Positions 1 through 64,000 of a stretch of 64,000 nucleotides of DNA are shown here, piece after piece. The translations under genes and the position numbers were made by a program. The notes under the pieces were generated by a model. The model searched no databases, was not told the DNA's origin, and saw only the letters and a list, made by a program, of their open reading frames with translations. The DNA comes from an uncultured Caulobacterales bacterium (lineage in GTDB: Bacteria > Pseudomonadota > Alphaproteobacteria > Caulobacterales > Maricaulaceae): NCBI GenBank assembly GCA_938001915.1, contig CALLBD010000016.1, positions 1-64,000 on the forward strand, given 5' to 3'. Positions within the stretch are counted from its first letter, which is position 1; each line of letters starts with the position of its first letter.

Positions 1-68
1 GGAACGCGGCGCACATAATACCAAGTGTGGCCACGTTGTTCTAAGTAGTGATTTTGGCGAATGGTCAT
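1..68 (-). CDS. Tyrosine-type integrase, N-terminal fragment (cut by window edge)
   Basis: Reading leftwards from an ATG at 68 gives an open frame that begins MTIRQNHYLEQRGHTWYYVR and runs off the window after about 22 codons. The pattern 'RG-T-W-Y-RR-VP' is typical of the extreme N-terminus of phage and genomic-island tyrosine recombinases (the arm-binding/DUF6538-like start). The gene sits next to a tRNA-Arg gene and points away from it, with the tRNA 3' end facing it. That is the usual arrangement when an element integrates into a tRNA 3' end. The catalytic domain lies outside the window, so the family call rests on about 20 residues plus context. Confidence 0.6.
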   Translation of the reverse strand, partial: MTIRQNHYLEQRGHTWYYVRRV

Positions 69-78
69 AATCCATTGT

Positions 79-127
79 ACCCCAGTCTGGACCCCAATTT
101 GGACCCCAAATTGGGGGAAATTGGGGG
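79..127. repeat. Cluster of CCCCAA/TTGGGG hexamers upstream of the integrase
   Basis: Four copies of the hexamer CCCCAA or its complement lie within 35 bases: 92-97, 104-109, 111-116 (inverted) and 121-126 (inverted). TGGACCCCAA occurs twice as a direct repeat at 88-97 and 100-109. The cluster lies 11 to 59 bases upstream of the integrase ATG, so it could be an operator or recombinase/excisionase binding region. That role is inferred from position only. Confidence 0.5.
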
Positions 128-197
128 GTTGCGAGAAAACGTGGGAAAAAACGTAGTCTTTCCAACGACTTAACGGTCTTAAGAATGAGAGAAATGG

Positions 198-271
198 CGC
201 ACCGGGGAGGATTCGAACCCCCGACCCCTTGATTCGTAGTCAAGTACTCTATCCAGCTGAGCTACCGGTGC
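198..271 (-). tRNA. tRNA-Arg (anticodon ACG)
   Basis: The minus strand folds into a full cloverleaf. The acceptor arm is GCACCGG (5') with CCGGTGC (3') and discriminator G. The D arm is GCTC/GAGT. The anticodon stem is CTTGA/TCAAG around the loop CTACGAA, giving anticodon ACG. The T arm has GGGGG/CCTCC around TTCGAAT. CCA is not encoded. The 3' end faces the integrase fragment at 1-68, so this gene's 3' half is the likely attachment site of the element to the left. The matching direct repeat would lie outside the window. Confidence 0.96.
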
Positions 272-451
272 GTAGAGTGCGTCTTTGACGCGGCAAACTC
301 GCAATCTCTTGCGAGCGCGCCTTTAAGCGGAAATTTCTGCCATTCGCAAGGCCTTTTTGCGGTCAATTCGAGGCTTTCGCACAATAGCCGCTCACCGTCT
401 CACGATTGAGGAAATCTTATATGTCTGAAAATTTGAACTAGCGCCGGATTT

Positions 452-1393
452 TCATTGCGCGGCCAAAACACCCCGCGTTAACGCCCTCGCAACGGCCCGG
501 GCGGCGGCGGCGCCTAAATCGGCCAAGGCTACAGGCGTATCACAGGCTTTATCACCGAGGCTGAGCGCGAAAACTGTATCCCCGTCCAGTGGCGTATGTG
601 AAGGTTGAACCGACATCGTCAAACCATCTTGTGCCATAATGGCTAATCGTTTGAGCTGCTTTTGACTGAGCGCGGCATCGGTTAAAACCGCCCCGATAAC
701 CGTGGATTGCCCAGCCCCTTTAAGGAAGGCGAGTTTCGTATCTTGCGGCTCTGACCATGTGTAATCAACAGGCGGTCTCACGCCGCCAAATTCTCCGCCG
801 CGTTCATAGGCCCAAGCATGTGGGCATTTTGTGCCGGGTAAGAAAACCGACCCGACAGGGTTTGCCGCAATCACGGCCTGCACCTTGATGCCGCCGCTCT
901 CCTCTAGCGCAAGACCTAAACCGCCTGCATAGAGGCCCGCCGTCGCGCCATGCCCCGCGCCGAAGGCGCCCTCCGCTGCCCGTCTTTGCAAAGCCTCGCA
1001 GGCCTTTAGTGCAAGTATGGAAAATGGCGGCTCCAGCCCCCAAGCTTTATCTCCGCCATTCGCATTATCAAACAGGATTGCCGAGGGGACAATCGGGCTG
1101 ACTGGCACGGGGACGGGTCCAGGAACGTAGCCGATACGCTGTTCACCTAACCAGCGCGTCACCGCGTCAGCCGCAGCCAAGCCGTAAACAGACCCCCCTG
1201 ACAAGACAATGGCGTGCACTTGATCAATCAGGCCGCCATCTTGCAGCGCAGAAATTTCGCGCGTCCCAGGCCCGCCGCCACGTACATCGACACTTGCGGT
1301 CGCTGGGGCGTCTGGCACAATCACGGTCACCCCCGTTTTCACTTGGGCATCATGAGCTTGGCCTATACGATATCCAGGTAAAAGATTGATCAT
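452..1393 (-). CDS. P1 family peptidase (DmpA/NylC-type N-terminal nucleophile aminopeptidase)
   Basis: This 313-residue protein matches the P1/DmpA family of autoprocessing Ntn hydrolases (L-aminopeptidase D-Ala-esterase, 6-aminohexanoate-oligomer hydrolase NylC). Supporting segments are TGVTVI near residue 20, VDVRGGGPGTRE near 36-47 and VLSGGSVYGL near residue 63. The segment AGQSTVIGAVLTDA around residues 225-240 is where the family self-cleaves to free its Ser/Thr nucleophile. Substrate specificity cannot be read from the sequence; small peptides or beta-peptides are typical of the family. It is a single gene, divergent from the acyl-CoA synthetase at 1514. The ATG at 1393 is the natural start. 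Confidence 0.88.
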   Translation of the reverse strand: MINLLPGYRIGQAHDAQVKTGVTVIVPDAPATASVDVRGGGPGTREISALQDGGLIDQVHAIVLSGGSVYGLAAADAVTRWLGEQRIGYVPGPVPVPVSPIVPSAILFDNANGGDKAWGLEPPFSILALKACEALQRRAAEGAFGAGHGATAGLYAGGLGLALEESGGIKVQAVIAANPVGSVFLPGTKCPHAWAYERGGEFGGVRPPVDYTWSEPQDTKLAFLKGAGQSTVIGAVLTDAALSQKQLKRLAIMAQDGLTMSVQPSHTPLDGDTVFALSLGDKACDTPVALADLGAAAARAVARALTRGVLAAQ

Positions 1394-1513
1394 ATGAGTG
1401 GTCTATGCCGTGCTGCATGGAGAGGAAAGCTTTTTTAAAACCCTCACCTCACTTGCGCATGAAGCTGAGATGCGGAAGAAAGAGACTGGACTTTTTACCG
1501 AAGGAAATAAAAC

Positions 1514-3178
1514 ATGCTACAAACCCCTTGGTTAAAAACTTATGAGACCCTCGGCATTCAAACGCCTGAACCAGCTGGGCGCACGCTTGCCGATTACCTT
1601 GCCGAACATGTGCGCGAACGCCCTGACGCGCCAGCCCTGCATTACCTTGGACGCAGTTGGAGCTTTGCAGACGTGAATGCAGAGGCAAACCGTCTTGCTA
1701 ATGCTTTGCGTGCGCTAGGGGTTGGGCGCGGCGATGTAGTTGGGTTTCACATGCCAAATATCCCGCAATATTATTTCGGATTAGCGGCGGTTTCAAAACT
1801 CGGCGCGATTGGCTCAGGCGTGTCGCCGCTTCTCGCGCCGCCCGAACTCGCGCATCAAGTTTCAGATGCGAAGATTAAAATCTTGATGAGTTTTGATGCG
1901 CTCTCCCCCGTGGTTGCGGCCATGGAAGCACCTGCCTGTTTAGAGACGGTTCTTATATGCGGCGCGCGGGATTATTTGGACGCGCCCGAGACAATTCAGC
2001 CAGATCTAACTGGGCCAAAATCCTTAGGCTACCGTGCCGCAATTACTGGGGCGTCGGCGGCATTTGAGACGGTGAAAGTTGATCCATCAGAGACCTTCAT
2101 GATTCAATATACAGGCGGAACAACGGGCAAGCCCAAAGGCGCGATGCTGTCTCATCGCACATTGCTTCACAACCCTCTGCAAGTCTTGGCTCTGGGGCCA
2201 AGGATCAATATTGGCGAGGAAGTCTATGTCACGGCCTTTCCGCTGTTCCACATCGCAGGGCTGTGTTTCTGCCTGATGGGCTTTGTCACGGGCGGGTCAT
2301 ATGAATGCCTGCCAGACCCCAGAGATACAGACCGAATTTGCGAAGTTTTGAAGGGACGCGCCGCAACGCGTTTCGCCGCTGTGCCCGCGCTATATGATAT
2401 GCTGGTCGCCAACCCAAAATTTGCCGAAGCTGACTTTTCGCAAATTGTCATGGCCTGCTCTGGCGCGGCACCTATGACGAAATCGACATTTAATGCCGTG
2501 ACAGAGCTTATTGGCAAACCCGTTATGTCTGATATTTTCGGTATGACGGAAACTGGCCCGTGTCATACATCTAACCCTGTGGCTCGGCCGAAAATGGGGT
2601 CTGTTGGTATTCCCTGTGCCGGCGCGAAAATCCGTATCCGCGATATTGAAACCGGAACCAAAGATATGCCACTGGGCGAGATTGGCGAAATATGTTCCGC
2701 TGGACCCCAGCTTATGAAAGGCTATCTAGGCCTGCCCGAGGAAAGCGCCCATGCCATGCGCAAAATTGAGGGTGAGCGCTGGATGTTCACAGGCGATGTC
2801 GGCTATATGGATGAAGACGGTTATGTCTTCCTCTGCGACCGTGCCAAGGACATGTTAGTCGTCGGCGGATTTAAAGTCTTTTCCGTCGAGGTTGAAGATA
2901 AGCTTTCCAAACTTCCCATGGTGGCCGCCTCTGCTGTGATTGGCACGCCCGACGTGAAACGCCCCGGCAATGACATTGTCAATCTCTATGTCGCGCTTAC
3001 GCCCGAATTTCAGGATAAAGATGAGGCCGCTTTGAAATCCGAGATTACAGCGTGGATTCGGGAGAATATGGCCGCCTATAAAGTCCCGAAATTCATTCAT
3101 ATTATTGACGCCATACCGCTGACACCTGTCGGAAAAATCGACAAGAAAAAGCTACGCGCGGAGGCGCTTGCCTCATGA
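1514..3178 (+). CDS. AMP-dependent acyl-CoA synthetase/ligase
   Basis: A 554-residue member of the ANL adenylating superfamily. It has the phosphate-binding loop YTGGTTGKPKGAMLSH near residues 197-212, the A5 motif FGMTETG, the hinge segment FTGDVGYMDEDGY with CDRAKD near residue 445, and the C-terminal catalytic lysine in PVGKIDKKKLR near residue 545. The family activates a carboxylic acid with ATP and CoA, usually a medium- or long-chain fatty acid or an aromatic acid. The chain length or substrate is not visible here. AAGGA at 1501-1505 lies 8 bases before the ATG. The gene converges on the symporter at 3173 with a 6-base overlap. The enoyl-CoA hydratase at 4695 would fit a beta-oxidation role. 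Confidence 0.9.
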   Translation: MLQTPWLKTYETLGIQTPEPAGRTLADYLAEHVRERPDAPALHYLGRSWSFADVNAEANRLANALRALGVGRGDVVGFHMPNIPQYYFGLAAVSKLGAIGSGVSPLLAPPELAHQVSDAKIKILMSFDALSPVVAAMEAPACLETVLICGARDYLDAPETIQPDLTGPKSLGYRAAITGASAAFETVKVDPSETFMIQYTGGTTGKPKGAMLSHRTLLHNPLQVLALGPRINIGEEVYVTAFPLFHIAGLCFCLMGFVTGGSYECLPDPRDTDRICEVLKGRAATRFAAVPALYDMLVANPKFAEADFSQIVMACSGAAPMTKSTFNAVTELIGKPVMSDIFGMTETGPCHTSNPVARPKMGSVGIPCAGAKIRIRDIETGTKDMPLGEIGEICSAGPQLMKGYLGLPEESAHAMRKIEGERWMFTGDVGYMDEDGYVFLCDRAKDMLVVGGFKVFSVEVEDKLSKLPMVAASAVIGTPDVKRPGNDIVNLYVALTPEFQDKDEAALKSEITAWIRENMAAYKVPKFIHIIDAIPLTPVGKIDKKKLRAEALAS

Positions 3179-4594
3179 GGCTTTAGCGCGGCGACCAATA
3201 AATAAAATCGCCAGACCCACGGCCCAACTGCCCCATTTCTCAATGACATCGGCGAGAGCGCCATCAACATTATATGCTGTAACAGCAATGAGGAACCCAA
3301 GCGCTATGGCCGCAAAACTATAGGCATCACGGCTGGGGAGGCCTAAACAGCGCATGAGTATCACGGGGCCAAAGGCTGCGCCCAAAGCGACCCAAGAAAA
3401 CAGAACACGGCTGAAAATTTCTTGCGGCAAAAAGAGAGTCAGAAAGACGGCAACCACCGCAACGCCCACCATCGCAAGGCGCCCAAATAATAGCGCGCGT
3501 TGCGGCGACCTATATGTCACGCCGCTGTCATGGGAGACGGCAGAGGCCGCTGCCAATAATAAACTATCCACCGTCGACATGACGGCCGATAAAATTGCCG
3601 CAATGACGACACCCGCGATAACGGCGGGTAGGTAATTTTGCGCCGCTGCAAAAAACAGGCTCTCTCCGCCCGTGTCGATATTTAACGCCCGCCCTGCAAA
3701 GGCCAAGCAGATAAGACCAGAATAAATAATCAGGCCCCAGCCAATCGTAATGGCGGCGGCTTTTTTTCGTTCTGACTGACTACGCACCGCCATAATACGG
3801 TTTAAAAGCTGTGGCTGACCCAAGGCGCCAAGCCCTGTGCCAAATAATCCCATCGCAACGCCCATACCCGCCATGCCGACTGCGCCTTTGGTGAAGCTGA
3901 AATAGTCATGATGTTGGCTTGCATGTAGCGTGTCGACAACGGTCCCTATTCCGCCTGCCGCCGTAACGGTGGCAATAGGGACAAGGATACAGGCCAATAC
4001 CATCACACCAGCTTGCAAGGAGTCTGTGAGGCTTGCCGCCCAAAATCCGCCCATCAGACAATAAATGACAATAACAATCGCGCCGAGTATCACAGCTTCG
4101 GCGATGCCTAATCCAAAGACCTCATCCAGCGCATTGCCCGCAGCTTGGAATTGACTGGAGATATAAAACACAAAACAAAATAAAATAAGTGCCGCGCAGA
4201 GCAAGCCCGTTGCGCGTTTAAACTTGGCGGTCATGCCGTCGGTAATAAAATCAACGATGGTGATATGACCCTTGGCCGCTGTCTCCGCCGTTAATTTTGG
4301 TCCCATCACGAGCCATGTCAAAAGATAGCCGCCGAAGATACCTGGCACCAACCATAATCCAACGACCCCTTGGGTGAAGACCATACCTGTGAATCCGAGT
4401 AGCACCCAAGCGGAGCTCGTTGACGCCGCATAAGACAAACCCGCCGTCCAGGGTCCAAGGCCGCCGCCTTCCCCGCCGCTCGCCAGAAAGAAGTCCGAGT
4501 CATCTGACACACGCTTTGACGCCCACCAGCCAAGCGCCAGCAAGAGGAGTTTATAAAAAATCAATGTCAGTAAAACGACAGTCGTATCCGCCAT
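3173..4594 (-). CDS. Sodium:solute symporter (SSS family)
   Basis: An integral membrane protein of 473 residues, almost entirely hydrophobic segments, consistent with the 12-13 helices of the SSS family (proline, pantothenate and solute/Na+ symporters). Recognisable parts are WWASKRVSDDSDFFLASGG after the first helix, WTAGLSYAASTSSAWVLLG in the region of helices 2-3, and MSTVDSLLLAAASA near residue 345. The last is the usual Na+-site helix. I chose the ATG at 4594 over an upstream TTG (4621) because AAGGG lies 7 bases before it. The transported solute is unknown. It is convergent with the acyl-CoA synthetase, so short organic acids are possible, but that is only inference. Confidence 0.86.
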   Translation of the reverse strand: MADTTVVLLTLIFYKLLLLALGWWASKRVSDDSDFFLASGGEGGGLGPWTAGLSYAASTSSAWVLLGFTGMVFTQGVVGLWLVPGIFGGYLLTWLVMGPKLTAETAAKGHITIVDFITDGMTAKFKRATGLLCAALILFCFVFYISSQFQAAGNALDEVFGLGIAEAVILGAIVIVIYCLMGGFWAASLTDSLQAGVMVLACILVPIATVTAAGGIGTVVDTLHASQHHDYFSFTKGAVGMAGMGVAMGLFGTGLGALGQPQLLNRIMAVRSQSERKKAAAITIGWGLIIYSGLICLAFAGRALNIDTGGESLFFAAAQNYLPAVIAGVVIAAILSAVMSTVDSLLLAAASAVSHDSGVTYRSPQRALLFGRLAMVGVAVVAVFLTLFLPQEIFSRVLFSWVALGAAFGPVILMRCLGLPSRDAYSFAAIALGFLIAVTAYNVDGALADVIEKWGSWAVGLAILFIGRRAKAS

Positions 4595-4694
4595 ATTGAG
4601 ACCCTTTATTCTTGCCCGCAAGATAGGTTAGGGTAGCGGGAGTGATAAGCCAAGTCAGCGCATAGCTTGCCCAGCGTTCAAAAAGAAAGCTCTC

Positions 4695-5468
4695 ATGGAA
4701 AACCTTATTATCGATTGGCCTTCATCGGGCACCGCGCGGCTCACCCTGTCGCAACCGAAACGACGTAATGCGCTGACGGCGGCCATGTGGCAGGCCTTGC
4801 CAGAGACATTCAGTAAGCTTTCGCAGGATAGTCAGCTGCGCGCCCTCATCGTCACGGGCGACGGCGAGCATTTTGCGGCGGGCGCAGATGTTACAGAATT
4901 TCAGACATTATATTCGACCCCCGAGTCCTCCGCTAAAATCAGCGCAGATATCCAGCGCGCGTTTGACGCCCTCGCTGCCGTGCCTGTGCCGACAATCGCC
5001 ATGATACGCGGGGCCTGTGTCGGCGGAGGATGCGGCATTAGCCTGTGTTGCGATTTGCGCTTTGCCGATAACACTGCAAGATTTGCTATAACCCCGGCCA
5101 AGCTTGGCGTGACCTATCCCTTTAGCGATATTGCCCGCTTGATTGATGCTGTTGGCGTCGCCCATGCTAGCGACATATTATTTGCGGCGCGGGTGATTGC
5201 CGCCGATGAGGCCAAAACTATGGGCTTAGTTCATGGGGTGACTAAGGCGGGCGCTTTAGAAGACACGGTACTGAGCTATGCAGCCCGCATGACCTCCCTC
5301 TCGGCGGAGAGTCTGCGCGTGACCAAATCGATGATAACGGCCTATCGCAACGGCCAGCGCAAAGATACGCCAAAGACAAAGGCTCAATTTGCGGCTGGAT
5401 TTACATCAAAAGATTTCGGCGAAGGCTTCCGCGCTTTTTTAGAAAAGCGCAAACCGAATTTCGAGTGA
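4695..5468 (+). CDS. Enoyl-CoA hydratase/isomerase family protein
   Basis: A 257-residue crotonase-fold protein. It shows the CoA-binding start RLTLSQPKRRNALT, the oxyanion-hole segment GDGEHFAAGADVTEF near residue 55-69, and the second oxyanion segment IRGACVGGGCGISLCCDLRF near residues 104-123. The usual catalytic Glu of true hydratases is replaced around CGISLCCDLR and ITPAKLGVTYP, so the exact reaction (hydratase, isomerase or another crotonase reaction) is uncertain. It is a single gene in a divergent position to the symporter, convergent with purK. It probably works with an acyl-CoA synthetase such as the one at 1514. Confidence 0.87.
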   Translation: MENLIIDWPSSGTARLTLSQPKRRNALTAAMWQALPETFSKLSQDSQLRALIVTGDGEHFAAGADVTEFQTLYSTPESSAKISADIQRAFDALAAVPVPTIAMIRGACVGGGCGISLCCDLRFADNTARFAITPAKLGVTYPFSDIARLIDAVGVAHASDILFAARVIAADEAKTMGLVHGVTKAGALEDTVLSYAARMTSLSAESLRVTKSMITAYRNGQRKDTPKTKAQFAAGFTSKDFGEGFRAFLEKRKPNFE

Positions 5469-5499
5469 GAGACTCCAATCCTGAAGCTTCCCTGCGCCC

Positions 5500-6585
5500 T
5501 CAAATCTTTTGATTAATGTGGCCCATTTTTCGGCCCCCACGAATTTCAGATTTTCCGTAAAGGTGAATATGCGTGCCCGCTTGAGCCGCCAACCCTTTCC
5601 AATTTTTGACATCATCTCCGATGAGATTCGTCATGACGACGCCGTGTAGAGGGCTAGTATCACCAAGCGGCCAGCCCGCTACAGCCCGAATATGTTGCTC
5701 AAATTGGTCTGTGCAGCCTGCATTTTGAGTCCAATGACCTGAATTATGCACGCGTGGCGCAATTTCATTTACGGTTAAGGTCCCGTCTTCCATTTGAAAG
5801 AATTCAACCCCCATTACCCCGACATAATCAAGCTGTTCTAAAATTTGCCCTGCCATACGGGCCGCGCTGCCATCATCTTGCTGGGCAGGGGCCTGACTTG
5901 TGTGCAGAATATGATTGCGGTGGACATTTTCCGTCAATGGGTAGGCGGCAATCTGTCCGTCTATACCCCGAGCGGCGACAATTGAGACTTCGCGGAAGAA
6001 CGGTACAAAAGCTTCTAAGATACACGGCGCAGGAGCGAGCTTTTCCCAGGCCGCATCAATTTCTGACTCCGCACGAATAATGACTTGTCCTTTACCATCA
6101 TATCCGAAGCGCCGCGTTTTCAACACGCAAGGCAGTTTCAGGCGTTTGACCGCACGGCGCAGGTCATGAACATGATTGACGTCTTCAAACCCCGCGACAC
6201 GCAAGCCTAATTGCGCGCTCAAAAACGATTTCTCGGCGAGACGGTCCTGACTCACATCAAGCGCGCGCGCGCCGGGCCGCAAAGGCGCGGCTGAGGCGGC
6301 GGCTTTGGCTGATAAAGCGGGGACATTTTCAAACTCATAGGTCACCGCATCGCACGATTGGGAAAACGCCAAGACCTTCTCGACATCATCAAAGGCACCC
6401 ACGGTGACCTGCTGGGCCACCAATGCTGCTGGGCAATCGGCGGTTTCTGAATAAATATGCGTAATCAATCCTAGACGTGAGGCCGCTACGGCCAACATAC
6501 GGCCCAGCTGACCGCCGCCCAGAATACCAATGATAGACCCGGGCGCTAACACGCGCTCACGATGATCTAAAAGACGCGATTCCAT
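5500..6585 (-). CDS. purK: 5-(carboxyamino)imidazole ribonucleotide synthase PurK
   Basis: ATP-grasp enzyme that carboxylates AIR to N5-CAIR with ATP and bicarbonate in purine synthesis. The 361-residue length is typical. The N-terminal IIGILGGGQLGRMLA (near 18-32) is the family signature, KTRRFGYDGKGQ near 155 is the ATP-grasp glycine loop, and NEIAPRVHNSGHWT near 272-285 is the active-site segment. It starts 3 bases after the purE stop, so the two form the usual purEK pair, with PurE acting on its product. Confidence 0.96.
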   Translation of the reverse strand: MESRLLDHRERVLAPGSIIGILGGGQLGRMLAVAASRLGLITHIYSETADCPAALVAQQVTVGAFDDVEKVLAFSQSCDAVTYEFENVPALSAKAAASAAPLRPGARALDVSQDRLAEKSFLSAQLGLRVAGFEDVNHVHDLRRAVKRLKLPCVLKTRRFGYDGKGQVIIRAESEIDAAWEKLAPAPCILEAFVPFFREVSIVAARGIDGQIAAYPLTENVHRNHILHTSQAPAQQDDGSAARMAGQILEQLDYVGVMGVEFFQMEDGTLTVNEIAPRVHNSGHWTQNAGCTDQFEQHIRAVAGWPLGDTSPLHGVVMTNLIGDDVKNWKGLAAQAGTHIHLYGKSEIRGGRKMGHINQKI

Positions 6586-6588
6586 AAT

Positions 6589-7074
6589 TTACCCTTTTGG
6601 ATCTAACGCGACAGAGTCTGTTTGCGCGGCACGCCACGCCCGAAGTCGTTTCGCCAATTCGGAGTCCGACAGCGCCAAAATAGAGGCCGCCATTAGCCCC
6701 GCATTTTTCGCGCCTGACTTTCCGATCGCCAGCGTCCCAACAGGCACACCGCCTGGCATTTGCGCTATAGATAAGAGGCTATCCATGCCTGAAAGCGCCG
6801 CGCTTTGCACAGGGACGCCTAAAACTGGCAGCTGGGTCATGGACGCACACATCCCCGGCAAATGCGCTGCGCCACCTGCGCCCGCAATAATGACATGGAA
6901 GCCATTTTCTTCAGCAGATTTAGAAAATTCAATCAGGCGGTCCGGTGTTCTATGGGCGGAGACGACTTTCGTCTCATAGGGAACGTTCAAGGCGTCTAGA
7001 ACCTCCGCGCCATGCATCATGGTCGGCCAATCACTGGTCGAACCCATTATTATTGCGATTTTTGGTGAGGACAT
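6589..7074 (-). CDS. purE: 5-(carboxyamino)imidazole ribonucleotide mutase PurE
   Basis: Class I PurE, which converts N5-CAIR to CAIR. The protein begins [20 protein letters not shown] and carries the typical SAHRTPDR segment and [12 protein letters not shown] loop that bind the substrate. I placed the start at the ATG at 7074 because GGGGAG lies about 9 bases upstream and homologues begin at this point. A longer frame to 7146 exists but adds residues not seen in the family. It is the first gene of the purEK pair and is divergent from the diguanylate cyclase at 7206. Confidence 0.96.
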
Positions 7075-7205
7075 ATGTGCCTGCTCCCCTGATAAGACCA
7101 TCCGTCTGGAAGCGGCCCATATTAGCTGCCTATCCGCAGGGGTCAAATGCCCATTTAGATTTCATTGGTGAAATTTTAACGAGCCGCACCTTATATTCGT
7201 GGCAC

Positions 7206-7859
7206 ATGTCCTCATCAAAGAGTAATCGTCCTATGACTCAAAACCGCCTCAACCGTGTTTTGCAAGATGCCGCGATTCCGTTACACAAACGAAGCGAAGC
7301 GGCTGATGAGGTTTTAACGCGCGCCAATGAAGATCTGAACAGCGAAATTGCGCGTCTGCGGCTGCGTATTTTGGAATTGGAACATGCCGCGGATACAGAC
7401 CCGCTCGTGCCTGTCTATAATCGCCGCGCTTTCATGCGGGAAATATCGCGGGCGCAAACTGTCATGCAACGCTATGACTTGCCCTCTGCCATTATCTTTA
7501 TTGACCTCAATGGGTTTAAATCCATCAATGATCGGTTTGGGCATGGGATTGGTGATGACCTCTTGAAACTGATTGGCGGTGTTTTAAAAAGCGGCGTTAG
7601 AGATTGCGACATGGTCGCTAGGCTAGGCGGCGACGAATTTGGCATTCTCTTATTTAAGTCTGACGTCAAAATCGCACGGGCCAAAGCGCAAACGCTCTGC
7701 TGCCGTATTGCTGAGCAAACTATTGACCTACCGACAGGCGTCATCAGCATTAGCGCTGCGTGGGGCGTCGCGCCTTGTGAGCCGGGGGATAGCGCGGAGC
7801 AGGTACTCTCACGGGCAGACCGCGCCATGTATATGGCGAAACGCGAGAAACAGGGTTAG
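7206..7859 (+). CDS. GGDEF-domain diguanylate cyclase
   Basis: A small 217-residue protein. An N-terminal helical or coiled-coil stretch rich in E, R and L (about residues 10-65) leads into a GGDEF domain with DPLVPVYNRRAF, the substrate segment IFIDLNGFKSINDRFGHGIGD, and an intact RLGGDEFG active-site motif. It should make cyclic di-GMP from GTP. No transmembrane or sensory domain is visible, so it is probably cytoplasmic. An RxxD inhibitory site is present upstream as RDCD. The start could be ATG 7206 or ATG 7233; the second has AAAGAG about 10 bases ahead of it. A 5' extension beyond 7206 lacks support. Confidence 0.9.
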   Translation: MSSSKSNRPMTQNRLNRVLQDAAIPLHKRSEAADEVLTRANEDLNSEIARLRLRILELEHAADTDPLVPVYNRRAFMREISRAQTVMQRYDLPSAIIFIDLNGFKSINDRFGHGIGDDLLKLIGGVLKSGVRDCDMVARLGGDEFGILLFKSDVKIARAKAQTLCCRIAEQTIDLPTGVISISAAWGVAPCEPGDSAEQVLSRADRAMYMAKREKQG

Positions 7860-7934
7860 CTTTAATCAAACTTTTATCCATTCGGAACTTCTGCCTCAAT
7901 GCAACGTTTGTATTGCATGAAAGGAGAATTCAAA

Positions 7935-8378
7935 ATGAATTTTAACAAAAACATACTTACGCCTTTCGCTGCTTTGCTGGGCGCAGCACTTTTACCAACC
8001 GGCGCTTTTGCATCTAGCGTCGAAACGCGAACCGTCGCCGTTCAGACAGAGATTGACGCAGACGAAGTGCTCGAAATGACAGACATAATCTATGAGGCCG
8101 TTTTGGCAAACGCGGCGGCCAAAACTTTGGACGCAAATAAAGATTGGTTTAGGGTCCTGTATAGAGAAGCCCATACGAAGCCCGTGACACGCAACATATC
8201 GTCCAATGCGGAATCGCGTTACCTTGACCTTGAAAACGGGGATCGGATTGAACTCGAAATCCCGACAAAAGACGTAACTGTTCAAGTTCAGAAAATTGAT
8301 TTTGAAATGGGGACGGGTCCTGCGCCCAAAGTAGAAAACGCGTTTGTTGCGAAGAACCTGATCCTGGCCGATAGCTAA
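7935..8378 (+). CDS. Secreted protein of unknown function
   Basis: A 147-residue protein with a clear Sec signal peptide (MNFNKN, a hydrophobic run, then cleavage after GAFA near residue 27). The mature part is acidic and has no cysteine. It contains a helix-like segment rich in D, E, A and L (near 45-65) followed by beta-rich text with RYLDLENGDRIELEIP. It faintly resembles small periplasmic proteins of alphaproteobacteria, but I do not recognise a family. A strong Shine-Dalgarno AAGGAG lies at 7921-7926 and a good terminator at 8402, so it is a well-defined single-gene unit. Confidence 0.75.
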   Translation: MNFNKNILTPFAALLGAALLPTGAFASSVETRTVAVQTEIDADEVLEMTDIIYEAVLANAAAKTLDANKDWFRVLYREAHTKPVTRNISSNAESRYLDLENGDRIELEIPTKDVTVQVQKIDFEMGTGPAPKVENAFVAKNLILADS

Positions 8379-8401
8379 TCACAAAAGATATTTTAAGTTT
8401 G

Positions 8402-8432
8402 AAGCCTGCCCACACCCACGGGCGGGCTTTTT
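8402..8432 (+). terminator. Rho-independent terminator
   Basis: A perfect 10-bp stem, AAGCCTGCCC (8402-8411) with GGGCGGGCTT (8420-8429; one G-T pair), encloses an 8-base loop and is followed by a T run to 8432. It ends the small secreted-protein gene. Confidence 0.92.
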
Positions 8433-8534
8433 GCCATATTAGGCCAAGAGTCTACAGTGTAAAACTCAGCCCGTTACTCCTACGTATTCATTCCACAAGC
8501 CGACAAAACATTAATCCCAGCGGAGCCGCCTCAC

Positions 8535-9143
8535 ATGAAGTGCTATGTCGCAATCCTAATAAGTCTTGCAGCCTCAGCCTGCACAGCCACTGCGGAACCT
8601 AACTCTATGCCTGATGCTGCAATCGAAACATCTTCTTCCAGCTGCGCAATGCGCTTATCTCTGCGTGATGACAGAGAGATTTCGAATTGGCAAACTGTGC
8701 TAGATGGCGTCATGGGCGGACGATCTACGGGCAATCGTTTTGCTCAAGATGGGCATATGGTGTTTAAAGGCACGATTAATACAAATGGCGGCGGTTTTTC
8801 CTCCATCCGTCGGTCAATGCCGCGCGGGGTTATGGGCGGGGCAGACGCGTTGAAACTCCGTGTGAAACAAGACGGCCGGGCCTATCGGTTGACTTTTCGA
8901 ACAGAGGCCCGCCTGCGCGGGCGGCGCATTAGCTATCAACTGAATATTCCGCAAACGCCCAAAGGCGAATGGGCCGAGGTAACATTACCTCTGAAAGATT
9001 TCCGGACATCTATATTTGGGTATGACGTAACGGCGCCGCCGTTCCGCGCTCAGGATGTGCGCGAAATGGGTATTATTCTGGCGGACGGCATAGATGGGCC
9101 ATTCCAGCTCGGACTGTCAGAAATTGGCTGCGTCAGCGCTTAA
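8535..9143 (+). CDS. CIA30-family protein, probable lipoprotein
   Basis: A 202-residue protein whose middle matches the CIA30 (complex I intermediate-associated protein 30) domain, a jelly-roll fold. It has WQTVLDGVMGGRSTGN, then NGGGFSSIRR, and a C-terminal VREMGIILADG. The N-terminus (MKCYVAILISLAASAC) looks like a lipoprotein signal with Cys at residue 16, although the lipobox ASAC lacks the usual Leu at -3. In bacteria the role of CIA30 proteins is not settled. A link to NADH dehydrogenase assembly is known only for eukaryotes. The stop overlaps the convergent pntB stop by 4 bases. Confidence 0.85.
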   Translation: MKCYVAILISLAASACTATAEPNSMPDAAIETSSSSCAMRLSLRDDREISNWQTVLDGVMGGRSTGNRFAQDGHMVFKGTINTNGGGFSSIRRSMPRGVMGGADALKLRVKQDGRAYRLTFRTEARLRGRRISYQLNIPQTPKGEWAEVTLPLKDFRTSIFGYDVTAPPFRAQDVREMGIILADGIDGPFQLGLSEIGCVSA

Positions 9144-10549
9144 AGCGACTTAATGATTTCCTCAACCATCTTCTTGGCGTCAGACAAAAGCATCATAGTG
9201 TTATCACGATAGAAAAGATCATTATCGATGCCGGCATAACCCGGTGACAAAGAGCGCTTCACGAAGAGAACCGTGCTAGCCTTATCCACGTCCAAAATTG
9301 GCATGCCCGCAATTGGACTTTGAGGATCCGTTTTCGCGGCTGGGTTCGTAACGTCATTTGCCCCGATGACAAAGGCCACATCCGTATTGGCAAATTCAGA
9401 GTTGATATCTTCGAGCTCAAAGACCTCATCATAAGGGACATTGGCTTCCGCCAGCAGGACATTCATGTGACCCGGCATACGGCCCGCAACAGGGTGAATG
9501 GCGTAAACCACATCAACGCCCGCTTCCTTCAGGGCATCTGCCATTTCACGCACAGCATGTTGCGCCTGCGCAACTGCAAGACCATAGCCTGGCACGATGA
9601 TAACTTTTGAGGCGTTCTTCATGATGAAGGCCGCATCTTCTGCAGAGCCGCGTTTAACAGGGCGCTGTTCTTTATCGCCGCTATCAGACGCGCCCGCATC
9701 CGCGCCAAAGCCGCCAAGGATGACCGAGATGAAGCTTCGGTTCATGGCCTTACACATGATATAAGATAGGATAGCGCCAGAAGAGCCGACGAGCGCGCCG
9801 ACAATGATCAGCGCCAAATTACCTAAAGTAAATCCGAGCGCTGCTGCCGCCCAACCCGAATAGGAGTTGAGCATAGAGACAACGACAGGCATATCCGCGC
9901 CGCCAATCGGAATGATAAGCAAGAAGCCAATCAGGAAGGCCGCGCCCAATAGCGCCCAGATTATCCAATGCTCTGTGCCGCCAGATTTCATCAGCATAGC
10001 GATAAGCACGGCAATACCGAGGCCCAAGGCAATGTTAATCAGGTGACGCGCGGGCAGCATGATAGGCGCGCCGCTCATATTTCCGTTCAGTTTCGCAAAG
10101 GCGATAACGGATCCAGAGAAGGTAATCGCGCCAATTACTGCGCCGAGACCTAATTCTAATAGAGAGCCTGCTTTAATGCGGCCTTCGGATAAAATACCGA
10201 AGTCACTGGGACTAAAAAAGGCGGCAATAGCCACAAGCACAGCCGCCAATCCGACGAGCGAGTGAAACGCCGCGACGAGCTGCGGCATATCTGTCATCGG
10301 GATTTTCTTGGCAATAATTGCGCCGATAACCCCGCCGAGCGCCAAGCCAGCGGCAGATAAAATAAAGCCCATACCGTTCATGCCCGCTACCAGCAAAGTC
10401 GTGACAATAGCGATGGCGATACCAATCATTCCAAATGTATTGCCTCGGCGAGAGGTTTCAGGGGAGGACAAGCCGCGAAGGGCAAGAATAAAGAGAACGG
10501 CGGAAACCGTATAGAGAACGGCCGCGAGGTCGGCAGAAAGCTGAGGCAT
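9140..10549 (-). CDS. pntB: NAD(P) transhydrogenase subunit beta
   Basis: Proton-translocating transhydrogenase subunit, 469 residues. The N-terminal half holds about nine membrane helices, and the C-terminal domain III binds NADP(H). Domain III is seen in VIIVPGYGLAVAQAQHAVRE (near 312-331) and AGRMPGHMNVLLAEA, and in a Rossmann-type end at FVIGANDVTNPAA. The enzyme uses the proton gradient to drive NADPH formation from NADH. It is the third gene of the pntAA-pntAB-pntB operon, with a 2-base gap after pntAB. Confidence 0.97.
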   Translation of the reverse strand: MPQLSADLAAVLYTVSAVLFILALRGLSSPETSRRGNTFGMIGIAIAIVTTLLVAGMNGMGFILSAAGLALGGVIGAIIAKKIPMTDMPQLVAAFHSLVGLAAVLVAIAAFFSPSDFGILSEGRIKAGSLLELGLGAVIGAITFSGSVIAFAKLNGNMSGAPIMLPARHLINIALGLGIAVLIAMLMKSGGTEHWIIWALLGAAFLIGFLLIIPIGGADMPVVVSMLNSYSGWAAAALGFTLGNLALIIVGALVGSSGAILSYIMCKAMNRSFISVILGGFGADAGASDSGDKEQRPVKRGSAEDAAFIMKNASKVIIVPGYGLAVAQAQHAVREMADALKEAGVDVVYAIHPVAGRMPGHMNVLLAEANVPYDEVFELEDINSEFANTDVAFVIGANDVTNPAAKTDPQSPIAGMPILDVDKASTVLFVKRSLSPGYAGIDNDLFYRDNTMMLLSDAKKMVEEIIKSL

Positions 10550-10551
10550 GT

Positions 10552-10881
10552 CTATTTCGCCTTCTTCTTATACATTGCGAGCATACGCTGGGTCACAAGG
10601 AAGCCGCCAAAAATATTGACCGCGCACAACGCAACGGCAGCGAAACCTGCCCAAGTTGAAATGCCCGAGCCGCCTTTAACGCCCGCCGCAACGGCAATAA
10701 GCGCGCCGACGATAATCACAGAGGAAATGGCGTTAGTCACAGCCATAAGCGGCGTATGAAGCGCAGGCGTTACTGACCAAACAACATAATAGCCCACGAA
10801 AATCGCCATGACGAAAATAGCGAGTTGGAAAACAAGAGGAGAGACGGCCGCGCCGCCCGCCATAATAAGAAGAGCTGACAT
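10552..10881 (-). CDS. pntAB: NAD(P) transhydrogenase subunit alpha part 2
   Basis: A 109-residue membrane subunit with three or four helices, typical of the split alpha subunit found in alphaproteobacteria. It carries the conserved FVGYYVVWSVTPALHTPLMA and NIFGGFLVTQRMLAMYKKK, including the end of domain II. The ATG overlaps the pntAA stop codon by one base (TAATG), which implies translational coupling. It forms the proton channel with PntB. Confidence 0.96.
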   Translation of the reverse strand: MSALLIMAGGAAVSPLVFQLAIFVMAIFVGYYVVWSVTPALHTPLMAVTNAISSVIIVGALIAVAAGVKGGSGISTWAGFAAVALCAVNIFGGFLVTQRMLAMYKKKAK

Positions 10882-12023
10882 TATTTAAGCCTCTCATGTA
10901 CGACTTCGCCATCTCGTGTGAGCGCGCAGCCTTGGATGATTTCATCTTCCCAATCGGGTGCATAGGCCCCGTCTTCCGCGGTTACGAGCGGGAGGAAGTT
11001 TTTGATATTGCGGGCGAACATATTTGACGCATCTGCGGCCATGCGGGATGGCCAATTAAGATGTCCAACAATATGGACGCCGTTTTTTGTTGTGACAATC
11101 TCGCCCGGCTTTGCGCCTTCGACATTTCCGCCGCGCTCCACGGCTAGGTCCACCAAGACAGAGCCCGGACGCATCGTGTCCAGCATGGCTTTTGTGACTA
11201 GCACAGGCGCTTTGCGGCCCGGAATAAGCGCCGTCGTGATGACAATATCTTGCTTGGCAATATGCGACGCGGTGAGTTCAGCTTGGAGCGCTTGATATTC
11301 TGCGCTCATTTGCTTGGCATAACCGCCTGCCGTTTCGGCCGCTTTAAATTCTTCATTTTCAACAGCGATGAATTTCGCGCCGAGTGAGGCGACTTGTTCT
11401 TTCGTCGCAGGGCGCACATCGGTCGCCGTTGTCACAGCGCCAAGGCGGCGCGCAGTCGCAATCGCCTGCAGTCCTGCAACACCCACACCCATAATAAAGA
11501 CCTTGGCCGGCGCGATTGTGCCCGCCGCTGTCATCATCATTGGAAAGGCGCGGCCATAAATTCCGCCCGCTTCAACAACGCTGCGGTAACCCGCGAGGTT
11601 GGATTGCGAAGAGAGAACATCCATTGCCTGCGCGCGCGAGATACGCGGAATATAATCCAGCGCATAGGCGGTGACACCTGCTTTAGCGCAAGCGGCGGCA
11701 TATTTTGGATTATCAGTTGGCGACAAAACACCCGTAATGCCTGCGCCTTTTTTCAACGCGGCGACAAGCTTTTCCGTGCCGCCCGTGATGGAGAGAACGA
11801 GGTCGGCTGATTTAACCGCGGCCGCATTGGTTGCGGCAATAGACGCGCCCGCCTCTTTATATAGGTCATCAGAAAAATCAGCTTTGGCCCCTGCGCCTTT
11901 GACAACCGTGACAGTATGGCCGGCTTTGACATAGCCCGCAACAGTATCGGGCGTCGCCGCGACACGCGCTTCCACGCCGCCTTTCTTCTGTAAGGCTATA
12001 TCATTGAGAACAGTTAGTTTCAC
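10881..12023 (-). CDS. pntAA: NAD(P) transhydrogenase subunit alpha part 1
   Basis: The soluble NAD(H)-binding domain I, 380 residues. It has VEARVAATPDTVAGYVKAGH at the start, FIMGVGVAGLQAIATARRLGA as the Rossmann glycine loop near 170-190, and GRKAPVLVTKAMLDTMRPGS further on. The start is a GTG at 12023, confirmed by the family N-terminus (MKLTVLND). It lies 29 bases downstream of the cytochrome oxidase subunit IV gene, so the four genes are likely co-transcribed. Confidence 0.96.
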   Translation of the reverse strand: MKLTVLNDIALQKKGGVEARVAATPDTVAGYVKAGHTVTVVKGAGAKADFSDDLYKEAGASIAATNAAAVKSADLVLSITGGTEKLVAALKKGAGITGVLSPTDNPKYAAACAKAGVTAYALDYIPRISRAQAMDVLSSQSNLAGYRSVVEAGGIYGRAFPMMMTAAGTIAPAKVFIMGVGVAGLQAIATARRLGAVTTATDVRPATKEQVASLGAKFIAVENEEFKAAETAGGYAKQMSAEYQALQAELTASHIAKQDIVITTALIPGRKAPVLVTKAMLDTMRPGSVLVDLAVERGGNVEGAKPGEIVTTKNGVHIVGHLNWPSRMAADASNMFARNIKNFLPLVTAEDGAYAPDWEDEIIQGCALTRDGEVVHERLK

Positions 12024-12052
12024 GGTGTAAAGCCTTTATGCGTTCGGAGGAA

Positions 12053-12352
12053 CTAAGCGAGAAGTGAGAGTAGGAAGGAGGCGAAAGCCGTTAAGATAGA
12101 CAAGCCCACAAGCGAGACATACCAACCGCCTTTAAGTTTCAGGGCAAGACCCAAAACCACGCCAAATATAAAGGTTGCAATAAGGGCTGGGAACCAATGC
12201 ATCCCAACCGCAAAGACAAGTGTGGGCATTAGGACCACGAGCGCAATCAACGCGCCGCCATATTTTGTGCCGCTCATAAAACCTGAAAACGCACCAGATT
12301 GTGCGTCAATTTCCATCGCGCCGCGCGTGTAATCAGAATGTCCGCCTGCCAT
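12053..12352 (-). CDS. aa3-type cytochrome c oxidase subunit IV family protein
   Basis: A 99-residue protein. The N-terminal HSDYTRGAMEIDAQSGAFSGFM is the conserved stretch of the small bacterial aa3 oxidase subunit IV, and about three hydrophobic helices follow. In the family the helix packs against the oxidase core; its exact role is minor. It is commonly placed just upstream of pntAA in this bacterial group, as here. GGGTAG lies about 4-9 bases before the ATG. Confidence 0.88.
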   Translation of the reverse strand: MAGGHSDYTRGAMEIDAQSGAFSGFMSGTKYGGALIALVVLMPTLVFAVGMHWFPALIATFIFGVVLGLALKLKGGWYVSLVGLSILTAFASFLLSLLA

Positions 12353-12615
12353 TTTCTACCCAATCTTCATAAAGAGCGTTGAACTTTGCGGAGCCGATAT
12401 CACGCAGTTAAATGGGAAACAAGCAGCAGGGTCTGTCTCCAACACATTTATTTAGCCTTTGCGGCGCAATATTTTACCTAAATTTCAGTCTATGCCACCG
12501 AGGGATTTACAGTTTTTTCACCATATTCCCAAACCTGAAATTCACCTCCATGCGTCATGTTCTGGGAAGAGAGAGATTCGGACAAACCGTAGCCTCTTTT
12601 TACGCAGGTGAATTT
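12353..12615. promoter_or_regulatory. Divergent promoter region: oxidase IV/pnt operon and sigma-54 regulator
   Basis: A 263-base gap between two divergently transcribed units. It must hold both promoters. I found no clear operator or stem-loop in it. A stretch of open frame continues upstream of the regulator ATG at 12616 but has no coding support. Confidence 0.45.
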
Positions 12616-14070
12616 ATGTCCAAAACTGTACTGATTGTTGATGATGATCCAACACAACGCCGTCTCTTACAGGCTGTTGTTGAAAAATCTGGATTTTCAA
12701 CATTACAAGCCGGAGATGGAGACTCCGCCCTCGCCTTGGCTTTGGGTGCAGAACAAGACAAAATCCATGTCATGCTCCTGGATTTGGTTATGCCGGGCCG
12801 TAACGGCATGGAAACGCTAGAAGAGCTAGCGAAAAAACGCCCGGACCTGCCTGTCATCGTCTTAACGGGCAAAGGCTCCATTGATGCTGTTGTTCAAGCC
12901 ATGAAAGCTGGCGCGCGAGATTTCGTTGTGAAACCCGCCGCGCCCGAAAGAATTATCGTCTCTATTCGCAATGCCTTGGATATGAAAACGCTCGTCAAAG
13001 AGGTGAATCGGTTGAAGAAAACGACTGAAGGCGGGCTTACATTTGAAGACCTTATCGGAAATGCCCCCTCTATGCGCTCGGTCGTCGCTATGGGAGAGCG
13101 CGGCGCAAAGGCGAATATTCCTATTCTCATCACAGGCGAGTCGGGCGTCGGTAAAGAAGTGATCGCACGCGCTATTCAAAGTGCATCCGAGCGCTCCGAT
13201 AAGCCCTTTATCACGGTGAACTGCGGTGCAATTTCCGAAAGCTTGGTTGAGTCTATTCTTTTCGGTCATGAAAAGGGCTCTTTCACAGGCGCAAATTCAA
13301 AGCATTTGGGTAAGTTTCAAGAGGCCCATACGGGCACGCTCTTCCTCGACGAGGTCGGCGAGTTGCCGCTAGAAATGCAAGTCAAACTTCTCCGCGTATT
13401 ACAAGAGGGCGAAGTCGACCCCATTGGCTCGAAACGGACCGTCCCCGTTGACGTTCGGATCATAAGCGCGACAAACCGCGATTTATCTGAAGCGGTCAAA
13501 GACGGAACCTTCCGCGAAGATCTGTATTATCGCCTGAATGTCTTTCCAATCGCCGTGCCGCCCCTGCGGGAGCGCCGCGAGGATATCCCCGCCCTGGTCG
13601 AGCATTTCGTCCGGCGCATCAATGCCGCAGAGCGTTTAAACGTGTCTGGCGCAACGGCGGCAACACTCGATTTGCTCAAATCCCATGAGTGGAAAGGCAA
13701 TGTTCGCCAGTTAGAAAACACGATTTTCCGGGCTATGATATTGTCAGATGGAAATAAGCTGCACCCGCAAGATTTCCCGCAAATATCGGGTCTTACACCG
13801 GGCGTAACGCCGGCCAGTTCCAGCGAAAGCCTTGTAGCGGGCAAACCTCATGAAACCTCAGATGTTTCAGACTCGGCTGTGTCGGTTCTGGACCGTGAAG
13901 GACACTTGCGGACTTTAGAAGACATTGAGCGTGACTTAATTGAATTCGCGATTAGCAATTATTCAGGACACATGTCCGAAGTTGCGCGCCGCCTCGGGAT
14001 TGGCCGCTCGACGCTTTACCGAAAAGTTCGCGAGCATGAATTAGACGTGGATGACGTCCGGTCTGCATAA
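12616..14070 (+). CDS. Sigma-54-dependent response regulator (NtrC family)
   Basis: A 484-residue three-domain regulator. The receiver domain has the acidic pocket VDDD and phosphoacceptor Asp56 in LLDLVMPG. The AAA+ domain has Walker A GESGVGKE, the sigma-54 contact loop, Walker B TLFLDEVG, and RxxR-type sensor residues in [14 protein letters not shown]. The C-terminal Fis-type helix-turn-helix is [20 protein letters not shown]. The contact loop reads GSFTGA instead of the usual GAFTGA, a conservative change also known in active members. No partner kinase is adjacent. I chose ATG 12616 (AGGTG upstream) because the extra N-terminal frame is unlike the family. Confidence 0.92.
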
Positions 14071-14166
14071 AAAGAGGTGGGTCTAAATCGGCGCATTAGA
14101 CCAAGAGGATGCAGGGCAACCCTACCTCTTACTCCCGCGCGAAGCCTAACGCTTCCGCGCTGGTTC

Positions 14167-14206
14167 AAGGCCACATGTTGGGGCGGCATGTGGCCTTGCG
14201 TCTTTT
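14167..14206 (+). terminator. Rho-independent terminator after the sigma-54 regulator
   Basis: A perfect 11-bp stem, AAGGCCACATG (14167-14177) with CATGTGGCCTT (14187-14197), has a 9-base loop and a short T-rich tail ending TCTTTT. It lies 97 bases after the regulator stop. Confidence 0.85.
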
Positions 14207-14230
14207 GGGGTTTGATGAGCGCTTTAGCGT

Positions 14231-14893
14231 TTAAGGATTTTCAACCACGCGTAAAAAGGGTCGCTTTTTCCCTTTTGTTTTAGGTTGAGGCGTGGGCGGC
14301 GTATAGTTGGGGATATAGGGCTCTGGTTTCGCGCCCTTTGGGATATCTGTCACAGCCGCTAATCGCGGCGGGCTGGGATTGATAGGCCGCGGCGGGACGT
14401 CCGCTTCAATGAATTCATCTTCAATATGCCTGACCCGCGGCGTGAAACCAGATTTTCGCTTAGACTTAAAACTGCCTGCGCGGAGACTATCCGCTTTCCA
14501 GCGATCCGACGTGCGCACATAATCAGCATCCGGATCAGAGATTTCCGTCTCGCCCGCTTTCTGTTTTGCCTTGAGGTCTTTTACTTTTTTGTTCATGCGC
14601 GCGACGACTTGTCTTTGCGCAATCGACAAGGCGTCCCCTGCCCGACCCTTTTCCAAATCTTGGAAAGCCGAGCCATATTTTTCGAGGCGGTCTAAAACGC
14701 TTTCGCCAAATTCGTCTTCGAAGTCCGAAATATGGCCGAGCTCTGTCAGCTTGGCATGAAGGCGGGCAATCTTACGCTTTGCATTTGAGGCCGAGCGCTG
14801 CCGCGCCTTGGCCATTTTATCGCGATAAGCCGTCTGCGCCTGTTCCTGCGCGGCCTGTTCAGCTTGCCAGTATTCTTTGTCATAATCGGACAT
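14231..14893 (-). CDS. Hypothetical charged protein, N-terminal coiled coil
   Basis: A 220-residue protein with no signal peptide or membrane segment. Residues about 1-125 are strongly helical and charged (rich in A, K, E and Q) and likely form a coiled coil. The C-terminal third is basic and proline-rich. I do not recognise a family. It ends close to the terminator of the convergent regulator gene, and its start is 54 bases downstream of the gapR stop, so the two may be co-transcribed. A structural or DNA-related role is possible but not shown. Confidence 0.7.
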   Translation of the reverse strand: MSDYDKEYWQAEQAAQEQAQTAYRDKMAKARQRSASNAKRKIARLHAKLTELGHISDFEDEFGESVLDRLEKYGSAFQDLEKGRAGDALSIAQRQVVARMNKKVKDLKAKQKAGETEISDPDADYVRTSDRWKADSLRAGSFKSKRKSGFTPRVRHIEDEFIEADVPPRPINPSPPRLAAVTDIPKGAKPEPYIPNYTPPTPQPKTKGKKRPFLRVVENP

Positions 14894-14947
14894 AAAACCC
14901 GACTAGCACAAAAAGAACGAAAAGCGAACAAAAATTACGCGCGGAGC

Positions 14948-15214
14948 TTAAACGCCGTCAGAGGCTTCCATATATAAGTCTAAGAGCGCCTCTTGTTCTG
15001 CGCGCTCATTTGCATCTTGCTTGCGCAGTGCAATGACCTTGCGCATGACTTTTGTATCCAGGCCAAAGGTTTTCATCTCGGCGTAAACATCACGGATATC
15101 CGAGGCAAGCTCGGCCTTTTCCGCTTCTAGGCGCTCGATACGCGCAATGAATTGACGTAATTTTTCGCGGGTGGCTTGGCCCATTTGATCGGCGCGGTCG
15201 GAATCGCTCATCAT
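14948..15214 (-). CDS. gapR: GapR nucleoid-associated protein (DUF2312)
   Basis: An 88-residue, almost entirely helical protein. TREKLRQFIARIERLEAEKA near residues 17-36 and AEMKTFGLDTKVMRKVIALR near residues 46-65 are the conserved stretch of DUF2312/GapR. In Caulobacter GapR binds overtwisted AT-rich DNA ahead of polymerases and supports replication. Two adjacent ATGs (15214, 15211) follow AAAGAG; the first has the better spacing. An open frame continues upstream to 15265 without support. Confidence 0.93.
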   Translation of the reverse strand: MMSDSDRADQMGQATREKLRQFIARIERLEAEKAELASDIRDVYAEMKTFGLDTKVMRKVIALRKQDANERAEQEALLDLYMEASDGV

Positions 15215-15394
15215 GATCGGAACTCTTTGGTCTAGGAATTTGGAATTCGTGCTATAGCGGGGCAATCAAAGCTCCAATAGGCCCAGATAAGTTGAAAACT
15301 GTGGATGGGCAGGATTCTATACACCCAATTTCGCTCGAACTCCGCGCTAACCCGTATATATAACACTAAAAGTTATCACCATTGGACCCTCACC

Positions 15395-15598
15395 ATGATT
15401 ACACTTCTCTATATATTGACCGGCCTAGCTTTTGCCTGTGTCGTGATTACCTTAATCATGGGCTCGGTTGCCATGAGTAAGAAAGACGAGGCGAGCCGTA
15501 AAAAATCTAATGATTGGATGTGGCGTAGAATTTACGCGCAAGTGGCGGCCATTCTCCTTCTGGCCCTCACGGTCTATATGCGCTCAAAAGGCGCATAA
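15395..15598 (+). CDS. HIG1/twin-transmembrane protein
   Basis: A 67-residue protein with two hydrophobic helices separated by a short loop, SKKDEASRKKSNDWMWRRI. This is the hypoxia-induced HIG1 pattern; bacterial members are often called twin transmembrane proteins. In mitochondria HIG1 proteins associate with cytochrome oxidase. A comparable role here is only inference. Its TAA stop is followed directly by the GTG of the adenosyltransferase gene, so the two are one operon. Confidence 0.82.
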   Translation: MITLLYILTGLAFACVVITLIMGSVAMSKKDEASRKKSNDWMWRRIYAQVAAILLLALTVYMRSKGA

Positions 15599-16174
15599 GT
15601 GGTCAAGCTCAATAAAATATATACCCGCACAGGAGATGATGGCTCCACGGGGTTAGTGGACGGAACGCGTCTCGGCAAAGATGCGCGGCGCGTACGGGCT
15701 TACGGCGATGTCGATGAAACCAATAGCGTCATTGGCCTCGTACGTCTGCATTTAGAAAACCGCGCGTTAGATGATAAGCTCTCCCATATTCAAAATGATC
15801 TCTTTGATTTGGGCGCGGACCTTGCAACGCCGATGCCCGAAAAAGGCGACGCGGATAGTGAATATGCTTTGCGCATGAGCGCCGCTCAAACCAAGCGCCT
15901 GGAAAAAGATTTGGATGCGTTAAACGCGGATTTAGCGCCGTTAAATTCCTTCGTCTTGCCAGGAGGAAGCCCGCCATCTGCCTATTTACATCAAGCCAGA
16001 ACAGTTTGCCGCCGCGCCGAACGGGTCTGCGTGGCCTTGGCCGCAGAAGCGGAAGTGAACCCACATGCGCTCAGCTACCTCAATCGGCTTTCAGACTTTC
16101 TCTTTGTCGCCGCGCGCTGGTGTAATGACCAAGGCGCTACGGATGTGAAATGGGTACCCGGCAAAAACAGGTGA
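15599..16174 (+). CDS. Corrinoid (cob(I)alamin) adenosyltransferase, PduO type
   Basis: A 191-residue enzyme that transfers adenosyl from ATP to cob(I)alamin. The ATP-binding segment KIYTRTGDDGSTGLVDGTRL is at the N-terminus, and RVRAYGDVDETNSVIGL near residue 30-46 and the C-terminal CRRAERVCVAL and SYLNRLSDFLFVAARW are the family signature. It starts with GTG immediately after the HIG1 gene. It supplies adenosylcobalamin, for example to methylmalonyl-CoA mutase. Confidence 0.94.
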   Translation: MVKLNKIYTRTGDDGSTGLVDGTRLGKDARRVRAYGDVDETNSVIGLVRLHLENRALDDKLSHIQNDLFDLGADLATPMPEKGDADSEYALRMSAAQTKRLEKDLDALNADLAPLNSFVLPGGSPPSAYLHQARTVCRRAERVCVALAAEAEVNPHALSYLNRLSDFLFVAARWCNDQGATDVKWVPGKNR

Positions 16175-16190
16175 GGAGAAACGGGTCAGG

Positions 16191-16829
16191 CTATTTGTCT
16201 GACTTCATCAATTCCTGGCGGACACGCACAGCTATCTCTCGGGGCGTGGAGCGCGCGGAGAAGAAATCTGCAAATTTTCCGTCAGACCCCATCAAGTAAA
16301 TAATATCAGAATGATTGACGGTGTAATCCTCGTCACCTGGTTCAACCGGCTCTCCATCAAATGTCGTTTTATATGTTGTAAGCTTATACGCCGCTTTGGC
16401 GACGTCTATCTGTTCGACGCTGCCCGTAAATCCGCGAAGGCCTGACGGGAAAGGCTCGAAACTGACATATTGCGCTATCTTCTCCACCGTGTCGCGTTCA
16501 GGGTCCACGGTAATCAAAACATATCCCACATCATCCCCTGCATCACCCATAAGCTGTTGCGCAGCCCCTAATTTTTGTAAAGCGGTTGGACAAATATCTG
16601 GGCAATAGGCAAAGCCAAAATAAATTAGATGGGGTTTCCCGAGCAAATCTGCTTCCGTGACCTGCGCGCCCTTGTCATCAACCAGGGTAAAGGCGCCTCC
16701 GATGGAGGCCGTACCATGGCTTACAACCGTCTTCCCGGACACGCCGGCTTCCGCCGACCTATCCCCCTGACAGCCCCAAAGCGCTGAGGCAGCAAAAAGG
16801 CTCATCGTGACATTTAGCGCAATTCTCAT
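16191..16829 (-). CDS. SCO1/SenC/PrrC family copper chaperone lipoprotein
   Basis: A 212-residue thioredoxin-like copper protein. The copper site is formed by CPDIC (Cys76 and Cys80) and a His in the later segment VNHSDIIYLM (His173). The N-terminus is a lipoprotein signal with Cys20 after ALWG; the Trp at -2 is unusual. SCO proteins deliver copper to the CuA centre of cytochrome oxidase. It is divergent from the RegB-type kinase at 16888. In Rhodobacter the same gene (prrC/senC) lies between regB and regA, so the neighbourhood matches a prrBCA-type redox locus. Confidence 0.93.
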   Translation of the reverse strand: MRIALNVTMSLFAASALWGCQGDRSAEAGVSGKTVVSHGTASIGGAFTLVDDKGAQVTEADLLGKPHLIYFGFAYCPDICPTALQKLGAAQQLMGDAGDDVGYVLITVDPERDTVEKIAQYVSFEPFPSGLRGFTGSVEQIDVAKAAYKLTTYKTTFDGEPVEPGDEDYTVNHSDIIYLMGSDGKFADFFSARSTPREIAVRVRQELMKSDK

Positions 16830-16850
16830 ACTACAAAGCTCGACTTAAAA

Positions 16851-16886
16851 CGTATAGGGATAGGGTCTCGTATATATTCCCGTATA
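16851..16886. promoter_or_regulatory. Three CGTATA direct repeats in the prrC/prrB divergent promoter
   Basis: CGTATA begins at 16851, 16869 and 16881, spaced 18 and 12 bases, within a 58-base divergent intergenic region. The last copy abuts the prrB ATG at 16888, leaving no room for a normal Shine-Dalgarno. The repeats may be an operator for the redox or another regulator, or part of promoter -10 elements. Confidence 0.5.
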
Positions 16887-16887
16887 A

Positions 16888-18258
16888 ATGAAAGTAGGAG
16901 ATGTGGAAGCGCATAACGCAACAAAGCTGACAGACGACGGGATTGTAATACCTTCTCAATCTGCATTTGGGGCCTATCCGATTGTTGGAGAGCATGAGCC
17001 CGTGGAGAGCTTAGGCTCGCTTAGGCGAAAAACCCTTGTAACCCTGCGCTGGACCGCGATTTTTGGGCAAATCACAGCCCTGATTATTGTTAGTCTCATT
17101 CTCGGGTTTGAATATCCGCTTTTGGCCTGCGGGTTTGCCATTTTTGCTTCGGCTGCGGTGAATATAGGTGTCACCCTCACGCTACCCTTAGATCGCCGCG
17201 TCTCTGATTTCGAAGCTTACATGCAATTGGGATTTGATCTCTGGCAGCTCGCAGGCTTGCTCTGGCTAACAGGCGGCATCGTTAACCCCTTTTCTATCCT
17301 ATTTCTCGCGCCTATTGTGACAGCGGCGACCACATTATCCCGTTGGGTATTCTTTGCGCTTGGCGCAATGGCATTGGTGTTATCTTTTACTTTGGTATTC
17401 CAGCATTATCCCCTGCCCTGGTCTCCGCGAGGGAGTTTTGATCTCCCGCTTGTGTTAAAACTTGGCATCTGGATGTCCCTATGTGTCGGCGCCGTCTTCA
17501 CCTCGCTCTATGCGTGGTGGGCGACCCATGAGAGCCGGCGCATGGCCTTTGCTCTAGCCGCAGCGGAGTCAATGCTCGCGCATGAACAAAAGCTCAGCGC
17601 CCTTGGCGGATTAGCGGCCGCGGCCGCCCATGAGCTCGGCACGCCGCTTGCGACTATTCAAGTCGTTGCAAAAGAAATGAGCCGGGAGGTCGAAACTGAC
17701 ACGGCGCTAGGGGAAGATGCTGCGCTTATTCTCTCTCAGGCCCAGCGCTGCCGAGATATCCTCGAACAATTGTCTCGGCGCGGTGACGCGGGAGATGTGA
17801 TACATGATGTGCTCTCTCTCGAAGATTTGTTAGAGGAAGCCGCAGAACCCTTTATTGACCGCGAAAAAGATATTGTTATTCGCTGCGAGGGCGACGGCGC
17901 TGAGCCCTATTTGAAACGCAGACCCGAACTCCTCTATGCGTTGAAAAATTACATCGATAATGCGGTCGATTTTGCGAAGATGCGCGTTGAGCTATCGGCG
18001 CATTGGGACCACGATAAAATTACCATTTTTATTGATGATGACGGGGCGGGCTTTCCGCCAGCGTTGAAAGGGCAATTGGGTCAGCCCTACACGAGCACAC
18101 GGCGACGCGGCAAAACTGCCGGGGGCTTAGGTTTGGGCCTGTTTATTTCAGAACGATTTATCAACCGTACAGGAGGAGATGTCGCTTATCTTGTCTCCCC
18201 GCTCGGCGGCGCACGCGTAAAAACCGAGCTCCCGCGAGATAAAATTTCAGCTGGCTAA
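16888..18258 (+). CDS. regB: Sensor histidine kinase RegB/PrrB/ActS (redox-sensing)
   Basis: A 456-residue membrane kinase. The N-terminal half has about six transmembrane helices. The loop LTGGIVNPFSILFLAP near residue 130 carries the GGxxNPF ubiquinone-binding motif. The H-box AAAHELGTPLATIQVV places the phosphorylated His at residue 248. A Cys in QRCRDIL lies exactly 40 residues later, matching the redox-active Cys of RegB (His225/Cys265). N-, G1- and G2-boxes (NYIDNAVDFAK, DDDGAGFP, GGLGLGLFISERF) are intact. It senses redox or quinone state and controls respiratory, photosynthetic and energy genes with RegA. No Shine-Dalgarno is visible before the ATG, so it may be leaderless. Confidence 0.94.
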   Translation: MKVGDVEAHNATKLTDDGIVIPSQSAFGAYPIVGEHEPVESLGSLRRKTLVTLRWTAIFGQITALIIVSLILGFEYPLLACGFAIFASAAVNIGVTLTLPLDRRVSDFEAYMQLGFDLWQLAGLLWLTGGIVNPFSILFLAPIVTAATTLSRWVFFALGAMALVLSFTLVFQHYPLPWSPRGSFDLPLVLKLGIWMSLCVGAVFTSLYAWWATHESRRMAFALAAAESMLAHEQKLSALGGLAAAAAHELGTPLATIQVVAKEMSREVETDTALGEDAALILSQAQRCRDILEQLSRRGDAGDVIHDVLSLEDLLEEAAEPFIDREKDIVIRCEGDGAEPYLKRRPELLYALKNYIDNAVDFAKMRVELSAHWDHDKITIFIDDDGAGFPPALKGQLGQPYTSTRRRGKTAGGLGLGLFISERFINRTGGDVAYLVSPLGGARVKTELPRDKISAG

Positions 18259-18311
18259 AAATTAACGAAACCTTTTGGCGAGATGGCGCGTAGATATTGC
18301 CAAGGAGCTAG

Positions 18312-18860
18312 ATGATGACCGAATATGCGCTTCCAAACGACGCAACATTGATGATTTTGGATGATGATGGCCCGTTCCGCACCCGTCTTGGCCGCGCGAT
18401 GGAACAACGCGGCTTTACTGTGAACGCCGTCGAATCTGTCGCAGAAGCCAAATCCGTTGTGCAACATTCCCCGCCCGCTTTCGCCGTTCTGGATATGCGT
18501 TTGCAAGACGGAAACGGCCTCGACATTGTTGATCTCCTGCACGCGAAACGTCCCGAGTCTAAGATGGTGATGCTAACGGGCTATGGCAATCTGGCGACAG
18601 CCGTATCTGCCGTGAAGAGAGGGGCTGTCGATTACCTGTCTAAACCCGCAGATGCAGACGATGTATGCAAGGCCTTACTTGCCAGGCCCGATGAAGCCCC
18701 AGAACCTCCAGAAAATCCCATGAGCGCTGACCGCGTAAGATGGGAGCACATCCAGCGGGTTTATGAGCTTTGCGGAAAAAATGTGTCCGAAACCGCTCGG
18801 CGGTTAAATATGCACCGCCGAACTTTACAACGAATTTTAGCGAAACGCGCCCCCCGTTAA
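18312..18860 (+). CDS. regA: Response regulator RegA/PrrA/ActR
   Basis: A 182-residue two-domain regulator. The receiver has the acidic pocket LDDDG and phosphoacceptor Asp61 in FAVLDMRLQDGNGL. A proline-rich linker near residue 135-140 leads to the Fis-type DNA-binding domain NVSETARRLNMHRRTLQRIL, which is nearly invariant in this family. It is the cognate partner of the kinase just upstream (53-base gap). It should control genes for respiration and redox balance. The strong terminator at 18920 follows. Confidence 0.96.
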   Translation: MMTEYALPNDATLMILDDDGPFRTRLGRAMEQRGFTVNAVESVAEAKSVVQHSPPAFAVLDMRLQDGNGLDIVDLLHAKRPESKMVMLTGYGNLATAVSAVKRGAVDYLSKPADADDVCKALLARPDEAPEPPENPMSADRVRWEHIQRVYELCGKNVSETARRLNMHRRTLQRILAKRAPR

Positions 18861-18919
18861 AATAGCGAACAAAATCCCCCCCAGCCTTGTTAACCTACCC
18901 CAACCCCGAACAAGGCCTT

Positions 18920-18959
18920 AGCGCCGCCTTCCGTCCCCCCCGGAAAGCGGCGCTTTTTT
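18920..18959 (+). terminator. Rho-independent terminator after regA
   Basis: Stem AGCGCCGC (18920-18927) with GCGGCGCT (18947-18954), extended by TTCCG/CGGAA around a C-rich loop, followed by a six-T run. Confidence 0.93.
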
Positions 18960-19016
18960 GCGCGGTACCTTTTGAAAATTTTATAATTCTGTTGTTTGTA
19001 AGAGTTTATTTTGGAC

Positions 19017-19448
19017 TTATTCAGCCGCGATGGCATCCATGAATAGACCATTTAGCTTAGCGCCAAAACTTTCGCCGCGGCCCAAAGGCTCGCCGTCTAA
19101 TTCTAGAGAAAACACCCCCATTGTCTCGGCCAAATCAGCAAGAAGGCCCTTTGGCATAGTCTCATAGGCCATACGCCAATTTTCAAAAGACCGATCTAAT
19201 ATCTCACCTTTGTGTAAAAGCTCTAGATTGTCATGGCGAATATCTTGGCTAATTGTATCAAACAGCAACTCGATATCCTTCTGCTCACCCTCGAGGATTT
19301 GAATATATCTATCCCCATCACAGAGAAGCAACCCAGTTATGGCGAGCGCGCGATTATTCGTCTCTGATGACGCCAAAATATTGGCCACATCTTCCACATG
19401 GGTGCTCTCCCGCGCGAGACTGGTATATATTATTTCGAACAATGCCAT
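19017..19448 (-). CDS. BLUF-domain blue-light sensor protein
   Basis: A stand-alone 143-residue BLUF protein that binds FAD. The key flavin-contact residues are present: Tyr8 in IIYTSLA, the Asn in NNRALAITGLLL (near 31-32), and Gln50 in DRYIQILEGE. The C-terminal part is a helical cap of about 50 residues, with no EAL, GGDEF or cyclase output domain. It must signal through protein contact. The adjacent genes give no partner. It sits between regA and the DUF3604 operon, with its own promoter. Confidence 0.94.
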   Translation of the reverse strand: MALFEIIYTSLARESTHVEDVANILASSETNNRALAITGLLLCDGDRYIQILEGEQKDIELLFDTISQDIRHDNLELLHKGEILDRSFENWRMAYETMPKGLLADLAETMGVFSLELDGEPLGRGESFGAKLNGLFMDAIAAE

Positions 19449-19520
19449 TAAACGTTTTCCCGTATCGCAAATTTGGGATTTATCTTCACTGGTGTTATTA
19501 CGTCTAGCCTGTCCTTTAGG

Positions 19521-19550
19521 TTTTGACAGTGCTGCAGTGTTCCGTCAAAA
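19521..19550. promoter_or_regulatory. Inverted repeat TTTTGAC-N16-GTCAAAA upstream of the DUF3604 operon
   Basis: A perfect 7-bp inverted repeat, TTTTGAC (19521-19527) and GTCAAAA (19544-19550), lies 20 bases before the ATG at 19571. It could be an operator or an mRNA hairpin in the 5' untranslated region. Confidence 0.45.
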
Positions 19551-19570
19551 GGTAGAAAAAGGGGAAAGTT

Positions 19571-21496
19571 ATGCGAATAAATTGGATGGCCAGCGCCGCC
19601 TTTGGGGTTTTACTGTCAGCCTGTGCGGATACCGCGCCCGATAAGGCCTCAGAGACAAAAAACTCATCCGTTGGAGCGGAACGGCCGTCACAGACGACCC
19701 AAAAAACCCCAGGATATAACGCCAATAAAAATGTCTATTTCGGCGATTTACATATTCATACGAAGAATAGCTTTGACGCCTATATTTTCAATGTCCGCAC
19801 AACCCCTGCGGATGTGTATCGTTTTGCAGCGGGCCAGCCCCTGAAACACCCGTCAGGTTTTGAAATGAAATTGGCGGGGCCGCCGTTGGATTTTGTCGCT
19901 GCGACAGATCACGGCGCTTATATGGGCGTGCTGCCGGCTATGGATAACCCAGAAAGCCCGCTCTCTGATCATGAGCTTGCGAAAAAAATGTTCGGGGCAG
20001 ACGTATCGGACCCTACGGCCATTATTCGAAACTTCCAAACCATAGGGCATTCTGTTCGCACGGGTAAACCGATTGAAGGATTATATGACCGCGCCCTCAT
20101 TGACCGCACCTGGCAAGGGGCGGTTCAAACAGCCGATAAATATTACGCACCTGGAAAGCTGACGACATTCGCGGCCTATGAATATACGGCGGTAACATCG
20201 GGAAGAGGCGCTGACGGATTTGCAGGCGGGAATTTGCACCGCAATGTTGTCTTTGAAAATAGCGCGCCAGAGCGCCTCTTTAGTGTGCTTGACTCTCCCA
20301 ATCCCGAAGACCTTTGGGACTGGATGGATAATACGCGAAGCGCGGGCCATGATGTCTTATCCATTCCGCATAATTCTAATGTCTCAGATGGCGAAATGTT
20401 TGATATGGTCACATTTGGCGGGGGCGTTATTGATGCGGACTATACCTCGCAAAGACTACGCAACGAACCCATTGTCGAAATGGCGCAAGTCAAGGGCACG
20501 TCGGAAACGCACCCTGCCCTGTCCCCAAATGATGAATTTGCGAGTTTTGAAATTTACGACCAACTCCTCGCCTCTAATATCGTCAGTAAAATAAACGGCT
20601 CTTACATTCGCGAAGCCTTAGCAAGGGGCCTCGCCTTGGAAGAAGCCACGGGGACGAACCCTTACGCCTTTGGCCTTATCGGCAGCTCTGACAGCCATGT
20701 CGCGGGCGGGGCTTATGACGAGCAAGATTATTGGTCGAAAGTCGGTGTTGTTGACGGCACGGCAGAAAGCCGCGGATCCGTCCCGCCTGGTGGCGCAAAA
20801 AGCTGGGAGAATGTCGAACGCGACCCTAATGCTGAGAACTGGTTCTCAAAATGGAGTGCTGCAGGCTATGCGGCCGTCTGGGCGGAAGAAAACACGCGCA
20901 CGTCCATTTTCAATGGCATGCGGCAAAAAGAAACCTATGCCACATCTGGCCCGCGTATTCGGCTCCGTTTCTTCGGCGGCAATATGAATGCTGATATTTT
21001 AGCGTCCGCAAATATGGTCGAACAAGCCTATAGCGCAGGCGTCCCAATGGGCGGCAAATTCAAGACAGATAGCGCGCCAAGCTTCCTCGCTTGGGCTGCG
21101 CGTGACCCGCGAGGCGCGCTGCTGGACCGTATCCAAATCATTAAATCATGGCACACGGCAGAGGGGCCGCAGGAGGCGGTTTATGATGTCGCCTGTTCCG
21201 GCGGCGCCTCGCCTGACCCCGAGACCCGTCGCTGCCCGAATAATGGTGCCAGCGTAGACCTCTCGAATTGCGCCCCCTCATCTGGCGCGGGCGATGCGGA
21301 GTTGAAAACCGTCTGGACAGACCCCGATTATACAGCCGGCGAAAGCGCTGCGTATTATGTCCGTGTTTTGGAAAATCCAACCTGCCGCTGGTCAAGCTGG
21401 GATGCGCTAAATGCGGGCACGGAGTTCCACCCTGACCTACCGCCGACACTCAAAGAGCGCGCCTGGTCGTCACCTATTTGGACAGCTTCAAAATAA
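19571..21496 (+). CDS. DUF3604 family lipoprotein (PHP-like)
   Basis: A 641-residue protein. The signal LLSAC marks a lipoprotein with Cys18. The mature N-terminus YFGDLHIHTKNSFDAY begins the DUF3604 fold, followed by VAATDHGAYMGV, GIGSSDSHVAGG-like text (LIGSSDSHVAGG near 375) and other His/Asp residues that resemble the metal site of PHP-type phosphoesterases. Members occur widely in proteobacteria but their reaction is not established. The next two genes follow with no gap and with a 4-base overlap, so the three are made together. No trace of a truncation. Confidence 0.9.
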   Translation: MRINWMASAAFGVLLSACADTAPDKASETKNSSVGAERPSQTTQKTPGYNANKNVYFGDLHIHTKNSFDAYIFNVRTTPADVYRFAAGQPLKHPSGFEMKLAGPPLDFVAATDHGAYMGVLPAMDNPESPLSDHELAKKMFGADVSDPTAIIRNFQTIGHSVRTGKPIEGLYDRALIDRTWQGAVQTADKYYAPGKLTTFAAYEYTAVTSGRGADGFAGGNLHRNVVFENSAPERLFSVLDSPNPEDLWDWMDNTRSAGHDVLSIPHNSNVSDGEMFDMVTFGGGVIDADYTSQRLRNEPIVEMAQVKGTSETHPALSPNDEFASFEIYDQLLASNIVSKINGSYIREALARGLALEEATGTNPYAFGLIGSSDSHVAGGAYDEQDYWSKVGVVDGTAESRGSVPPGGAKSWENVERDPNAENWFSKWSAAGYAAVWAEENTRTSIFNGMRQKETYATSGPRIRLRFFGGNMNADILASANMVEQAYSAGVPMGGKFKTDSAPSFLAWAARDPRGALLDRIQIIKSWHTAEGPQEAVYDVACSGGASPDPETRRCPNNGASVDLSNCAPSSGAGDAELKTVWTDPDYTAGESAAYYVRVLENPTCRWSSWDALNAGTEFHPDLPPTLKERAWSSPIWTASK

Positions 21497-22318
21497 ATGA
21501 CACGATTTCTTCGCGAGCCTTTCGTTCATTTCGTCCTATTGGGCGGGCTATTATTTGCGGGTCACGCCCTCTGGCAGACCCATGTGACGAAATCAGATAG
21601 GACGATTTTCGTCAGCCCAGAGGAAATGGAACGCCAAGCCCAAATCTTCGCGGCGGAAAACCGGCGGCAGCCCTCTGACGCAGATATAGAGGGCCTGCTC
21701 TTCGCCCATATTGAAGAACAAGCGCTTATGCGCGAGGCCCAGCGGTTGGGTCTGGATGAGGATGACACCATTATCCGCCGCCGCTTAGCGCAAAAAATGC
21801 GCTTCATGATTGATGATGTCTCTGCGCCTGAAATGCCGCCGCGCGACGAGCTCAAACTTTGGTATGAGAATAATCCCGCCCGTTTCATTCGGCCCGAAAC
21901 GCGCAGTTTTGAACATATTTTCCTCTCGCCCAAAAACCGCGCAGATACGGTGGTCGCGGAAGCGGAAAGCCTGTTAAAAGCGGGCATTCCTGAAAACTGG
22001 GAAGCGCAAGGCGATGCCTTTATCTCAGGACGGGAGTTTTCAACTCTGGCGCAAACCGCCGTGCAGCGTGATTTCGGAACCGCATTTGCCGAAAAGCTCT
22101 TCGCCCTGCCCAATTCACCTGACTGGCAAGGCCCGATAAATTCAGCCTTTGGCGTGCATCTCATTCGCCTCACAGGCGTCACAGCGGAATATCTTCCAAA
22201 ATTTGGCGACATTCAAGTCGAAGTCGAAGCCGTTTGGTTGGATGAGGCCAAACGTGTGGAAAACACAGAGGCCTTGAAAAAACTCATTGGGAAATACCGC
22301 GTTGAGGTTCAGGAGTGA
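21497..22318 (+). CDS. Membrane-anchored peptidyl-prolyl isomerase (parvulin-like)
   Basis: A 273-residue protein with one N-terminal membrane helix (FVHFVLLGGLLFAGHALW) and a SurA/PpiC-like architecture. A chaperone-type helical N domain (about 40-125) is followed by a parvulin-like region, from FIRPETRSFEHIFLSP to SAFGVHLIRLTGV. It is likely a periplasmic folding factor tethered to the inner membrane. The ATG follows the DUF3604 TAA directly and the stop overlaps the HupE start. Confidence 0.88.
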   Translation: MTRFLREPFVHFVLLGGLLFAGHALWQTHVTKSDRTIFVSPEEMERQAQIFAAENRRQPSDADIEGLLFAHIEEQALMREAQRLGLDEDDTIIRRRLAQKMRFMIDDVSAPEMPPRDELKLWYENNPARFIRPETRSFEHIFLSPKNRADTVVAEAESLLKAGIPENWEAQGDAFISGREFSTLAQTAVQRDFGTAFAEKLFALPNSPDWQGPINSAFGVHLIRLTGVTAEYLPKFGDIQVEVEAVWLDEAKRVENTEALKKLIGKYRVEVQE

Positions 22319-23304
22319 GGCAAATTTTCCAAAGCCTCTGTTTTGCCTGCCTCGCGTTTTTCTGCCTCACAACACAGAGTTTTGCCCATGAAGTGCGGCC
22401 AGCCTTTCTGCGCATAACGGAGACGGCGGCAGGCGAATTTTCTGTGGTCTGGAAACAGCCCGTTCTTTCAGGTCGCCGCCTGCGGATAACGCCCACCTTC
22501 CCCGAGGGCTGCGCGCAATCAGAGCCGCGGCTCGACCGCAGCGGCCAAACAGTTGCTGAGCGGTTCACCGTTCAATGTGAATTGAAAAGCGGCACGCTTG
22601 CCTTACCTGGTCTCGAAAATACGCTGACGGACGCCTTTGTGCAAATTGCATTTCTGGACGGGAGCAGCCGCTCGGCTTTGTTAAAACCTGCGGAAGCCTC
22701 GCTCTCGCTGTCTGGGCCCCAAGCCAGCCCGGCAAAAGATTATCTCGTCATTGGCGTTGAACATATTATTTTTGGATGGGACCATTTGCTTTTTGTGATT
22801 GGCCTGACTTTACTCGTCGGCGGGCGGCGTGTGTGGGGCGTAGCCACGGCCTTTACGCTGGCGCATTCTTTGACCTTGGCAGCAACAGCAATTGGCGGCG
22901 TGACCCTACCCTCTCGGCCCGTGGAAATATTGATTGCAGGGTCGATTGTCTTACTCGGCGTTGAGGTGTTACGTAAGCGAAAAGGGAACCCAACGCTTGG
23001 CGCAAGACGCCCCTATCTGATTGCCTTTGTCGTGGGCCTTATCCATGGCTTTGGATTTGCAGGTGCGCTCGCCGATATTGGCCTGCCGCAAGGCACGGAG
23101 CTGCTTGCGCTGTTCCTCTTTAATATCGGCGTCGAGCTGGGGCAGTTCGCTGTTATAGGGCTGGCTTTATTATTCTTGTGGGCGCTTGCAAAACGCAGTG
23201 AGGCGTGGCGCAAAACGGCCGAGCTTTGGACGGTCTATGGCTTTTCCATGATTGCTATGTTTTGGGTCTTTCAGCGCATGACACCTTATGTAGGTCTGAC
23301 CTAG
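22315..23304 (+). CDS. HupE/UreJ family membrane protein
   Basis: A 329-residue protein. A signal peptide ends near FAHE, followed by a periplasmic part of about 120 residues and then six or so membrane helices. The family features are HEVRPAFLRI near residue 25, GVEHIIFGWDHLLFVIGL near 150-168, and HGFGFAGAL with GIELGQ-like NIGVELGQ. HupE/UreJ proteins are thought to move nickel or other metals, but this long form with an extra periplasmic domain is a separate subgroup of unknown cargo. GTG start overlaps the preceding stop (GTGA). Confidence 0.88.
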   Translation: MRQIFQSLCFACLAFFCLTTQSFAHEVRPAFLRITETAAGEFSVVWKQPVLSGRRLRITPTFPEGCAQSEPRLDRSGQTVAERFTVQCELKSGTLALPGLENTLTDAFVQIAFLDGSSRSALLKPAEASLSLSGPQASPAKDYLVIGVEHIIFGWDHLLFVIGLTLLVGGRRVWGVATAFTLAHSLTLAATAIGGVTLPSRPVEILIAGSIVLLGVEVLRKRKGNPTLGARRPYLIAFVVGLIHGFGFAGALADIGLPQGTELLALFLFNIGVELGQFAVIGLALLFLWALAKRSEAWRKTAELWTVYGFSMIAMFWVFQRMTPYVGLT

Positions 23305-23400
23305 CGGCACGGCGGATAATCTCAACCAATTCGGGCGTGCTATCTGGAGCTCTTGCTATCTGGTGCACAGGCCCTTAGGGGCACCCGTGCTGTATTGCAC

Positions 23401-23432
23401 GAGGGGCAATGCAATTTGCCCTCTTGCTTTTT
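23401..23432 (+). terminator. Probable terminator-like hairpin after the HupE gene
   Basis: GGGCAA (23404-23409) pairs with TTGCCC (23416-23421), extended by neighbouring G-T and bulged pairs, and is followed by CTTGCTTTTT. It is imperfect; a second GC-rich hairpin (about 23362-23386) precedes it. Confidence 0.5.
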
Positions 23433-23503
23433 GAAGGCAGATAGTGGAGCGGCTGATAGGCAGAGTTTCCGCTAAAATTGTCCATTAATCAGCGCCGTCA
23501 AAT

Positions 23504-24772
23504 ATGACGGGACTCAAATCTGACCGTGAAGGGTACGCTTTGTTATTAAAGAGCCAAAAATCGTCACAAAGATGGGTCGCGCTGGCTTTGGTCAGTGTTA
23601 TTTTCCTCGTGACGACAGGCGGAACATTTTCGTCTCTCGGCGTGTTATTACCGCAAATGATTTCAGATAGGGGCTGGAGCTGGGCGCAGGCTGGTTTGGG
23701 ATTTACCGTCCTAGGGTTATTCACAGGCCTGTCGAGCACGATTCCCGCCTACACCATAAAGAAGGTTGGGATTCGGCTGACCTATCTTTTAGGCGGCCTG
23801 ACGATAAGCGCTGGGTTTCTCATCTTATCATTCTCGAATGATCTTAAAATCTATTTATTGGGCGCAGCTCTGGTTGGGCTTGGCTATTCGCAAACAGGCG
23901 CAGTGCCTGCCATTAAAGTCATAAGCAGCTGGTTTGATAAAAAGCGCTCCTTTCTAATAGGGTTATTCTTCACCTGTGGGGCTTTGGGGAGTGTGATAGG
24001 CCCGCTCGTCGCAGATGTCTTTTTGTCGAAAGTCGGCTCATGGGCCCTGTATTGGGTAAGTATCGCGGCTTTAATTTTATGCCTCACACTCATCACAACG
24101 GTCTTCGTCAGCGAGCGTCCAGACAGCCCGGAAGACACCGAGACGCCCGAAGAAAAAACCTTGAATGAAGCGAATAATTGGGAGTTTCGTGAGGTCCTGA
24201 AAACGCCGCAATATTACATCATCATACTCGCTGTGACCTTCACCTTATTTGGCACTTTGACGATGAATGCATGGCAAGTCACTCACATGCAAAATCTTGG
24301 CGTCGCGGCAACTATGGCCGCTGCCGCGTTAAGCGCTCACGCCGTTTTCAATGCAATTTCTCGTATTCTTGGCGGGATAATAATCGATAAAATTGGCGCG
24401 AAGGTTATCTTCGCCTTGGGGCTATTGGCCGGGGTTATTGGCATGGCGGCGCTGAGCGTCGCAGACACACCTGCCCTCATTCTAATTTTCGCTATCGGAG
24501 ATGGAGTGAGCTTTGGTATTGTCACCTTTGCAACGTCCATTATTTTGCTTGAATATTATGGCGACAAAAACAATCCGATGATTTTAGGCTTCGTCAATTT
24601 AATTACAACCGCCGCCATGAGCGGCCCTCTTATTGCGGGTGCCATCGCGGATAAGATTGGCGGTTTCAAAGAAGTCTTTATTGGTATCTCAATCATGTTA
24701 TTGGCCGTTTTCATTCTGACATTGGTCATGAAGAAACCTGTCAAAACCCAAACGGCTGCAACGAAGACTTGA
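23504..24772 (+). CDS. MFS transporter (oxalate/formate antiporter-like)
   Basis: A 422-residue major facilitator with about 12 hydrophobic segments. The N-terminal half has LLPQMISDRGWSWAQAGLGF, typical of the monocarboxylate/oxalate-formate branch, and the central loop near residue 205 is charged. The substrate is unknown; the branch usually handles organic acids. It is followed after 180 bases by a TonB-dependent receptor on the same strand, so the pair may take up one nutrient across both membranes. Confidence 0.86.
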   Translation: MTGLKSDREGYALLLKSQKSSQRWVALALVSVIFLVTTGGTFSSLGVLLPQMISDRGWSWAQAGLGFTVLGLFTGLSSTIPAYTIKKVGIRLTYLLGGLTISAGFLILSFSNDLKIYLLGAALVGLGYSQTGAVPAIKVISSWFDKKRSFLIGLFFTCGALGSVIGPLVADVFLSKVGSWALYWVSIAALILCLTLITTVFVSERPDSPEDTETPEEKTLNEANNWEFREVLKTPQYYIIILAVTFTLFGTLTMNAWQVTHMQNLGVAATMAAAALSAHAVFNAISRILGGIIIDKIGAKVIFALGLLAGVIGMAALSVADTPALILIFAIGDGVSFGIVTFATSIILLEYYGDKNNPMILGFVNLITTAAMSGPLIAGAIADKIGGFKEVFIGISIMLLAVFILTLVMKKPVKTQTAATKT

Positions 24773-24923
24773 GGCAAAGCCTTCAACCGAAACGCCGACT
24801 GTATATTTTTCACTCCCTTTTTCCGCCGCCGCCGTATTCAAATTCTAACACTCAAAGCGATGCGATTGCATGTAGTCATGAAATCTAGCTTTGGACTATA
24901 GACTGGCTTTCATTGCTGCCAGA

Positions 24924-24939
24924 TAATGCAATGACATTA
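24924..24939. promoter_or_regulatory. Inverted repeat TAATG-N6-CATTA before the TonB receptor
   Basis: TAATG (24924-24928) and CATTA (24935-24939) form a 5-bp inverted repeat just before the Shine-Dalgarno of the receptor gene. It faintly resembles part of a Fur-type site, which would suit an iron-regulated receptor, but the match is weak. Confidence 0.35.
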
Positions 24940-24952
24940 AGGTGGAAAACGA

Positions 24953-27397
24953 ATGAATACCCTCAAAAAATATGGCGCTTCAGCAGCCACACTTGGCCTA
25001 TTGCTAAGCGCGCCAGTAGCTTATGGCCAATCGCCAGCAAGTGAGGATAACAGACTTGCCGATGAACTCGTTGTTACAACGGATAGGGTTGGATTGATAG
25101 AAGACAGACCAACAGAAACTGTCTTTGGCCTGAGCCGTTCCGGCTATGAAACACCGCGTTCCATCAGTGTTATCAGTGACACGACTATTGACCGATATGC
25201 GATTGAAGATATTGATGATTTCATCACAACCACGCCCGGCACATTTGGCGGAAGTTTCTTCGGCGTTCCGGGCTCTATTTCAATCCGGGGCGGGATTTCT
25301 GAGAGTTATTTTAGAGGCTTCAAGCGGGTTCTCAACAATGGCTTATTTCCAACGCCCATTGGGGCAGCCGACCGGGTCGAGATTGTCCGAGGCGCGACGC
25401 CCGTCACCTATGGCGCGGGGCGTATCGGAGGCTTTCTGAACTTTCACCCTTCTGCCGCTGGCGCAAATGAAAGCGCGCCGGAAGTGATTAATGGCTCCGT
25501 TGCTGTCACACTAGGCTCATATGATAAGAAAAATATCTCCGCCAATATCAATTTTCCGCTCGGTAATGAGACGCTTGACGGCGGGCTTTCGGTCTATGCA
25601 GAATATGATGACTCGGAGAGCTTCTACCGCGGCCGCGAGCCGCAACATGAATTACTCCAGGTCGATTTTTTCCATGAGTTGGGTAATGGGTTTAGTGTCG
25701 AGCTTGGCGGTATGTATTTCAACTCCTCAGGATATTTGCAATCACCGGGCTGGAACAGGCTGACCCAAGACCTCATTGACGACGGTACCTATATCACGGG
25801 GGTAGACACGGATATTGTCGACGCAAATGGCGACGGACAATTAAATCCAAGCGAAATTGACGCCGTTGTGGGGACCTTTTTCGGCGCGTCCAATATTCGC
25901 ACCTTTGTAGACTTTGGCGTCTTTGGTTTTCCCGATGCCTATGCTCTAGACAGCGGCGTTGGCACAACGACGCTTAGCCCGCGCGACGTTTTCATTTCGG
26001 ACCAAGACATTGCCGACTCCGAGTCCATTACGCTTTATGGTGACATAAAAAAAGAGTTTGACGATGGCAGCTCCGCAAAGGTTCAAATTTTTTATGACGA
26101 GGCCGACGGCGCGCTGAATAATAGTTTTGGCTTTGCGGCGCTTCATGAAATGAATGTGCTAGAAATCAAAGGCGCTTACACCAAAGGCTTTGAGCTGTCG
26201 GAAGCTGTGAAAGTCGACGTACATGCCACGGCGTCGCACAGGGCCTATCAGTCTCGGCTCAGAGAGCAGTTCTTATCGGGCTACCTTGTACTTGACCGCC
26301 GCGACCTCAGCCGCGGCCCGACAGCCACCGATATTTTTGCGACGCCTCTGACAGATAATTCTATTGCTTGGGACTCAGATTTTGACTCCGACTGGACAGA
26401 TACAGGCGCGGCTTTGCTCACGGATATCCAACTTGGGAATTTCAGTCTCTTACTAGGCGGGCGCTATGATGAATATGATGTCGAGTCCCGTGATGACGGG
26501 GCCACAACATTTGGCGCGCCCACACAAGGCGAGGCCTCCGAAGGCGATTTTTCCTATTCCGCAAGCCTGAGCTATCGCTCGCAGCTCGGCATCGCTCCCT
26601 ATATAACTTATGCTGAAGGCTCCGAACCGCTCTATAATTCCAATGGCGGTATTTCACCGGGGCCTGCCAGCGCGGAAGAATTCTTATTCGACTCTGAACT
26701 TTTAGAACTCGGGATAAAATTCAACCTCCTCGACGAACGCTTGACGGGCTCGCTGGCCTATTATGATCAAAGCCGAACCTTGATTGATGCCTTTCAGAAT
26801 GTGAACCAAGAGACCTCAGAAGGGATTGAGGCAGAGCTTCGCTACCTCATCAATGATAATTTCACCCTTACGGGCGCGGCGACCTTCCAAAGCTTTGACA
26901 TCGCCCCCGTCGGCGAATGCGGGTCGGGCAATGGTGCCTTTTTTGTTATTTCGCCCACTCACCCAACGGTCAATGCATTCGGTCAAACGATTTCAGCCGA
27001 GCAAGGCTTTGGCGGGCTTTTCGCGGCCCTGAACGCCAGCTGCCTACCCGAGCTCCAAGAGGGGTATAAACGAACCACCATTCCCGACACGGTCCTGTCG
27101 AGCTTCGTGACCTATACATCAGATGAAACATCCAAAGGGGTAACCTATGGCGGCACATTGGGCGCGACCTATGTGTCTGAAACCAGCGGCCAAACTGTGA
27201 CGGCCGTGACCCTGCCGGATTACATAAACACGCGCGCGGCGGCCTTTGCTGACGTCGGAAATTTCAATCTCACCGTGACGGTCGATAATCTCTTTGACGT
27301 AACCTATTTCCAGCCGCTGCAAGATGTCTATCAAGAAGTCGCGGCTCTACCGGGGCAAGGCCGCACATTCAGGGTTACGGGTAAGGTTAGCTTTTAG
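24953..27397 (+). CDS. TonB-dependent outer-membrane receptor with an EF-hand loop
   Basis: An 814-residue receptor with signal peptide cleaved after AYGQ. The plug domain starts with ETPRSISVISDTTIDRY (near 64-80), with SISIRGG and VEIVRGATPVTYGAGRIGG further on, similar to siderophore-type receptors (FhuE/FecA class). The barrel ends in RTFRVTGKVSF with the aromatic C-terminus expected for BAM insertion. Residues 290-301 (25820-25855) read DANGDGQLNPSE, a perfect 12-residue EF-hand calcium loop inserted in an extracellular loop or strand turn. The substrate is unknown; context is an MFS transporter and no Fur box is certain. Confidence 0.9.
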   Translation: MNTLKKYGASAATLGLLLSAPVAYGQSPASEDNRLADELVVTTDRVGLIEDRPTETVFGLSRSGYETPRSISVISDTTIDRYAIEDIDDFITTTPGTFGGSFFGVPGSISIRGGISESYFRGFKRVLNNGLFPTPIGAADRVEIVRGATPVTYGAGRIGGFLNFHPSAAGANESAPEVINGSVAVTLGSYDKKNISANINFPLGNETLDGGLSVYAEYDDSESFYRGREPQHELLQVDFFHELGNGFSVELGGMYFNSSGYLQSPGWNRLTQDLIDDGTYITGVDTDIVDANGDGQLNPSEIDAVVGTFFGASNIRTFVDFGVFGFPDAYALDSGVGTTTLSPRDVFISDQDIADSESITLYGDIKKEFDDGSSAKVQIFYDEADGALNNSFGFAALHEMNVLEIKGAYTKGFELSEAVKVDVHATASHRAYQSRLREQFLSGYLVLDRRDLSRGPTATDIFATPLTDNSIAWDSDFDSDWTDTGAALLTDIQLGNFSLLLGGRYDEYDVESRDDGATTFGAPTQGEASEGDFSYSASLSYRSQLGIAPYITYAEGSEPLYNSNGGISPGPASAEEFLFDSELLELGIKFNLLDERLTGSLAYYDQSRTLIDAFQNVNQETSEGIEAELRYLINDNFTLTGAATFQSFDIAPVGECGSGNGAFFVISPTHPTVNAFGQTISAEQGFGGLFAALNASCLPELQEGYKRTTIPDTVLSSFVTYTSDETSKGVTYGGTLGATYVSETSGQTVTAVTLPDYINTRAAAFADVGNFNLTVTVDNLFDVTYFQPLQDVYQEVAALPGQGRTFRVTGKVSF

Positions 27398-27439
27398 GGG
27401 AGCGCTTCGACGCGGTCTGATAATTTTCAAAATGACCGA

Positions 27440-27516
27440 TGGTAGTGAGAGAGAGACTTGAACTCTCGACCTCAGGATTATGAGTCCTGCGCTCTAACCA
27501 GCTGAGCTACCTCACC
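27440..27516 (-). tRNA. tRNA-Met (anticodon CAT)
   Basis: The minus strand gives a complete cloverleaf. The acceptor is GGTGAGG with TCTCACT, discriminator A and encoded CCA (27440-27442). The D arm is GCTC/GAGC, the anticodon stem CAGGA/TCCTG surrounds CTCATAA, and the T arm is GAGAG/CTCTC around TTCAAGT. The general sequence matches alphaproteobacterial elongator tRNA-Met; an Ile2 (lysidine-CAT) identity is less likely but not excluded by the anticodon alone. It lies between the receptor and the bkd operon. Confidence 0.93.
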
Positions 27517-27609
27517 ATCCGTCGAATGAGCGCGCCATATAGGACAGCGGCGCTGAACTGCCAAGCTTAAATATCGGTCAAATTTCGGCTTAAATCTGAG
27601 GCGCGCCGC

Positions 27610-28926
27610 TTACAGCACAAATATGCTGGTGGGGTCCTCAACGCGCGCTTTCAAATCCTGCATCATTTTCGCGGCGTCATAGCCATCGATGACGCGGTGG
27701 TCACAAGACACAGAGAAATTCATCACGAGGCGCGAACGGATTTCACCGTCCTCCCGCACGAGTGTCTCGCGAATTTTATTTGGTCCAAAGATAGCGACTT
27801 CGGGGCGGTTAATCACAGGGGTTGTAACAATCCCGCCGAGCGGACCCAGCGAGGTGAGCGTGGTTGTCGCGCCCGATAAATCCTCGCCCGAGAGCTGATT
27901 ATTGCGCGCGGCTTCCGCCAGCCGCGTAATCTCTGCGGCAAGCTCCCAGACCGATTTAGCTTGCGCAGTCTTCACAACAGGGACAATTAAACCGCCCTCT
28001 GTCTGGGTTGCTATGCCAAGATTGAGACCTTCAAAACGGGCGACATAACCTCTCTCATCTTCGTAGCGCGCATTAAATTGCGGCCAATCCACAAGGGTTA
28101 CGGCCAGCGCCCGAATGAGAAGCGGCAAGACCGTGAGCTTGGGTTTCTCCTCGCTGCGGCGGGCATTCATACGCGCGCGCATGGCCTCTAGGGCTGTGAC
28201 ATCAAATTCTTCGACATAGGTGAAATGCGGAATATTGCGTTTGGACTCAGCCATGCGGGCGGCAATCACGCGGCGCAGCCCAATGACTTTTTCCCGTGTC
28301 TCTCCCGGCTCTGGTCTATTATCTTTACCCGTATCTTCATCAATATCTTGTGGCCGAGCTGTCTCCTGCGGCTGGGAGACCACAGGAGACAGCTCGGCTG
28401 CGGGCGCTGGAGGGCCACCCGCAATGAGAAAAGCGTCAAGATCAGCATGAGACACGCGCGTCTTTTCGCTGGGCACGTCCGCCAAATCGATATTCAATCG
28501 CGCCGCACGGGCGCGGACAGCTGGCGAGGCCAAAACCTTGCCGCTCGTCACGCTGCGGGAAACGGCGGGCGTTGGGGTCATTGGCGGCGGTGTCTTGTCT
28601 GGCGTTGTTTGGACTCCGGCCTCACCCTCTGTCTCTTGCGGTGCAGAATTTTCGGGTGTTTCCAGCGCGTCGGCATTGCCTGCGCCTTCAATCTCTAAGG
28701 TCACAAGCACCGCACCAACCGCGAGCATGTCCCCCGCCTCGCAGGTGAGAGATGTAATCACCCCGTCCACGGGCGAGGTAAGCTCAATCGTCGCCTTATC
28801 CGTCATCGCATCTGCAATGGGATCTTCTTCTGAGACTGTATCGCCAACCGCGACATGCCACGCCGTAATTTCAGCTTCGACAACGCCTTCCCCGATGTCG
28901 GGTAATTTATAAATATAACTCCCCAT
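27610..28926 (-). CDS. bkdB: Branched-chain 2-oxoacid dehydrogenase E2 (dihydrolipoyl acyltransferase)
   Basis: A 438-residue E2. One lipoyl domain carries Lys44 in AMTDKATIELTSP. A linker rich in A, P, E and T follows. The peripheral-subunit binding domain has VLASPAVRARAARLNIDLAD near residue 130. The catalytic domain has the active-site SCDHRVIDGYDAAK near the C-terminus. It transfers the acyl group to CoA in branched-chain amino acid breakdown. No E3 gene is adjacent. It begins 2 bases after the E1-beta stop. Confidence 0.92.
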   Translation of the reverse strand: MGSYIYKLPDIGEGVVEAEITAWHVAVGDTVSEEDPIADAMTDKATIELTSPVDGVITSLTCEAGDMLAVGAVLVTLEIEGAGNADALETPENSAPQETEGEAGVQTTPDKTPPPMTPTPAVSRSVTSGKVLASPAVRARAARLNIDLADVPSEKTRVSHADLDAFLIAGGPPAPAAELSPVVSQPQETARPQDIDEDTGKDNRPEPGETREKVIGLRRVIAARMAESKRNIPHFTYVEEFDVTALEAMRARMNARRSEEKPKLTVLPLLIRALAVTLVDWPQFNARYEDERGYVARFEGLNLGIATQTEGGLIVPVVKTAQAKSVWELAAEITRLAEAARNNQLSGEDLSGATTTLTSLGPLGGIVTTPVINRPEVAIFGPNKIRETLVREDGEIRSRLVMNFSVSCDHRVIDGYDAAKMMQDLKARVEDPTSIFVL

Positions 28927-28928
28927 CT

Positions 28929-29942
28929 CTACGCCTCCATCACATCGCGCAGCGCATTACCCACCCGCTTGGGTCCTGGGAAATAGGCCCATTCCTGCGC
29001 ATGGGGATAGGGCGTGTCCCATCCCGTCACGCGCTGAATAGGGGCTTCGAGCGCGTAGAAACAGCGCTCTTGGACTTGGGCGGCAAGTTCAGCCCCAAAG
29101 CCAGAGGTGCGCGTCGCCTCGTGCAAGATCACGCAGCGCCCTGTTTTATTCACCGAGGCCTCAATGGCCGCAATATCAAGCGGTAAGAGTGAGCGGAGAT
29201 CGAGAATATCAGCCTCCACGCCCATATCTTCAGCAACCTTTTGCGCGACCCAAACCATCGTACCATAGGCCAGAATTGTGACATCCGCCCCGTCACTGAT
29301 TTTGCGCGCTTCGCCAATTGGGACCGTGTAATGACCGCTTGGGACTTCGCCTAGCTCATGGCCGCGCCATGTCTTTGCGGGGGCATGAGGGTCTCCGTAG
29401 AACGGGCCATTGTAAAGGCGCTTAGGTTCTAAAAACAAAATGGGGTCATTATCCTCAATCGCAGAAATCAACATACCCTTCGCGTCATAGGGGTTAGACG
29501 GGATAACGGTCTTGAGGCCCGCAATATGTGTGAAGAGCGCTTCGGGCGATTGGCTATGGGTCGTGCCGCCATAAATGCCGCCGCCAACCGGCGTGCGAAT
29601 AGTGATAGGCGCCGTAAAATCGCCATTAGACCGATAGCGCAATCGAGCGGCTTCGGAGGCAATTTGATCATAGGCAGGATAAATATAATCAGCGAATTGA
29701 ATTTCCGCGACAGGGCGCAGGCCGTTTGCCGCCATACCAATCGCGATGCCAACAATGCCGCCCTCAGAAATCGGTGTATCGAAACAGCGGTGTAATCCGT
29801 GCGTGTCCTGCAGACCTGCGGTCGCGCGAAACACGCCGCCAAAATAGCCGACATCTTCACCAAAAACGAGCACGTCGGAATCTTGGCTCATTTTGACGTC
29901 AAGCGCGTCGCGAATAGCTTCGATCATATTCATCTGCGGCAT
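28929..29942 (-). CDS. bkdA2: Branched-chain 2-oxoacid dehydrogenase E1 beta
   Basis: A 337-residue transketolase-like subunit: VFGEDVGYFGGVFRATAGL near residue 26, VRTPVGGGIYGGTTHSQSPE-like text (RTPVGGGIYGGTTHSQS) near 124, and DLRSLLPLDIAAIEASV. It forms the alpha2beta2 E1 with the preceding subunit to decarboxylate branched-chain oxoacids. Spaced 3 bases from the E1-alpha stop. Confidence 0.94.
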   Translation of the reverse strand: MPQMNMIEAIRDALDVKMSQDSDVLVFGEDVGYFGGVFRATAGLQDTHGLHRCFDTPISEGGIVGIAIGMAANGLRPVAEIQFADYIYPAYDQIASEAARLRYRSNGDFTAPITIRTPVGGGIYGGTTHSQSPEALFTHIAGLKTVIPSNPYDAKGMLISAIEDNDPILFLEPKRLYNGPFYGDPHAPAKTWRGHELGEVPSGHYTVPIGEARKISDGADVTILAYGTMVWVAQKVAEDMGVEADILDLRSLLPLDIAAIEASVNKTGRCVILHEATRTSGFGAELAAQVQERCFYALEAPIQRVTGWDTPYPHAQEWAYFPGPKRVGNALRDVMEA

Positions 29943-29945
29943 GAT

Positions 29946-31196
29946 CTACTCCCGCTCTTTGGCGAACATACGTTTTTGTTCATCCAGATGCGGCAGCGGA
30001 CGCTCATAGACTTGCTCAAACATGGTGTAATCATTCACCTTAGTTTCGCCCGATAAATTACCCATCGCCTCGGCGGCCTTATAGGCGTCTCGGACCTCGG
30101 ATTTACAGGCCTCCAGCAAAGCCGCGTGACGGGTCTCGTCCCACTCTCCGATTAAGATGAGGTGGTTTTTCAATCGCTCCAGCGGGTCGCCAAATGGCCA
30201 AACCTCTGGCTCGCTTTCAGGACGATATTTCGTCGGGTCATCCGAGGTCGAGTGCCCAGATTTACGGTAAGTGAAATGCTCTATCAGTGTCGCGCCGCCG
30301 CCGCGCCGCGCCCGTTCCGCCGCCCATTTCGTCGCCGCATAGACGGCCAGAACATCATTGCCGTCCACGCGTAAGGTAGCCAGTCCATAGCCCGTGCCGC
30401 GCGCCGCAAAGGTTTCGCCCTCGCCCGCCGCAATGCCCTGGAAAGAGCTAATCGCCCATTGATTATTGACGACATTAATAATGCAAGGCGCGCGGTAGGT
30501 TGAGGCAAAATTAAGGGCGTAATGAAAATCACCCTCGGCCGTCGCGCCCTCGCCCGTGAAGACAGAGGCAATTTCATCACTATTCTTATAAGCGCTCGCC
30601 ATCGCCCAGCCAACGCCTTGAATAAGCTGCGTCCCCAGATTTCCCGAAATGGAGAAGAACCCATGCTTCTTGAAAGAATAGAGGACGGGAATGGATTTGC
30701 CGTCCAGCGGATCGCCCGAGTTAGAGAGACATTGGCACATCATCTCTTTCATACTCGCCCCGCGGTTAATCAATATGCCTTGCTGGCGGTACGTTGGGAA
30801 AATCATATCCGTGTCATTGAGCGCCAATGCATGCCCAATAGAAACGGCTTCTTCTCCAGTCGACTTCATATAAAAGCTCATCTTGCCCTGGCGCTGCATG
30901 GTGAACATGCGCTCATCCATCGCGCGGGTTAGGGCGATATCGCGAAGCGCGCCCCGCAGGACTTCCGCAGAAATGTCAGGCACCCAATCACCTTGTGTCT
31001 CCCCGTTAAAGCGCAATACGCGAATGAGAGAGGTCGCATGGGCCCGCGTCTCATCTGCATCACAAAGCGGGTCTGGGCGGGACGGAGAATGGGCGGCCGG
31101 AACCGATATATAGGAATAATCTGGCGTGTCCCCCGGACGAAAGGGCGGTTCTGGCACGTAGAGGCGTGAGCTATTTGATCCAGATTTTTTCGTCAT
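29946..31196 (-). CDS. bkdA1: Branched-chain 2-oxoacid dehydrogenase E1 alpha
   Basis: A 416-residue ThDP-dependent subunit. The E1 ThDP/Mg motif is GEGATAEGDFHYALNF followed by VNNQWAIS. The conserved phosphorylation-type and substrate loop RKSGHSTSDDPTKYR is near residue 307-321. It is the first gene of the operon and lies opposite the Lrp-family regulator at 31385 across a 188-base divergent region. Confidence 0.94.
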   Translation of the reverse strand: MTKKSGSNSSRLYVPEPPFRPGDTPDYSYISVPAAHSPSRPDPLCDADETRAHATSLIRVLRFNGETQGDWVPDISAEVLRGALRDIALTRAMDERMFTMQRQGKMSFYMKSTGEEAVSIGHALALNDTDMIFPTYRQQGILINRGASMKEMMCQCLSNSGDPLDGKSIPVLYSFKKHGFFSISGNLGTQLIQGVGWAMASAYKNSDEIASVFTGEGATAEGDFHYALNFASTYRAPCIINVVNNQWAISSFQGIAAGEGETFAARGTGYGLATLRVDGNDVLAVYAATKWAAERARRGGGATLIEHFTYRKSGHSTSDDPTKYRPESEPEVWPFGDPLERLKNHLILIGEWDETRHAALLEACKSEVRDAYKAAEAMGNLSGETKVNDYTMFEQVYERPLPHLDEQKRMFAKERE

Positions 31197-31250
31197 ATCT
31201 CTCTCAACGTTTCGGCCAGCCTATTACGGGACGGTGTAATTTTGAAACCA

Positions 31251-31352
31251 ATATACGCTAATTTCTGCCCGTATATCACCTAAATAGCAAATCATCATTG
31301 ACCCATAAACCATAAATGATAGGAGGATATTCTAATATATAGGATATATACG
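31251..31352. promoter_or_regulatory. Three ATATACG motifs in the bkd/bkdR divergent promoter
   Basis: ATATACG at 31251-31257 and its complement CGTATAT at 31270-31276 form a perfect inverted repeat with a 12-base spacer. A third ATATACG lies at 31346-31352. A TATATA-GGA-TATATA element (31336-31350) overlaps it. These are good candidates for binding sites of the adjacent Lrp-type regulator. Confidence 0.55.
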
Positions 31353-31384
31353 GCAAAAACCGCCGTAAAATCGGAGTTTTCGAC

Positions 31385-31891
31385 ATGGTGGGTAAAGCAC
31401 AAGAAAAGCTCGACAACATCGACGCAAAAATTCTCCATTTAATACAATCTGATGCGGGCCTGTCCGTTTCAGATATTTCAGAGGAAGTCGGATTATCCTC
31501 CTCGCCTTGTTGGCGGCGGATTAAGCGCATGGAAGAAATGGGCATAATAAAAGCCCGCGTGACCCTGCTTGACCGAAAGACGCTGGGTCTGGATTTCGAA
31601 GTCTTTGTGGCGGTCAAACTCGCGCTGCCCAATCGGACAAATATGGAAAAATTCGAACAAGCCGTGGCGCGCATGCCCGAAGTTGTTCAATGCGCCGTTG
31701 TCACAGGGGCCGTGGATTTCATGCTCAGGATTGTGACAACCGATATGCATGCTTATGAAGCTTTTCTGCGCGAAGTCCTGCTCTCTATTGATCTTGTCAG
31801 CGATGTGCAAAGCCGCATTGTTATGCGTCAGAGCAAAGACACAACAGCCGTTCCGCTTAATCTGATTAGCAATGCCGTACCGCGCTATTAA
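31385..31891 (+). CDS. Lrp/AsnC family transcriptional regulator (BkdR-like)
   Basis: A 168-residue regulator. The N-terminal helix-turn-helix is LSVSDISEEVGLSSSPCWRR near residues 25-44, and the C-terminal RAM domain is seen in VVTGAVDFMLRIVTTDMHAYEAF. Because it is divergent from the branched-chain oxoacid dehydrogenase operon, it probably activates that operon in response to a branched-chain amino acid, as BkdR does in Pseudomonas. GGAG lies upstream of the ATG. The 3' end overlaps the convergent NAT gene by 4 bases. Confidence 0.93.
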   Translation: MVGKAQEKLDNIDAKILHLIQSDAGLSVSDISEEVGLSSSPCWRRIKRMEEMGIIKARVTLLDRKTLGLDFEVFVAVKLALPNRTNMEKFEQAVARMPEVVQCAVVTGAVDFMLRIVTTDMHAYEAFLREVLLSIDLVSDVQSRIVMRQSKDTTAVPLNLISNAVPRY

Positions 31892-32685
31892 GTAATAAAA
31901 TTGCGTAATCTCTCACGCTCAGCGGGGGCCAGATTTAACTTTATCCCAAATTCGGACCGCAGCACCTCCAACGTAGGCGCGAGGCCCTTTATCATGTGTG
32001 TCTTTGTTTGCGCGCCGCGATGGGTAAGCGCACCGCCGTAAAAACTATTGCGGCCCGCTTTGGTAAACAGCCCCACGCCGAGGCCTAAGCGAAAATGGGA
32101 CTGCGGATGGTTTTCGGTCCAATGATTACCCGACAGAATATCAGCTCTATGGGCGGGCTGCGTTTCGACCGTATATTGATCACACCAAACGCCGTCTTGA
32201 AGGCGGCTGATGCGATAGCCAAATTCTGTATCTGCCTGAATACGGATACGCCCATCGCCATCATCGAGCTCATAGCCATCTTCAATTTTCAGCGGCACGC
32301 GCGCCGCGCGCCCGCCAAAGCCAACATCAGATATCCAGTCCTGCCCGTCCATATTCACGCGGTAAACCAAATGGGTGCGCGGCGGCGTCTCTATCGGGTC
32401 TCGCAGCCACACCCGTGCGAGCATAGGGACTGGCGCAAATCCCGCTTCCGCGAGCAAAGCCGCATAGAGCGTATTTAATTCAAAGCAATATCCACCGCGC
32501 CGCCCGCCCACAATTTTCTCGAACAATGCGTCAGGCCTCAGCTCCAGGGGCCGCCGCAGTAACACATCTAAATTCTCAAAGGGCACATGGCGCATATGAT
32601 GGTCTTGCAAAAGATGCAGACCGTCCAGGGTTGGCGGCGGCAAGGCGTCGAGGCCAATGCGGGAAAGATAGTCAGAGATATGCAT
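31888..32685 (-). CDS. nat: Arylamine N-acetyltransferase
   Basis: A 265-residue NAT with the full catalytic triad: Cys67 in RRGGYCFELN, His105 in PRTHLVYRV and Asp120 in WISDVGFGG. It acetylates arylamines, arylhydrazines or related acyl acceptors with acetyl-CoA. No clue to its native substrate is visible. Its neighbour on the same strand (phyH-like) lies 53 bases upstream. Confidence 0.94.
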   Translation of the reverse strand: MHISDYLSRIGLDALPPPTLDGLHLLQDHHMRHVPFENLDVLLRRPLELRPDALFEKIVGGRRGGYCFELNTLYAALLAEAGFAPVPMLARVWLRDPIETPPRTHLVYRVNMDGQDWISDVGFGGRAARVPLKIEDGYELDDGDGRIRIQADTEFGYRISRLQDGVWCDQYTVETQPAHRADILSGNHWTENHPQSHFRLGLGVGLFTKAGRNSFYGGALTHRGAQTKTHMIKGLAPTLEVLRSEFGIKLNLAPAERERLRNFIT

Positions 32686-32738
32686 ATCTTGTCCCTATGC
32701 GCCGTCCGCCCCTGCCACAAGGCAAGATGCCGTCCTAT

Positions 32739-33911
32739 TTAAATGCTGAGATCCATCAAATTATAATCTTTGAGACCCGCTTGCGCCGCCGCGCTCCATT
32801 TAAATTCATCCTGCCGATGGGCAAAAGGTTCATAGTGATAGGGCGTTTCTTCGGGGAAACGCTGGCGTCTGGCATCAATCGCCAGACCAATCAACCGAGA
32901 CCGTTTATCGATGAAAGCCTCGTCCATAATTGTAGCTTCGGCGTGCATGCCTGCGCCGCAGACATTCAAGACAGAGCTACGTTTGTGAAATCCAAAATTC
33001 ACAGACAGGCGCGGCTCAAAGCCTGTATTGGCGAAAGAGCCATGAATGATTTGGCGGCTATTAATGACCACATCGCCCGGGTTGCAAATAAGCGGTACGG
33101 CGTCAGGCAGACGTTCCGTACCTGCGGCTTCCACCATCTCGGCAATATTCGCGCGGCCTATTTTATGACTGCCGGGAATGACCCACACACCATTGACGGC
33201 GGTGCTGCCATAGACCTGCCCCATGAAATTAAAGCCGTGAATATCTTTATCAAAGTCGGGACTATCCCAATGCGTATCACCGTCCTGATGCCAAGACACC
33301 GCCGCGCCTAGCCCGGCATCTTTTATAAAAAGCCCTTCAGTGAAAGGGACGAAATCGGGGCCGTTAATCGCTTCCGCCATTTTCAACAAACCAGGATGCG
33401 CATAGGTGCGCAAACACGCAGGCGAAAATTGTAAGGACCCCGCGAGATAAACCGGCACAGCGGGCGGCGCGGTTTCGGGGGCTTCGGGTTCAAATAATTT
33501 AACTTGATGACGCCCATTGAAAATGTCTGTCCCGCCCAGCGGATCAGATAAAGGCCGCGCCCATTGCAAAGTCGGCGCTTTATTATCTGCGCCTAAAGCG
33601 GGCCGTCCCTGGCCATCTGTGGCTGCCCCCATATGCGCGGGGAAGTTCTCTCGCATTTTTTTGATATCAGCTTCGATATCCTTTAATTCGTCTTGGGATA
33701 AAACGTCCTCAAAAATATAGAAACCATATTCGGCATAGGCGTCCAGAATTTCTGCATCGATATTTCCGTCTGCGTCAAATTTCAAAGGCCCCCGATTAGG
33801 CAGCGCAAGAGCTTTGGCTTGGCCCTCTATGAGATAGGCTTTGACGGCCTCCGCTTCCTCGCCGTAATGGGCGGCGCAGGCCTCGATTGAGCGGCTGATA
33901 TCTTGATACAT
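32739..33911 (-). CDS. Phytanoyl-CoA dioxygenase (PhyH) family protein
   Basis: A 390-residue Fe(II)/2-oxoglutarate-dependent oxygenase. The metal triad is His208 and Asp210 in SWHQDGDTHW and His290 in QIIHGSFANTG. The 2-oxoglutarate-binding Arg is Arg301 in EPRLSVNFGF. The substrate is unknown; bacterial members hydroxylate diverse molecules. Same-strand neighbours are NAT (downstream) and gcrA (upstream, separated by a terminator). Confidence 0.91.
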   Translation of the reverse strand: MYQDISRSIEACAAHYGEEAEAVKAYLIEGQAKALALPNRGPLKFDADGNIDAEILDAYAEYGFYIFEDVLSQDELKDIEADIKKMRENFPAHMGAATDGQGRPALGADNKAPTLQWARPLSDPLGGTDIFNGRHQVKLFEPEAPETAPPAVPVYLAGSLQFSPACLRTYAHPGLLKMAEAINGPDFVPFTEGLFIKDAGLGAAVSWHQDGDTHWDSPDFDKDIHGFNFMGQVYGSTAVNGVWVIPGSHKIGRANIAEMVEAAGTERLPDAVPLICNPGDVVINSRQIIHGSFANTGFEPRLSVNFGFHKRSSVLNVCGAGMHAEATIMDEAFIDKRSRLIGLAIDARRQRFPEETPYHYEPFAHRQDEFKWSAAAQAGLKDYNLMDLSI

Positions 33912-34017
33912 ATTATCCTCCCTTAATCCTTTATGGATCCACCCTAAGAGAGAAAGCTTTTCCTGCGCAAGATATTTTCATCTTTACGAGACTCAGCTGC
34001 GCGCAGCTCACCCCAAT

Positions 34018-34047
34018 AAAAAAGCCCGCCTCTTGAGAGACGGGCTT
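34018..34047 (-). terminator. Rho-independent terminator of gcrA
   Basis: On the minus strand the stem GAAGCCCG...CGGGCTT with a short loop is followed by TTTTTT. On the plus strand the arms are AAGCCCG (34022-34028) and CGGGCTT (34041-34047), with the A run at 34018-34023. It lies 26 bases beyond the gcrA stop. Confidence 0.9.
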
Positions 34048-34072
34048 CTTAATAATCCTATGCGCCGTGAGT

Positions 34073-34633
34073 TTAGCGCAGACGCTTACGGCTTGTGGGC
34101 TGCGGGCCGAAGGCTTTTGTATTTGAGCTGGCCCCGCGGCGGCGAGACGGCTGATAAGCCACGCGGCTATGAGCCAGGCAATACGGCTCTTCTGGGTCTG
34201 TCTTGCGGCCACAGAAGCGGAAATTATCTGCGCCCGGATCGCCAATCGGCCATTTACACATATGTTCCGTAATCGTCAGAATAGTTGCGAACTCGCCATT
34301 TGACATAGGCTTCGCCTCGAGCGGCGGCGGCGGCGGGGCAGCGACTTGTGCAACAACGCGCGGCGTGCGCGGCGCAGAGGGCGCGCGGACGGGCTTAGGC
34401 TTAGGTTTGGGCGAACTACTCGACCGCGAGGCCGCAGAGGCCGCCGTTTTTCGGGCTGCCGCTTTACGCGCAGGCGAGGAAGGTTTGGCACGGCCAGACA
34501 GACCCAAGCGATGCACTTTACCAATCACAGCATTACGCGTCACGCCGCCGAGCTGTTTCGCGATTTGAGACGCGGACAGACCGTCAGCCCAAAGTTTTGT
34601 TAGTGTCGCGACGCGATCTTCAGTCCAAGCCAT
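34073..34633 (-). CDS. gcrA: GcrA cell-cycle transcription regulator
   Basis: A 186-residue GcrA. The N-terminal domain MAWTEDRVATLTKLWADGLS continues into QIAKQLGGVTRNAVIGKVHR, the conserved helix-turn-helix that recognises methylated GANTC. A basic, alanine-, serine- and proline-rich linker leads to the C-terminal domain with CKWPIGDPGADNFRFCGRK. In Caulobacter GcrA, with sigma-70 and CcrM methylation, activates S-phase genes. Its presence places the host among GcrA/CcrM-type alphaproteobacteria. DnaA-like boxes and a GANTC site lie upstream. Confidence 0.97.
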   Translation of the reverse strand: MAWTEDRVATLTKLWADGLSASQIAKQLGGVTRNAVIGKVHRLGLSGRAKPSSPARKAAARKTAASAASRSSSSPKPKPKPVRAPSAPRTPRVVAQVAAPPPPPLEAKPMSNGEFATILTITEHMCKWPIGDPGADNFRFCGRKTDPEEPYCLAHSRVAYQPSRRRGASSNTKAFGPQPTSRKRLR

Positions 34634-34768
34634 GGGCGTGCCTCATTCCTTCTGTGCAAGCGGCCGTCTCGCGGCCTAACTTATCGTAATTTCTTGTCTC
34701 GAGGAGATATCCTCATCCATACTATATATCGTAATGCGCGGAGCTTATCCCACAAGATGCGGTATGGG

Positions 34769-34816
34769 GTTCTCCACAGCTAATGGCGGCAGATGATTCG
34801 ATTTGCTGTGGAGAAC
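34769..34816. promoter_or_regulatory. 12-bp inverted repeat with DnaA-like boxes upstream of gcrA
   Basis: GTTCTCCACAGC (34769-34780) and its perfect complement GCTGTGGAGAAC (34805-34816) are separated by 24 bases. Each arm contains TTCTCCACA, one base from the DnaA box TTATCCACA. A GANTC site (GATTC, 34795-34799) lies in the spacer. The structure is 136 bases upstream of the gcrA ATG. In Caulobacter DnaA activates gcrA, so a regulatory role is likely. Confidence 0.6.
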
Positions 34817-34971
34817 TTTTTCGCAACCCCGCATTTTTATCTGCAGAAACTTATCGCGCAGCTTGGGGCAGCTTGGGGTAGATTGCCTCGTCCCCGACGG
34901 CCATACTTCTCGATACCCTCACTCGCATGGCCACCCTTGCCGAATGCGCAAAGAGAGAATATGCCCCAACC

Positions 34972-35808
34972 ATGTCCTCTGACCCCACATTAAACCTAGC
35001 CGCCAACACGCCCAAAGCCCGCCAATATGGCGTGCTGAATTGGATGGGGTTGCGCACGCTCTATATTAAAGAGGTCAAACGTTTCTGGAAAGTTGCGCCG
35101 CAAACGGTTTTGGCGCCTATCATTTCAAACCTCCTCTTTATGACGGTTTTTGTTCTCGCCTTTGCGCAAACGCGCGGGATTGGAGAAGGCTCCGCGACAG
35201 ATGAGTTTATTGTCTTTCTGGCGCCGGGTCTCGTCATGTTGGGGATATTAGGCAATGCCTCTGCCAATTCCTCTTCTTCCATTATGACGGGGAAGATGAT
35301 GGGCTCTATCAATGATGTGCTGATGACGCCGCTCTCTTATATCGAGCTCGCGCTGGGCTATATTGGCGGGGCTGCAACGCGGGGCGTATTGGTGGCATTT
35401 TCCACCGCTATCGCCATTTCGATTTTCTTCACGCCGCTCATTCCCGTTAAGCTCTGGGCTGTGCTTTATTTCGGACTCTCAGCGGCGATCATGCTGGGTA
35501 TGGTCGGGATTTTATCGGGCGTCTGGGCCGAGAAATTTGACCAACTCGCGGTGGTCAATCAATTCATCATCCTACCGCTCTCTTATTTATCAGGGACATT
35601 TTATCACATAGATATTTTGCCGCCGCTCTTTCAAAAAATCAGCCTGTGCAATCCGCTGTTCTATCTCATTGACGGCTTCCGTTATGGGTTCCTTGGGGAA
35701 AGTGACGGCAATGTCATGACGGGGGTCGTGTTAACGGCCATCATCAACCTCCTCCTTTTTGTCATCGTTCTAATGGTGTTGAAAAAGGGCTGGCGGATTA
35801 AGAGTTAG
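34972..35808 (+). CDS. ABC-2 type transporter permease
   Basis: A 278-residue permease with six hydrophobic segments and the ABC-2 signature LYIKEVKRFWKVAPQTVLAPI near residue 30. The C-terminal part (YLSGTFYHIDILP and NPLFYLIDGFRYGFLG) matches YadH-type drug or polysaccharide exporters. The matching ATPase gene is not adjacent. Start choice: ATG 34972 has AAGAGAGAA 12 bases before it; an ATG at 34927 would add 15 residues without a ribosome binding site. Confidence 0.87.
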   Translation: MSSDPTLNLAANTPKARQYGVLNWMGLRTLYIKEVKRFWKVAPQTVLAPIISNLLFMTVFVLAFAQTRGIGEGSATDEFIVFLAPGLVMLGILGNASANSSSSIMTGKMMGSINDVLMTPLSYIELALGYIGGAATRGVLVAFSTAIAISIFFTPLIPVKLWAVLYFGLSAAIMLGMVGILSGVWAEKFDQLAVVNQFIILPLSYLSGTFYHIDILPPLFQKISLCNPLFYLIDGFRYGFLGESDGNVMTGVVLTAIINLLLFVIVLMVLKKGWRIKS

Positions 35809-35858
35809 GGAATTAACCTCTGCGCCCCTCGCGTCATCACAAGACTCAACTCTCTTTT

Positions 35859-35965
35859 CCCGTCACCCTAGGGCACCGACCCTAGGGTCCATAGTTATTA
35901 TTGAGGGATAGACCCTCGGTTAGTCGTTTCAGTTGAAACGACATAGGGGGCCGAGGGTGACGGGG
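35859..35965. repeat. 107-base composite inverted repeat (REP/MITE-like)
   Basis: Outer arms CCCGTCACCCT (35859-35869) and AGGGTGACGGG (35954-35964) are perfect 11-bp complements. Inside are a 12-base palindrome GACCCTAGGGTC (35878-35889) and a second perfect hairpin, arms GTCGTTTCA and TGAAACGAC (35923-35942). CCGAGGGT (35951-35958) can also pair with ACCCTCGG (35912-35919). It may act as a terminator for the upstream permease or be a member of a dispersed repeat family. A short related AGGGTGACG occurs again near 36157. Confidence 0.7.
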
Positions 35966-36627
35966 TAGATCTGCATCCTCAATTCAAACCTGAAGACACA
36001 GCAACGAAACTATTTTTTTTCAATCACTTAAAGAATTTTCAAAAAACTCGTTCCTCACTTTGCATTTTACCTATCATATTAAACTTGTTCTTTCGGACAT
36101 GGGACAGGTGAGACGTCACTTACCGGTATCGAAAGACGGTGGGTCTGAGCGGCTGAGGGTGACGCCTCAGTGTGTGCCGGGACTTTTGTGGCGAGAGGCG
36201 ACCGCTGGTTCTTAACCGGGGCTGTTAGGACCGTCGAAAGATGGGGTTTGCGGGGCGTGGTAGGAAACACGGCGCGCAAATACGAGACGAACATTTCACC
36301 AATGTTTGGCTTGTCATGGCATGTCTGACCGGAAGGGCCAACTGCGGGACCCCCGCCCGTCACAACAAAAACCATCGCTGCGCGGCGTCTGCTTCGTAAA
36401 CATACTAAACTATATTCGGCAGCCATCGAGGTTGCCGCCGCGCAGGCTGTCCTAACTTTAGGGAATCAACGATTGGGCTAGCCTTTATGTTGAAAGTATA
36501 ATTTCAACCGAGGCAGCCAACCTTTCCGCTTGCCTAGAGGAAATACCGTCATATGTTGCGGTCCTTAACTGTCTTGTTGATGCTTCGCGCAGACAAGGCA
36601 ATCCATCCACTTGCCAAGGATTTTAAA
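35966..36627. other. Long intergenic region with no confident gene
   Basis: About 660 bases between the composite repeat and argD. A 115-codon open frame exists on the minus strand (36079-36426), but its composition is not coding-like and no ribosome binding site or family is seen. The first 60-70 bases are A/T-rich, the rest is GC-rich with several small stems. I found no tmRNA, RNase P or SRP RNA signature. An unknown RNA or decayed gene is possible. The argD Shine-Dalgarno AAGGA is at 36616-36620. Confidence 0.4.
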
Positions 36628-37821
36628 ATGGCCAAGGGAAACCACCTTTTCGATTGTTACAACCCGCCTGCAATAACCTTTGAGCGCGGCGAAGGCGCTT
36701 ATCTTTATACGGATACAGGTGAAAAATATTTAGATTTTATCGCCGGCATTGCCGTCAATGCGCTAGGTCATGCACCCAAAGACATTGGCGATGCCATCAA
36801 AGATCAGCTGGATAAGGTCTGGCATCTCTCCAACCTGTTCCGCGTACCGGGCCAAGAAACATTAGCCGCGAAATATTGCGACGCGCTGTCATGGGCGGAT
36901 AAGGTTTTCTTCCAAAATTCTGGCACAGAGTCGCTAGAGCTCGCGATGAAATGCGCGCGGCGCTATCACTTCGGCGAAGGCAATCCAGAGCGCTATGAAA
37001 TCATCGCCTTTAAAGGCGCATTTCATGGCCGTACATTTGCCGCCGTCAATGCGGCGGGCAATCCGAAATATCTGGAAGGCTTCGGCCCGGCCCTGCCCGG
37101 TTTCACCCATTTGGAATTTGGCGATCATGAGGCGCTCAAAGCGGCACTCTCTGATAAGACGGCGGCTATCCTCGTCGAGCCTGTGCAAGGCGAAGGCGGC
37201 GTGCGCGCCCTGCCCGCAGTATGCCTACGCGGCCTACGCCAGATGTGTGATGAGCACGGTATTCTCCTTATCTATGATGAAGTGCAATGCGGTGCATCGC
37301 GGACGGGTCAGCTGTTTGCCCATCAATGGGTAGAAGGCGGCGAGCCAGACATTATGGCTGTGGCCAAGGGCGTCGGCGGCGGCTTCCCACTCGGCGCGGT
37401 GATTACGACGGCGGATGCGGCCAAACATATGGTGCCCGGCACACATGGTACGACCTACGGCGGCAACCCTGTGGCCATGGCGGCGGGCAATGCCGTGTTT
37501 GACAAAATTGCGGACCCAGAGTTTCTGCAACATGTTCGCGATATTTCAAATGCCTTCCGTCAATCTCTAGAGGGCCTCAAGGATGAGTTCCCTGATATGA
37601 TTTTAGAGGTACGCGGTAAGGGATTATTGCTCGGGCTGAAACTCGCCGATCACGTCAATAACCGTGAGCTTCGTATGGCGGTTCAGGCGCGCAAGCTCCT
37701 CGTTGGGACCGCGGGCGATAATGTCCTGCGCATGGCGCCGCCGCTGATCATTGGCGAAACAGAAGCCCGTGAAGCGCTAGAGATTTTGCGGGGCGGTTTG
37801 CAGGATATGAAAGAGAGCTAA
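36628..37821 (+). CDS. argD: Acetylornithine aminotransferase
   Basis: A 397-residue fold-type I PLP enzyme of class III. The PLP lysine is Lys247 in MAVAKGVGGGFPLG. Asp217 in IYDEVQCGASRTGQ binds the pyridine nitrogen, and NSGTESLELAMKCAR near residue 97 binds the phosphate. It makes N-acetylornithine in arginine synthesis; related enzymes act on succinyl-diaminopimelate too. AAGGA lies 7 bases before the ATG; a longer frame from 36553 adds residues not seen in homologues. Convergent with the next gene by a 4-base overlap. Confidence 0.95.
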   Translation: MAKGNHLFDCYNPPAITFERGEGAYLYTDTGEKYLDFIAGIAVNALGHAPKDIGDAIKDQLDKVWHLSNLFRVPGQETLAAKYCDALSWADKVFFQNSGTESLELAMKCARRYHFGEGNPERYEIIAFKGAFHGRTFAAVNAAGNPKYLEGFGPALPGFTHLEFGDHEALKAALSDKTAAILVEPVQGEGGVRALPAVCLRGLRQMCDEHGILLIYDEVQCGASRTGQLFAHQWVEGGEPDIMAVAKGVGGGFPLGAVITTADAAKHMVPGTHGTTYGGNPVAMAAGNAVFDKIADPEFLQHVRDISNAFRQSLEGLKDEFPDMILEVRGKGLLLGLKLADHVNNRELRMAVQARKLLVGTAGDNVLRMAPPLIIGETEAREALEILRGGLQDMKES

Positions 37822-38129
37822 TCCAGCATATCGGCGACGACCTCGCCTTGCCATAAAATTTCAGATGGGCCGGCCAGCTCGGCCCATTTCATCCGCAAGC
37901 GCCCGAAATGTTCCGTCGGGACGACGGCCTGCGACGCAAGCATAACCGATTGAGAAGGCCATTGGGCGTAAGCATAAAAACAGCCATCTTCACCGTAATG
38001 CAGACGCGAGCCGAGCGCGCCGCAGCTCTCTTTGAAAAACTGCGTTATCCCTCCCCAAACCTCGATGAATTGGCGGCGGGTTTCGGAATTATTCGAGAGC
38101 AAAGTGAATTTATAGGAGACGCAATACAT
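37818..38129 (-). CDS. ABM-domain-like small protein
   Basis: A 103-residue protein that resembles antibiotic-biosynthesis-monooxygenase (dimeric ferredoxin-like) proteins. The key features are FIEVWGGITQFFKESCGALG then SRLHYGEDGCFYAYAQWPSQ. These form the usual beta-alpha-beta sandwich. The reaction is unknown. It lies 14 bases after the small membrane protein gene and may be co-transcribed with prfA. Confidence 0.75.
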   Translation of the reverse strand: MYCVSYKFTLLSNNSETRRQFIEVWGGITQFFKESCGALGSRLHYGEDGCFYAYAQWPSQSVMLASQAVVPTEHFGRLRMKWAELAGPSEILWQGEVVADMLD

Positions 38130-38143
38130 TTAAATCCTACCGA

Positions 38144-38305
38144 TTATTTCAAGCAGACTTTATTATCGAAATCATATTCATGCCCCGCATCGAGGCATTT
38201 ATCGACTTTCCCATTAGAGACAAAATGCTGGAAACTCGCCCCGGCAATCAGGACAATCATGAGGACCAAATAGAGGAGATATTTTTCTTTCTTGGCGCGG
38301 CTCAT
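38144..38305 (-). CDS. 53-residue single-pass membrane protein coupled to prfA
   Basis: A short open frame starts at the ATG at 38305 and overlaps the prfA stop as ATGA (4 bases), a classic translation-coupling arrangement. It reads MSRAKKEK, a hydrophobic run of about 17 residues ([17 protein letters not shown]), then a soluble tail with two cysteines (KCLDAG and NKVCLK). The positively charged start suggests a cytoplasmic N-terminus and a periplasmic tail with a possible disulfide. I do not recognise the family. A small protein of this type is often missed in annotation. Confidence 0.72.
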
Positions 38306-39366
38306 CCTTGCTCCATTTGAGCAAGGCGGGCGGCTTGGTCTTCGGCAATGAGAGCATCGACAACATCGGAGAGCGCATCACCCGCAACGATTTTATCCAG
38401 ATTATATAGTGTCAAATTTATGCGGTGATCCGTCACGCGCCCTTGCGGATAATTATAGGTGCGGATGCGTTCAGAGCGGTCGCCAGAGCCAACTTGACCT
38501 GCCCGTTCTTCGGCGCGTTCGCTGTCGATACGCTGCTTCTCCATGTCGTAAAGTTTCATCTTGAGCAAACGTTCCGCATTCGCGCGGTTCATATGTTGGG
38601 ACTTGGCATCGCAAACCACAACAACGCCAGTCGGCACATGGGTCATACGCACAGCGGAGTCGGTTTTATTGACGTGCTGCCCGCCCGCGCCAGAGGCCCG
38701 CATCGTATCAACGCGCACATCACTCATGGAGAAACCAATATCAATATCTTCAGGTTCAGGCAGAACCGCAACCGTCGCGGCAGAGGTATGAATACGGCCT
38801 TGCGTTTCCGTGACAGGCACGCGCTGTACGCGGTGAACACCCGATTCAAATTTCATCATGCCGTAAGCGCCCGCGCCAGACACGGAGGCCACAATTTCCT
38901 TATAGCCGCCCATATCTGCCTCGGAATCGGTTTCAATCTCAACCTTCCAGCCCTGCAAGGACGCATAGCGAGAATACATGGCGAATAGATCACCCGCAAA
39001 GATCGCGGCTTCATCTCCGCCAGTACCGGCTCGGATTTCCAGCACGATGGAGGCGTTATCATCTTTGTCTTTTGGCAGCAGAAGCAAGGACACTTCCTTC
39101 TCCAGCGCAGGCAAGCTCTCCTTAAGCGCCTGCATTTCTTCCTTCGCCATTGGCCCCATTTCAGGATCCTCCAACATGGCTTCGAGGTCGGCCATTTCTG
39201 CACGGACATCCATGAGCTTCTTCACGCCCTCGGCGACGGGGCGCAGCTCGGCGTAATCTTTGCCAAGCTGTACAATCTCATCCGTATCGCTCGTCGCGCT
39301 CATCCGCGCTGTGATTTGATCGAAGCGGTCAACGACTTGGGAGAGTTTACTATCAGGAATATGCAT
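38302..39366 (-). CDS. prfA: Peptide chain release factor 1
   Basis: A 354-residue RF1. It has the stop-codon-reading PVT motif at residues 184-186 ([14 protein letters not shown]) and the universal GGQ at 228-230 ([18 protein letters not shown]), whose Gln promotes peptidyl-tRNA hydrolysis. It ends translation at UAA and UAG. The usual partner prmC (which methylates GGQ) is not adjacent; a small membrane-protein gene follows instead. Confidence 0.97.
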
Positions 39367-39381
39367 AAGCGGGGACTTAGG

Positions 39382-41403
39382 TCAGTCCAGCGAAAGGGTC
39401 AAACCCGCAAATACCGTTCTTGGGCGGCCCGGGAAAAAACGTTCATTCCCAAAGGCGAAATCAGCGCGGTCCGCATAGCGCGTGTCAAACAGATTATCGA
39501 CCCGCACAGAGAGCTGCAAATTATCGGTTACATCCATCTGCCCACCCAGCGTGAAAATATCGTGCCCTGGATATTCATTCGTATTTCCGGGGTTGGTGAA
39601 ATATTCCCCCACATGGGTCCAACGTAAGTAACCGCCGATGCGCGAGCTGTCATATCGCAGCGCGAGATTGCCCAGCGTATCTGGCGCGGTATCCACGCGG
39701 TCGCCCTCGGTGATATTATTGGCTGCACTGCCGACATCTTCGGAGAAATTATATGTGTGCCGCGCGAGCGTCCCCGCGCCGGTTACAGAAAATCCCGCAC
39801 CCAGCGGAACATCAAAACTCGCCTCCACGCCTTCATGGCGTGTCTTGCCATTGACGACATCAAACCCATTTGCGTTTCGAAAAAAGAAATTATCTTTCCA
39901 CTGGGAAAAAGCCGTCACTTCAAATGTCGCGCGATTGAAGGCCTCACCTCTCAGTCCCGCCTCGAGACTATCCAGTGTTTCGACATCCGCCTGCCCCGGC
40001 ACTTGGTTTTGCTGCGCGGAGTAGAGATCTATCGTTTGCGGCGCACGCGAACCCCGCGCAGCCCGGGCGAAAAATGTGACCGCGTCAAAATCATAAGTTA
40101 GGCCAATTTTAGGCGTCAAAGTAAAGAAGTCATCCGTGCGGTCAGCGGCGCGAATAAAGCGGCCACTCGACCCGGTATCGGCCTGATTGTCATAGTCATA
40201 AGAGGTATATTCCGCTCGGGCGCCAAGGTGAATAGTCGCTTTGTCACTTAGTTGAAAATCCTTTGTCGCAAATCCTGCTATGACGATGGCGCCGACTTCA
40301 TAGTCGAAATGCAGACCTTGAACGAAACTAAACGCATTGGGATTTTCTTGAAACTCAAATTGAAACCCGGAGGTATATTCCGCGTCAACACCAGCACTCC
40401 AACCCTCGCCATAAAGGCCAGATTTAAATCCAAAAGACGTGTGACCATTTTTATCCAGAGCCTGACCCGGCACGAAATGGCGCAAGAAACGTTGCTGCGT
40501 ACGGCGCGCATAGGGTTGTAAAATGAGCGTCCCCAAATCCGTATTGCGCTGGGCTTTTACCTGAATACGCAAAGCTTGCGTGTCGCGAAAAGCTTCAGGG
40601 AAAGCATTGGTCTCAATCAGCTCTCGGTCAAGATAAGCGTCATCGCCTTGCAGAAATCCCGCTGTTTCTTGATTGAGGTTATTGAGTGCGAGTAAACTTT
40701 GAATATCCCACGCGCCAAGTTTGGCGGCATGCTGTATCGCGAGCTTTTGTTGATCAAACCCGCTATTATCACGAAAGCCGTCATCATGAGCCAGGTCGGC
40801 AGACACACGCAAATTATCGCCTACATCGACAGCAAGGGTCAAATTAGCGAAACCGCGAGAGCTGCCTTGGACGGAAATATAATCCGCACCCTCCCTTGGT
40901 GCGTCCAAGACAACGTTAATCAGGCCATGCACTGCATTGGAGCCATAATCGGCTGGGCCCGGACCTTTGAAGACTTCGAGACGGCGGGCAATTTCCGTAG
41001 GGGCTTCGAGCAGGCCGTTCACATTGGCAAAACCTGCCGCGCGAAGTGGCACACCATCCAAGGTGTAGAGAAAGCTCCCAGCGCCCGCCCCGCCTGTCAA
41101 AACAGGAGAGCGAATAGCGGTCAGATGTTCTTGCCCCGACCCGCGGTGAATGTTCACGCCCGCGACCGTATTTAAAATTTCCGCCGGATGGGCGAGCGTC
41201 AATCCTTCAGGCGCAATCGGGAGAGTGACGTCAATTACCTCGGGTTGATTTACGGTTTCGACCTGCACGCCCTTGGCGACAACAACATCTCCAACCTGGT
41301 TAAAATGAGGCGAAATGACAACCTCACCTCCGCCTTGGTCTTGCGCAACGGCAGCCAAGCCAGACGAAAGAAAAACTACTCCTGCTAATAGTACACGTCT
41401 CAT
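39382..41403 (-). CDS. TonB-dependent receptor
   Basis: A 673-residue outer-membrane receptor with signal peptide ending AVAQ. The plug has VAGVNIHRGSGQEHLTAIRS, LDGVPL and LEVFKGPGPADYGSNAVHGL. The barrel has the long alternating text of the family. The protein ends in TVFAGLTLSLD, so the last residue is Asp rather than the expected Phe, which is unusual. The ligand is unknown. ATG 41403 is preferred over GTG 41415. The gene lies 15 bases upstream of prfA and 41 bases below a mechanosensitive channel, both on the same strand. Confidence 0.9.
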   Translation of the reverse strand: MRRVLLAGVVFLSSGLAAVAQDQGGGEVVISPHFNQVGDVVVAKGVQVETVNQPEVIDVTLPIAPEGLTLAHPAEILNTVAGVNIHRGSGQEHLTAIRSPVLTGGAGAGSFLYTLDGVPLRAAGFANVNGLLEAPTEIARRLEVFKGPGPADYGSNAVHGLINVVLDAPREGADYISVQGSSRGFANLTLAVDVGDNLRVSADLAHDDGFRDNSGFDQQKLAIQHAAKLGAWDIQSLLALNNLNQETAGFLQGDDAYLDRELIETNAFPEAFRDTQALRIQVKAQRNTDLGTLILQPYARRTQQRFLRHFVPGQALDKNGHTSFGFKSGLYGEGWSAGVDAEYTSGFQFEFQENPNAFSFVQGLHFDYEVGAIVIAGFATKDFQLSDKATIHLGARAEYTSYDYDNQADTGSSGRFIRAADRTDDFFTLTPKIGLTYDFDAVTFFARAARGSRAPQTIDLYSAQQNQVPGQADVETLDSLEAGLRGEAFNRATFEVTAFSQWKDNFFFRNANGFDVVNGKTRHEGVEASFDVPLGAGFSVTGAGTLARHTYNFSEDVGSAANNITEGDRVDTAPDTLGNLALRYDSSRIGGYLRWTHVGEYFTNPGNTNEYPGHDIFTLGGQMDVTDNLQLSVRVDNLFDTRYADRADFAFGNERFFPGRPRTVFAGLTLSLD

Positions 41404-41444
41404 AGGAAATTTCACGCCTTTGAAGGTTTGATGTTCGTATCAGT

Positions 41445-44400
41445 CTAGGTTTTGTCTAGCGGAGATACATCAGAAGTTATCTCGTCTGGCAACGGATTGG
41501 AACGAATGATGTGGAGATCACGTTGCGGGAACGGAATAGAAATATTTGCCGCTTCTAGCGCTTTATTGACCTCTGTATGTACGGTGTGCCTCATCGGGAC
41601 ACGATCATCGAATGAGTTCAGAAATAGGCGAATTTCAAAATTAAGAGAGCTATCACCAAAGCCCATAAAGAGTACATTCGGTGGCGGTGAAGATAAAACC
41701 TTTGGCAAATCTTTAACAGCATCAAGAATAATTCCCCGCGCAACATCTGTATCCGACCCATAGGCAATCCCCACTGGAACGATAAGGCGTGTAATCGAAG
41801 ATGATAATGTCCAGTTCGTGACACGTTCAGAGATCAAGGCTTCATTTGGAATCAAAATCTCTCGGTTGTCTAAATCTTTAAGCGTAGTGGCGCGAATTTT
41901 GATGCGACTAACCGTTCCCGATTGTTCCCCGATGGTCACATAATCGCCAATTCGAATGGGCCGCTCAAATAAAATTATCAAACCTGAAATAAAATTGGCA
42001 ATAATTTTCTGAAGACCAAAACCAATGCCAACGGATAAACCTGTCGCAATCCATTTTAATTGCGACCATTGTAATCCCAATTGCTCAAATCCAAATAAAA
42101 CGCCAGCGGCAATAATGATGTAGCCCAAAACTGTGGTGACAGCATAGCGGGTTCCCGCATCGACGCCCATTCGATTAAGGACAAATATCTCCAAAAACCC
42201 GGGTAAATTTCGCGCTGCAATAAATGTTAGAGCGAGAATTACCAAAGATCGCACCAAATCCCAGAGCGAAATGACTCGATCAATTGGGTCCCCATCCAGA
42301 TTTCGTGCAGCCCCCTCAATCGTCCAAACTTCAAATCCATCAAAAATCGACAGAGCGGGTAGCAGCGGAGACCAAATCATCCAGATTAAGACCGCAAAAA
42401 GCAAAAGCACAATCGTTTTGACCAGCTTCGATGTTTGCTGCGTCAAGTTCGTTACATCAATTTCATCTGTATCAACCGGCGGCGGTGGAGGAACCTCCTC
42501 CCCCCGTTCTTCCGCAGCCTCTTTTTGACGCCGCGCTTTTAATTCTGCATCACGGCGTTCTAGGGCCTGACGATATTTTAGCTGGCGCTGCGCAACCAAA
42601 ATAGCCCGGCGGATTGCCCCATGCACAACATAGGTAACTAAGACGACGGGCGCTGTGATAAACATTCTGAAGTTTAACTCATTGGCGCTTTCATAATAAC
42701 CGGTCAAAGTTAGGCCAATCATGATGAGCGGAAGGCCAACCGTAAAGAGAACAATCAGTGCACGGAACCGAACGAATAGTGATTCTGCCTTATCCGCTAA
42801 GTATAGTCTTGAGCCCTTAACCCCGAGAATGCGAATAGCGAAAACAATCAATGAGATATTCATCAGTATAAATGTGAAAACGGAAAAACCATCGGCGATA
42901 TCCGGCTCTTGCATCCCATATGTAATTGCTAGGATAAACGACAAGGTCCCCATAACTGGAACGAACCATCGCAGATTAACGCCAATCGCCTGGCGTAATG
43001 CCTCAGGAATATCGAAATGGGCGTCGAACAGTCCATTCTTTTTATCCCATCTTATCCAAGAGCCGCAAAATATTGTAAACCCGCTCAAATATATGAAGCC
43101 ATGAGCTAGACCTCGTATCAATTGATCTGGCCGTTCTGACCACACAAATAACAGTCCAATCAGAAGGAAACTCAGAGCCAAAGGCAAGGCATAAAAAATA
43201 CCGGCACCAATTGCAAAAGGTGTATGCCAAGCCGAATCTTTTTGCACGCGGCCCACAAGCTGTGAACGCCGATTTGCTTCACTCCAAACACCGCCGCGCA
43301 TGCGAATAGTGAGAGAAATTAAAATCAAAAATCCAATAACAACAAAAACATAAGACCTGGCCATTCGCAATAATTCGCTAATCGCCAAGTTGAAATTCCG
43401 TGGCGCAATTAATTTCAGAGCCCCTGCACCCACCTTCGAAGGGAAAAAGGAATTTAATGACGGAATAGACCTCACCCATAGTAAATTCTCATCCAAGAGT
43501 GTTTTTAAGCTTTCTGTCTGTTCCAAATATGAACGCTGCGCTGTCCGCAATTCCGATACATTTGTTACCCGCGTATTCGACACAGTCGAAATCTGACGCA
43601 GTAAGTCTCGGCGCGTTTCAATAATTGAAGATAAAGTCGCCCTATCCGTTTCTGATAAATCTGAAAAAGGCGGTAAATCTTGCTGGGCATTTTTAATAAA
43701 TTCACTCAAATCGCTTTCGCTTAACGGCAAATCCCGCAAATCTTCTTGTGCGATAATTCGTTCCCTATAGGCTTGAGAGAGACGTGATTGCGTTTTCCGT
43801 ATTTCGGCGCGTATGGCGGCCGGAGACTCGAGCTGATTTCCTAGCCGGCGCAAAGTTTCTCCCGCTTCTCGATCGAGCCGACCTTGTTCTACCAACTTGC
43901 TAGCGGCCCCCAGATCATTTTCCACATCAACCAAACGCCCTCTGATAGATGCGGTCATTTGAGAAACGCGTGGACCTTCTGCCGCAATTTTAATCATCTT
44001 ATTGGCAAGTTCTAGGTTCGCCGAAGCATATTTCGCGATTACAGGGTGACTTATATCAGAACGCTCAACCAGCGCCGCAATCCTGTTACGCAAATCGCGA
44101 GCCTCATTCACCCGCGTCTCACCCGTCTTCGCGCCAATATTTGCTACGTCTCGCCTTAAAATTTGAGCTTGGACATTTGCGATTGCCCGACGGCTTGTGA
44201 CTAGGTTTTGCCGGATAGCGAGCGTAGAAATTTCCCGCTCTAGAGATTGGACCTGATTACGGCGATACCAAATTCGGGCTTGGGTCTCTGCTCGGCGGGC
44301 CTCGGAAACTGCCTCTAATTCACCATCACCAAAAGCGTTGAGCCTTAACTGCAACTCGCTCAAGGCGGCCCGAGCCTCCGATAATTCTTCGGGGGCAGAA

Positions 44401-44900
44401 ACTTGGCGCAAGCTCAGCGTATCGAGGGTCTCTTGTAAAGCCTGCAACCGCGCTTCAGTTGCTGCAAGATCTGACTCCTTTTCTCGAAGCTCTCTTTCAA
44501 GGCTGAACAAAGCGCTATCACCAATCATTTCCGGCAGGGGTTCAATCTCGGCGCTTAAGCTTTTTTGTAGCGCCTTTAACTCAGCATCAAGCTGGACTTG
44601 GAGTTCGGCCGCATTCTCGACTTCGGCTGCAAATTGCGCGCGCCTTTCAGATTGCCGCGTTGCTTCAGCGAGCCGGTCTCCTGCTATATTTAAAGCGGTT
44701 TGAATTTGAGATTTTTGTTCATCTGAAAGATCAGGATTGGCGTTTACAATTTCCATCCGCGTTTCGAGCGTTTGGGCCGTAAAGTTTGGAGTCCCTAGGC
44801 CTTTAGCCTCTTGCGCATTAACGGGTGCCGCCAAGATAAAAACCAACAGAGCAAGACTGAAAAGCTGAATAAAAGAGAAAACGTGACTAAATACGCGCAT
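41445..44900 (-). CDS. MscS-family mechanosensitive ion channel with DUF3772 domain
   Basis: A 1151-residue inner-membrane channel. After a signal peptide (cleaved near VNAQE) there is a periplasmic coiled-coil region of about 450 residues (DUF3772-like, rich in E, R, A and L). About ten membrane helices follow, from residue 505. The MscS pore and beta-domain is near residues 920-1100, with GFGLQKIIANFISGLIILFE, GDYVTIGEQSGTVSRIKIRA and LIPNEALISERVTNWTL. It relieves hypo-osmotic pressure. Start chosen at the ATG at 44900; an upstream TTG extension is possible but has no ribosome binding site. Confidence 0.9.
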   Translation of the reverse strand: MRVFSHVFSFIQLFSLALLVFILAAPVNAQEAKGLGTPNFTAQTLETRMEIVNANPDLSDEQKSQIQTALNIAGDRLAEATRQSERRAQFAAEVENAAELQVQLDAELKALQKSLSAEIEPLPEMIGDSALFSLERELREKESDLAATEARLQALQETLDTLSLRQVSAPEELSEARAALSELQLRLNAFGDGELEAVSEARRAETQARIWYRRNQVQSLEREISTLAIRQNLVTSRRAIANVQAQILRRDVANIGAKTGETRVNEARDLRNRIAALVERSDISHPVIAKYASANLELANKMIKIAAEGPRVSQMTASIRGRLVDVENDLGAASKLVEQGRLDREAGETLRRLGNQLESPAAIRAEIRKTQSRLSQAYRERIIAQEDLRDLPLSESDLSEFIKNAQQDLPPFSDLSETDRATLSSIIETRRDLLRQISTVSNTRVTNVSELRTAQRSYLEQTESLKTLLDENLLWVRSIPSLNSFFPSKVGAGALKLIAPRNFNLAISELLRMARSYVFVVIGFLILISLTIRMRGGVWSEANRRSQLVGRVQKDSAWHTPFAIGAGIFYALPLALSFLLIGLLFVWSERPDQLIRGLAHGFIYLSGFTIFCGSWIRWDKKNGLFDAHFDIPEALRQAIGVNLRWFVPVMGTLSFILAITYGMQEPDIADGFSVFTFILMNISLIVFAIRILGVKGSRLYLADKAESLFVRFRALIVLFTVGLPLIMIGLTLTGYYESANELNFRMFITAPVVLVTYVVHGAIRRAILVAQRQLKYRQALERRDAELKARRQKEAAEERGEEVPPPPPVDTDEIDVTNLTQQTSKLVKTIVLLLFAVLIWMIWSPLLPALSIFDGFEVWTIEGAARNLDGDPIDRVISLWDLVRSLVILALTFIAARNLPGFLEIFVLNRMGVDAGTRYAVTTVLGYIIIAAGVLFGFEQLGLQWSQLKWIATGLSVGIGFGLQKIIANFISGLIILFERPIRIGDYVTIGEQSGTVSRIKIRATTLKDLDNREILIPNEALISERVTNWTLSSSITRLIVPVGIAYGSDTDVARGIILDAVKDLPKVLSSPPPNVLFMGFGDSSLNFEIRLFLNSFDDRVPMRHTVHTEVNKALEAANISIPFPQRDLHIIRSNPLPDEITSDVSPLDKT

Positions 44901-45022
44901 ACCTGCGTTGAACGCCAAACCCGCTCAAAAGTAAACCCAGCCCGAGTCAAAATCGACGCTCTTGACAGTCAGGAACAGATAAACCTTAGCTTACCCGTTC
45001 CTGTCTACTCATTCAAAGAAAC

Positions 45023-47233
45023 CTATTCGCCATCTTTCAGTTTCTTCATCAAATAAACATGCTGCAGAGCCAGGCGATTTGCCGTCTCTTTCAAATTTGC
45101 CGCGGCGGAGTGACCTCCATCGATATTTTCATAATAGAAGAAATCATGCCCTTGATCTTCCATGCGCTTGGCAAATTTTCGAGCATGGCCAGGATGCACG
45201 CGATCATCCTTTGTTGAGGTAATCAGGAAAACTTCAGGATAATCGCCTTGCGGGTCCAAATTATGATAAGGCGAGATAGAGCGAAGAAATTTGCCCTCCA
45301 CCTCATCTTCGGGGTTACCATATTCCCCCATCCATGACGCCCCCGCGAGGAGGGTATGAAAACGCTGCATATCCAAAAGCGGAACGGCAATAATGGCCGC
45401 ATTAAATAAGTCAGGTCGCTGGGTTGTCATAACGCCCGTCAACAAGCCGCCATTAGACCCACCTTCAATACCGAGATGGGCGGGAGAGGTGATATTTTTG
45501 GCGATTAAATCTTCAGCTACGGAAATGAAGTCATCATAAATCCGTTGGCGCTGGGTTTTCAAACCCGCTTGATGCCATTTCGGGCCGTACTCACCGCCGC
45601 CGCGAATATTGGCGAGGACATAAACGCCGCCCTTTTCAAGCCAAAGCTTTCCGCGCGTCGCCGAATAAGAGGGGTTCAAAGAAATCTCAAAACCGCCATA
45701 GCCATAGAGCAATGTTGGATTCGTCCCGTCCATTTTCGTCGATTTTGCTCGCACCACAAAATAAGGCACTTTTGTCCCGTCAGCAGAGGTCGAGAAAAAC
45801 TGCTCGCTCACCATATTTGACGCATCAAACCAATCTGGAAGCGACTTGGCTTTTGCCTTTTTACCTGTTTGCGAATTATAGGTCCAGAGCGTATCTGGCG
45901 TTAAAAAGGATTCTGAACTGACAAACGCAATATCTTCTTTATCATTCGTCGCCCCAATTGAGACGGTCCCATTTGCTGGGAAGTCCAATTTTTCAGAAGT
46001 CCATTTTTTTCCATCCCATTCGAAAGCATAAGCTGCGCTTTTAACATCGCGGGAAATAGACAATAGAACTTTAGACTTGGTGACGCCATAACCATTCATC
46101 GAAGATTTTTCATCGGGGCTGTAAACGAGATGAACGTCTTCGATATCTCCGTCAGCGTCAAAATCTTCAAAAGCGAAACTGATAAGGTCTCCCGATTTAA
46201 AACCGCGCCAATCTTCATTCAAAGATAACAGAACCTGCCCTTTAAATTCAGCGCCTAAGTTAGATTTTTGAGGAATTGGAAATTTCCGCATCTCTCCAAC
46301 GCTGCCATCAGCTTTGCGCGGGAAATGAAAAATTTCAGAATTATAAAAATCGAGAGACCGAGACGCAACGACTTCGCGGCGCCCGTCAGATAAATCAAAT
46401 GTGCCGCCCCAATAGCCAACATCTGTTTGCTCGCCCTTCCCTAGAATCACAGCATCTTTGAGCGCTTGCCCGCGCGTCCAAAGACGTGCCTGACTTGGGT
46501 ACCCTGAATCCGTCATGGTTCCTTCGCCAAAGTCGACCCCAAGGACGACTGTATTTTCGTCAACCCAGCTTATCGCACCTTTGGATTCTTCCGTGACGAA
46601 ACCATCTTCTACGAATGTTTTTGTGCGCGTGTTAAACTCGCGCCGGACAACAGCGTCTTTACCGCCATCAGAGAGATTGACGATGCACATTTCATAGTCA
46701 GGGGCGAGGCATGTGTTCCCTTTATAGACCCAGTTTTTTCCTTCATCTTTACTGAGCTTATCGAAATCCAGAACTATCTCCCATTTGGTCTCATCCGATA
46801 AATAGGAGTCGAGTGTGGATTTGCGCCAAATGCCTCTAACGTGGGTTTCATCTTGCCAGAAGTTATGCACCTCTCCATTTCGGTAAGACACATAGGGAAT
46901 TTTATCTTTAGACTGTAAAATGGTCAGCGCGTCTTGATAGAAGCCAGCGTAACGACTATCCGCCTTTAACTCATCCAAAGTCCGCTTGTTCCACGCTTTT
47001 ACCTCACTCAAAGCCTGCTCACCCAAAACCTCTTCAAGGTAGAGATGGTCCGCATCTGTTTGACCAGCCATGTCATATGAAATCATCTTAGAGGGTCTCT
47101 TTTCCATTGTTTGATTTTCCGCGGCCTGCGAAGTGGCTTCCGTGGAGGTTTCGCCTTGATTACCAGTGCACGCCAGAAGTAGCGCCACTACGCCAGACAG
47201 AAGTGTGGTCTTTGAAAATATATTCAATCTCAT
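45023..47233 (-). CDS. Prolyl oligopeptidase family serine peptidase (S9A), lipoprotein
   Basis: A 736-residue enzyme with a lipoprotein signal (LLLAC, lipid Cys about residue 22). The N-terminal beta-propeller covers roughly residues 60-450 and the C-terminal alpha/beta-hydrolase domain carries Ser in GIEGGSNGGLLTG, Asp in STKDDRVHPGHA and His in NIDGGHSAA. It hydrolyses short proline-containing peptides outside the cytoplasm. GGAG lies 9 bases before the ATG at 47233; the longer frame to 47314 is not supported. Confidence 0.93.
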   Translation of the reverse strand: MRLNIFSKTTLLSGVVALLLACTGNQGETSTEATSQAAENQTMEKRPSKMISYDMAGQTDADHLYLEEVLGEQALSEVKAWNKRTLDELKADSRYAGFYQDALTILQSKDKIPYVSYRNGEVHNFWQDETHVRGIWRKSTLDSYLSDETKWEIVLDFDKLSKDEGKNWVYKGNTCLAPDYEMCIVNLSDGGKDAVVRREFNTRTKTFVEDGFVTEESKGAISWVDENTVVLGVDFGEGTMTDSGYPSQARLWTRGQALKDAVILGKGEQTDVGYWGGTFDLSDGRREVVASRSLDFYNSEIFHFPRKADGSVGEMRKFPIPQKSNLGAEFKGQVLLSLNEDWRGFKSGDLISFAFEDFDADGDIEDVHLVYSPDEKSSMNGYGVTKSKVLLSISRDVKSAAYAFEWDGKKWTSEKLDFPANGTVSIGATNDKEDIAFVSSESFLTPDTLWTYNSQTGKKAKAKSLPDWFDASNMVSEQFFSTSADGTKVPYFVVRAKSTKMDGTNPTLLYGYGGFEISLNPSYSATRGKLWLEKGGVYVLANIRGGGEYGPKWHQAGLKTQRQRIYDDFISVAEDLIAKNITSPAHLGIEGGSNGGLLTGVMTTQRPDLFNAAIIAVPLLDMQRFHTLLAGASWMGEYGNPEDEVEGKFLRSISPYHNLDPQGDYPEVFLITSTKDDRVHPGHARKFAKRMEDQGHDFFYYENIDGGHSAAANLKETANRLALQHVYLMKKLKDGE

Positions 47234-47361
47234 ATATGTTTCTCCATCTTGCCCCAGATATAGGGTAAACCCGAAGTTTTGTATCGAGGCAAGACAGCAA
47301 GCGCAAATCGACAAGAGGATAAGTCTTGGCAGCTGAGTTTAGATTCGGCACTAGAGCCTTT

Positions 47362-48555
47362 ATGCTTACGCGCCGAAACACATTGAAAGGCCTAGCTGCG
47401 AGCCCATTCTTTGGAACTGCAAGCACATTCGCCGGATGCCACAATAGCCCATCGTCACGCGGTGGGACAGCCTGGCGATATTGCCTATTCGAAAATGGTC
47501 AATTTTTCGGGGAGCGCGGAAACGGCGGCTGGGATGGCCAGCCGTTTACATTGGACACCCCCTTTCGCGTTGCCTCCGTCACGAAAATGGCCGTTGCAGA
47601 ACTCGGCCGCCGATTACATGCGCGCGGAGACCTAGATCTTGATAGTGATGTAGGCGATCTTCTCGGCGTGCCGTTGCGCCACCCCGACCACGCCTCCGAG
47701 CGGATTACAATTCGCCATCTACTTTCCCATCGCGGTGGAATTCGAGACCCAGAGGTCTATTGGGCACCGCATCCAGAGAATATTCGATCTTTATTGATAC
47801 AAAATATTTGGGAACCAGGCGGCAAACCCGGCATCAGTTTTCGCTATAGCAATTTGGCTTATGGTCTCGCGGCAACCGCTATCGAAGCAGCTTTGAATCA
47901 ACGGTTTGATTACATATTTTCCCAACATATTGCGACGCCTCTGGAGCTTGATATCGGTTTAAATTGGTCGGGGGTAAGCCCTTTGAAGCGAGCCCAGGGG
48001 CTGCCAGGTGTCCGCAAGGGAGTAATTCAGGTTGATGACGCAAAAGTTTTGAAGGCCTCGAAACCCGCAATCTTGATGCATGAAGGCGCCACCTTAGACT
48101 CTTACACACCAGGTCAAAATGGCACCTTATTTTCGCCGCAAGGCGGCTTACGCGCCTCACTTTCCGACATCGTAAAATTAACGGACGCTATTATCAGAAA
48201 ACAGCCGCAGCTTTGGGAACCTAGCTGGGTTTGGGACGGCACAATCAAACCTGATGGCCCATCAGAAAATGCGCATTTCATTGCCTTTGGCGAGGGTCTA
48301 TATATTTACCCCCAGGGACCGCTCGGCGGCGATACTGTACCTTGGGTTGGTCATCATGGCACGGCCTATGGTATTAATTGCGGGACATGGTTTCGAGCAG
48401 ATAGCAACCGCCCAGGAATTTTCGCCCACGCGGCATTGATAGACAGGTCAGGTCTTTCGGGAATGACAGGGTTTAAACCAAATAACTCTAGAGGCGCCTA
48501 TCGAGCATTCCTATATGGTCAGGACTCCCTCAGACTTTTATCCAAGGCGAAATAA
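47362..48555 (+). CDS. Serine hydrolase, beta-lactamase/class C-like, Tat-exported
   Basis: A 397-residue serine hydrolase. The Tat signal RRNTLKGLAASPFFGT is at the N-terminus. The catalytic SxxK is in RVASVTKM and the YxN-type motif in FRYSNLAYG. It resembles D-alanyl-D-alanine peptidase/esterase members of the beta-lactamase superfamily, but the substrate is unknown. Start: ATG 47362 fits the Tat signal; a TTG at 47326 has a better Shine-Dalgarno (GAGGA) and is a real alternative. The stop is 3 bases before dapF. Confidence 0.88.
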   Translation: MLTRRNTLKGLAASPFFGTASTFAGCHNSPSSRGGTAWRYCLFENGQFFGERGNGGWDGQPFTLDTPFRVASVTKMAVAELGRRLHARGDLDLDSDVGDLLGVPLRHPDHASERITIRHLLSHRGGIRDPEVYWAPHPENIRSLLIQNIWEPGGKPGISFRYSNLAYGLAATAIEAALNQRFDYIFSQHIATPLELDIGLNWSGVSPLKRAQGLPGVRKGVIQVDDAKVLKASKPAILMHEGATLDSYTPGQNGTLFSPQGGLRASLSDIVKLTDAIIRKQPQLWEPSWVWDGTIKPDGPSENAHFIAFGEGLYIYPQGPLGGDTVPWVGHHGTAYGINCGTWFRADSNRPGIFAHAALIDRSGLSGMTGFKPNNSRGAYRAFLYGQDSLRLLSKAK

Positions 48556-48558
48556 GTG

Positions 48559-49398
48559 ATGAGGTTTTTAATCATGAATGGCGCGGGTAACCGCTTTGGC
48601 GTTTTCGATGCGCAGAATGCCCCGGGCTTTACGCTGTCCGATGCGCAGACTATTGAGATCGCAAAGCCTGGCGGCAAGGTCATGGGCGAAAAAGGCGCGG
48701 ATCAGATTGTCATCTTACGCAAACCAAAATCGCCAGACGCGGACATCTTCATGGAAATCCGAAATCAAAAAGGGTTTGAGGTCGACGCCTGCGGCAATGC
48801 AACACGCACAACCGCTTGGCTTCACATGCGGGATACCGAAACTGACGCCTGCGTGGTGGAGACAAATGATGGCCTGCTGCATTGCACCCGCGCAGGAGAT
48901 TTTGAAATCGCCGTAGATATGGGACCGCCCAAGCTGGAATGGCAACAAATCCCCCTGCAAGAGGCCATGCATACGCATCATATCGACGTAAAGCTCGGCC
49001 CCATTGATAATCCCGTTTTATCAAACCCGGGCGCGGTCAGTATGGGCAATCCACATTGTGTCTTTTTCGTCGAAGACTTTGAGACGGTCAAACCTCATCT
49101 TGCTGGGCCGATGATTGAATTTCACCCGCTTTTCCCAGAGCAAGCCAATGTGGGTTTCGCCAAAGTTGAAGCCGATGACCGCATCCGCTTGAAAGTTTGG
49201 GAACGCGGCGTTGGCATGACCCTCGCTTGCGGGACAGGGGCCTGCGCGGCCGTTGTGGCGGCGCATCGCCAAAAGCGCACGGGCAGAGATGTGACCGTGG
49301 ACGTCGATGGCGGCACACTTTATATTCATTGGCGAGAAACGGATGACCATGTCATCATGACGGGGCCTGTTGAATTAGAATATGAAGGCACGGTTTAA
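48559..49398 (+). CDS. dapF: Diaminopimelate epimerase
   Basis: A 279-residue DapF that makes meso-diaminopimelate for lysine and peptidoglycan. The two active-site cysteines are Cys78 in EVDACGNATR and Cys224 in MTLACGTGACA. MNGAGNRFGVFD is the substrate-binding start. GTG 48556 or ATG 48559 could both begin translation; AAGGCG lies about 10 bases upstream. It is followed by mtaB. Confidence 0.96.
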   Translation: MRFLIMNGAGNRFGVFDAQNAPGFTLSDAQTIEIAKPGGKVMGEKGADQIVILRKPKSPDADIFMEIRNQKGFEVDACGNATRTTAWLHMRDTETDACVVETNDGLLHCTRAGDFEIAVDMGPPKLEWQQIPLQEAMHTHHIDVKLGPIDNPVLSNPGAVSMGNPHCVFFVEDFETVKPHLAGPMIEFHPLFPEQANVGFAKVEADDRIRLKVWERGVGMTLACGTGACAAVVAAHRQKRTGRDVTVDVDGGTLYIHWRETDDHVIMTGPVELEYEGTV

Positions 49399-49463
49399 CA
49401 CCAGCGCATCAGCTTAGCTGCCCTGTTCAGCGCAAGGCGTGCCTGCCCCGCCGACTTGACCAC

Positions 49464-50792
49464 ATGGCAGATGTCCATCACATGGCACTCATGGCGGATA
49501 CACCCGACAGACAGGCGACAAAAGTCATTACGCTCGGTTGCCGACTTAATGCCTATGAGTCTGACGTGATTGCGAAAAATGCGCGAGACGTCGAGGACAC
49601 AGGCGCGGTCGTGATTAACACCTGCGCGGTGACGAATGACGCGGTTGCGGAATCGCGCAGGCAAGTGCGCAAAGCCAAAAGAGATAATCCTGATGCCCGC
49701 ATTATCGTGACGGGCTGCGCCGCCCAAATTGACCCCACCATGTTTGCCAATATGGAAGAGGTCGATCAAGTCTTAGGCAATCATGAGAAAATGAACCCTA
49801 TGAGTTTTGGACCGGGCGCCTCGACAGAGCGCGTTCGGGTCAATGACATTATGAGCGTCCGCGAAACCGCTCCGCAGTTTATGGGCAGTGCAAACGCCCT
49901 ATCGGGGGGACTAAACGAAAAATCCCAATCGCGCAGCCGAGCCTTTCTACAAGTTCAAAATGGCTGTGATCATCGCTGCACATTTTGTATTATTCCGTAT
50001 GGCAGAGGAAATTCTCGATCAGTGCCAGCGGGCGAAATTGTGGGCTCAGTGAAATCTCTCGTCAGGCAAGGCTATAATGAGGTTGTTCTGACTGGCGTCG
50101 ACCTCTCCAGTTGGGGCGGAGACTTACCGGGCACACCGCCCTTGGGCGACTTAGTCCGCCGCATCCTAAAACTCGTTCCTGATCTCCCTCGCCTGAGGTT
50201 GTCATCTATCGACCCCGCTGAGGTCGATGACGTTCTATTTGAATTATTGATCTCAGACAGCAGGCTCAGTCCCTATCTGCATCTGTCCTTGCAGGCTGGC
50301 GATGATATGATTTTAAAACGGATGAAACGCCGCCACACCCGTATCGACTCGATAGACTTATGCGAACGCCTAAAAGCAGCTCGACCAGAGTTCACATTTG
50401 GCGCGGATATTATTGCGGGTTTCCCGACAGAAACTGACGAAATGTTTGCGAAGTCGCTCAGCATCATCTCAGAAATCGGCATTCCGTGGCTACATGTTTT
50501 CCCTTTTTCCCCACGCGCGGGCACACCAGCAGCAAAAATTCCACCCGTTAACGGGAATATTGTAAAAGCCCGCGCCAAAGTCTTGCGCGACGCTGGGGCG
50601 GCGGAAAAAGAAAAACATTTAGAAACCCGAATTGGAAGCGCCGATGTCGCGCTCTTTGAGGAGACAGGGCTTGGACGGCTCCCAGATTTTTCGTTGGTGA
50701 AGGTGGACAATCCTGCCCATGCAGGTAGCTTGGCACATGTGCGCATCATCGATGCGACCTCTGAACATTTAATAGGACAGATCTTTGGCTGA
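49464..50792 (+). CDS. mtaB: tRNA methylthiotransferase MtaB
   Basis: A 442-residue radical-SAM enzyme that adds a methylthio group to t6A37 of tRNA. The N-terminal UPF0004 domain has VITLGCRLNAYESDVI and VINTCAVTNDAVAES, with Cys ligands for the second iron-sulfur cluster. The radical-SAM motif is CDHRCTFCIIPYGRG. The C-terminal end may serve as the TRAM-like part. Three in-frame ATGs lie near the start (49464, 49482, 49491); none has a clear Shine-Dalgarno. Confidence 0.95.
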   Translation: MADVHHMALMADTPDRQATKVITLGCRLNAYESDVIAKNARDVEDTGAVVINTCAVTNDAVAESRRQVRKAKRDNPDARIIVTGCAAQIDPTMFANMEEVDQVLGNHEKMNPMSFGPGASTERVRVNDIMSVRETAPQFMGSANALSGGLNEKSQSRSRAFLQVQNGCDHRCTFCIIPYGRGNSRSVPAGEIVGSVKSLVRQGYNEVVLTGVDLSSWGGDLPGTPPLGDLVRRILKLVPDLPRLRLSSIDPAEVDDVLFELLISDSRLSPYLHLSLQAGDDMILKRMKRRHTRIDSIDLCERLKAARPEFTFGADIIAGFPTETDEMFAKSLSIISEIGIPWLHVFPFSPRAGTPAAKIPPVNGNIVKARAKVLRDAGAAEKEKHLETRIGSADVALFEETGLGRLPDFSLVKVDNPAHAGSLAHVRIIDATSEHLIGQIFG

Positions 50793-52563
50793 GAAAAAGA
50801 AAAAAAAGGGTTTTCTAAGCAAGCTCGGCTTCAAATCAAAAGCGGACAAACTTGCCGAGGAAGCCGCTGCCAATGCCGCCGCGCAGCAGCGTGTCGATGA
50901 GCAAATGGCCGAACGCATGGCGGCGATTAATGCGGCCGCCCTCGCCTCTGCCAGAAAACAAGATGAGTCCGCCCAGGGTCTAAGCGACGAAGAGACAGCC
51001 GCGCGCGAGGAAGAAGAAAAACGCCAAGCCGAAATTCAAGCGGCGCGCGACGTTGCCCGCGCCAAGCAGCTGGCGGAAGAAAAAGCGCGCAAAGAAAAAG
51101 AGGCTGCAGAGCAGGCTGCGCGCGCGGAAGACGCGGCAAAACAAAAAGCAGAAGCGGAACGTGTAAAGGCCAAGGAAGAAGCCAAGCGCGCGGAGGCAGA
51201 AAAAGCGCGCCTAAAAGCTCAAGCCGAAGAGGCGGTTCGCATAAAAGCCCTCGAGGAGGCCGCGCTCGCAAAAGCCAGTTCAGAGGCAGAAGCCGAAGCC
51301 CTGCGAGCCAAACAAACTGCCGAAGCCGAGGCGCGAGAAGCAGCCCGCCTTGTGGAAGAAGAGAAAAGACAGGCTGCAGAAAAAGCCCATCTTGAGGCAG
51401 AGCGCCTAGAAACGGAACGCCTAGAGGCTGAAGCGAAGGCGATAGAAAAGGCTGAAGCTGAAAGACTTAAACGCGAAGCCGAAGAAGCCGAACGCCGCGC
51501 CCGCATCGCAGAAGAAAAAGTCTCCCGCGAGATTGCAGAACGCGAAGCCGAAGAGGCCGCAAAAATAAAACGAGCCGCCGACCGCGTTGCCGCAGGTCTA
51601 CCCGAAGTCAAAGCCGAGCCAGAGCCGCTCGCCGCCGGCGGTTTCATGCGCCGCATCACGGCGGGCCTGCGAAAGTCAACTTCCCGCATGACGGGTCAAG
51701 TCGACGCCGCCTTCTCCAAACGAAAGTTAGATGAAGAGGCGATTGAGGAATTAGAAGATATTCTCGTAATGTCGGACCTCGGATATGGCGTCGCCTCCAA
51801 AGTGACCGACCGTTTGCGCGAAACAAAATTCAACAAAGATGTGACAGATTTAGAAGTTAAAATCGCGCTTGCTGATGTCATTTCTGATATTTTGACGCCT
51901 TTAGAAAAACCTATTGTGTTTGGCATGACCAAGCCACAAATCATGTTATTTGTTGGGGTAAATGGCTCTGGTAAAACAACAACGCTGGGTAAAATCGCGA
52001 ATAAATATACGAATCAAGGCAAGAAAGTTTTAATTGCTGCGGGTGACACTTTCCGGGCCGCCGCTGTCGAACAGCTGACAATATGGGGAGAGCGCGCAGG
52101 CGCGCCCGTCATGAGCGCCTCCCAAAATGCAGACGCGGCTGGCCTCGTTTTTGACGCCATTCAACGCGCGAGAGAAGAAAATGTTGATATCCTGATGATT
52201 GATACAGCGGGACGTCTGCAAAACCGCACGGAACTTATGGATGAGCTGTCTAAAATCATCCGCGTCATTCGAAAACAAGACGCCAGCGCGCCGCACCATT
52301 CTATCTTAGTTCTCGACGCGACTGTCGGGCAAAATGCGCTTATGCAAACGGAGGCTTTCCGCGATACGGCCGATATATCGGGCCTGATTATGACGAAACT
52401 TGACGGCACAGCAAAAGGCGGGGTTCTTGTTGCGCTTTCCGATAAATATGGTCTGCCTATCCATAATATAGGGATTGGCGAAGGCATTCATGATCTCGAA
52501 AATTTCAGCGCGCCCGTTTTTGCTGCGGCGCTGTCTGGCGTTGCGGATACGCTTGACGCGTAA
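50785..52563 (+). CDS. ftsY: Signal recognition particle receptor FtsY
   Basis: A 592-residue GTPase that docks SRP-ribosome complexes at the membrane. The C-terminal NG domain has VGVNGSGKTTTLGKIANKYT, DTFRAAAVEQL, DTAGRLQN and TKLDGTAKGG. The N-terminus is unusually long: about 280 residues of charged, alanine- and glutamate-rich coiled coil with imperfect repeats of EAER/EAEK, preceded by MAEKKKKKGFLSKLGFKSKA (a basic, amphipathic membrane-binding start). TTG start with AGGA about 7 bases upstream, overlapping the mtaB end by 8 bases. Confidence 0.95.
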   Translation: MAEKKKKKGFLSKLGFKSKADKLAEEAAANAAAQQRVDEQMAERMAAINAAALASARKQDESAQGLSDEETAAREEEEKRQAEIQAARDVARAKQLAEEKARKEKEAAEQAARAEDAAKQKAEAERVKAKEEAKRAEAEKARLKAQAEEAVRIKALEEAALAKASSEAEAEALRAKQTAEAEAREAARLVEEEKRQAAEKAHLEAERLETERLEAEAKAIEKAEAERLKREAEEAERRARIAEEKVSREIAEREAEEAAKIKRAADRVAAGLPEVKAEPEPLAAGGFMRRITAGLRKSTSRMTGQVDAAFSKRKLDEEAIEELEDILVMSDLGYGVASKVTDRLRETKFNKDVTDLEVKIALADVISDILTPLEKPIVFGMTKPQIMLFVGVNGSGKTTTLGKIANKYTNQGKKVLIAAGDTFRAAAVEQLTIWGERAGAPVMSASQNADAAGLVFDAIQRAREENVDILMIDTAGRLQNRTELMDELSKIIRVIRKQDASAPHHSILVLDATVGQNALMQTEAFRDTADISGLIMTKLDGTAKGGVLVALSDKYGLPIHNIGIGEGIHDLENFSAPVFAAALSGVADTLDA

Positions 52564-52589
52564 AAAGCCCGATGCTGGCGCTATCGGGC
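52562..52589 (-). terminator. Rho-independent terminator for the repeat-protein gene
   Basis: GCCCGAT (52567-52573) pairs with ATCGGGC (52583-52589) around a 9-base loop. On the minus strand it is followed by a TTTTT run, so it serves the gene at 52657-53841. It overlaps the ftsY stop. Confidence 0.85.
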
Positions 52590-52656
52590 GTTAAACATAA
52601 TATGAGGTAGCGGATATTCGACCCCCTACCGCACGGCGAACCTCATCTCGTGGTAC

Positions 52657-53841
52657 CTAGCGGCGAACGCGGCTCGGACCCCGACGTTGGTAGGCTGGAA
52701 ACTCTTCTTCTCCATAAAAACCTGTTGAGGGTGTCGGCGAGGACACGGTTGAGTCCTGTGAGTAAGTCGTGCCGTTAGAATATCCTGTCCCATAAGACGT
52801 TCCGTGAGACGCGCTAGATCCCTGTGAATAGGTCGTGCCACTTGAGTGAGAAGAGCCCCCACTGGAATAGGAAGGTCCCGCGGAAGTCGTTCCGACATGG
52901 GACGAGGAGGATTGATAGCTCAAATGCCCGCCATCCGAACGGTAAGACTGGCTGGAACGGATTGTGCCTGTCCCAGGCTGACATAGCACGCGGCGCCACT
53001 CATACCGCTCTGGAGAGATTAAAACTTTAGTTTCGACCTGTCCCATGACGGGAGGAACGGGAACTTGGACCGTTTCCGCGTGACGGACAAGGTCTTCAAC
53101 CTCAATAGAAGAATATTCAGCTGGTACTGGAATTTCCTGAACCCCGCCGGGGTCTGAAACTACTTGTTTTGTGATGGTTTTATATTTCGGTGGAACGGGG
53201 GTTCGAATGACCTGAGGCGGAGCGGTTAAAGCCCGGCGAGAGGTAGTAACTGTTGTTCCTGGTTCTTCCACAAGGCACCAAATTTCACACCCGGGACCGC
53301 AGCTATCGCCGCCGCTTTGCGTGCTCGCATAGGCCCCCCCTTGAAAGCCACCAGAATGCGAGGGGCTACGCAGACGTCCATCTGCGGTAGAATGAATAAT
53401 ATAGCCCTGTCGTTGTAATTCACCTGGATTTCCGCGCTTCCACACAAGGTGCGGCGCGCTGGTTTGGAGGGTCTCTTTAACGGTCGAAAATTGCGGCGCA
53501 GACACGGATAAGCGCTCATGGGCGGGGCGCGTGAGAATACGTTCCGATACACTTCGGTAGCTGGGCTGCCTTACGACATACCGCGTGCTGGCCTCTTTCG
53601 TGAGAATATTTTCAACGCGGGTTCGAAACTGGGCTTCTTTGACGTCAAGTCGAGTGAAACCCTCTGCCGTGACAACAGTCTCTGACCCTGTTGAATATTG
53701 CGCTGGTATTTTAACCTGCGCATAACATTCACCTGGGTTAGCAACGGGCGGCAATGCAGACGGAAAAGATGAATTCCCATTTGCCAATGCTGTCCCTCCA
53801 TAGAATAAAGCTGTCAATGAGCCAGTGATTATACGTCGCAT
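52657..53841 (-). CDS. Secreted protein of seven 23-residue repeats with Ser/Gly/Tyr-rich tail
   Basis: A 394-residue protein with a signal peptide ending ALANG. After PGECYAQV, four tandem 23-residue units run from residue 45 to 136. A Gly/Ser-rich spacer with a CGPGCEIWC cluster follows, then three more 23-residue units at about 214-282. Each unit has a (P/A)xxY/F start, a Val/Glu core and a Leu/Val-Arg end, and each block closes with a Trp-Lys/Arg-Arg cap. Residues about 290-375 are low complexity (S, G, T, Y, Q). The GECYA motif with YEWRRVLC is known from surface or OmpA-linked proteins. Function unknown; likely a periplasmic or surface structural protein. Confidence 0.8.
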   Translation of the reverse strand: MRRIITGSLTALFYGGTALANGNSSFPSALPPVANPGECYAQVKIPAQYSTGSETVVTAEGFTRLDVKEAQFRTRVENILTKEASTRYVVRQPSYRSVSERILTRPAHERLSVSAPQFSTVKETLQTSAPHLVWKRGNPGELQRQGYIIHSTADGRLRSPSHSGGFQGGAYASTQSGGDSCGPGCEIWCLVEEPGTTVTTSRRALTAPPQVIRTPVPPKYKTITKQVVSDPGGVQEIPVPAEYSSIEVEDLVRHAETVQVPVPPVMGQVETKVLISPERYEWRRVLCQPGTGTIRSSQSYRSDGGHLSYQSSSSHVGTTSAGPSYSSGGSSHSSGTTYSQGSSASHGTSYGTGYSNGTTYSQDSTVSSPTPSTGFYGEEEFPAYQRRGPSRVRR

Positions 53842-53875
53842 GAATACCTCCGTCGATGAAATGATAAATGAGCCT

Positions 53876-54226
53876 TCACATCTTGCGCAAAGGCCGATCG
53901 AAATGAAAAATTAAGAGGGGAAAAGCTGTGCCCAAAAGATTGGCGGCCGTATCCGCAAGCGAGCCAGTTCGGCCTAAATTCATGGCGTGTTGCCCGATTT
54001 CGATACCTATTCCAAAAAGAGCGAGACCGATAAATATCCAGCCGCCCCATAATTTGGGCCAGCCAAGGCGCATCAGAACGGCCAAAACCGCATAGGCCCC
54101 GAAGTGCACCAATTTGTCTATATTGGGGACGTCCCCAATTGGCACCGAAGGCCTCAAGCTCATCACCAGAATAACCACCAAAGCCGCAAGGGTCAGGCAT
54201 TTGAACACATGAGAAATATAGGTCAT
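53876..54226 (-). CDS. VanZ family membrane protein
   Basis: A 116-residue protein with four hydrophobic helices and the VanZ-type text DKLVHFGAYAVLAVLM and GIEIGQHAMNLGRTGSLADT. VanZ proteins are small membrane proteins linked to glycopeptide or lipid tolerance in some bacteria; here no such role is visible. ATG 54226 is chosen with AGG about 7 bases upstream; longer starts (54247, 54280) have no ribosome binding site. Confidence 0.82.
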   Translation of the reverse strand: MTYISHVFKCLTLAALVVILVMSLRPSVPIGDVPNIDKLVHFGAYAVLAVLMRLGWPKLWGGWIFIGLALFGIGIEIGQHAMNLGRTGSLADTAANLLGTAFPLLIFHFDRPLRKM

Positions 54227-54491
54227 GCACCGGCCTATAGCTGACATTTTGCGGCATAGCGACGGCAGGTCCAGGGTCATTTTGCGGTAATTCAGTGATG
54301 ACAGTCCTCTACACAAAGTGGTTATGGGAATCAGACCCTTAATTGTGGCTCAAATGTGGCACTAACGATAATTTTAATGAATAAAGGCTGAGCCGCGCCC
54401 TAATAGCGCTGTAAATATGTCGCCGAGGGCTTGGAATCCGCCCCGCAACGCGCCAGAAGCATGTGTCAAAAGGGAATAAAGTGGAAAATTT

Positions 54492-54764
54492 ATGATAGTT
54501 TTGGACCCCAAAGACGTCGCCGACTCCCTAGAGGGATGGACTGGAGGCGATGATTTCATAACAAAAGTGTTCCGCTTCGACGATTTCGCACACGCTTTCG
54601 GATGGATGACCCATATCGCACTCATTGCAGAAAAGATGGACCATCACCCAGAGTGGTTTAATGTCTATAACCGCGTCGATGTCACACTCACGACCCATGA
54701 TGCGGGCGGTGTCACAGAAAAAGATGTCACTTTGGCGAAAGCTATGGAAAAGGCAGCAACATGA
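54492..54764 (+). CDS. phhB: Pterin-4a-carbinolamine dehydratase
   Basis: A 90-residue enzyme that dehydrates 4a-hydroxytetrahydropterin, the recycling step for phenylalanine hydroxylase and other pterin enzymes. The catalytic [20 protein letters not shown] stretch (near 51-70) is the family core. No phenylalanine hydroxylase is adjacent, so it may serve a different pterin cofactor. Its stop overlaps the next ATG as ATGA. Confidence 0.94.
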
Positions 54765-56611
54765 TGCGCCATATTTTTTTCACAGCTTTAATCGGGGCCT
54801 CTACCCCCGCGTTTGCGCAAATTAATTTTGCTGCAACCTGCCCGGCAGGCGTCATTTCCGAAATTGACGGTCAAATAATCTGCGCAAAACAAGACACGCT
54901 AGATTTGCTTATCACAGATTTTGAAGCCTCCGAGCTAGAATTTGATATTTACAGACGAGGCCAAGAGGGTGATCGCGACGCACTGAGACAACTCCCGGAT
55001 ATCTCTCCTGAGGCCCGCGATAAGAGAAATTCTATAACGACAGCATTTCTTGCGCGGCACTCAGCGCTCTCCACGACCCCGATGCAGGTCGATGAACGCT
55101 TAAATTATGATCTTTTAGGCTTTGTTCTTACGCAGAGGCAACGCCTAGCCCCTTTTGATACAGCGCGCATTCCTTTCACAAATGACAGCGGTTTTTTCAA
55201 TCAATTGTCTTTTGTCGCGCGGCAAACACAATTCAAAGCTCCTGAGGACTACGAGGCCTACGCCGCGCGCCTTACGCGGCTGCCGAAGTTTTTCGCCCAA
55301 GCAAAAGACAATATGCGCCGCGGGATAAGAACAAATTTCACAGCCAGCGCCGAGATATTGCCAGGCATTCAAGAGATGATTGACCGTATGGCAGATAGCT
55401 CCGCAATCGAGCATCCATTATTTGCGCCCTTCAAAACCTTCCCCGAAAATTTTTCAGAGGAAGACAAAACGCGATTAACAGCGCTTGGGCAGGCAGCCAT
55501 CGACAGTGCGGTTCTACCTTCATACCAAAATTTATCCAAATTTATGCGGGAGGAATATACAATAGCGGCGCGCCAAACAGCGGGCTTGGGAACCAGTGAA
55601 ACTCAACGGGAATATTACCGCGCGGTTACTCGGTTCTTCACAACATTAGACATCGGCCCGGATGACGTACATGCTCTAGGCTTGTCCGAAGTCGCCCGCA
55701 TACGCCGGGAAATGGACGCCGTTATCACCGAAATTGGATTCGAAGGTAGTTTTGACGCGTTTCTAACCTTCCTACGAACAGACCCCCAATTTTATGCGAA
55801 AAGCCGTAAAGAATTACTCATGCATGCGAGCTATATCGCAAAACAGATCGACGGGAAAATGCCTCAATATTTTGGCACGCTTCCCCGATTGTCTTACGGC
55901 GTTATTCCGGTTCCTGAAGCGATAGAAAAAACCTATACAACTGGCCGATATTTCAGCGGGAACCCAGAGCGGGGGCAAGCGGGAAATTACGTGGTGAACA
56001 CCTATAACCTACCTAATAGACCGCTATATAACCTTCCCGCACTAACGGCGCATGAGGGCGTACCCGGCCATCATATGCAAATTGCGATAGGTCAGGAATT
56101 AAAGGGTTTGCCAGAATTCCGAAAAAGTCTTTACCCGAATGCCTTTGGTGAAGGGTGGGGGCTCTATGCTGAAAAGCTAGCAGGCGAAATGGGTATTTAC
56201 ACGACGCCCTATGAAAAATTTGGTCAACTCTCTTACGAAATGTGGCGTGCCTGCCGCCTCGTGGTGGATACGGGCTTGCACTGGAAAGGCTGGACCCGCG
56301 AACAAGCCGAAGCTTGCTTCCTAGAGAATTCAGCGTTGGCGCCACATAATATCAAAACGGAAGTGCAAAGATATATTAGTTGGCCAGGTCAGGCCTTGGC
56401 CTATAAAATTGGTGAGCTAAAAATTCTTGAGCTACGCGGCAAAGCCGAAGCGGAACTTGGCGAAGCCTTCGATATTAGGAAGTTTCACGACGCCGTTCTC
56501 TCTAATGGCGGGATTCCGCTCGAGATCTTAGAAGAGCAAGTGCAACGATTTATCTTCGAAGAAAAACAACGGTTCGCACAATCCCTGCCCGTAACGCCGG
56601 CTATCCCATAA
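54761..56611 (+). CDS. DUF885 family protein (putative metallopeptidase)
   Basis: A 616-residue protein with a signal peptide ([15 protein letters not shown]). The C-terminal half carries [11 protein letters not shown] near residue 429, a variant of the zinc HExxH motif, and an acidic segment [15 protein letters not shown] that resembles the third ligand. The DUF885 family is widespread in proteobacteria and is thought to be extracytoplasmic peptidases. Overlaps the dehydratase gene. Confidence 0.88.
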
Positions 56612-56656
56612 AAAAACCCGCCGACCCGTGTCCCATAATGTGACGGGGTCGGCGGG
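56610..56656 (-). terminator. Rho-independent terminator downstream of the first lipo-barrel gene
   Basis: On the minus strand the stem formed by CCCGCCGACCCGT (56617-56629) with ACGGGGTCGGCGGG (56643-56656; one extra G) is followed by a T run (plus-strand A run 56610-56616). It sits between the convergent DUF885 gene and the barrel gene. Confidence 0.85.
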
Positions 56657-56700
56657 AAAATATCCCTACGTCAAACCCCGTAACGGGGCCGACTTAGCTA

Positions 56701-57546
56701 TTAGAAGCGGTAACGACCACGCAATGTGAGCGGTATAGACAGACGCCCGTTACTATTGTTCAAACCGCCTAATTGTGAACCCGCGCCCAGCACAGACGTA
56801 TCAGACTTTAGGCCGCCTTGATAACGTAGGCCTGTTTCCAAACCAATTGTTGTGTATTTAGCCACAGGTGTCTCGATGCCGATAAGACCTGCCGCAGTTG
56901 GAACCCAGCTATCTTCATAGAAACCAATATTTGGGTTCAATGCTGTGTCACCAAGTTGCGTATCTCTCAAAGCAATGTCATCGACATGACTTACGCCAGC
57001 ACGCGCTTCAACGTAAGGGCGGACGCTTTTGAGAATGACACCATTGACAGGACGAAAATACTGACGAAGACCTAGTTCAGCACCATAGGCTTGGTACCCG
57101 GTTAATTCGCCCGACAGGGCTTGGCCGCCGATTGTACCTAAATCTTGAACACCATCGGAACTTGCTTCTTCGTAATGACCTAGAAGTGTGATCTTCGTAT
57201 TGGGTGCCAAGGCATAGGACCCACCAAGCTCTGCACGAACGCCCGTGTTATAAGCTTCGCTAAATGACACTGAATTGAAGTCATTATTTGGATTTGGGTT
57301 CGTACGGCTAGCCGTAATCACATTGTTCCCAACGGGGAATGACGCGCCGATGCCGCCTTCTAAATTCCAGCGGGCCAAACAATTGCCTGTGTGGCACTTG
57401 GATGTTGTCACAGGTTTATGCGCCGCTTGTTGGCTATAATACCCTGTTGAGTTGTTATATTTCGTGGTTGCTTTATTTCCGCCGAGGCCAAGGAAAGAAC
57501 ATCCTGACAAAGCGACAGCCGCTGCTCCGAGCATAAGAATACGCAT
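56701..57546 (-). CDS. Lipid-anchored outer-membrane beta-barrel protein, paralogue 1
   Basis: A 281-residue protein. The lipobox ALSGC places a lipid on Cys16, followed by FLGLGG. Residues about 22-60 form a polar linker (N, T, Y, S, Q) with two cysteines in SKCHTGNC. The rest is beta-rich, with repeated strands such as GLRQYFRPVNG, RPYVEARAGVSHVDD and YTTIGLETGLRYQGG, and ends in LRGRYRF, an aromatic C-terminus expected for a barrel. It shares the end with the two genes upstream. Shine-Dalgarno AGGGTG precedes the ATG. It is the shortest of three tandem paralogues. Confidence 0.8.
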   Translation of the reverse strand: MRILMLGAAAVALSGCSFLGLGGNKATTKYNNSTGYYSQQAAHKPVTTSKCHTGNCLARWNLEGGIGASFPVGNNVITASRTNPNPNNDFNSVSFSEAYNTGVRAELGGSYALAPNTKITLLGHYEEASSDGVQDLGTIGGQALSGELTGYQAYGAELGLRQYFRPVNGVILKSVRPYVEARAGVSHVDDIALRDTQLGDTALNPNIGFYEDSWVPTAAGLIGIETPVAKYTTIGLETGLRYQGGLKSDTSVLGAGSQLGGLNNSNGRLSIPLTLRGRYRF

Positions 57547-57862
57547 AGTATCACCCTATATGTTCCGGATTGGCACAATTGCCGAAGGTTTCCGGTGTCT
57601 CACGGGTCAGCTTTGCAAAAGAAGGGCCAGAAATACCCTGGCAAGTTTTTCACCTCCCAAAATTATTCCCACACTTCACGGCATCACCAAATACCCAAGT
57701 TTCAGTAACGTCGACCGCACCAGCGTATTATCAGCACTAAAGTCTCAATTACCTTGAGGCACCTTAGAGGGGTTAGCTTATTTTCGAGTGAAGTTATGTG
57801 GTAAAAAATCTATGAATCTGGTTTGCATTAAAAAGACCTAATATTGCTGATATATTCAGGCC

Positions 57863-57890
57863 AAAAAAAACCCGACCACAAGGGCCGGGC
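57863..57890 (-). terminator. Rho-independent terminator of the second lipo-barrel gene
   Basis: On the minus strand, GGCCGGG (57883-57889) pairs with cccgacc (57871-57877; one G-T) and an eight-T run follows (plus-strand A run 57863-57870). It ends the 57913-59361 gene. The rest of the 366-base gap (57547-57912) has no gene. Confidence 0.88.
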
Positions 57891-57912
57891 TAAAATTAAA
57901 TTTCGGAGCGCT

Positions 57913-59361
57913 TTAGAAGGCCACTCTTCCGCGTAAATTAACCGGAATAGAGAAACGGTCATCACTTCTTACACCATCGCCCTTCAGGCCATCACGCCAG
58001 CGAATGCCCGTTTCAACACCAATCGCTGCGCGCGGTCCTACAGCCATTTCAGCACCTAAAATACCTGAAGCGGTTGGGCGCCAGCCACTTTCAATAAACT
58101 CACCGGTAGGTGAAAAGACTTCGCCCGTATCAGTAAAGTTCTGGGTAACCTCTACGTCATTATTATAAGTAAAACCGCCGGTTGCGCCAACATATGGGCG
58201 TAATCCGATACCGTTTCCGACATATTGACGAACGCCAGCTTCAAATGTGTACTGACGTAAATCAGTAAAGGAAGCTTCTAAATCACGCTCAACAACGCCC
58301 ATATCCGGCGTAAAAGCTGCAATATTTGGGTTTGCTGGATCAGCAAATACACCCGAGATGAATGAGCCCGCGTCGACCGTCTGACCGCTCTTCTCAGAGT
58401 AAGCAGCAGACGCTAATAAGGTTGTGTTCCGAGATACATCATATGTCCCTGCCCCGCCAATATTGTAACCTTCAGAGAAAGCATCGCTATATTGGACGTC
58501 ATCAAACTCGCCGGCAATACCGGGGCTAGGCGATCCGTCACCTGGATTAGATGGGCTTCTCTCCCGGCCGCTTTTCGCAGCGCCATCAATATCAAATTCT
58601 GTACCGCCGAACACTTCAAAACCGAAAGGCAATGCAGCGCCTACGCCGCGGAGCTGTGGTACACCGAAAGGTGCGGCATAAGGTTGTGGAACGTAAATTG
58701 GCGCGCCAACAACATTTTGCACAGCCGCCCCATTAACAAATTGACCATTTCCAAATTGTGTTCCGACAACATTTCCGCCGAAGCCCGCATTTCCAAACTG
58801 AGCGCCAGCGCCGCCATTTGTAAATACAGTATTTCCGCCGAAGCCACCGCCTATACCTTGCGCGGCTAATCCAGGACTAACGACCCCAGGTCCAAACCCT
58901 GCACCGCCAGCGCCGAAACCGGCTTGACCAAAGCCCGCTCCCCCTGGTCCAAATCCTGCGCCGCCAGCACCAAAGCCAGCTTGACCGAAGCCCGCCCCGC
59001 CTGGTCCAAATCCCACACCGCCAGCACCAAAGCCAGCTTGACCGAAGCCCGCAGCGCCTGGTCCAAATCCTGCGCCGCCAGCACCATATCCGTTTAGTCC
59101 TGCGCCATATGCATCGCCGTAGCCCTGCCCTGCGCCGTAACCTTGAGCAACGCCATAAGCTCCGCCAGCACAACCCGCGTCATATCCGCCGCCATACGCG
59201 GCAGCTTGACCATATTGACCATATGCTGCTGATTGACCTGGAATACAGTTAGCGCCGTAAGCACCACCCGCTGTTCCGTATCCGTTACTCTGACCGCCCA
59301 TGCCCAACCACGAGCAACCTGACAATAAAACCGCTGATAAAGCGCAAGCTGCAAGACGCAT
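57913..59361 (-). CDS. Lipid-anchored outer-membrane beta-barrel with Gly-rich repeat domain, paralogue 2
   Basis: A 482-residue protein with lipobox LLSGC (Cys16), followed by SWLGMGGQS. Residues about 20-240 are a low-complexity Gly/Ala/Tyr/Phe/Gln region. It contains three full and one partial 19-residue repeats (residues 93-159), each with two GFG-type steps. The C-terminal 230 residues are the barrel, with LRQYTFEAGVRQYVGNG, GLRPYVGATGGFTYNND and AIGVETGIRWRDG, ending LRGRVAF. The ATG has a perfect Shine-Dalgarno (AAGGAGG). It is paralogous to the neighbours on both sides. Confidence 0.82.
   Translation of the reverse strand: MRLAACALSAVLLSGCSWLGMGGQSNGYGTAGGAYGANCIPGQSAAYGQYGQAAAYGGGYDAGCAGGAYGVAQGYGAGQGYGDAYGAGLNGYGAGGAGFGPGAAGFGQAGFGAGGVGFGPGGAGFGQAGFGAGGAGFGPGGAGFGQAGFGAGGAGFGPGVVSPGLAAQGIGGGFGGNTVFTNGGAGAQFGNAGFGGNVVGTQFGNGQFVNGAAVQNVVGAPIYVPQPYAAPFGVPQLRGVGAALPFGFEVFGGTEFDIDGAAKSGRERSPSNPGDGSPSPGIAGEFDDVQYSDAFSEGYNIGGAGTYDVSRNTTLLASAAYSEKSGQTVDAGSFISGVFADPANPNIAAFTPDMGVVERDLEASFTDLRQYTFEAGVRQYVGNGIGLRPYVGATGGFTYNNDVEVTQNFTDTGEVFSPTGEFIESGWRPTASGILGAEMAVGPRAAIGVETGIRWRDGLKGDGVRSDDRFSIPVNLRGRVAF
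58885..59085 (-). repeat. Tandem 57-base (19-codon) Gly-rich repeat
   Basis: Three full units and one partial unit of 57 bases inside the paralogue-2 gene, encoding residues 93-159. They differ at a few positions, so they are likely recent expansion by slippage or recombination and may vary between strains. Confidence 0.88.
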
Positions 59362-59508
59362 ATCGGCCTCCTTCTCTTTTTTTTAATTCAAGAACTTCTG
59401 ATTTGTTTTAAAACAGAATATACTTAAAAAAACGTTCCCAAACTGGAAACAAACCCTTAACGAATCCAAGTCTTTGCTTGGTTAACGCTACTTAAATTTT
59501 CACACGCC

Positions 59509-60888
59509 CTAAAAATTGACTGATCCTCGCAATGTGAATGGAACGGAGACGTTCACATCTCCTTTGGATCCCTCGACAAATTCTCCAGCTGAATTTGTGA
59601 AATCAGCGTAATCACGGCTACCTTGGACACGTAGTCCCGTCTCCGCCGCAATCGCAAAGCCAGGCGTTAACTGCCATTCAGCCCCAAAATTTAGCTGACC
59701 TTGGGGCAACCATTGCGAGTCATAAAGCTCTGTTGTTGATCCATCTGTAGGAACAGAGAAGCTGTTGCCTTCTGTCGTTCCAGCACTGAAAGACGTATCA
59801 TAGGACGCTTGTGTTTGATTTGTTTTAAAACTAACGGCATTTACATGTGATACGCCGACAGACGCCCCAACAAATGGCGTAATTGTTTTATATCCATCCG
59901 TTCTAACAATAGGGTTGAAATAACGACGCGCACCGACCTCTAAGTCATACCGCTGAAGGTCTGAGAAATCATAAGCGAAGCGCGCAATCTCTTGATTGGG
60001 TATAAAAGTCTCATTGACGGACGGAGGCCCGTTCGGAGTGAACTGACCCGGAATTTCATCGCCGTTTGCATCAACACTTGGAATCCAATCCTGACTAACC
60101 ACTTGTTCATATAGCGTGGCGTTAACTGTCGAGACCGTGAGGTCTTTGCCTTCCGAATAAGCATACCCACCATTTACAAACACGGTCGTATTATCGTTGA
60201 CAATATATTCTAGGCCCGCTTTCAGGCTGGCGGGCGTCGACCATACATCATCGAAAGAGACCGTCGGGTTGCTCGCGCTTTCAAATGTATTAGGCGCAAA
60301 AATATTCGCGGCATCCTGCTCATTGGCGGTATATCTTGTGGTTGTCACGCGTCCAGAGGCTTGGGAGCCGGCTTCCCGCCCTCTGTTGAAATCTTGAGGA
60401 TTATAACCGCCTGAGGGACTTAAATCATCGCGGACATCGAAATCGAGCAAGCTCCCAGAGATACTTTTCTCAACACCAAGTGACAAAGAGCCCCGTAACC
60501 GCGGCTTTCTTATTCTTTGACCTGAAGTCTGAGCGGCATGCACTGGCGCTTGCCCTACGGCATTTCCATATCCGCCATTTGTAAATTGCGGTTGACCAAA
60601 TTGTGGTTGCTGAGGGAAGCCCCCATGCGCGCCATAAGCGGCATTACCTGGCCCTTGAGCAAATGTCCCGATTGTGACTTGCTCTGGCCGACATCCGCGC
60701 GGAATAGGCTGACGCGGCGACGCGATTTGACAGCGCTGACTAGCCCGTTGACCATATTGGCCATACTGCGCTGTCTTTTGCTTGGCATAGGGATTCGCAT
60801 TTTGGGAGGATTGGCCACCAATAAATGAACAGCCCGAAAGGAGTGCCGTCGACAAAGTTGTCGACAAAATTACAGTTCCCAGACGCAT
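59509..60888 (-). CDS. Lipid-anchored outer-membrane beta-barrel protein, paralogue 3
   Basis: A 459-residue protein with lipobox LLSGC (Cys20) followed by SFIGGQSSQ. Residues about 25-125 are Gln/Gly/Tyr/Pro-rich (QYGQYGQRASQRC, FPQQPQFGQPQF). The C-terminal barrel has RYDLEVGARRYFNP, TPFVGASVGVSHVN and FAIAAETGLRVQGSRD, and ends LRGSVNF. The Shine-Dalgarno GGGGGA precedes the ATG. The order of common blocks (lipid Cys, short Gly step, linker, barrel) is the same in all three genes. It is the first of the three transcribed leftwards. Confidence 0.81.
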   Translation of the reverse strand: MRLGTVILSTTLSTALLSGCSFIGGQSSQNANPYAKQKTAQYGQYGQRASQRCQIASPRQPIPRGCRPEQVTIGTFAQGPGNAAYGAHGGFPQQPQFGQPQFTNGGYGNAVGQAPVHAAQTSGQRIRKPRLRGSLSLGVEKSISGSLLDFDVRDDLSPSGGYNPQDFNRGREAGSQASGRVTTTRYTANEQDAANIFAPNTFESASNPTVSFDDVWSTPASLKAGLEYIVNDNTTVFVNGGYAYSEGKDLTVSTVNATLYEQVVSQDWIPSVDANGDEIPGQFTPNGPPSVNETFIPNQEIARFAYDFSDLQRYDLEVGARRYFNPIVRTDGYKTITPFVGASVGVSHVNAVSFKTNQTQASYDTSFSAGTTEGNSFSVPTDGSTTELYDSQWLPQGQLNFGAEWQLTPGFAIAAETGLRVQGSRDYADFTNSAGEFVEGSKGDVNVSVPFTLRGSVNF

Positions 60889-61238
60889 ATCGTCCCCCGC
60901 ATTCGAATATGGGAAACGGATGTTTTCCCATCATGGTTAACGTTGGGAATGAAGGAACTTGTTTAACAATGGGTTTAGGCGCAGCATTTTAGGCGGATGA
61001 GACTGCGTCTTAGCGGATTTTACGTGATAATTAGACGAAAACAGGGTTTTTTTGGGTGCTGGAGGCTAGGAAAAAAGAAAATTTACACGTTTTGAAATAG
61101 TAAGGGCTCTCTTAATACAGGGTTTTCGGCCAATGATTCGACTAATTTTCGATCTGGGTTTTAGAATGTCTATCTGCCTTATCTGAACCGCTGGCCGGAT
61201 ATATTGCTTTTGCGACAACTTATCTTCAAAGGTGACCT
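60889..61238. promoter_or_regulatory. Divergent intergenic region with ATGGGAAA-N7-TTTCCCAT inverted repeat
   Basis: A 350-base gap between the third lipo-barrel gene and the pyridoxal-kinase operon. An 8-bp perfect inverted repeat, ATGGGAAA (60909-60916) and TTTCCCAT (60924-60931), lies 20-43 bases upstream of the barrel ATG, a likely operator position. AAAGGTGA lies before the GTG at 61239. I saw no gene in the gap. Confidence 0.5.
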
Positions 61239-62027
61239 GTGAGCACGTCAATTCCTAAAACCCTCATCTTAAGCTCGACCGTTGCGAGCTCACGCGTTGG
61301 CGCAAGTGCGGCAAGCTTTTGTCTACAGAGACTAGGGATAGAGACTGTTGTCTTGCCAACAACAATAATGGGGCGTCATCCAGGCTGGGGGAAACCAGGC
61401 GGAGGGGCGACGGATGTTTCGATGCTGCGTGATATTTGGGCGGGCGTTGCGGCGCAAAATATGAAATTTGATGCCGTTCTGACGGGATATATGGGTGAAA
61501 CTGCCCATATTGAGTTCGGAGAGGAGATTATAGATCAGGTAAAAACGCGCAACCCTGAGGCCGTCATTGCGGTGGATCCCGTCATGGGTGACCATGGCAA
61601 GCTTTATATCTCGGAGGAAAGAGCGAAAGCCATTATTGATCGCCTCATCCCGAAAGCGGATTTCATTACGCCAAATCTGTGGGAATATGAGTTTATCAAG
61701 TCTCGCGTGACGGCCCTACCTGACTTACTCATTACGTCTGTTCTAGATGGCGAGAATATTGGCGCGGCGTGGCAGGATAACGAAAATCATTGGCAAGTCA
61801 GTCACACAAAGTTTGAATCGGTGCCGCATGGCGGCGGAGATAGCCTTGCAGCGCTTTTTTTGGGGCGGCGTTTATTAGGGGAATCGCCGGCCACCGCATT
61901 AGCCAAATCCGTGGCCACCGTTTTTGAACTTATGCGAGCGGCTAATACTCTCGACGCAGGTGAATTACCGCTTGTCAGAATGCAGGCCTTTATTAATGAC
62001 GCCATTGCGTTACAGCTGCACCCATGA
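61239..62027 (+). CDS. pdxY: Pyridoxal kinase
   Basis: A 262-residue ribokinase-fold kinase of the PdxY/PdxK type. It phosphorylates pyridoxal in the vitamin B6 salvage path. GRHPGWGKPGGGATD near residue 45, AVDPVMGDHGKLYI near 110 and the anion-hole text HGGGDSLAALFLGR near 195-208 (with the catalytic Asp of GGGDS) fit the family. GTG start with AAAGGTGA just before it. Its stop overlaps the next ATG. Confidence 0.9.
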   Translation: MSTSIPKTLILSSTVASSRVGASAASFCLQRLGIETVVLPTTIMGRHPGWGKPGGGATDVSMLRDIWAGVAAQNMKFDAVLTGYMGETAHIEFGEEIIDQVKTRNPEAVIAVDPVMGDHGKLYISEERAKAIIDRLIPKADFITPNLWEYEFIKSRVTALPDLLITSVLDGENIGAAWQDNENHWQVSHTKFESVPHGGGDSLAALFLGRRLLGESPATALAKSVATVFELMRAANTLDAGELPLVRMQAFINDAIALQLHP

Positions 62028-63160
62028 GTGAGTATAAGATATATGGCGACCTGCCAGAGCAGTTTAGCGGCCTTAAGTCAGCGATTGCACATAATTATGC
62101 GGAGCATGATGAGCTAGGGTTTCAGTTTTGTGTGATGCAAAATGGTGAAACCCTCATAGATATCGGCGCAGGTTGGGCGGACCGGCGACGAACAAATCCG
62201 ATTGATGAAACAACGCTATTCGCGGTTTTCTCTTCAGGTAAAGCGGCGGCGGCCTTCGTCATTGCCTGGTTGGTTGAAGAAGATAGAATTGGCTATGATC
62301 AGCTTGTTGTAACGCTCTGGCCTGAATTCGGACAAGCCGGCAAAGACACTGTAACAATTGGCCAAATTATGAGCCACCAAGCAGGGCTGTCGGGTATTAC
62401 AAATACGGATTGGACCCCTGAAGATTGGTTTGACTGGGAAAAGACTATTTCTCAACTGGAACAACAAGCGCCGATTTTCCCCCCTGGTAGCGCGTCAGGA
62501 TATCATCCGGTAACCTATGGTTTCCTCGCAGGGGAAATTGCGCGGCGGGCAGATAAAGATCAACGTAGCTTAGGCCGTATTCTTCGCGAAGAGCTATGCC
62601 AGCCATCAGGCCTAGATGTTTGGATAGGTTTGCCCTCTTCGGAACACGGTCGCTGTGCCGAGATGCAAAAACCTAAAGCGCTGGCTAATATGGGCGAAAT
62701 AACGGATGCGACCCGCTGGGCGTTTCTTAAGCCCTGGTCGGCACCGGGCGGAAAAGGCGCAGCCGCGTGGCGGGAAGCCGAACTGGCCGGATCGAATTGC
62801 CATGCAACAGCGCGCGGGTTAGCGGGTCTCATGCAAATAGCCGTGAGCGGTAGGCTGGGTGAGAGACCCATTTTATCTGAGGATATTCTGACAAGTTTTT
62901 CAAAATCTCGGGTGAGCGGGCAGAATCTTGTCTTGCCGTTTGAGTTAAGTTTCGCTGCAGGCGTCATGCAGAATGCGCCCAATTTTTTTTATGGACCTAA
63001 TTCAAAAACACTGGGCCATAGTGGATGGGGCGGTTCCTGTGTCTTTGCCGACCCTGTGACAGGTTTACACGGCGCCTATGTGATGAACCGTCAACGAAAT
63101 AGTCTGTTAGGGGATATTCGCTCGCGCGCCCTCATAGATGCGGTATACGAAGCACTATGA
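62024..63160 (+). CDS. Serine hydrolase of the beta-lactamase superfamily (EstB-like)
   Basis: A 378-residue protein with the SxxK motif in FAVFSSGKAAAAF near residue 70 and the second-motif tyrosine in GYHPVTYG near residue 166. It lacks a signal peptide, so it is cytoplasmic. EstB-type members hydrolyse esters or lactones. It overlaps the kinase gene by 4 bases (ATGA) and the next gene by 4, so the operon is tightly coupled. Confidence 0.88.
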   Translation: MSEYKIYGDLPEQFSGLKSAIAHNYAEHDELGFQFCVMQNGETLIDIGAGWADRRRTNPIDETTLFAVFSSGKAAAAFVIAWLVEEDRIGYDQLVVTLWPEFGQAGKDTVTIGQIMSHQAGLSGITNTDWTPEDWFDWEKTISQLEQQAPIFPPGSASGYHPVTYGFLAGEIARRADKDQRSLGRILREELCQPSGLDVWIGLPSSEHGRCAEMQKPKALANMGEITDATRWAFLKPWSAPGGKGAAAWREAELAGSNCHATARGLAGLMQIAVSGRLGERPILSEDILTSFSKSRVSGQNLVLPFELSFAAGVMQNAPNFFYGPNSKTLGHSGWGGSCVFADPVTGLHGAYVMNRQRNSLLGDIRSRALIDAVYEAL

Positions 63161-63636
63161 GTCGGTTTATCCAAAAACTTTGGGAGATTGCCCCGACCCT
63201 TGTGAACGGCACGCCGCATGCCAGCGAGCTCGGCATGAAGTTCGTAGCCATTGATAAAGGCATAGCCACCTTATCGCTGCCTTATAATAGCGCGCTTATT
63301 GGGGACCCGAGATCCCGGGTGATTGCCGGCGGGGCTGTGACGACCCTTCTGGATCAGGCTTGTGGGTTAGCGGCAATCTCTGGCTTTGACGGTTTAGCCC
63401 AGCTCGCAACACTCTCTTTGCGAATTGATTATCAACGCTCCGCTGAGCCGGGCGAAATGATTATTGCCGAAGCTGAATGTTACAAAACCACGCGGCATGT
63501 CGCCTTCATTCGAGCTATTGCCCATGATGGAGATCCCGATGATCCGGTGGCGACCGCGCAATCAACCTTCATTTTGACTGGACCGGTTCATAAGATGCCC
63601 AACCTAGGAACCCAGGAAGAGGGCGGCACAGAATGA
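63157..63636 (+). CDS. PaaI-family thioesterase (hotdog fold)
   Basis: A 159-residue hotdog-fold protein. RVIAGGAVTTLLDQACGLAA near residues 53-72 is the central helix with the active-site Gly and Asp typical of PaaI-type acyl-CoA thioesterases, followed by ATLSLRIDYQRSAEPGE. It overlaps both neighbours by 4 bases. Substrate is unknown. Confidence 0.9.
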   Translation: MSRFIQKLWEIAPTLVNGTPHASELGMKFVAIDKGIATLSLPYNSALIGDPRSRVIAGGAVTTLLDQACGLAAISGFDGLAQLATLSLRIDYQRSAEPGEMIIAEAECYKTTRHVAFIRAIAHDGDPDDPVATAQSTFILTGPVHKMPNLGTQEEGGTE

Positions 63637-64000
63637 CACAAGAGTTCGCGACCCGTCTTATCGGCGAAATCCCTTACGCTCGAACCTTGGGCATTCGAGT
63701 TGATTTTTCTGAAGACACCCTTCTTCTCATTTTACCCTATCAGAAAAGTAACATCGGCAATCCAACTTTGCCAGCTTTGCATGGCGGGGCGATTGGGGGG
63801 TTCATGGAGGTTTGCGCGCTGGCCGAATTACGCAGGCGTTCACCTAAATTGCCATTTTCGAAACCGATTGGCGTAAATATTGATTATTTGCGCCGCGGGA
63901 ATCCTGTTGAGACTTACGCCCGAGCAGATATTTTTAAAGAAGGGTCGCGTGTGGCAAATGTACGGGTTCGAGCCTGGCAAGACAATGAAGATGAACCCAT
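63633..64000 (+). CDS. Second PaaI-family thioesterase, cut by window end
   Basis: The ATG at 63633 overlaps the previous stop (ATGA). The readable part, about 122 residues, starts MTQEFATRLIGEIPYARTLG and contains LHGGAIGGFMEVCALAEL, the hotdog helix, and IGVNIDYLRRGNPVETYARA. It is clearly a paralogue of the preceding thioesterase, though the two differ in sequence, so the pair may work as a heteromer or on different acyl groups. The 3' end lies beyond 64000. Confidence 0.88.
   Translation, partial: MTQEFATRLIGEIPYARTLGIRVDFSEDTLLLILPYQKSNIGNPTLPALHGGAIGGFMEVCALAELRRRSPKLPFSKPIGVNIDYLRRGNPVETYARADIFKEGSRVANVRVRAWQDNEDEP

Follow-up and report, generated by a model that had tools for sequence, protein, structure and literature searches.

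A conserved tandem array of three putative lipid-anchored OmpA-fold barrel proteins with differing promoter signals

Background

The lipidated TolC-family proteins OprM and CusC carry an N-terminal lipid in the inner leaflet together with an integral outer-membrane barrel (PMC13082787), and the Slam-dependent lipoproteins TbpB, fHbp and HpuA join a lipid and a variable N-terminal region to an 8-stranded, soluble C-terminal barrel (PMC5449769). In RcsF-OMP complexes, a lipoprotein with a flexible segment cooperates with a barrel (PMC11784454). OmpA, OprF and NspA possess a membrane barrel domain of 8 strands with short periplasmic turns, long loops and a C-terminal Phe. It is poorly understood how bacteria that are dimorphic and form stalks give the stalk or pole an outer membrane of its own, and few known outer-membrane proteins have developmental promoters to match.

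An initial annotation of the window (the whole 64,000-nucleotide stretch of DNA analysed here) singled out three adjacent genes whose products each appeared to combine a lipoprotein signal, a linker and a barrel. It described lipid plus barrel as an uncommon pairing, which the OprM, CusC and Slam-dependent precedents make less exceptional than claimed. Here we compare this locus with those systems, its relatives in other genomes and its upstream regions.

Results

The three open reading frames, called A, B and C in their order of transcription, all lie on the minus strand at the coordinates first annotated. Gene A (59509..60888) encodes 459 residues, with lipobox Cys20, a linker at 21-130 and a barrel at 131-459; gene B (57913..59361) encodes 482 residues, with lipobox Cys16, a Gly/Ala-rich linker to about residue 234 and a barrel from about 235; gene C (56701..57546) encodes 281 residues, with lipobox Cys16, a linker at 17-59 that includes Cys51 and Cys56, and a barrel at 60-281. 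They align as paralogues, A and B being 31-36% identical to C with 59 invariant columns. Each begins with a signal peptide and an LSGC lipobox with Ser at +2 (no Asp at this position), the lipobox is retained in nearly all orthologues, and the C-terminal ends are LRGRYRF, LRGRVAF and LRGSVNF, every listed member terminating in F. Both the tandem, same-direction paralogy of the initial annotation and its protein layout, with a C-terminal LRG-x-x-F, are thus borne out. Its proposal that each gene has its own Shine-Dalgarno sequence holds for B and A, which are preceded by GGAGG/GGGGGA-like motifs, whereas only GGGTGA is visible before C. Separate terminators had been proposed for at least two genes, and the terminator scan agrees: a clear intrinsic terminator lies 3' of B (57869..57891, minus strand), and a terminator-like hairpin with T-run (59451-59433, minus strand) can serve A. 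A long bidirectional hairpin beyond C (~56610-56656) was read directly from the sequence, its long loop keeping it off the scan list. No Rfam family matched in the array region. The source genome is a draft of 2.6 Mb in 120 contigs, 89.65% complete.

AlphaFold2 models, built from alignments of 9 sequences each and of moderate confidence, show both C (mean pLDDT 68, pTM 0.64) and A (mean pLDDT 66, pTM 0.54) as barrels of 8 strands, in keeping with the barrel first proposed from sequence; the barrel of B was assigned by sequence alignment only. By VIA-align, the solved structures closest to the two models are NspA (Z 17.8 and 18.8), a porin of a Legionella secretion machine (17.8 and 19.6), OprF (17.6 and 18.0) and OmpA (16.3 and 17.2), with OmpW and OprG also among the neighbours (13.6-16.4), and Foldseek is consistent with this result. 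Each strand presents one hydrophobic face and one polar or glycine-rich face, with a mean difference reached by 0 of 2000 within-strand shuffles, and the polar face bears conserved charged residues. In the C and A models the strands are connected by long loops of 20-110 residues alternating with short turns of 2-12, and both termini are on the short-turn side. The extracellular loops of A vary strongly while the strands stay fixed, loop 2 (EL2) ranging over 43-111 residues.

Profile searches for the common barrel brought A, B and C to no Pfam or NCBIfam family at cut-off. Some members show a weak, sub-threshold likeness to OMP_b-brl (PF13505, best E 3.7e-5) and Surface_Ag_2 (PF01617, best E 0.007), all listed scores falling below the curated cut-offs (23.7 vs 28.7 bits in the best listed relative for the former, 15.5 vs 22 bits for the latter), and the Pfam scan found no PF13505 match in A, B or C themselves. 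The same scan found no OmpA_C peptidoglycan-binding domain in the three proteins, whose barrel runs to the C-terminus, and a PDB sequence search with a 30-member profile returned no relative (best E 0.086). As modelled, the domain is a membrane barrel of the OmpA class, outside any named family.

This fold bears on two alternative accounts of the array. Its members could be small channels or porin-like pathways, OmpW/OprG-like paralogues for different growth stages in which lipid and linker aid targeting or assembly, as proposed for lipidated TolC homologues; OmpW and OprG are structural neighbours, and lipidated barrels exist in the TolC family (PMC13082787). A plasmid search recovered distant Asticcacaulis homologues only, and the one annotated case adjoins genes for a TonB-dependent receptor, a substrate-binding protein and a glycosyl hydrolase, neighbours that suggest sugar uptake in this single instance. 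However, an 8-stranded barrel whose polar interior is packed does not usually form an open pore, no transport genes lie beside the array in the window, and a shared fold does not show function; we regard a channel role as unlikely. A Slam-type surface lipoprotein, in which a soluble 8-stranded barrel with a variable handle is flipped outward by the Slam translocon, would likewise have a lipid, a variable N-terminal region and an 8-stranded C-terminal barrel, as described for that family (PMC5449769). Against it, the nearest structures are transmembrane barrels, and the C-terminal strand has a Phe-type beta-signal. TbpB and fHbp are absent from the listed rows, which by itself is uninformative, and a search for Slam (PF04575) found no match in this genome, nor in any control genome. 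We judge this account very improbable.

The short-turn side is the periplasmic one in every known barrel of this class, and both termini lie on that side in the models. The lipid and the linker should therefore sit in the periplasm, where the linker would form a loop with each end fixed to the outer membrane. We infer lipidation and periplasmic placement for A, B and C alike. The linkers differ among the three proteins. That of A (14% Q, 14% G) is 105-128 residues long in 21 orthologues, varying less than extracellular loop 2, and has exactly two Cys wherever it can be delimited, in the motif CQI-x6-7-P-x-GC-x-P. This Cys53-Cys66 element, CQIASPRQPIPRGC (60691..60732, minus strand), keeps its Cys pair in all aligned orthologues and is modelled as a small hairpin (pLDDT ~65). 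Most orthologues of C have a Cys pair directly ahead of the first strand, and most of those of B have at least two Cys. The B linker (38% G, 18% A, 6% Q, 5% N) contains a 57-bp (19-aa) tandem repeat in 3.6 copies (58884..59086, minus strand) and shows many alignment gaps between close relatives; among A, B and C it is the only slippage-prone repeat linker. Aligned linker codons are under purifying selection wherever this is computable (dN/dS 0.05-0.43, a qualitative indication with synonymous sites near saturation).

The initial annotation had read these linkers as prion-like, fast-evolving, surface-exposed or phase-forming segments. The prion-like label fits poorly because the B linker is Gly/Ala-rich instead of Gln/Asn-rich; fast evolution describes the repetitive, gap-rich B linker but not that of A, with its narrow length range and invariant Cys pair; and a surface or phase-forming position conflicts with termini on a side that is periplasmic in this fold class. 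A broader form of the surface account takes the array products to be variable adhesins, phage receptors or matrix formers, whose loops or outward-threaded linkers meet the environment. The wide range of EL2 lengths in A, with loops variable while strands are fixed, would suit it, as would the Gly-rich B linker that changes by slippage, and the lipoprotein RcsF does take a trans-membrane path through the lumen of an OMP (PMC11784454). The default topology nevertheless puts lipid and linker in the periplasm, the computable dN/dS values point to constraint (with the caveat of near-saturated synonymous sites), and the Cys pair and A linker length are conserved. We find the surface account doubtful.

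Relatives were found by protein search in 28 of 60 nearby genomes. A barrel-profile search of the surrounding DNA recovered the complete A-B-C order in 6 further genera and, within the genus, in 16 of 17 species sampled in addition to that of the window (the 17th has B-C instead); the named species of the genus is Litorimonas cladophorae (Robiginitomaculaceae). Chance does not explain this arrangement, since the A-B-C order is found in 23 genomes. One genome has two copies of the array, and a few have extra single lipoprotein barrel copies elsewhere. Two same-genus genomes carry extra lipoprotein barrels outside the array (L065, at 8332-10202 on the minus strand, and L064), in one case as a tandem pair; in the tree these copies are placed next to the C group. 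Relatives also encode, near the array, a secreted protein that is conserved and has internal repeats (PAQYASGSQ.../PAEYSTI...) (L036 11689-12846 and L037 11636-13024, plus strand).

In a tree of 84 barrels, all A sequences form one group (support 100), as do all B sequences (support 100), and the C group also takes in a few single copies and one fourth gene. Since the barrels of each paralogue group together (C with these few extras), the triplication would predate the split of these genera and, judged from the tree, is old. Other families of the order mostly have one barrel copy, and the outgroup barrels examined, drawn from those families and from distant members of the class, start with an ordinary Sec signal (e.g. 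...SPALA-DS) without lipobox or linker; the lipid anchor and linker therefore look like a derived state of this lineage. The protein search found no match in 11 other genera of the same family. A DUF885 gene was located in 9 genomes from array-less genera of the family with no barrel detected beside it, so the absence of the array there is probably real; in these genera the DUF885 gene usually adjoins a flavoprotein-subunit gene that is succinate dehydrogenase-like by its N-terminus.

Each of the three genes has a strongly conserved upstream region that differs from the other two; the promoter signals of A and C described here did not figure in the initial annotation. Genome-wide promoter statistics are from pattern searches, and an EcfG-type general-stress promoter pattern showed no enrichment in the upstream regions. 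Upstream of A, a conserved block (60933..60969, minus strand) reads TTGTTAAACAA ... GTTAACCAT, the latter containing a CtrA half-site, in the layout TTGTTAAGCAA, about 20 nt, then GTTAACCAT. The motif TTAACCAT, a published CtrA half-site (PMC6180460, PMC3692519), precedes A in 20 of 21 orthologues, compared with 0.12 in shuffled sequence; the copy before A is the only one in the window, and the joint upstream pattern occurs once in the genome. The full CtrA site TTAA-N7-TTAA was absent before A in the upstream-region motif search. With its half-site, A is a predicted CtrA target.

Between A and B, a conserved block (59362..59475, minus strand) of the form GTTAAGG-TTTGTT ... TTTGGGAAC ... TTTTTTAAGTAT is a candidate promoter region for B. 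It overlaps the hairpin that may end A; the block as a whole was dropped as a promoter, part of it being terminator-like in the window, and for it we claim conservation only.

We assigned a sigma-54 promoter where TGGCNY-N5-TTGCW lies upstream and rpoN is present, and C has both: the -24/-12 type element TGGCCCTTCTTTTGCA (57614..57629, minus strand) precedes the gene and rpoN is encoded in the genome. Upstream of C, 21 of 25 orthologues carry the strict form TGGC[AC]Y-N5-TTGCW, compared with 0.01 in shuffled sequence; the genome has few sigma-54-like sites (13, vs 3 for the reversed control pattern). An inverted repeat, GGCAATTGTGCC (57572..57583, minus strand), follows 30 nt after the -12 element of C, is conserved across genera and is single-copy in the genome; GGCRATTGTGCC, likewise found once in the genome, usually lies 27-30 nt past the sigma-54 element in orthologues. 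Elsewhere in the genome, another strict sigma-54 element (L097, contig C27, 3646-3661) lies 32 nt before the gene for a secreted protein of 196 aa, rich in Ser, Gly and Tyr, whose Cys look conserved (CGSGLYCGQ..., YVRYPVPVAVPY), a possible co-regulated envelope protein. Four further sigma-54-like sites (L094, L100, L104, L105) lie 30-45 nt before genes for an HTH regulator, a lipoprotein metalloprotease-like product, a 228-aa protein and a 153-aa secreted protein.

A candidate activator of C is encoded in the window itself at 12412..14070 (plus strand, probable start 12616), an NtrC/TacA-type sigma-54 response regulator with a GSFTGA loop and a perhaps TacA-like N-terminus. Among the four enhancer-binding-type proteins read, it alone has the G[AST]FTGA loop, the NtrC-, NtrX- and PspF-like ones lacking it, and it reached no NCBIfam model at cut-off. 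The flagellin N-terminal domain was not found in the genome, though the control matched; the absence of both FlbD and flagellin is weak evidence because the draft is 89.65% complete. The presence of a GSFTGA activator in the window without flagellin in the genome argues that C is probably not of the flagellar class and is probably a target of this TacA/NtrC-like regulator, the identity of the protein bound at A and at C being predicted from such sequence features. Genes for swarmer-to-stalked morphogenesis are under TacA control in Caulobacter (PMC7010744), and loss of the CckA pathway, which controls CtrA, lowers tacA, staR and spmX (PMC12421884).

Discussion

The explanation we favour, with a confidence that falls a little short of even, is that A, B and C are developmentally timed OmpA-fold outer-membrane proteins with a derived lipid and periplasmic linker, acting structurally at the growing pole or prostheca. 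An ancient triplication would have given rise to a set of 8-stranded OmpA-fold proteins, which in this lineage would have acquired a lipid anchor at the N-terminus and a periplasmic linker that the conserved Cys pair closes. Once exported by Sec and lipidated, each protein would insert its barrel in the outer membrane with the long variable loops outside, leaving the linker as a periplasmic loop held by the lipid at one end and by the first barrel strand at the other, so that linkers would act in the periplasm and loops would face outward. The genes would be expressed at different times: A from its CtrA-type promoter, B from a conserved promoter of its own, and C from its sigma-54 promoter, with the TacA/NtrC-like regulator of this window as the probable activator. 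Their most likely job would be structural, the stage-specific shaping or bracing of the outer membrane in the developing cell, at the pole or prostheca. Because no peptidoglycan-binding domain was recognised in A, B or C, we infer the bracing role indirectly. A more specific version, to which we give little credence as yet, is a lineage-specific trio of lipid-tethered barrels assigned to separate cell-cycle stages (CtrA for A, a sigma-54/TacA-type system for C and a third system for B), with disulfide-closed periplasmic linkers that would construct or label a specialised outer-membrane region, for example the prostheca.

A conserved, previously undescribed trio with differing stage-specific promoter signals offers a direct genetic handle on outer-membrane development. 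The combination of lipid, closed linker and OmpA-type barrel in one chain also raises a question of biogenesis: whether such a protein follows the lipoprotein route, the barrel route or both.

The literature search found no description of this protein type, and we found no precedent, in the libraries and literature searched, for a single chain of lipid, long Cys-containing linker and OmpA-fold barrel encoded as a conserved tandem trio with different promoters. Known systems share parts of it. The OmpA, OprF and NspA barrel domain is the closest in fold (VIA Z 16-19), at 9-18% sequence identity, whereas A, B and C are without the OmpA-type C-terminal domain and have the N-terminal lipid and linker. 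OprM and CusC resemble them in joining an N-terminal lipid to an integral barrel but form a trimeric 12-stranded channel with a helical tunnel and have no long disordered linker between lipid and barrel. TbpB, fHbp and HpuA, similar in their order of parts, differ in their soluble barrel, beta-rich handle and Slam-mediated surface display. The RcsF-OMP complexes divide between two separate proteins, lipoprotein and barrel, what the array proteins carry in one chain.
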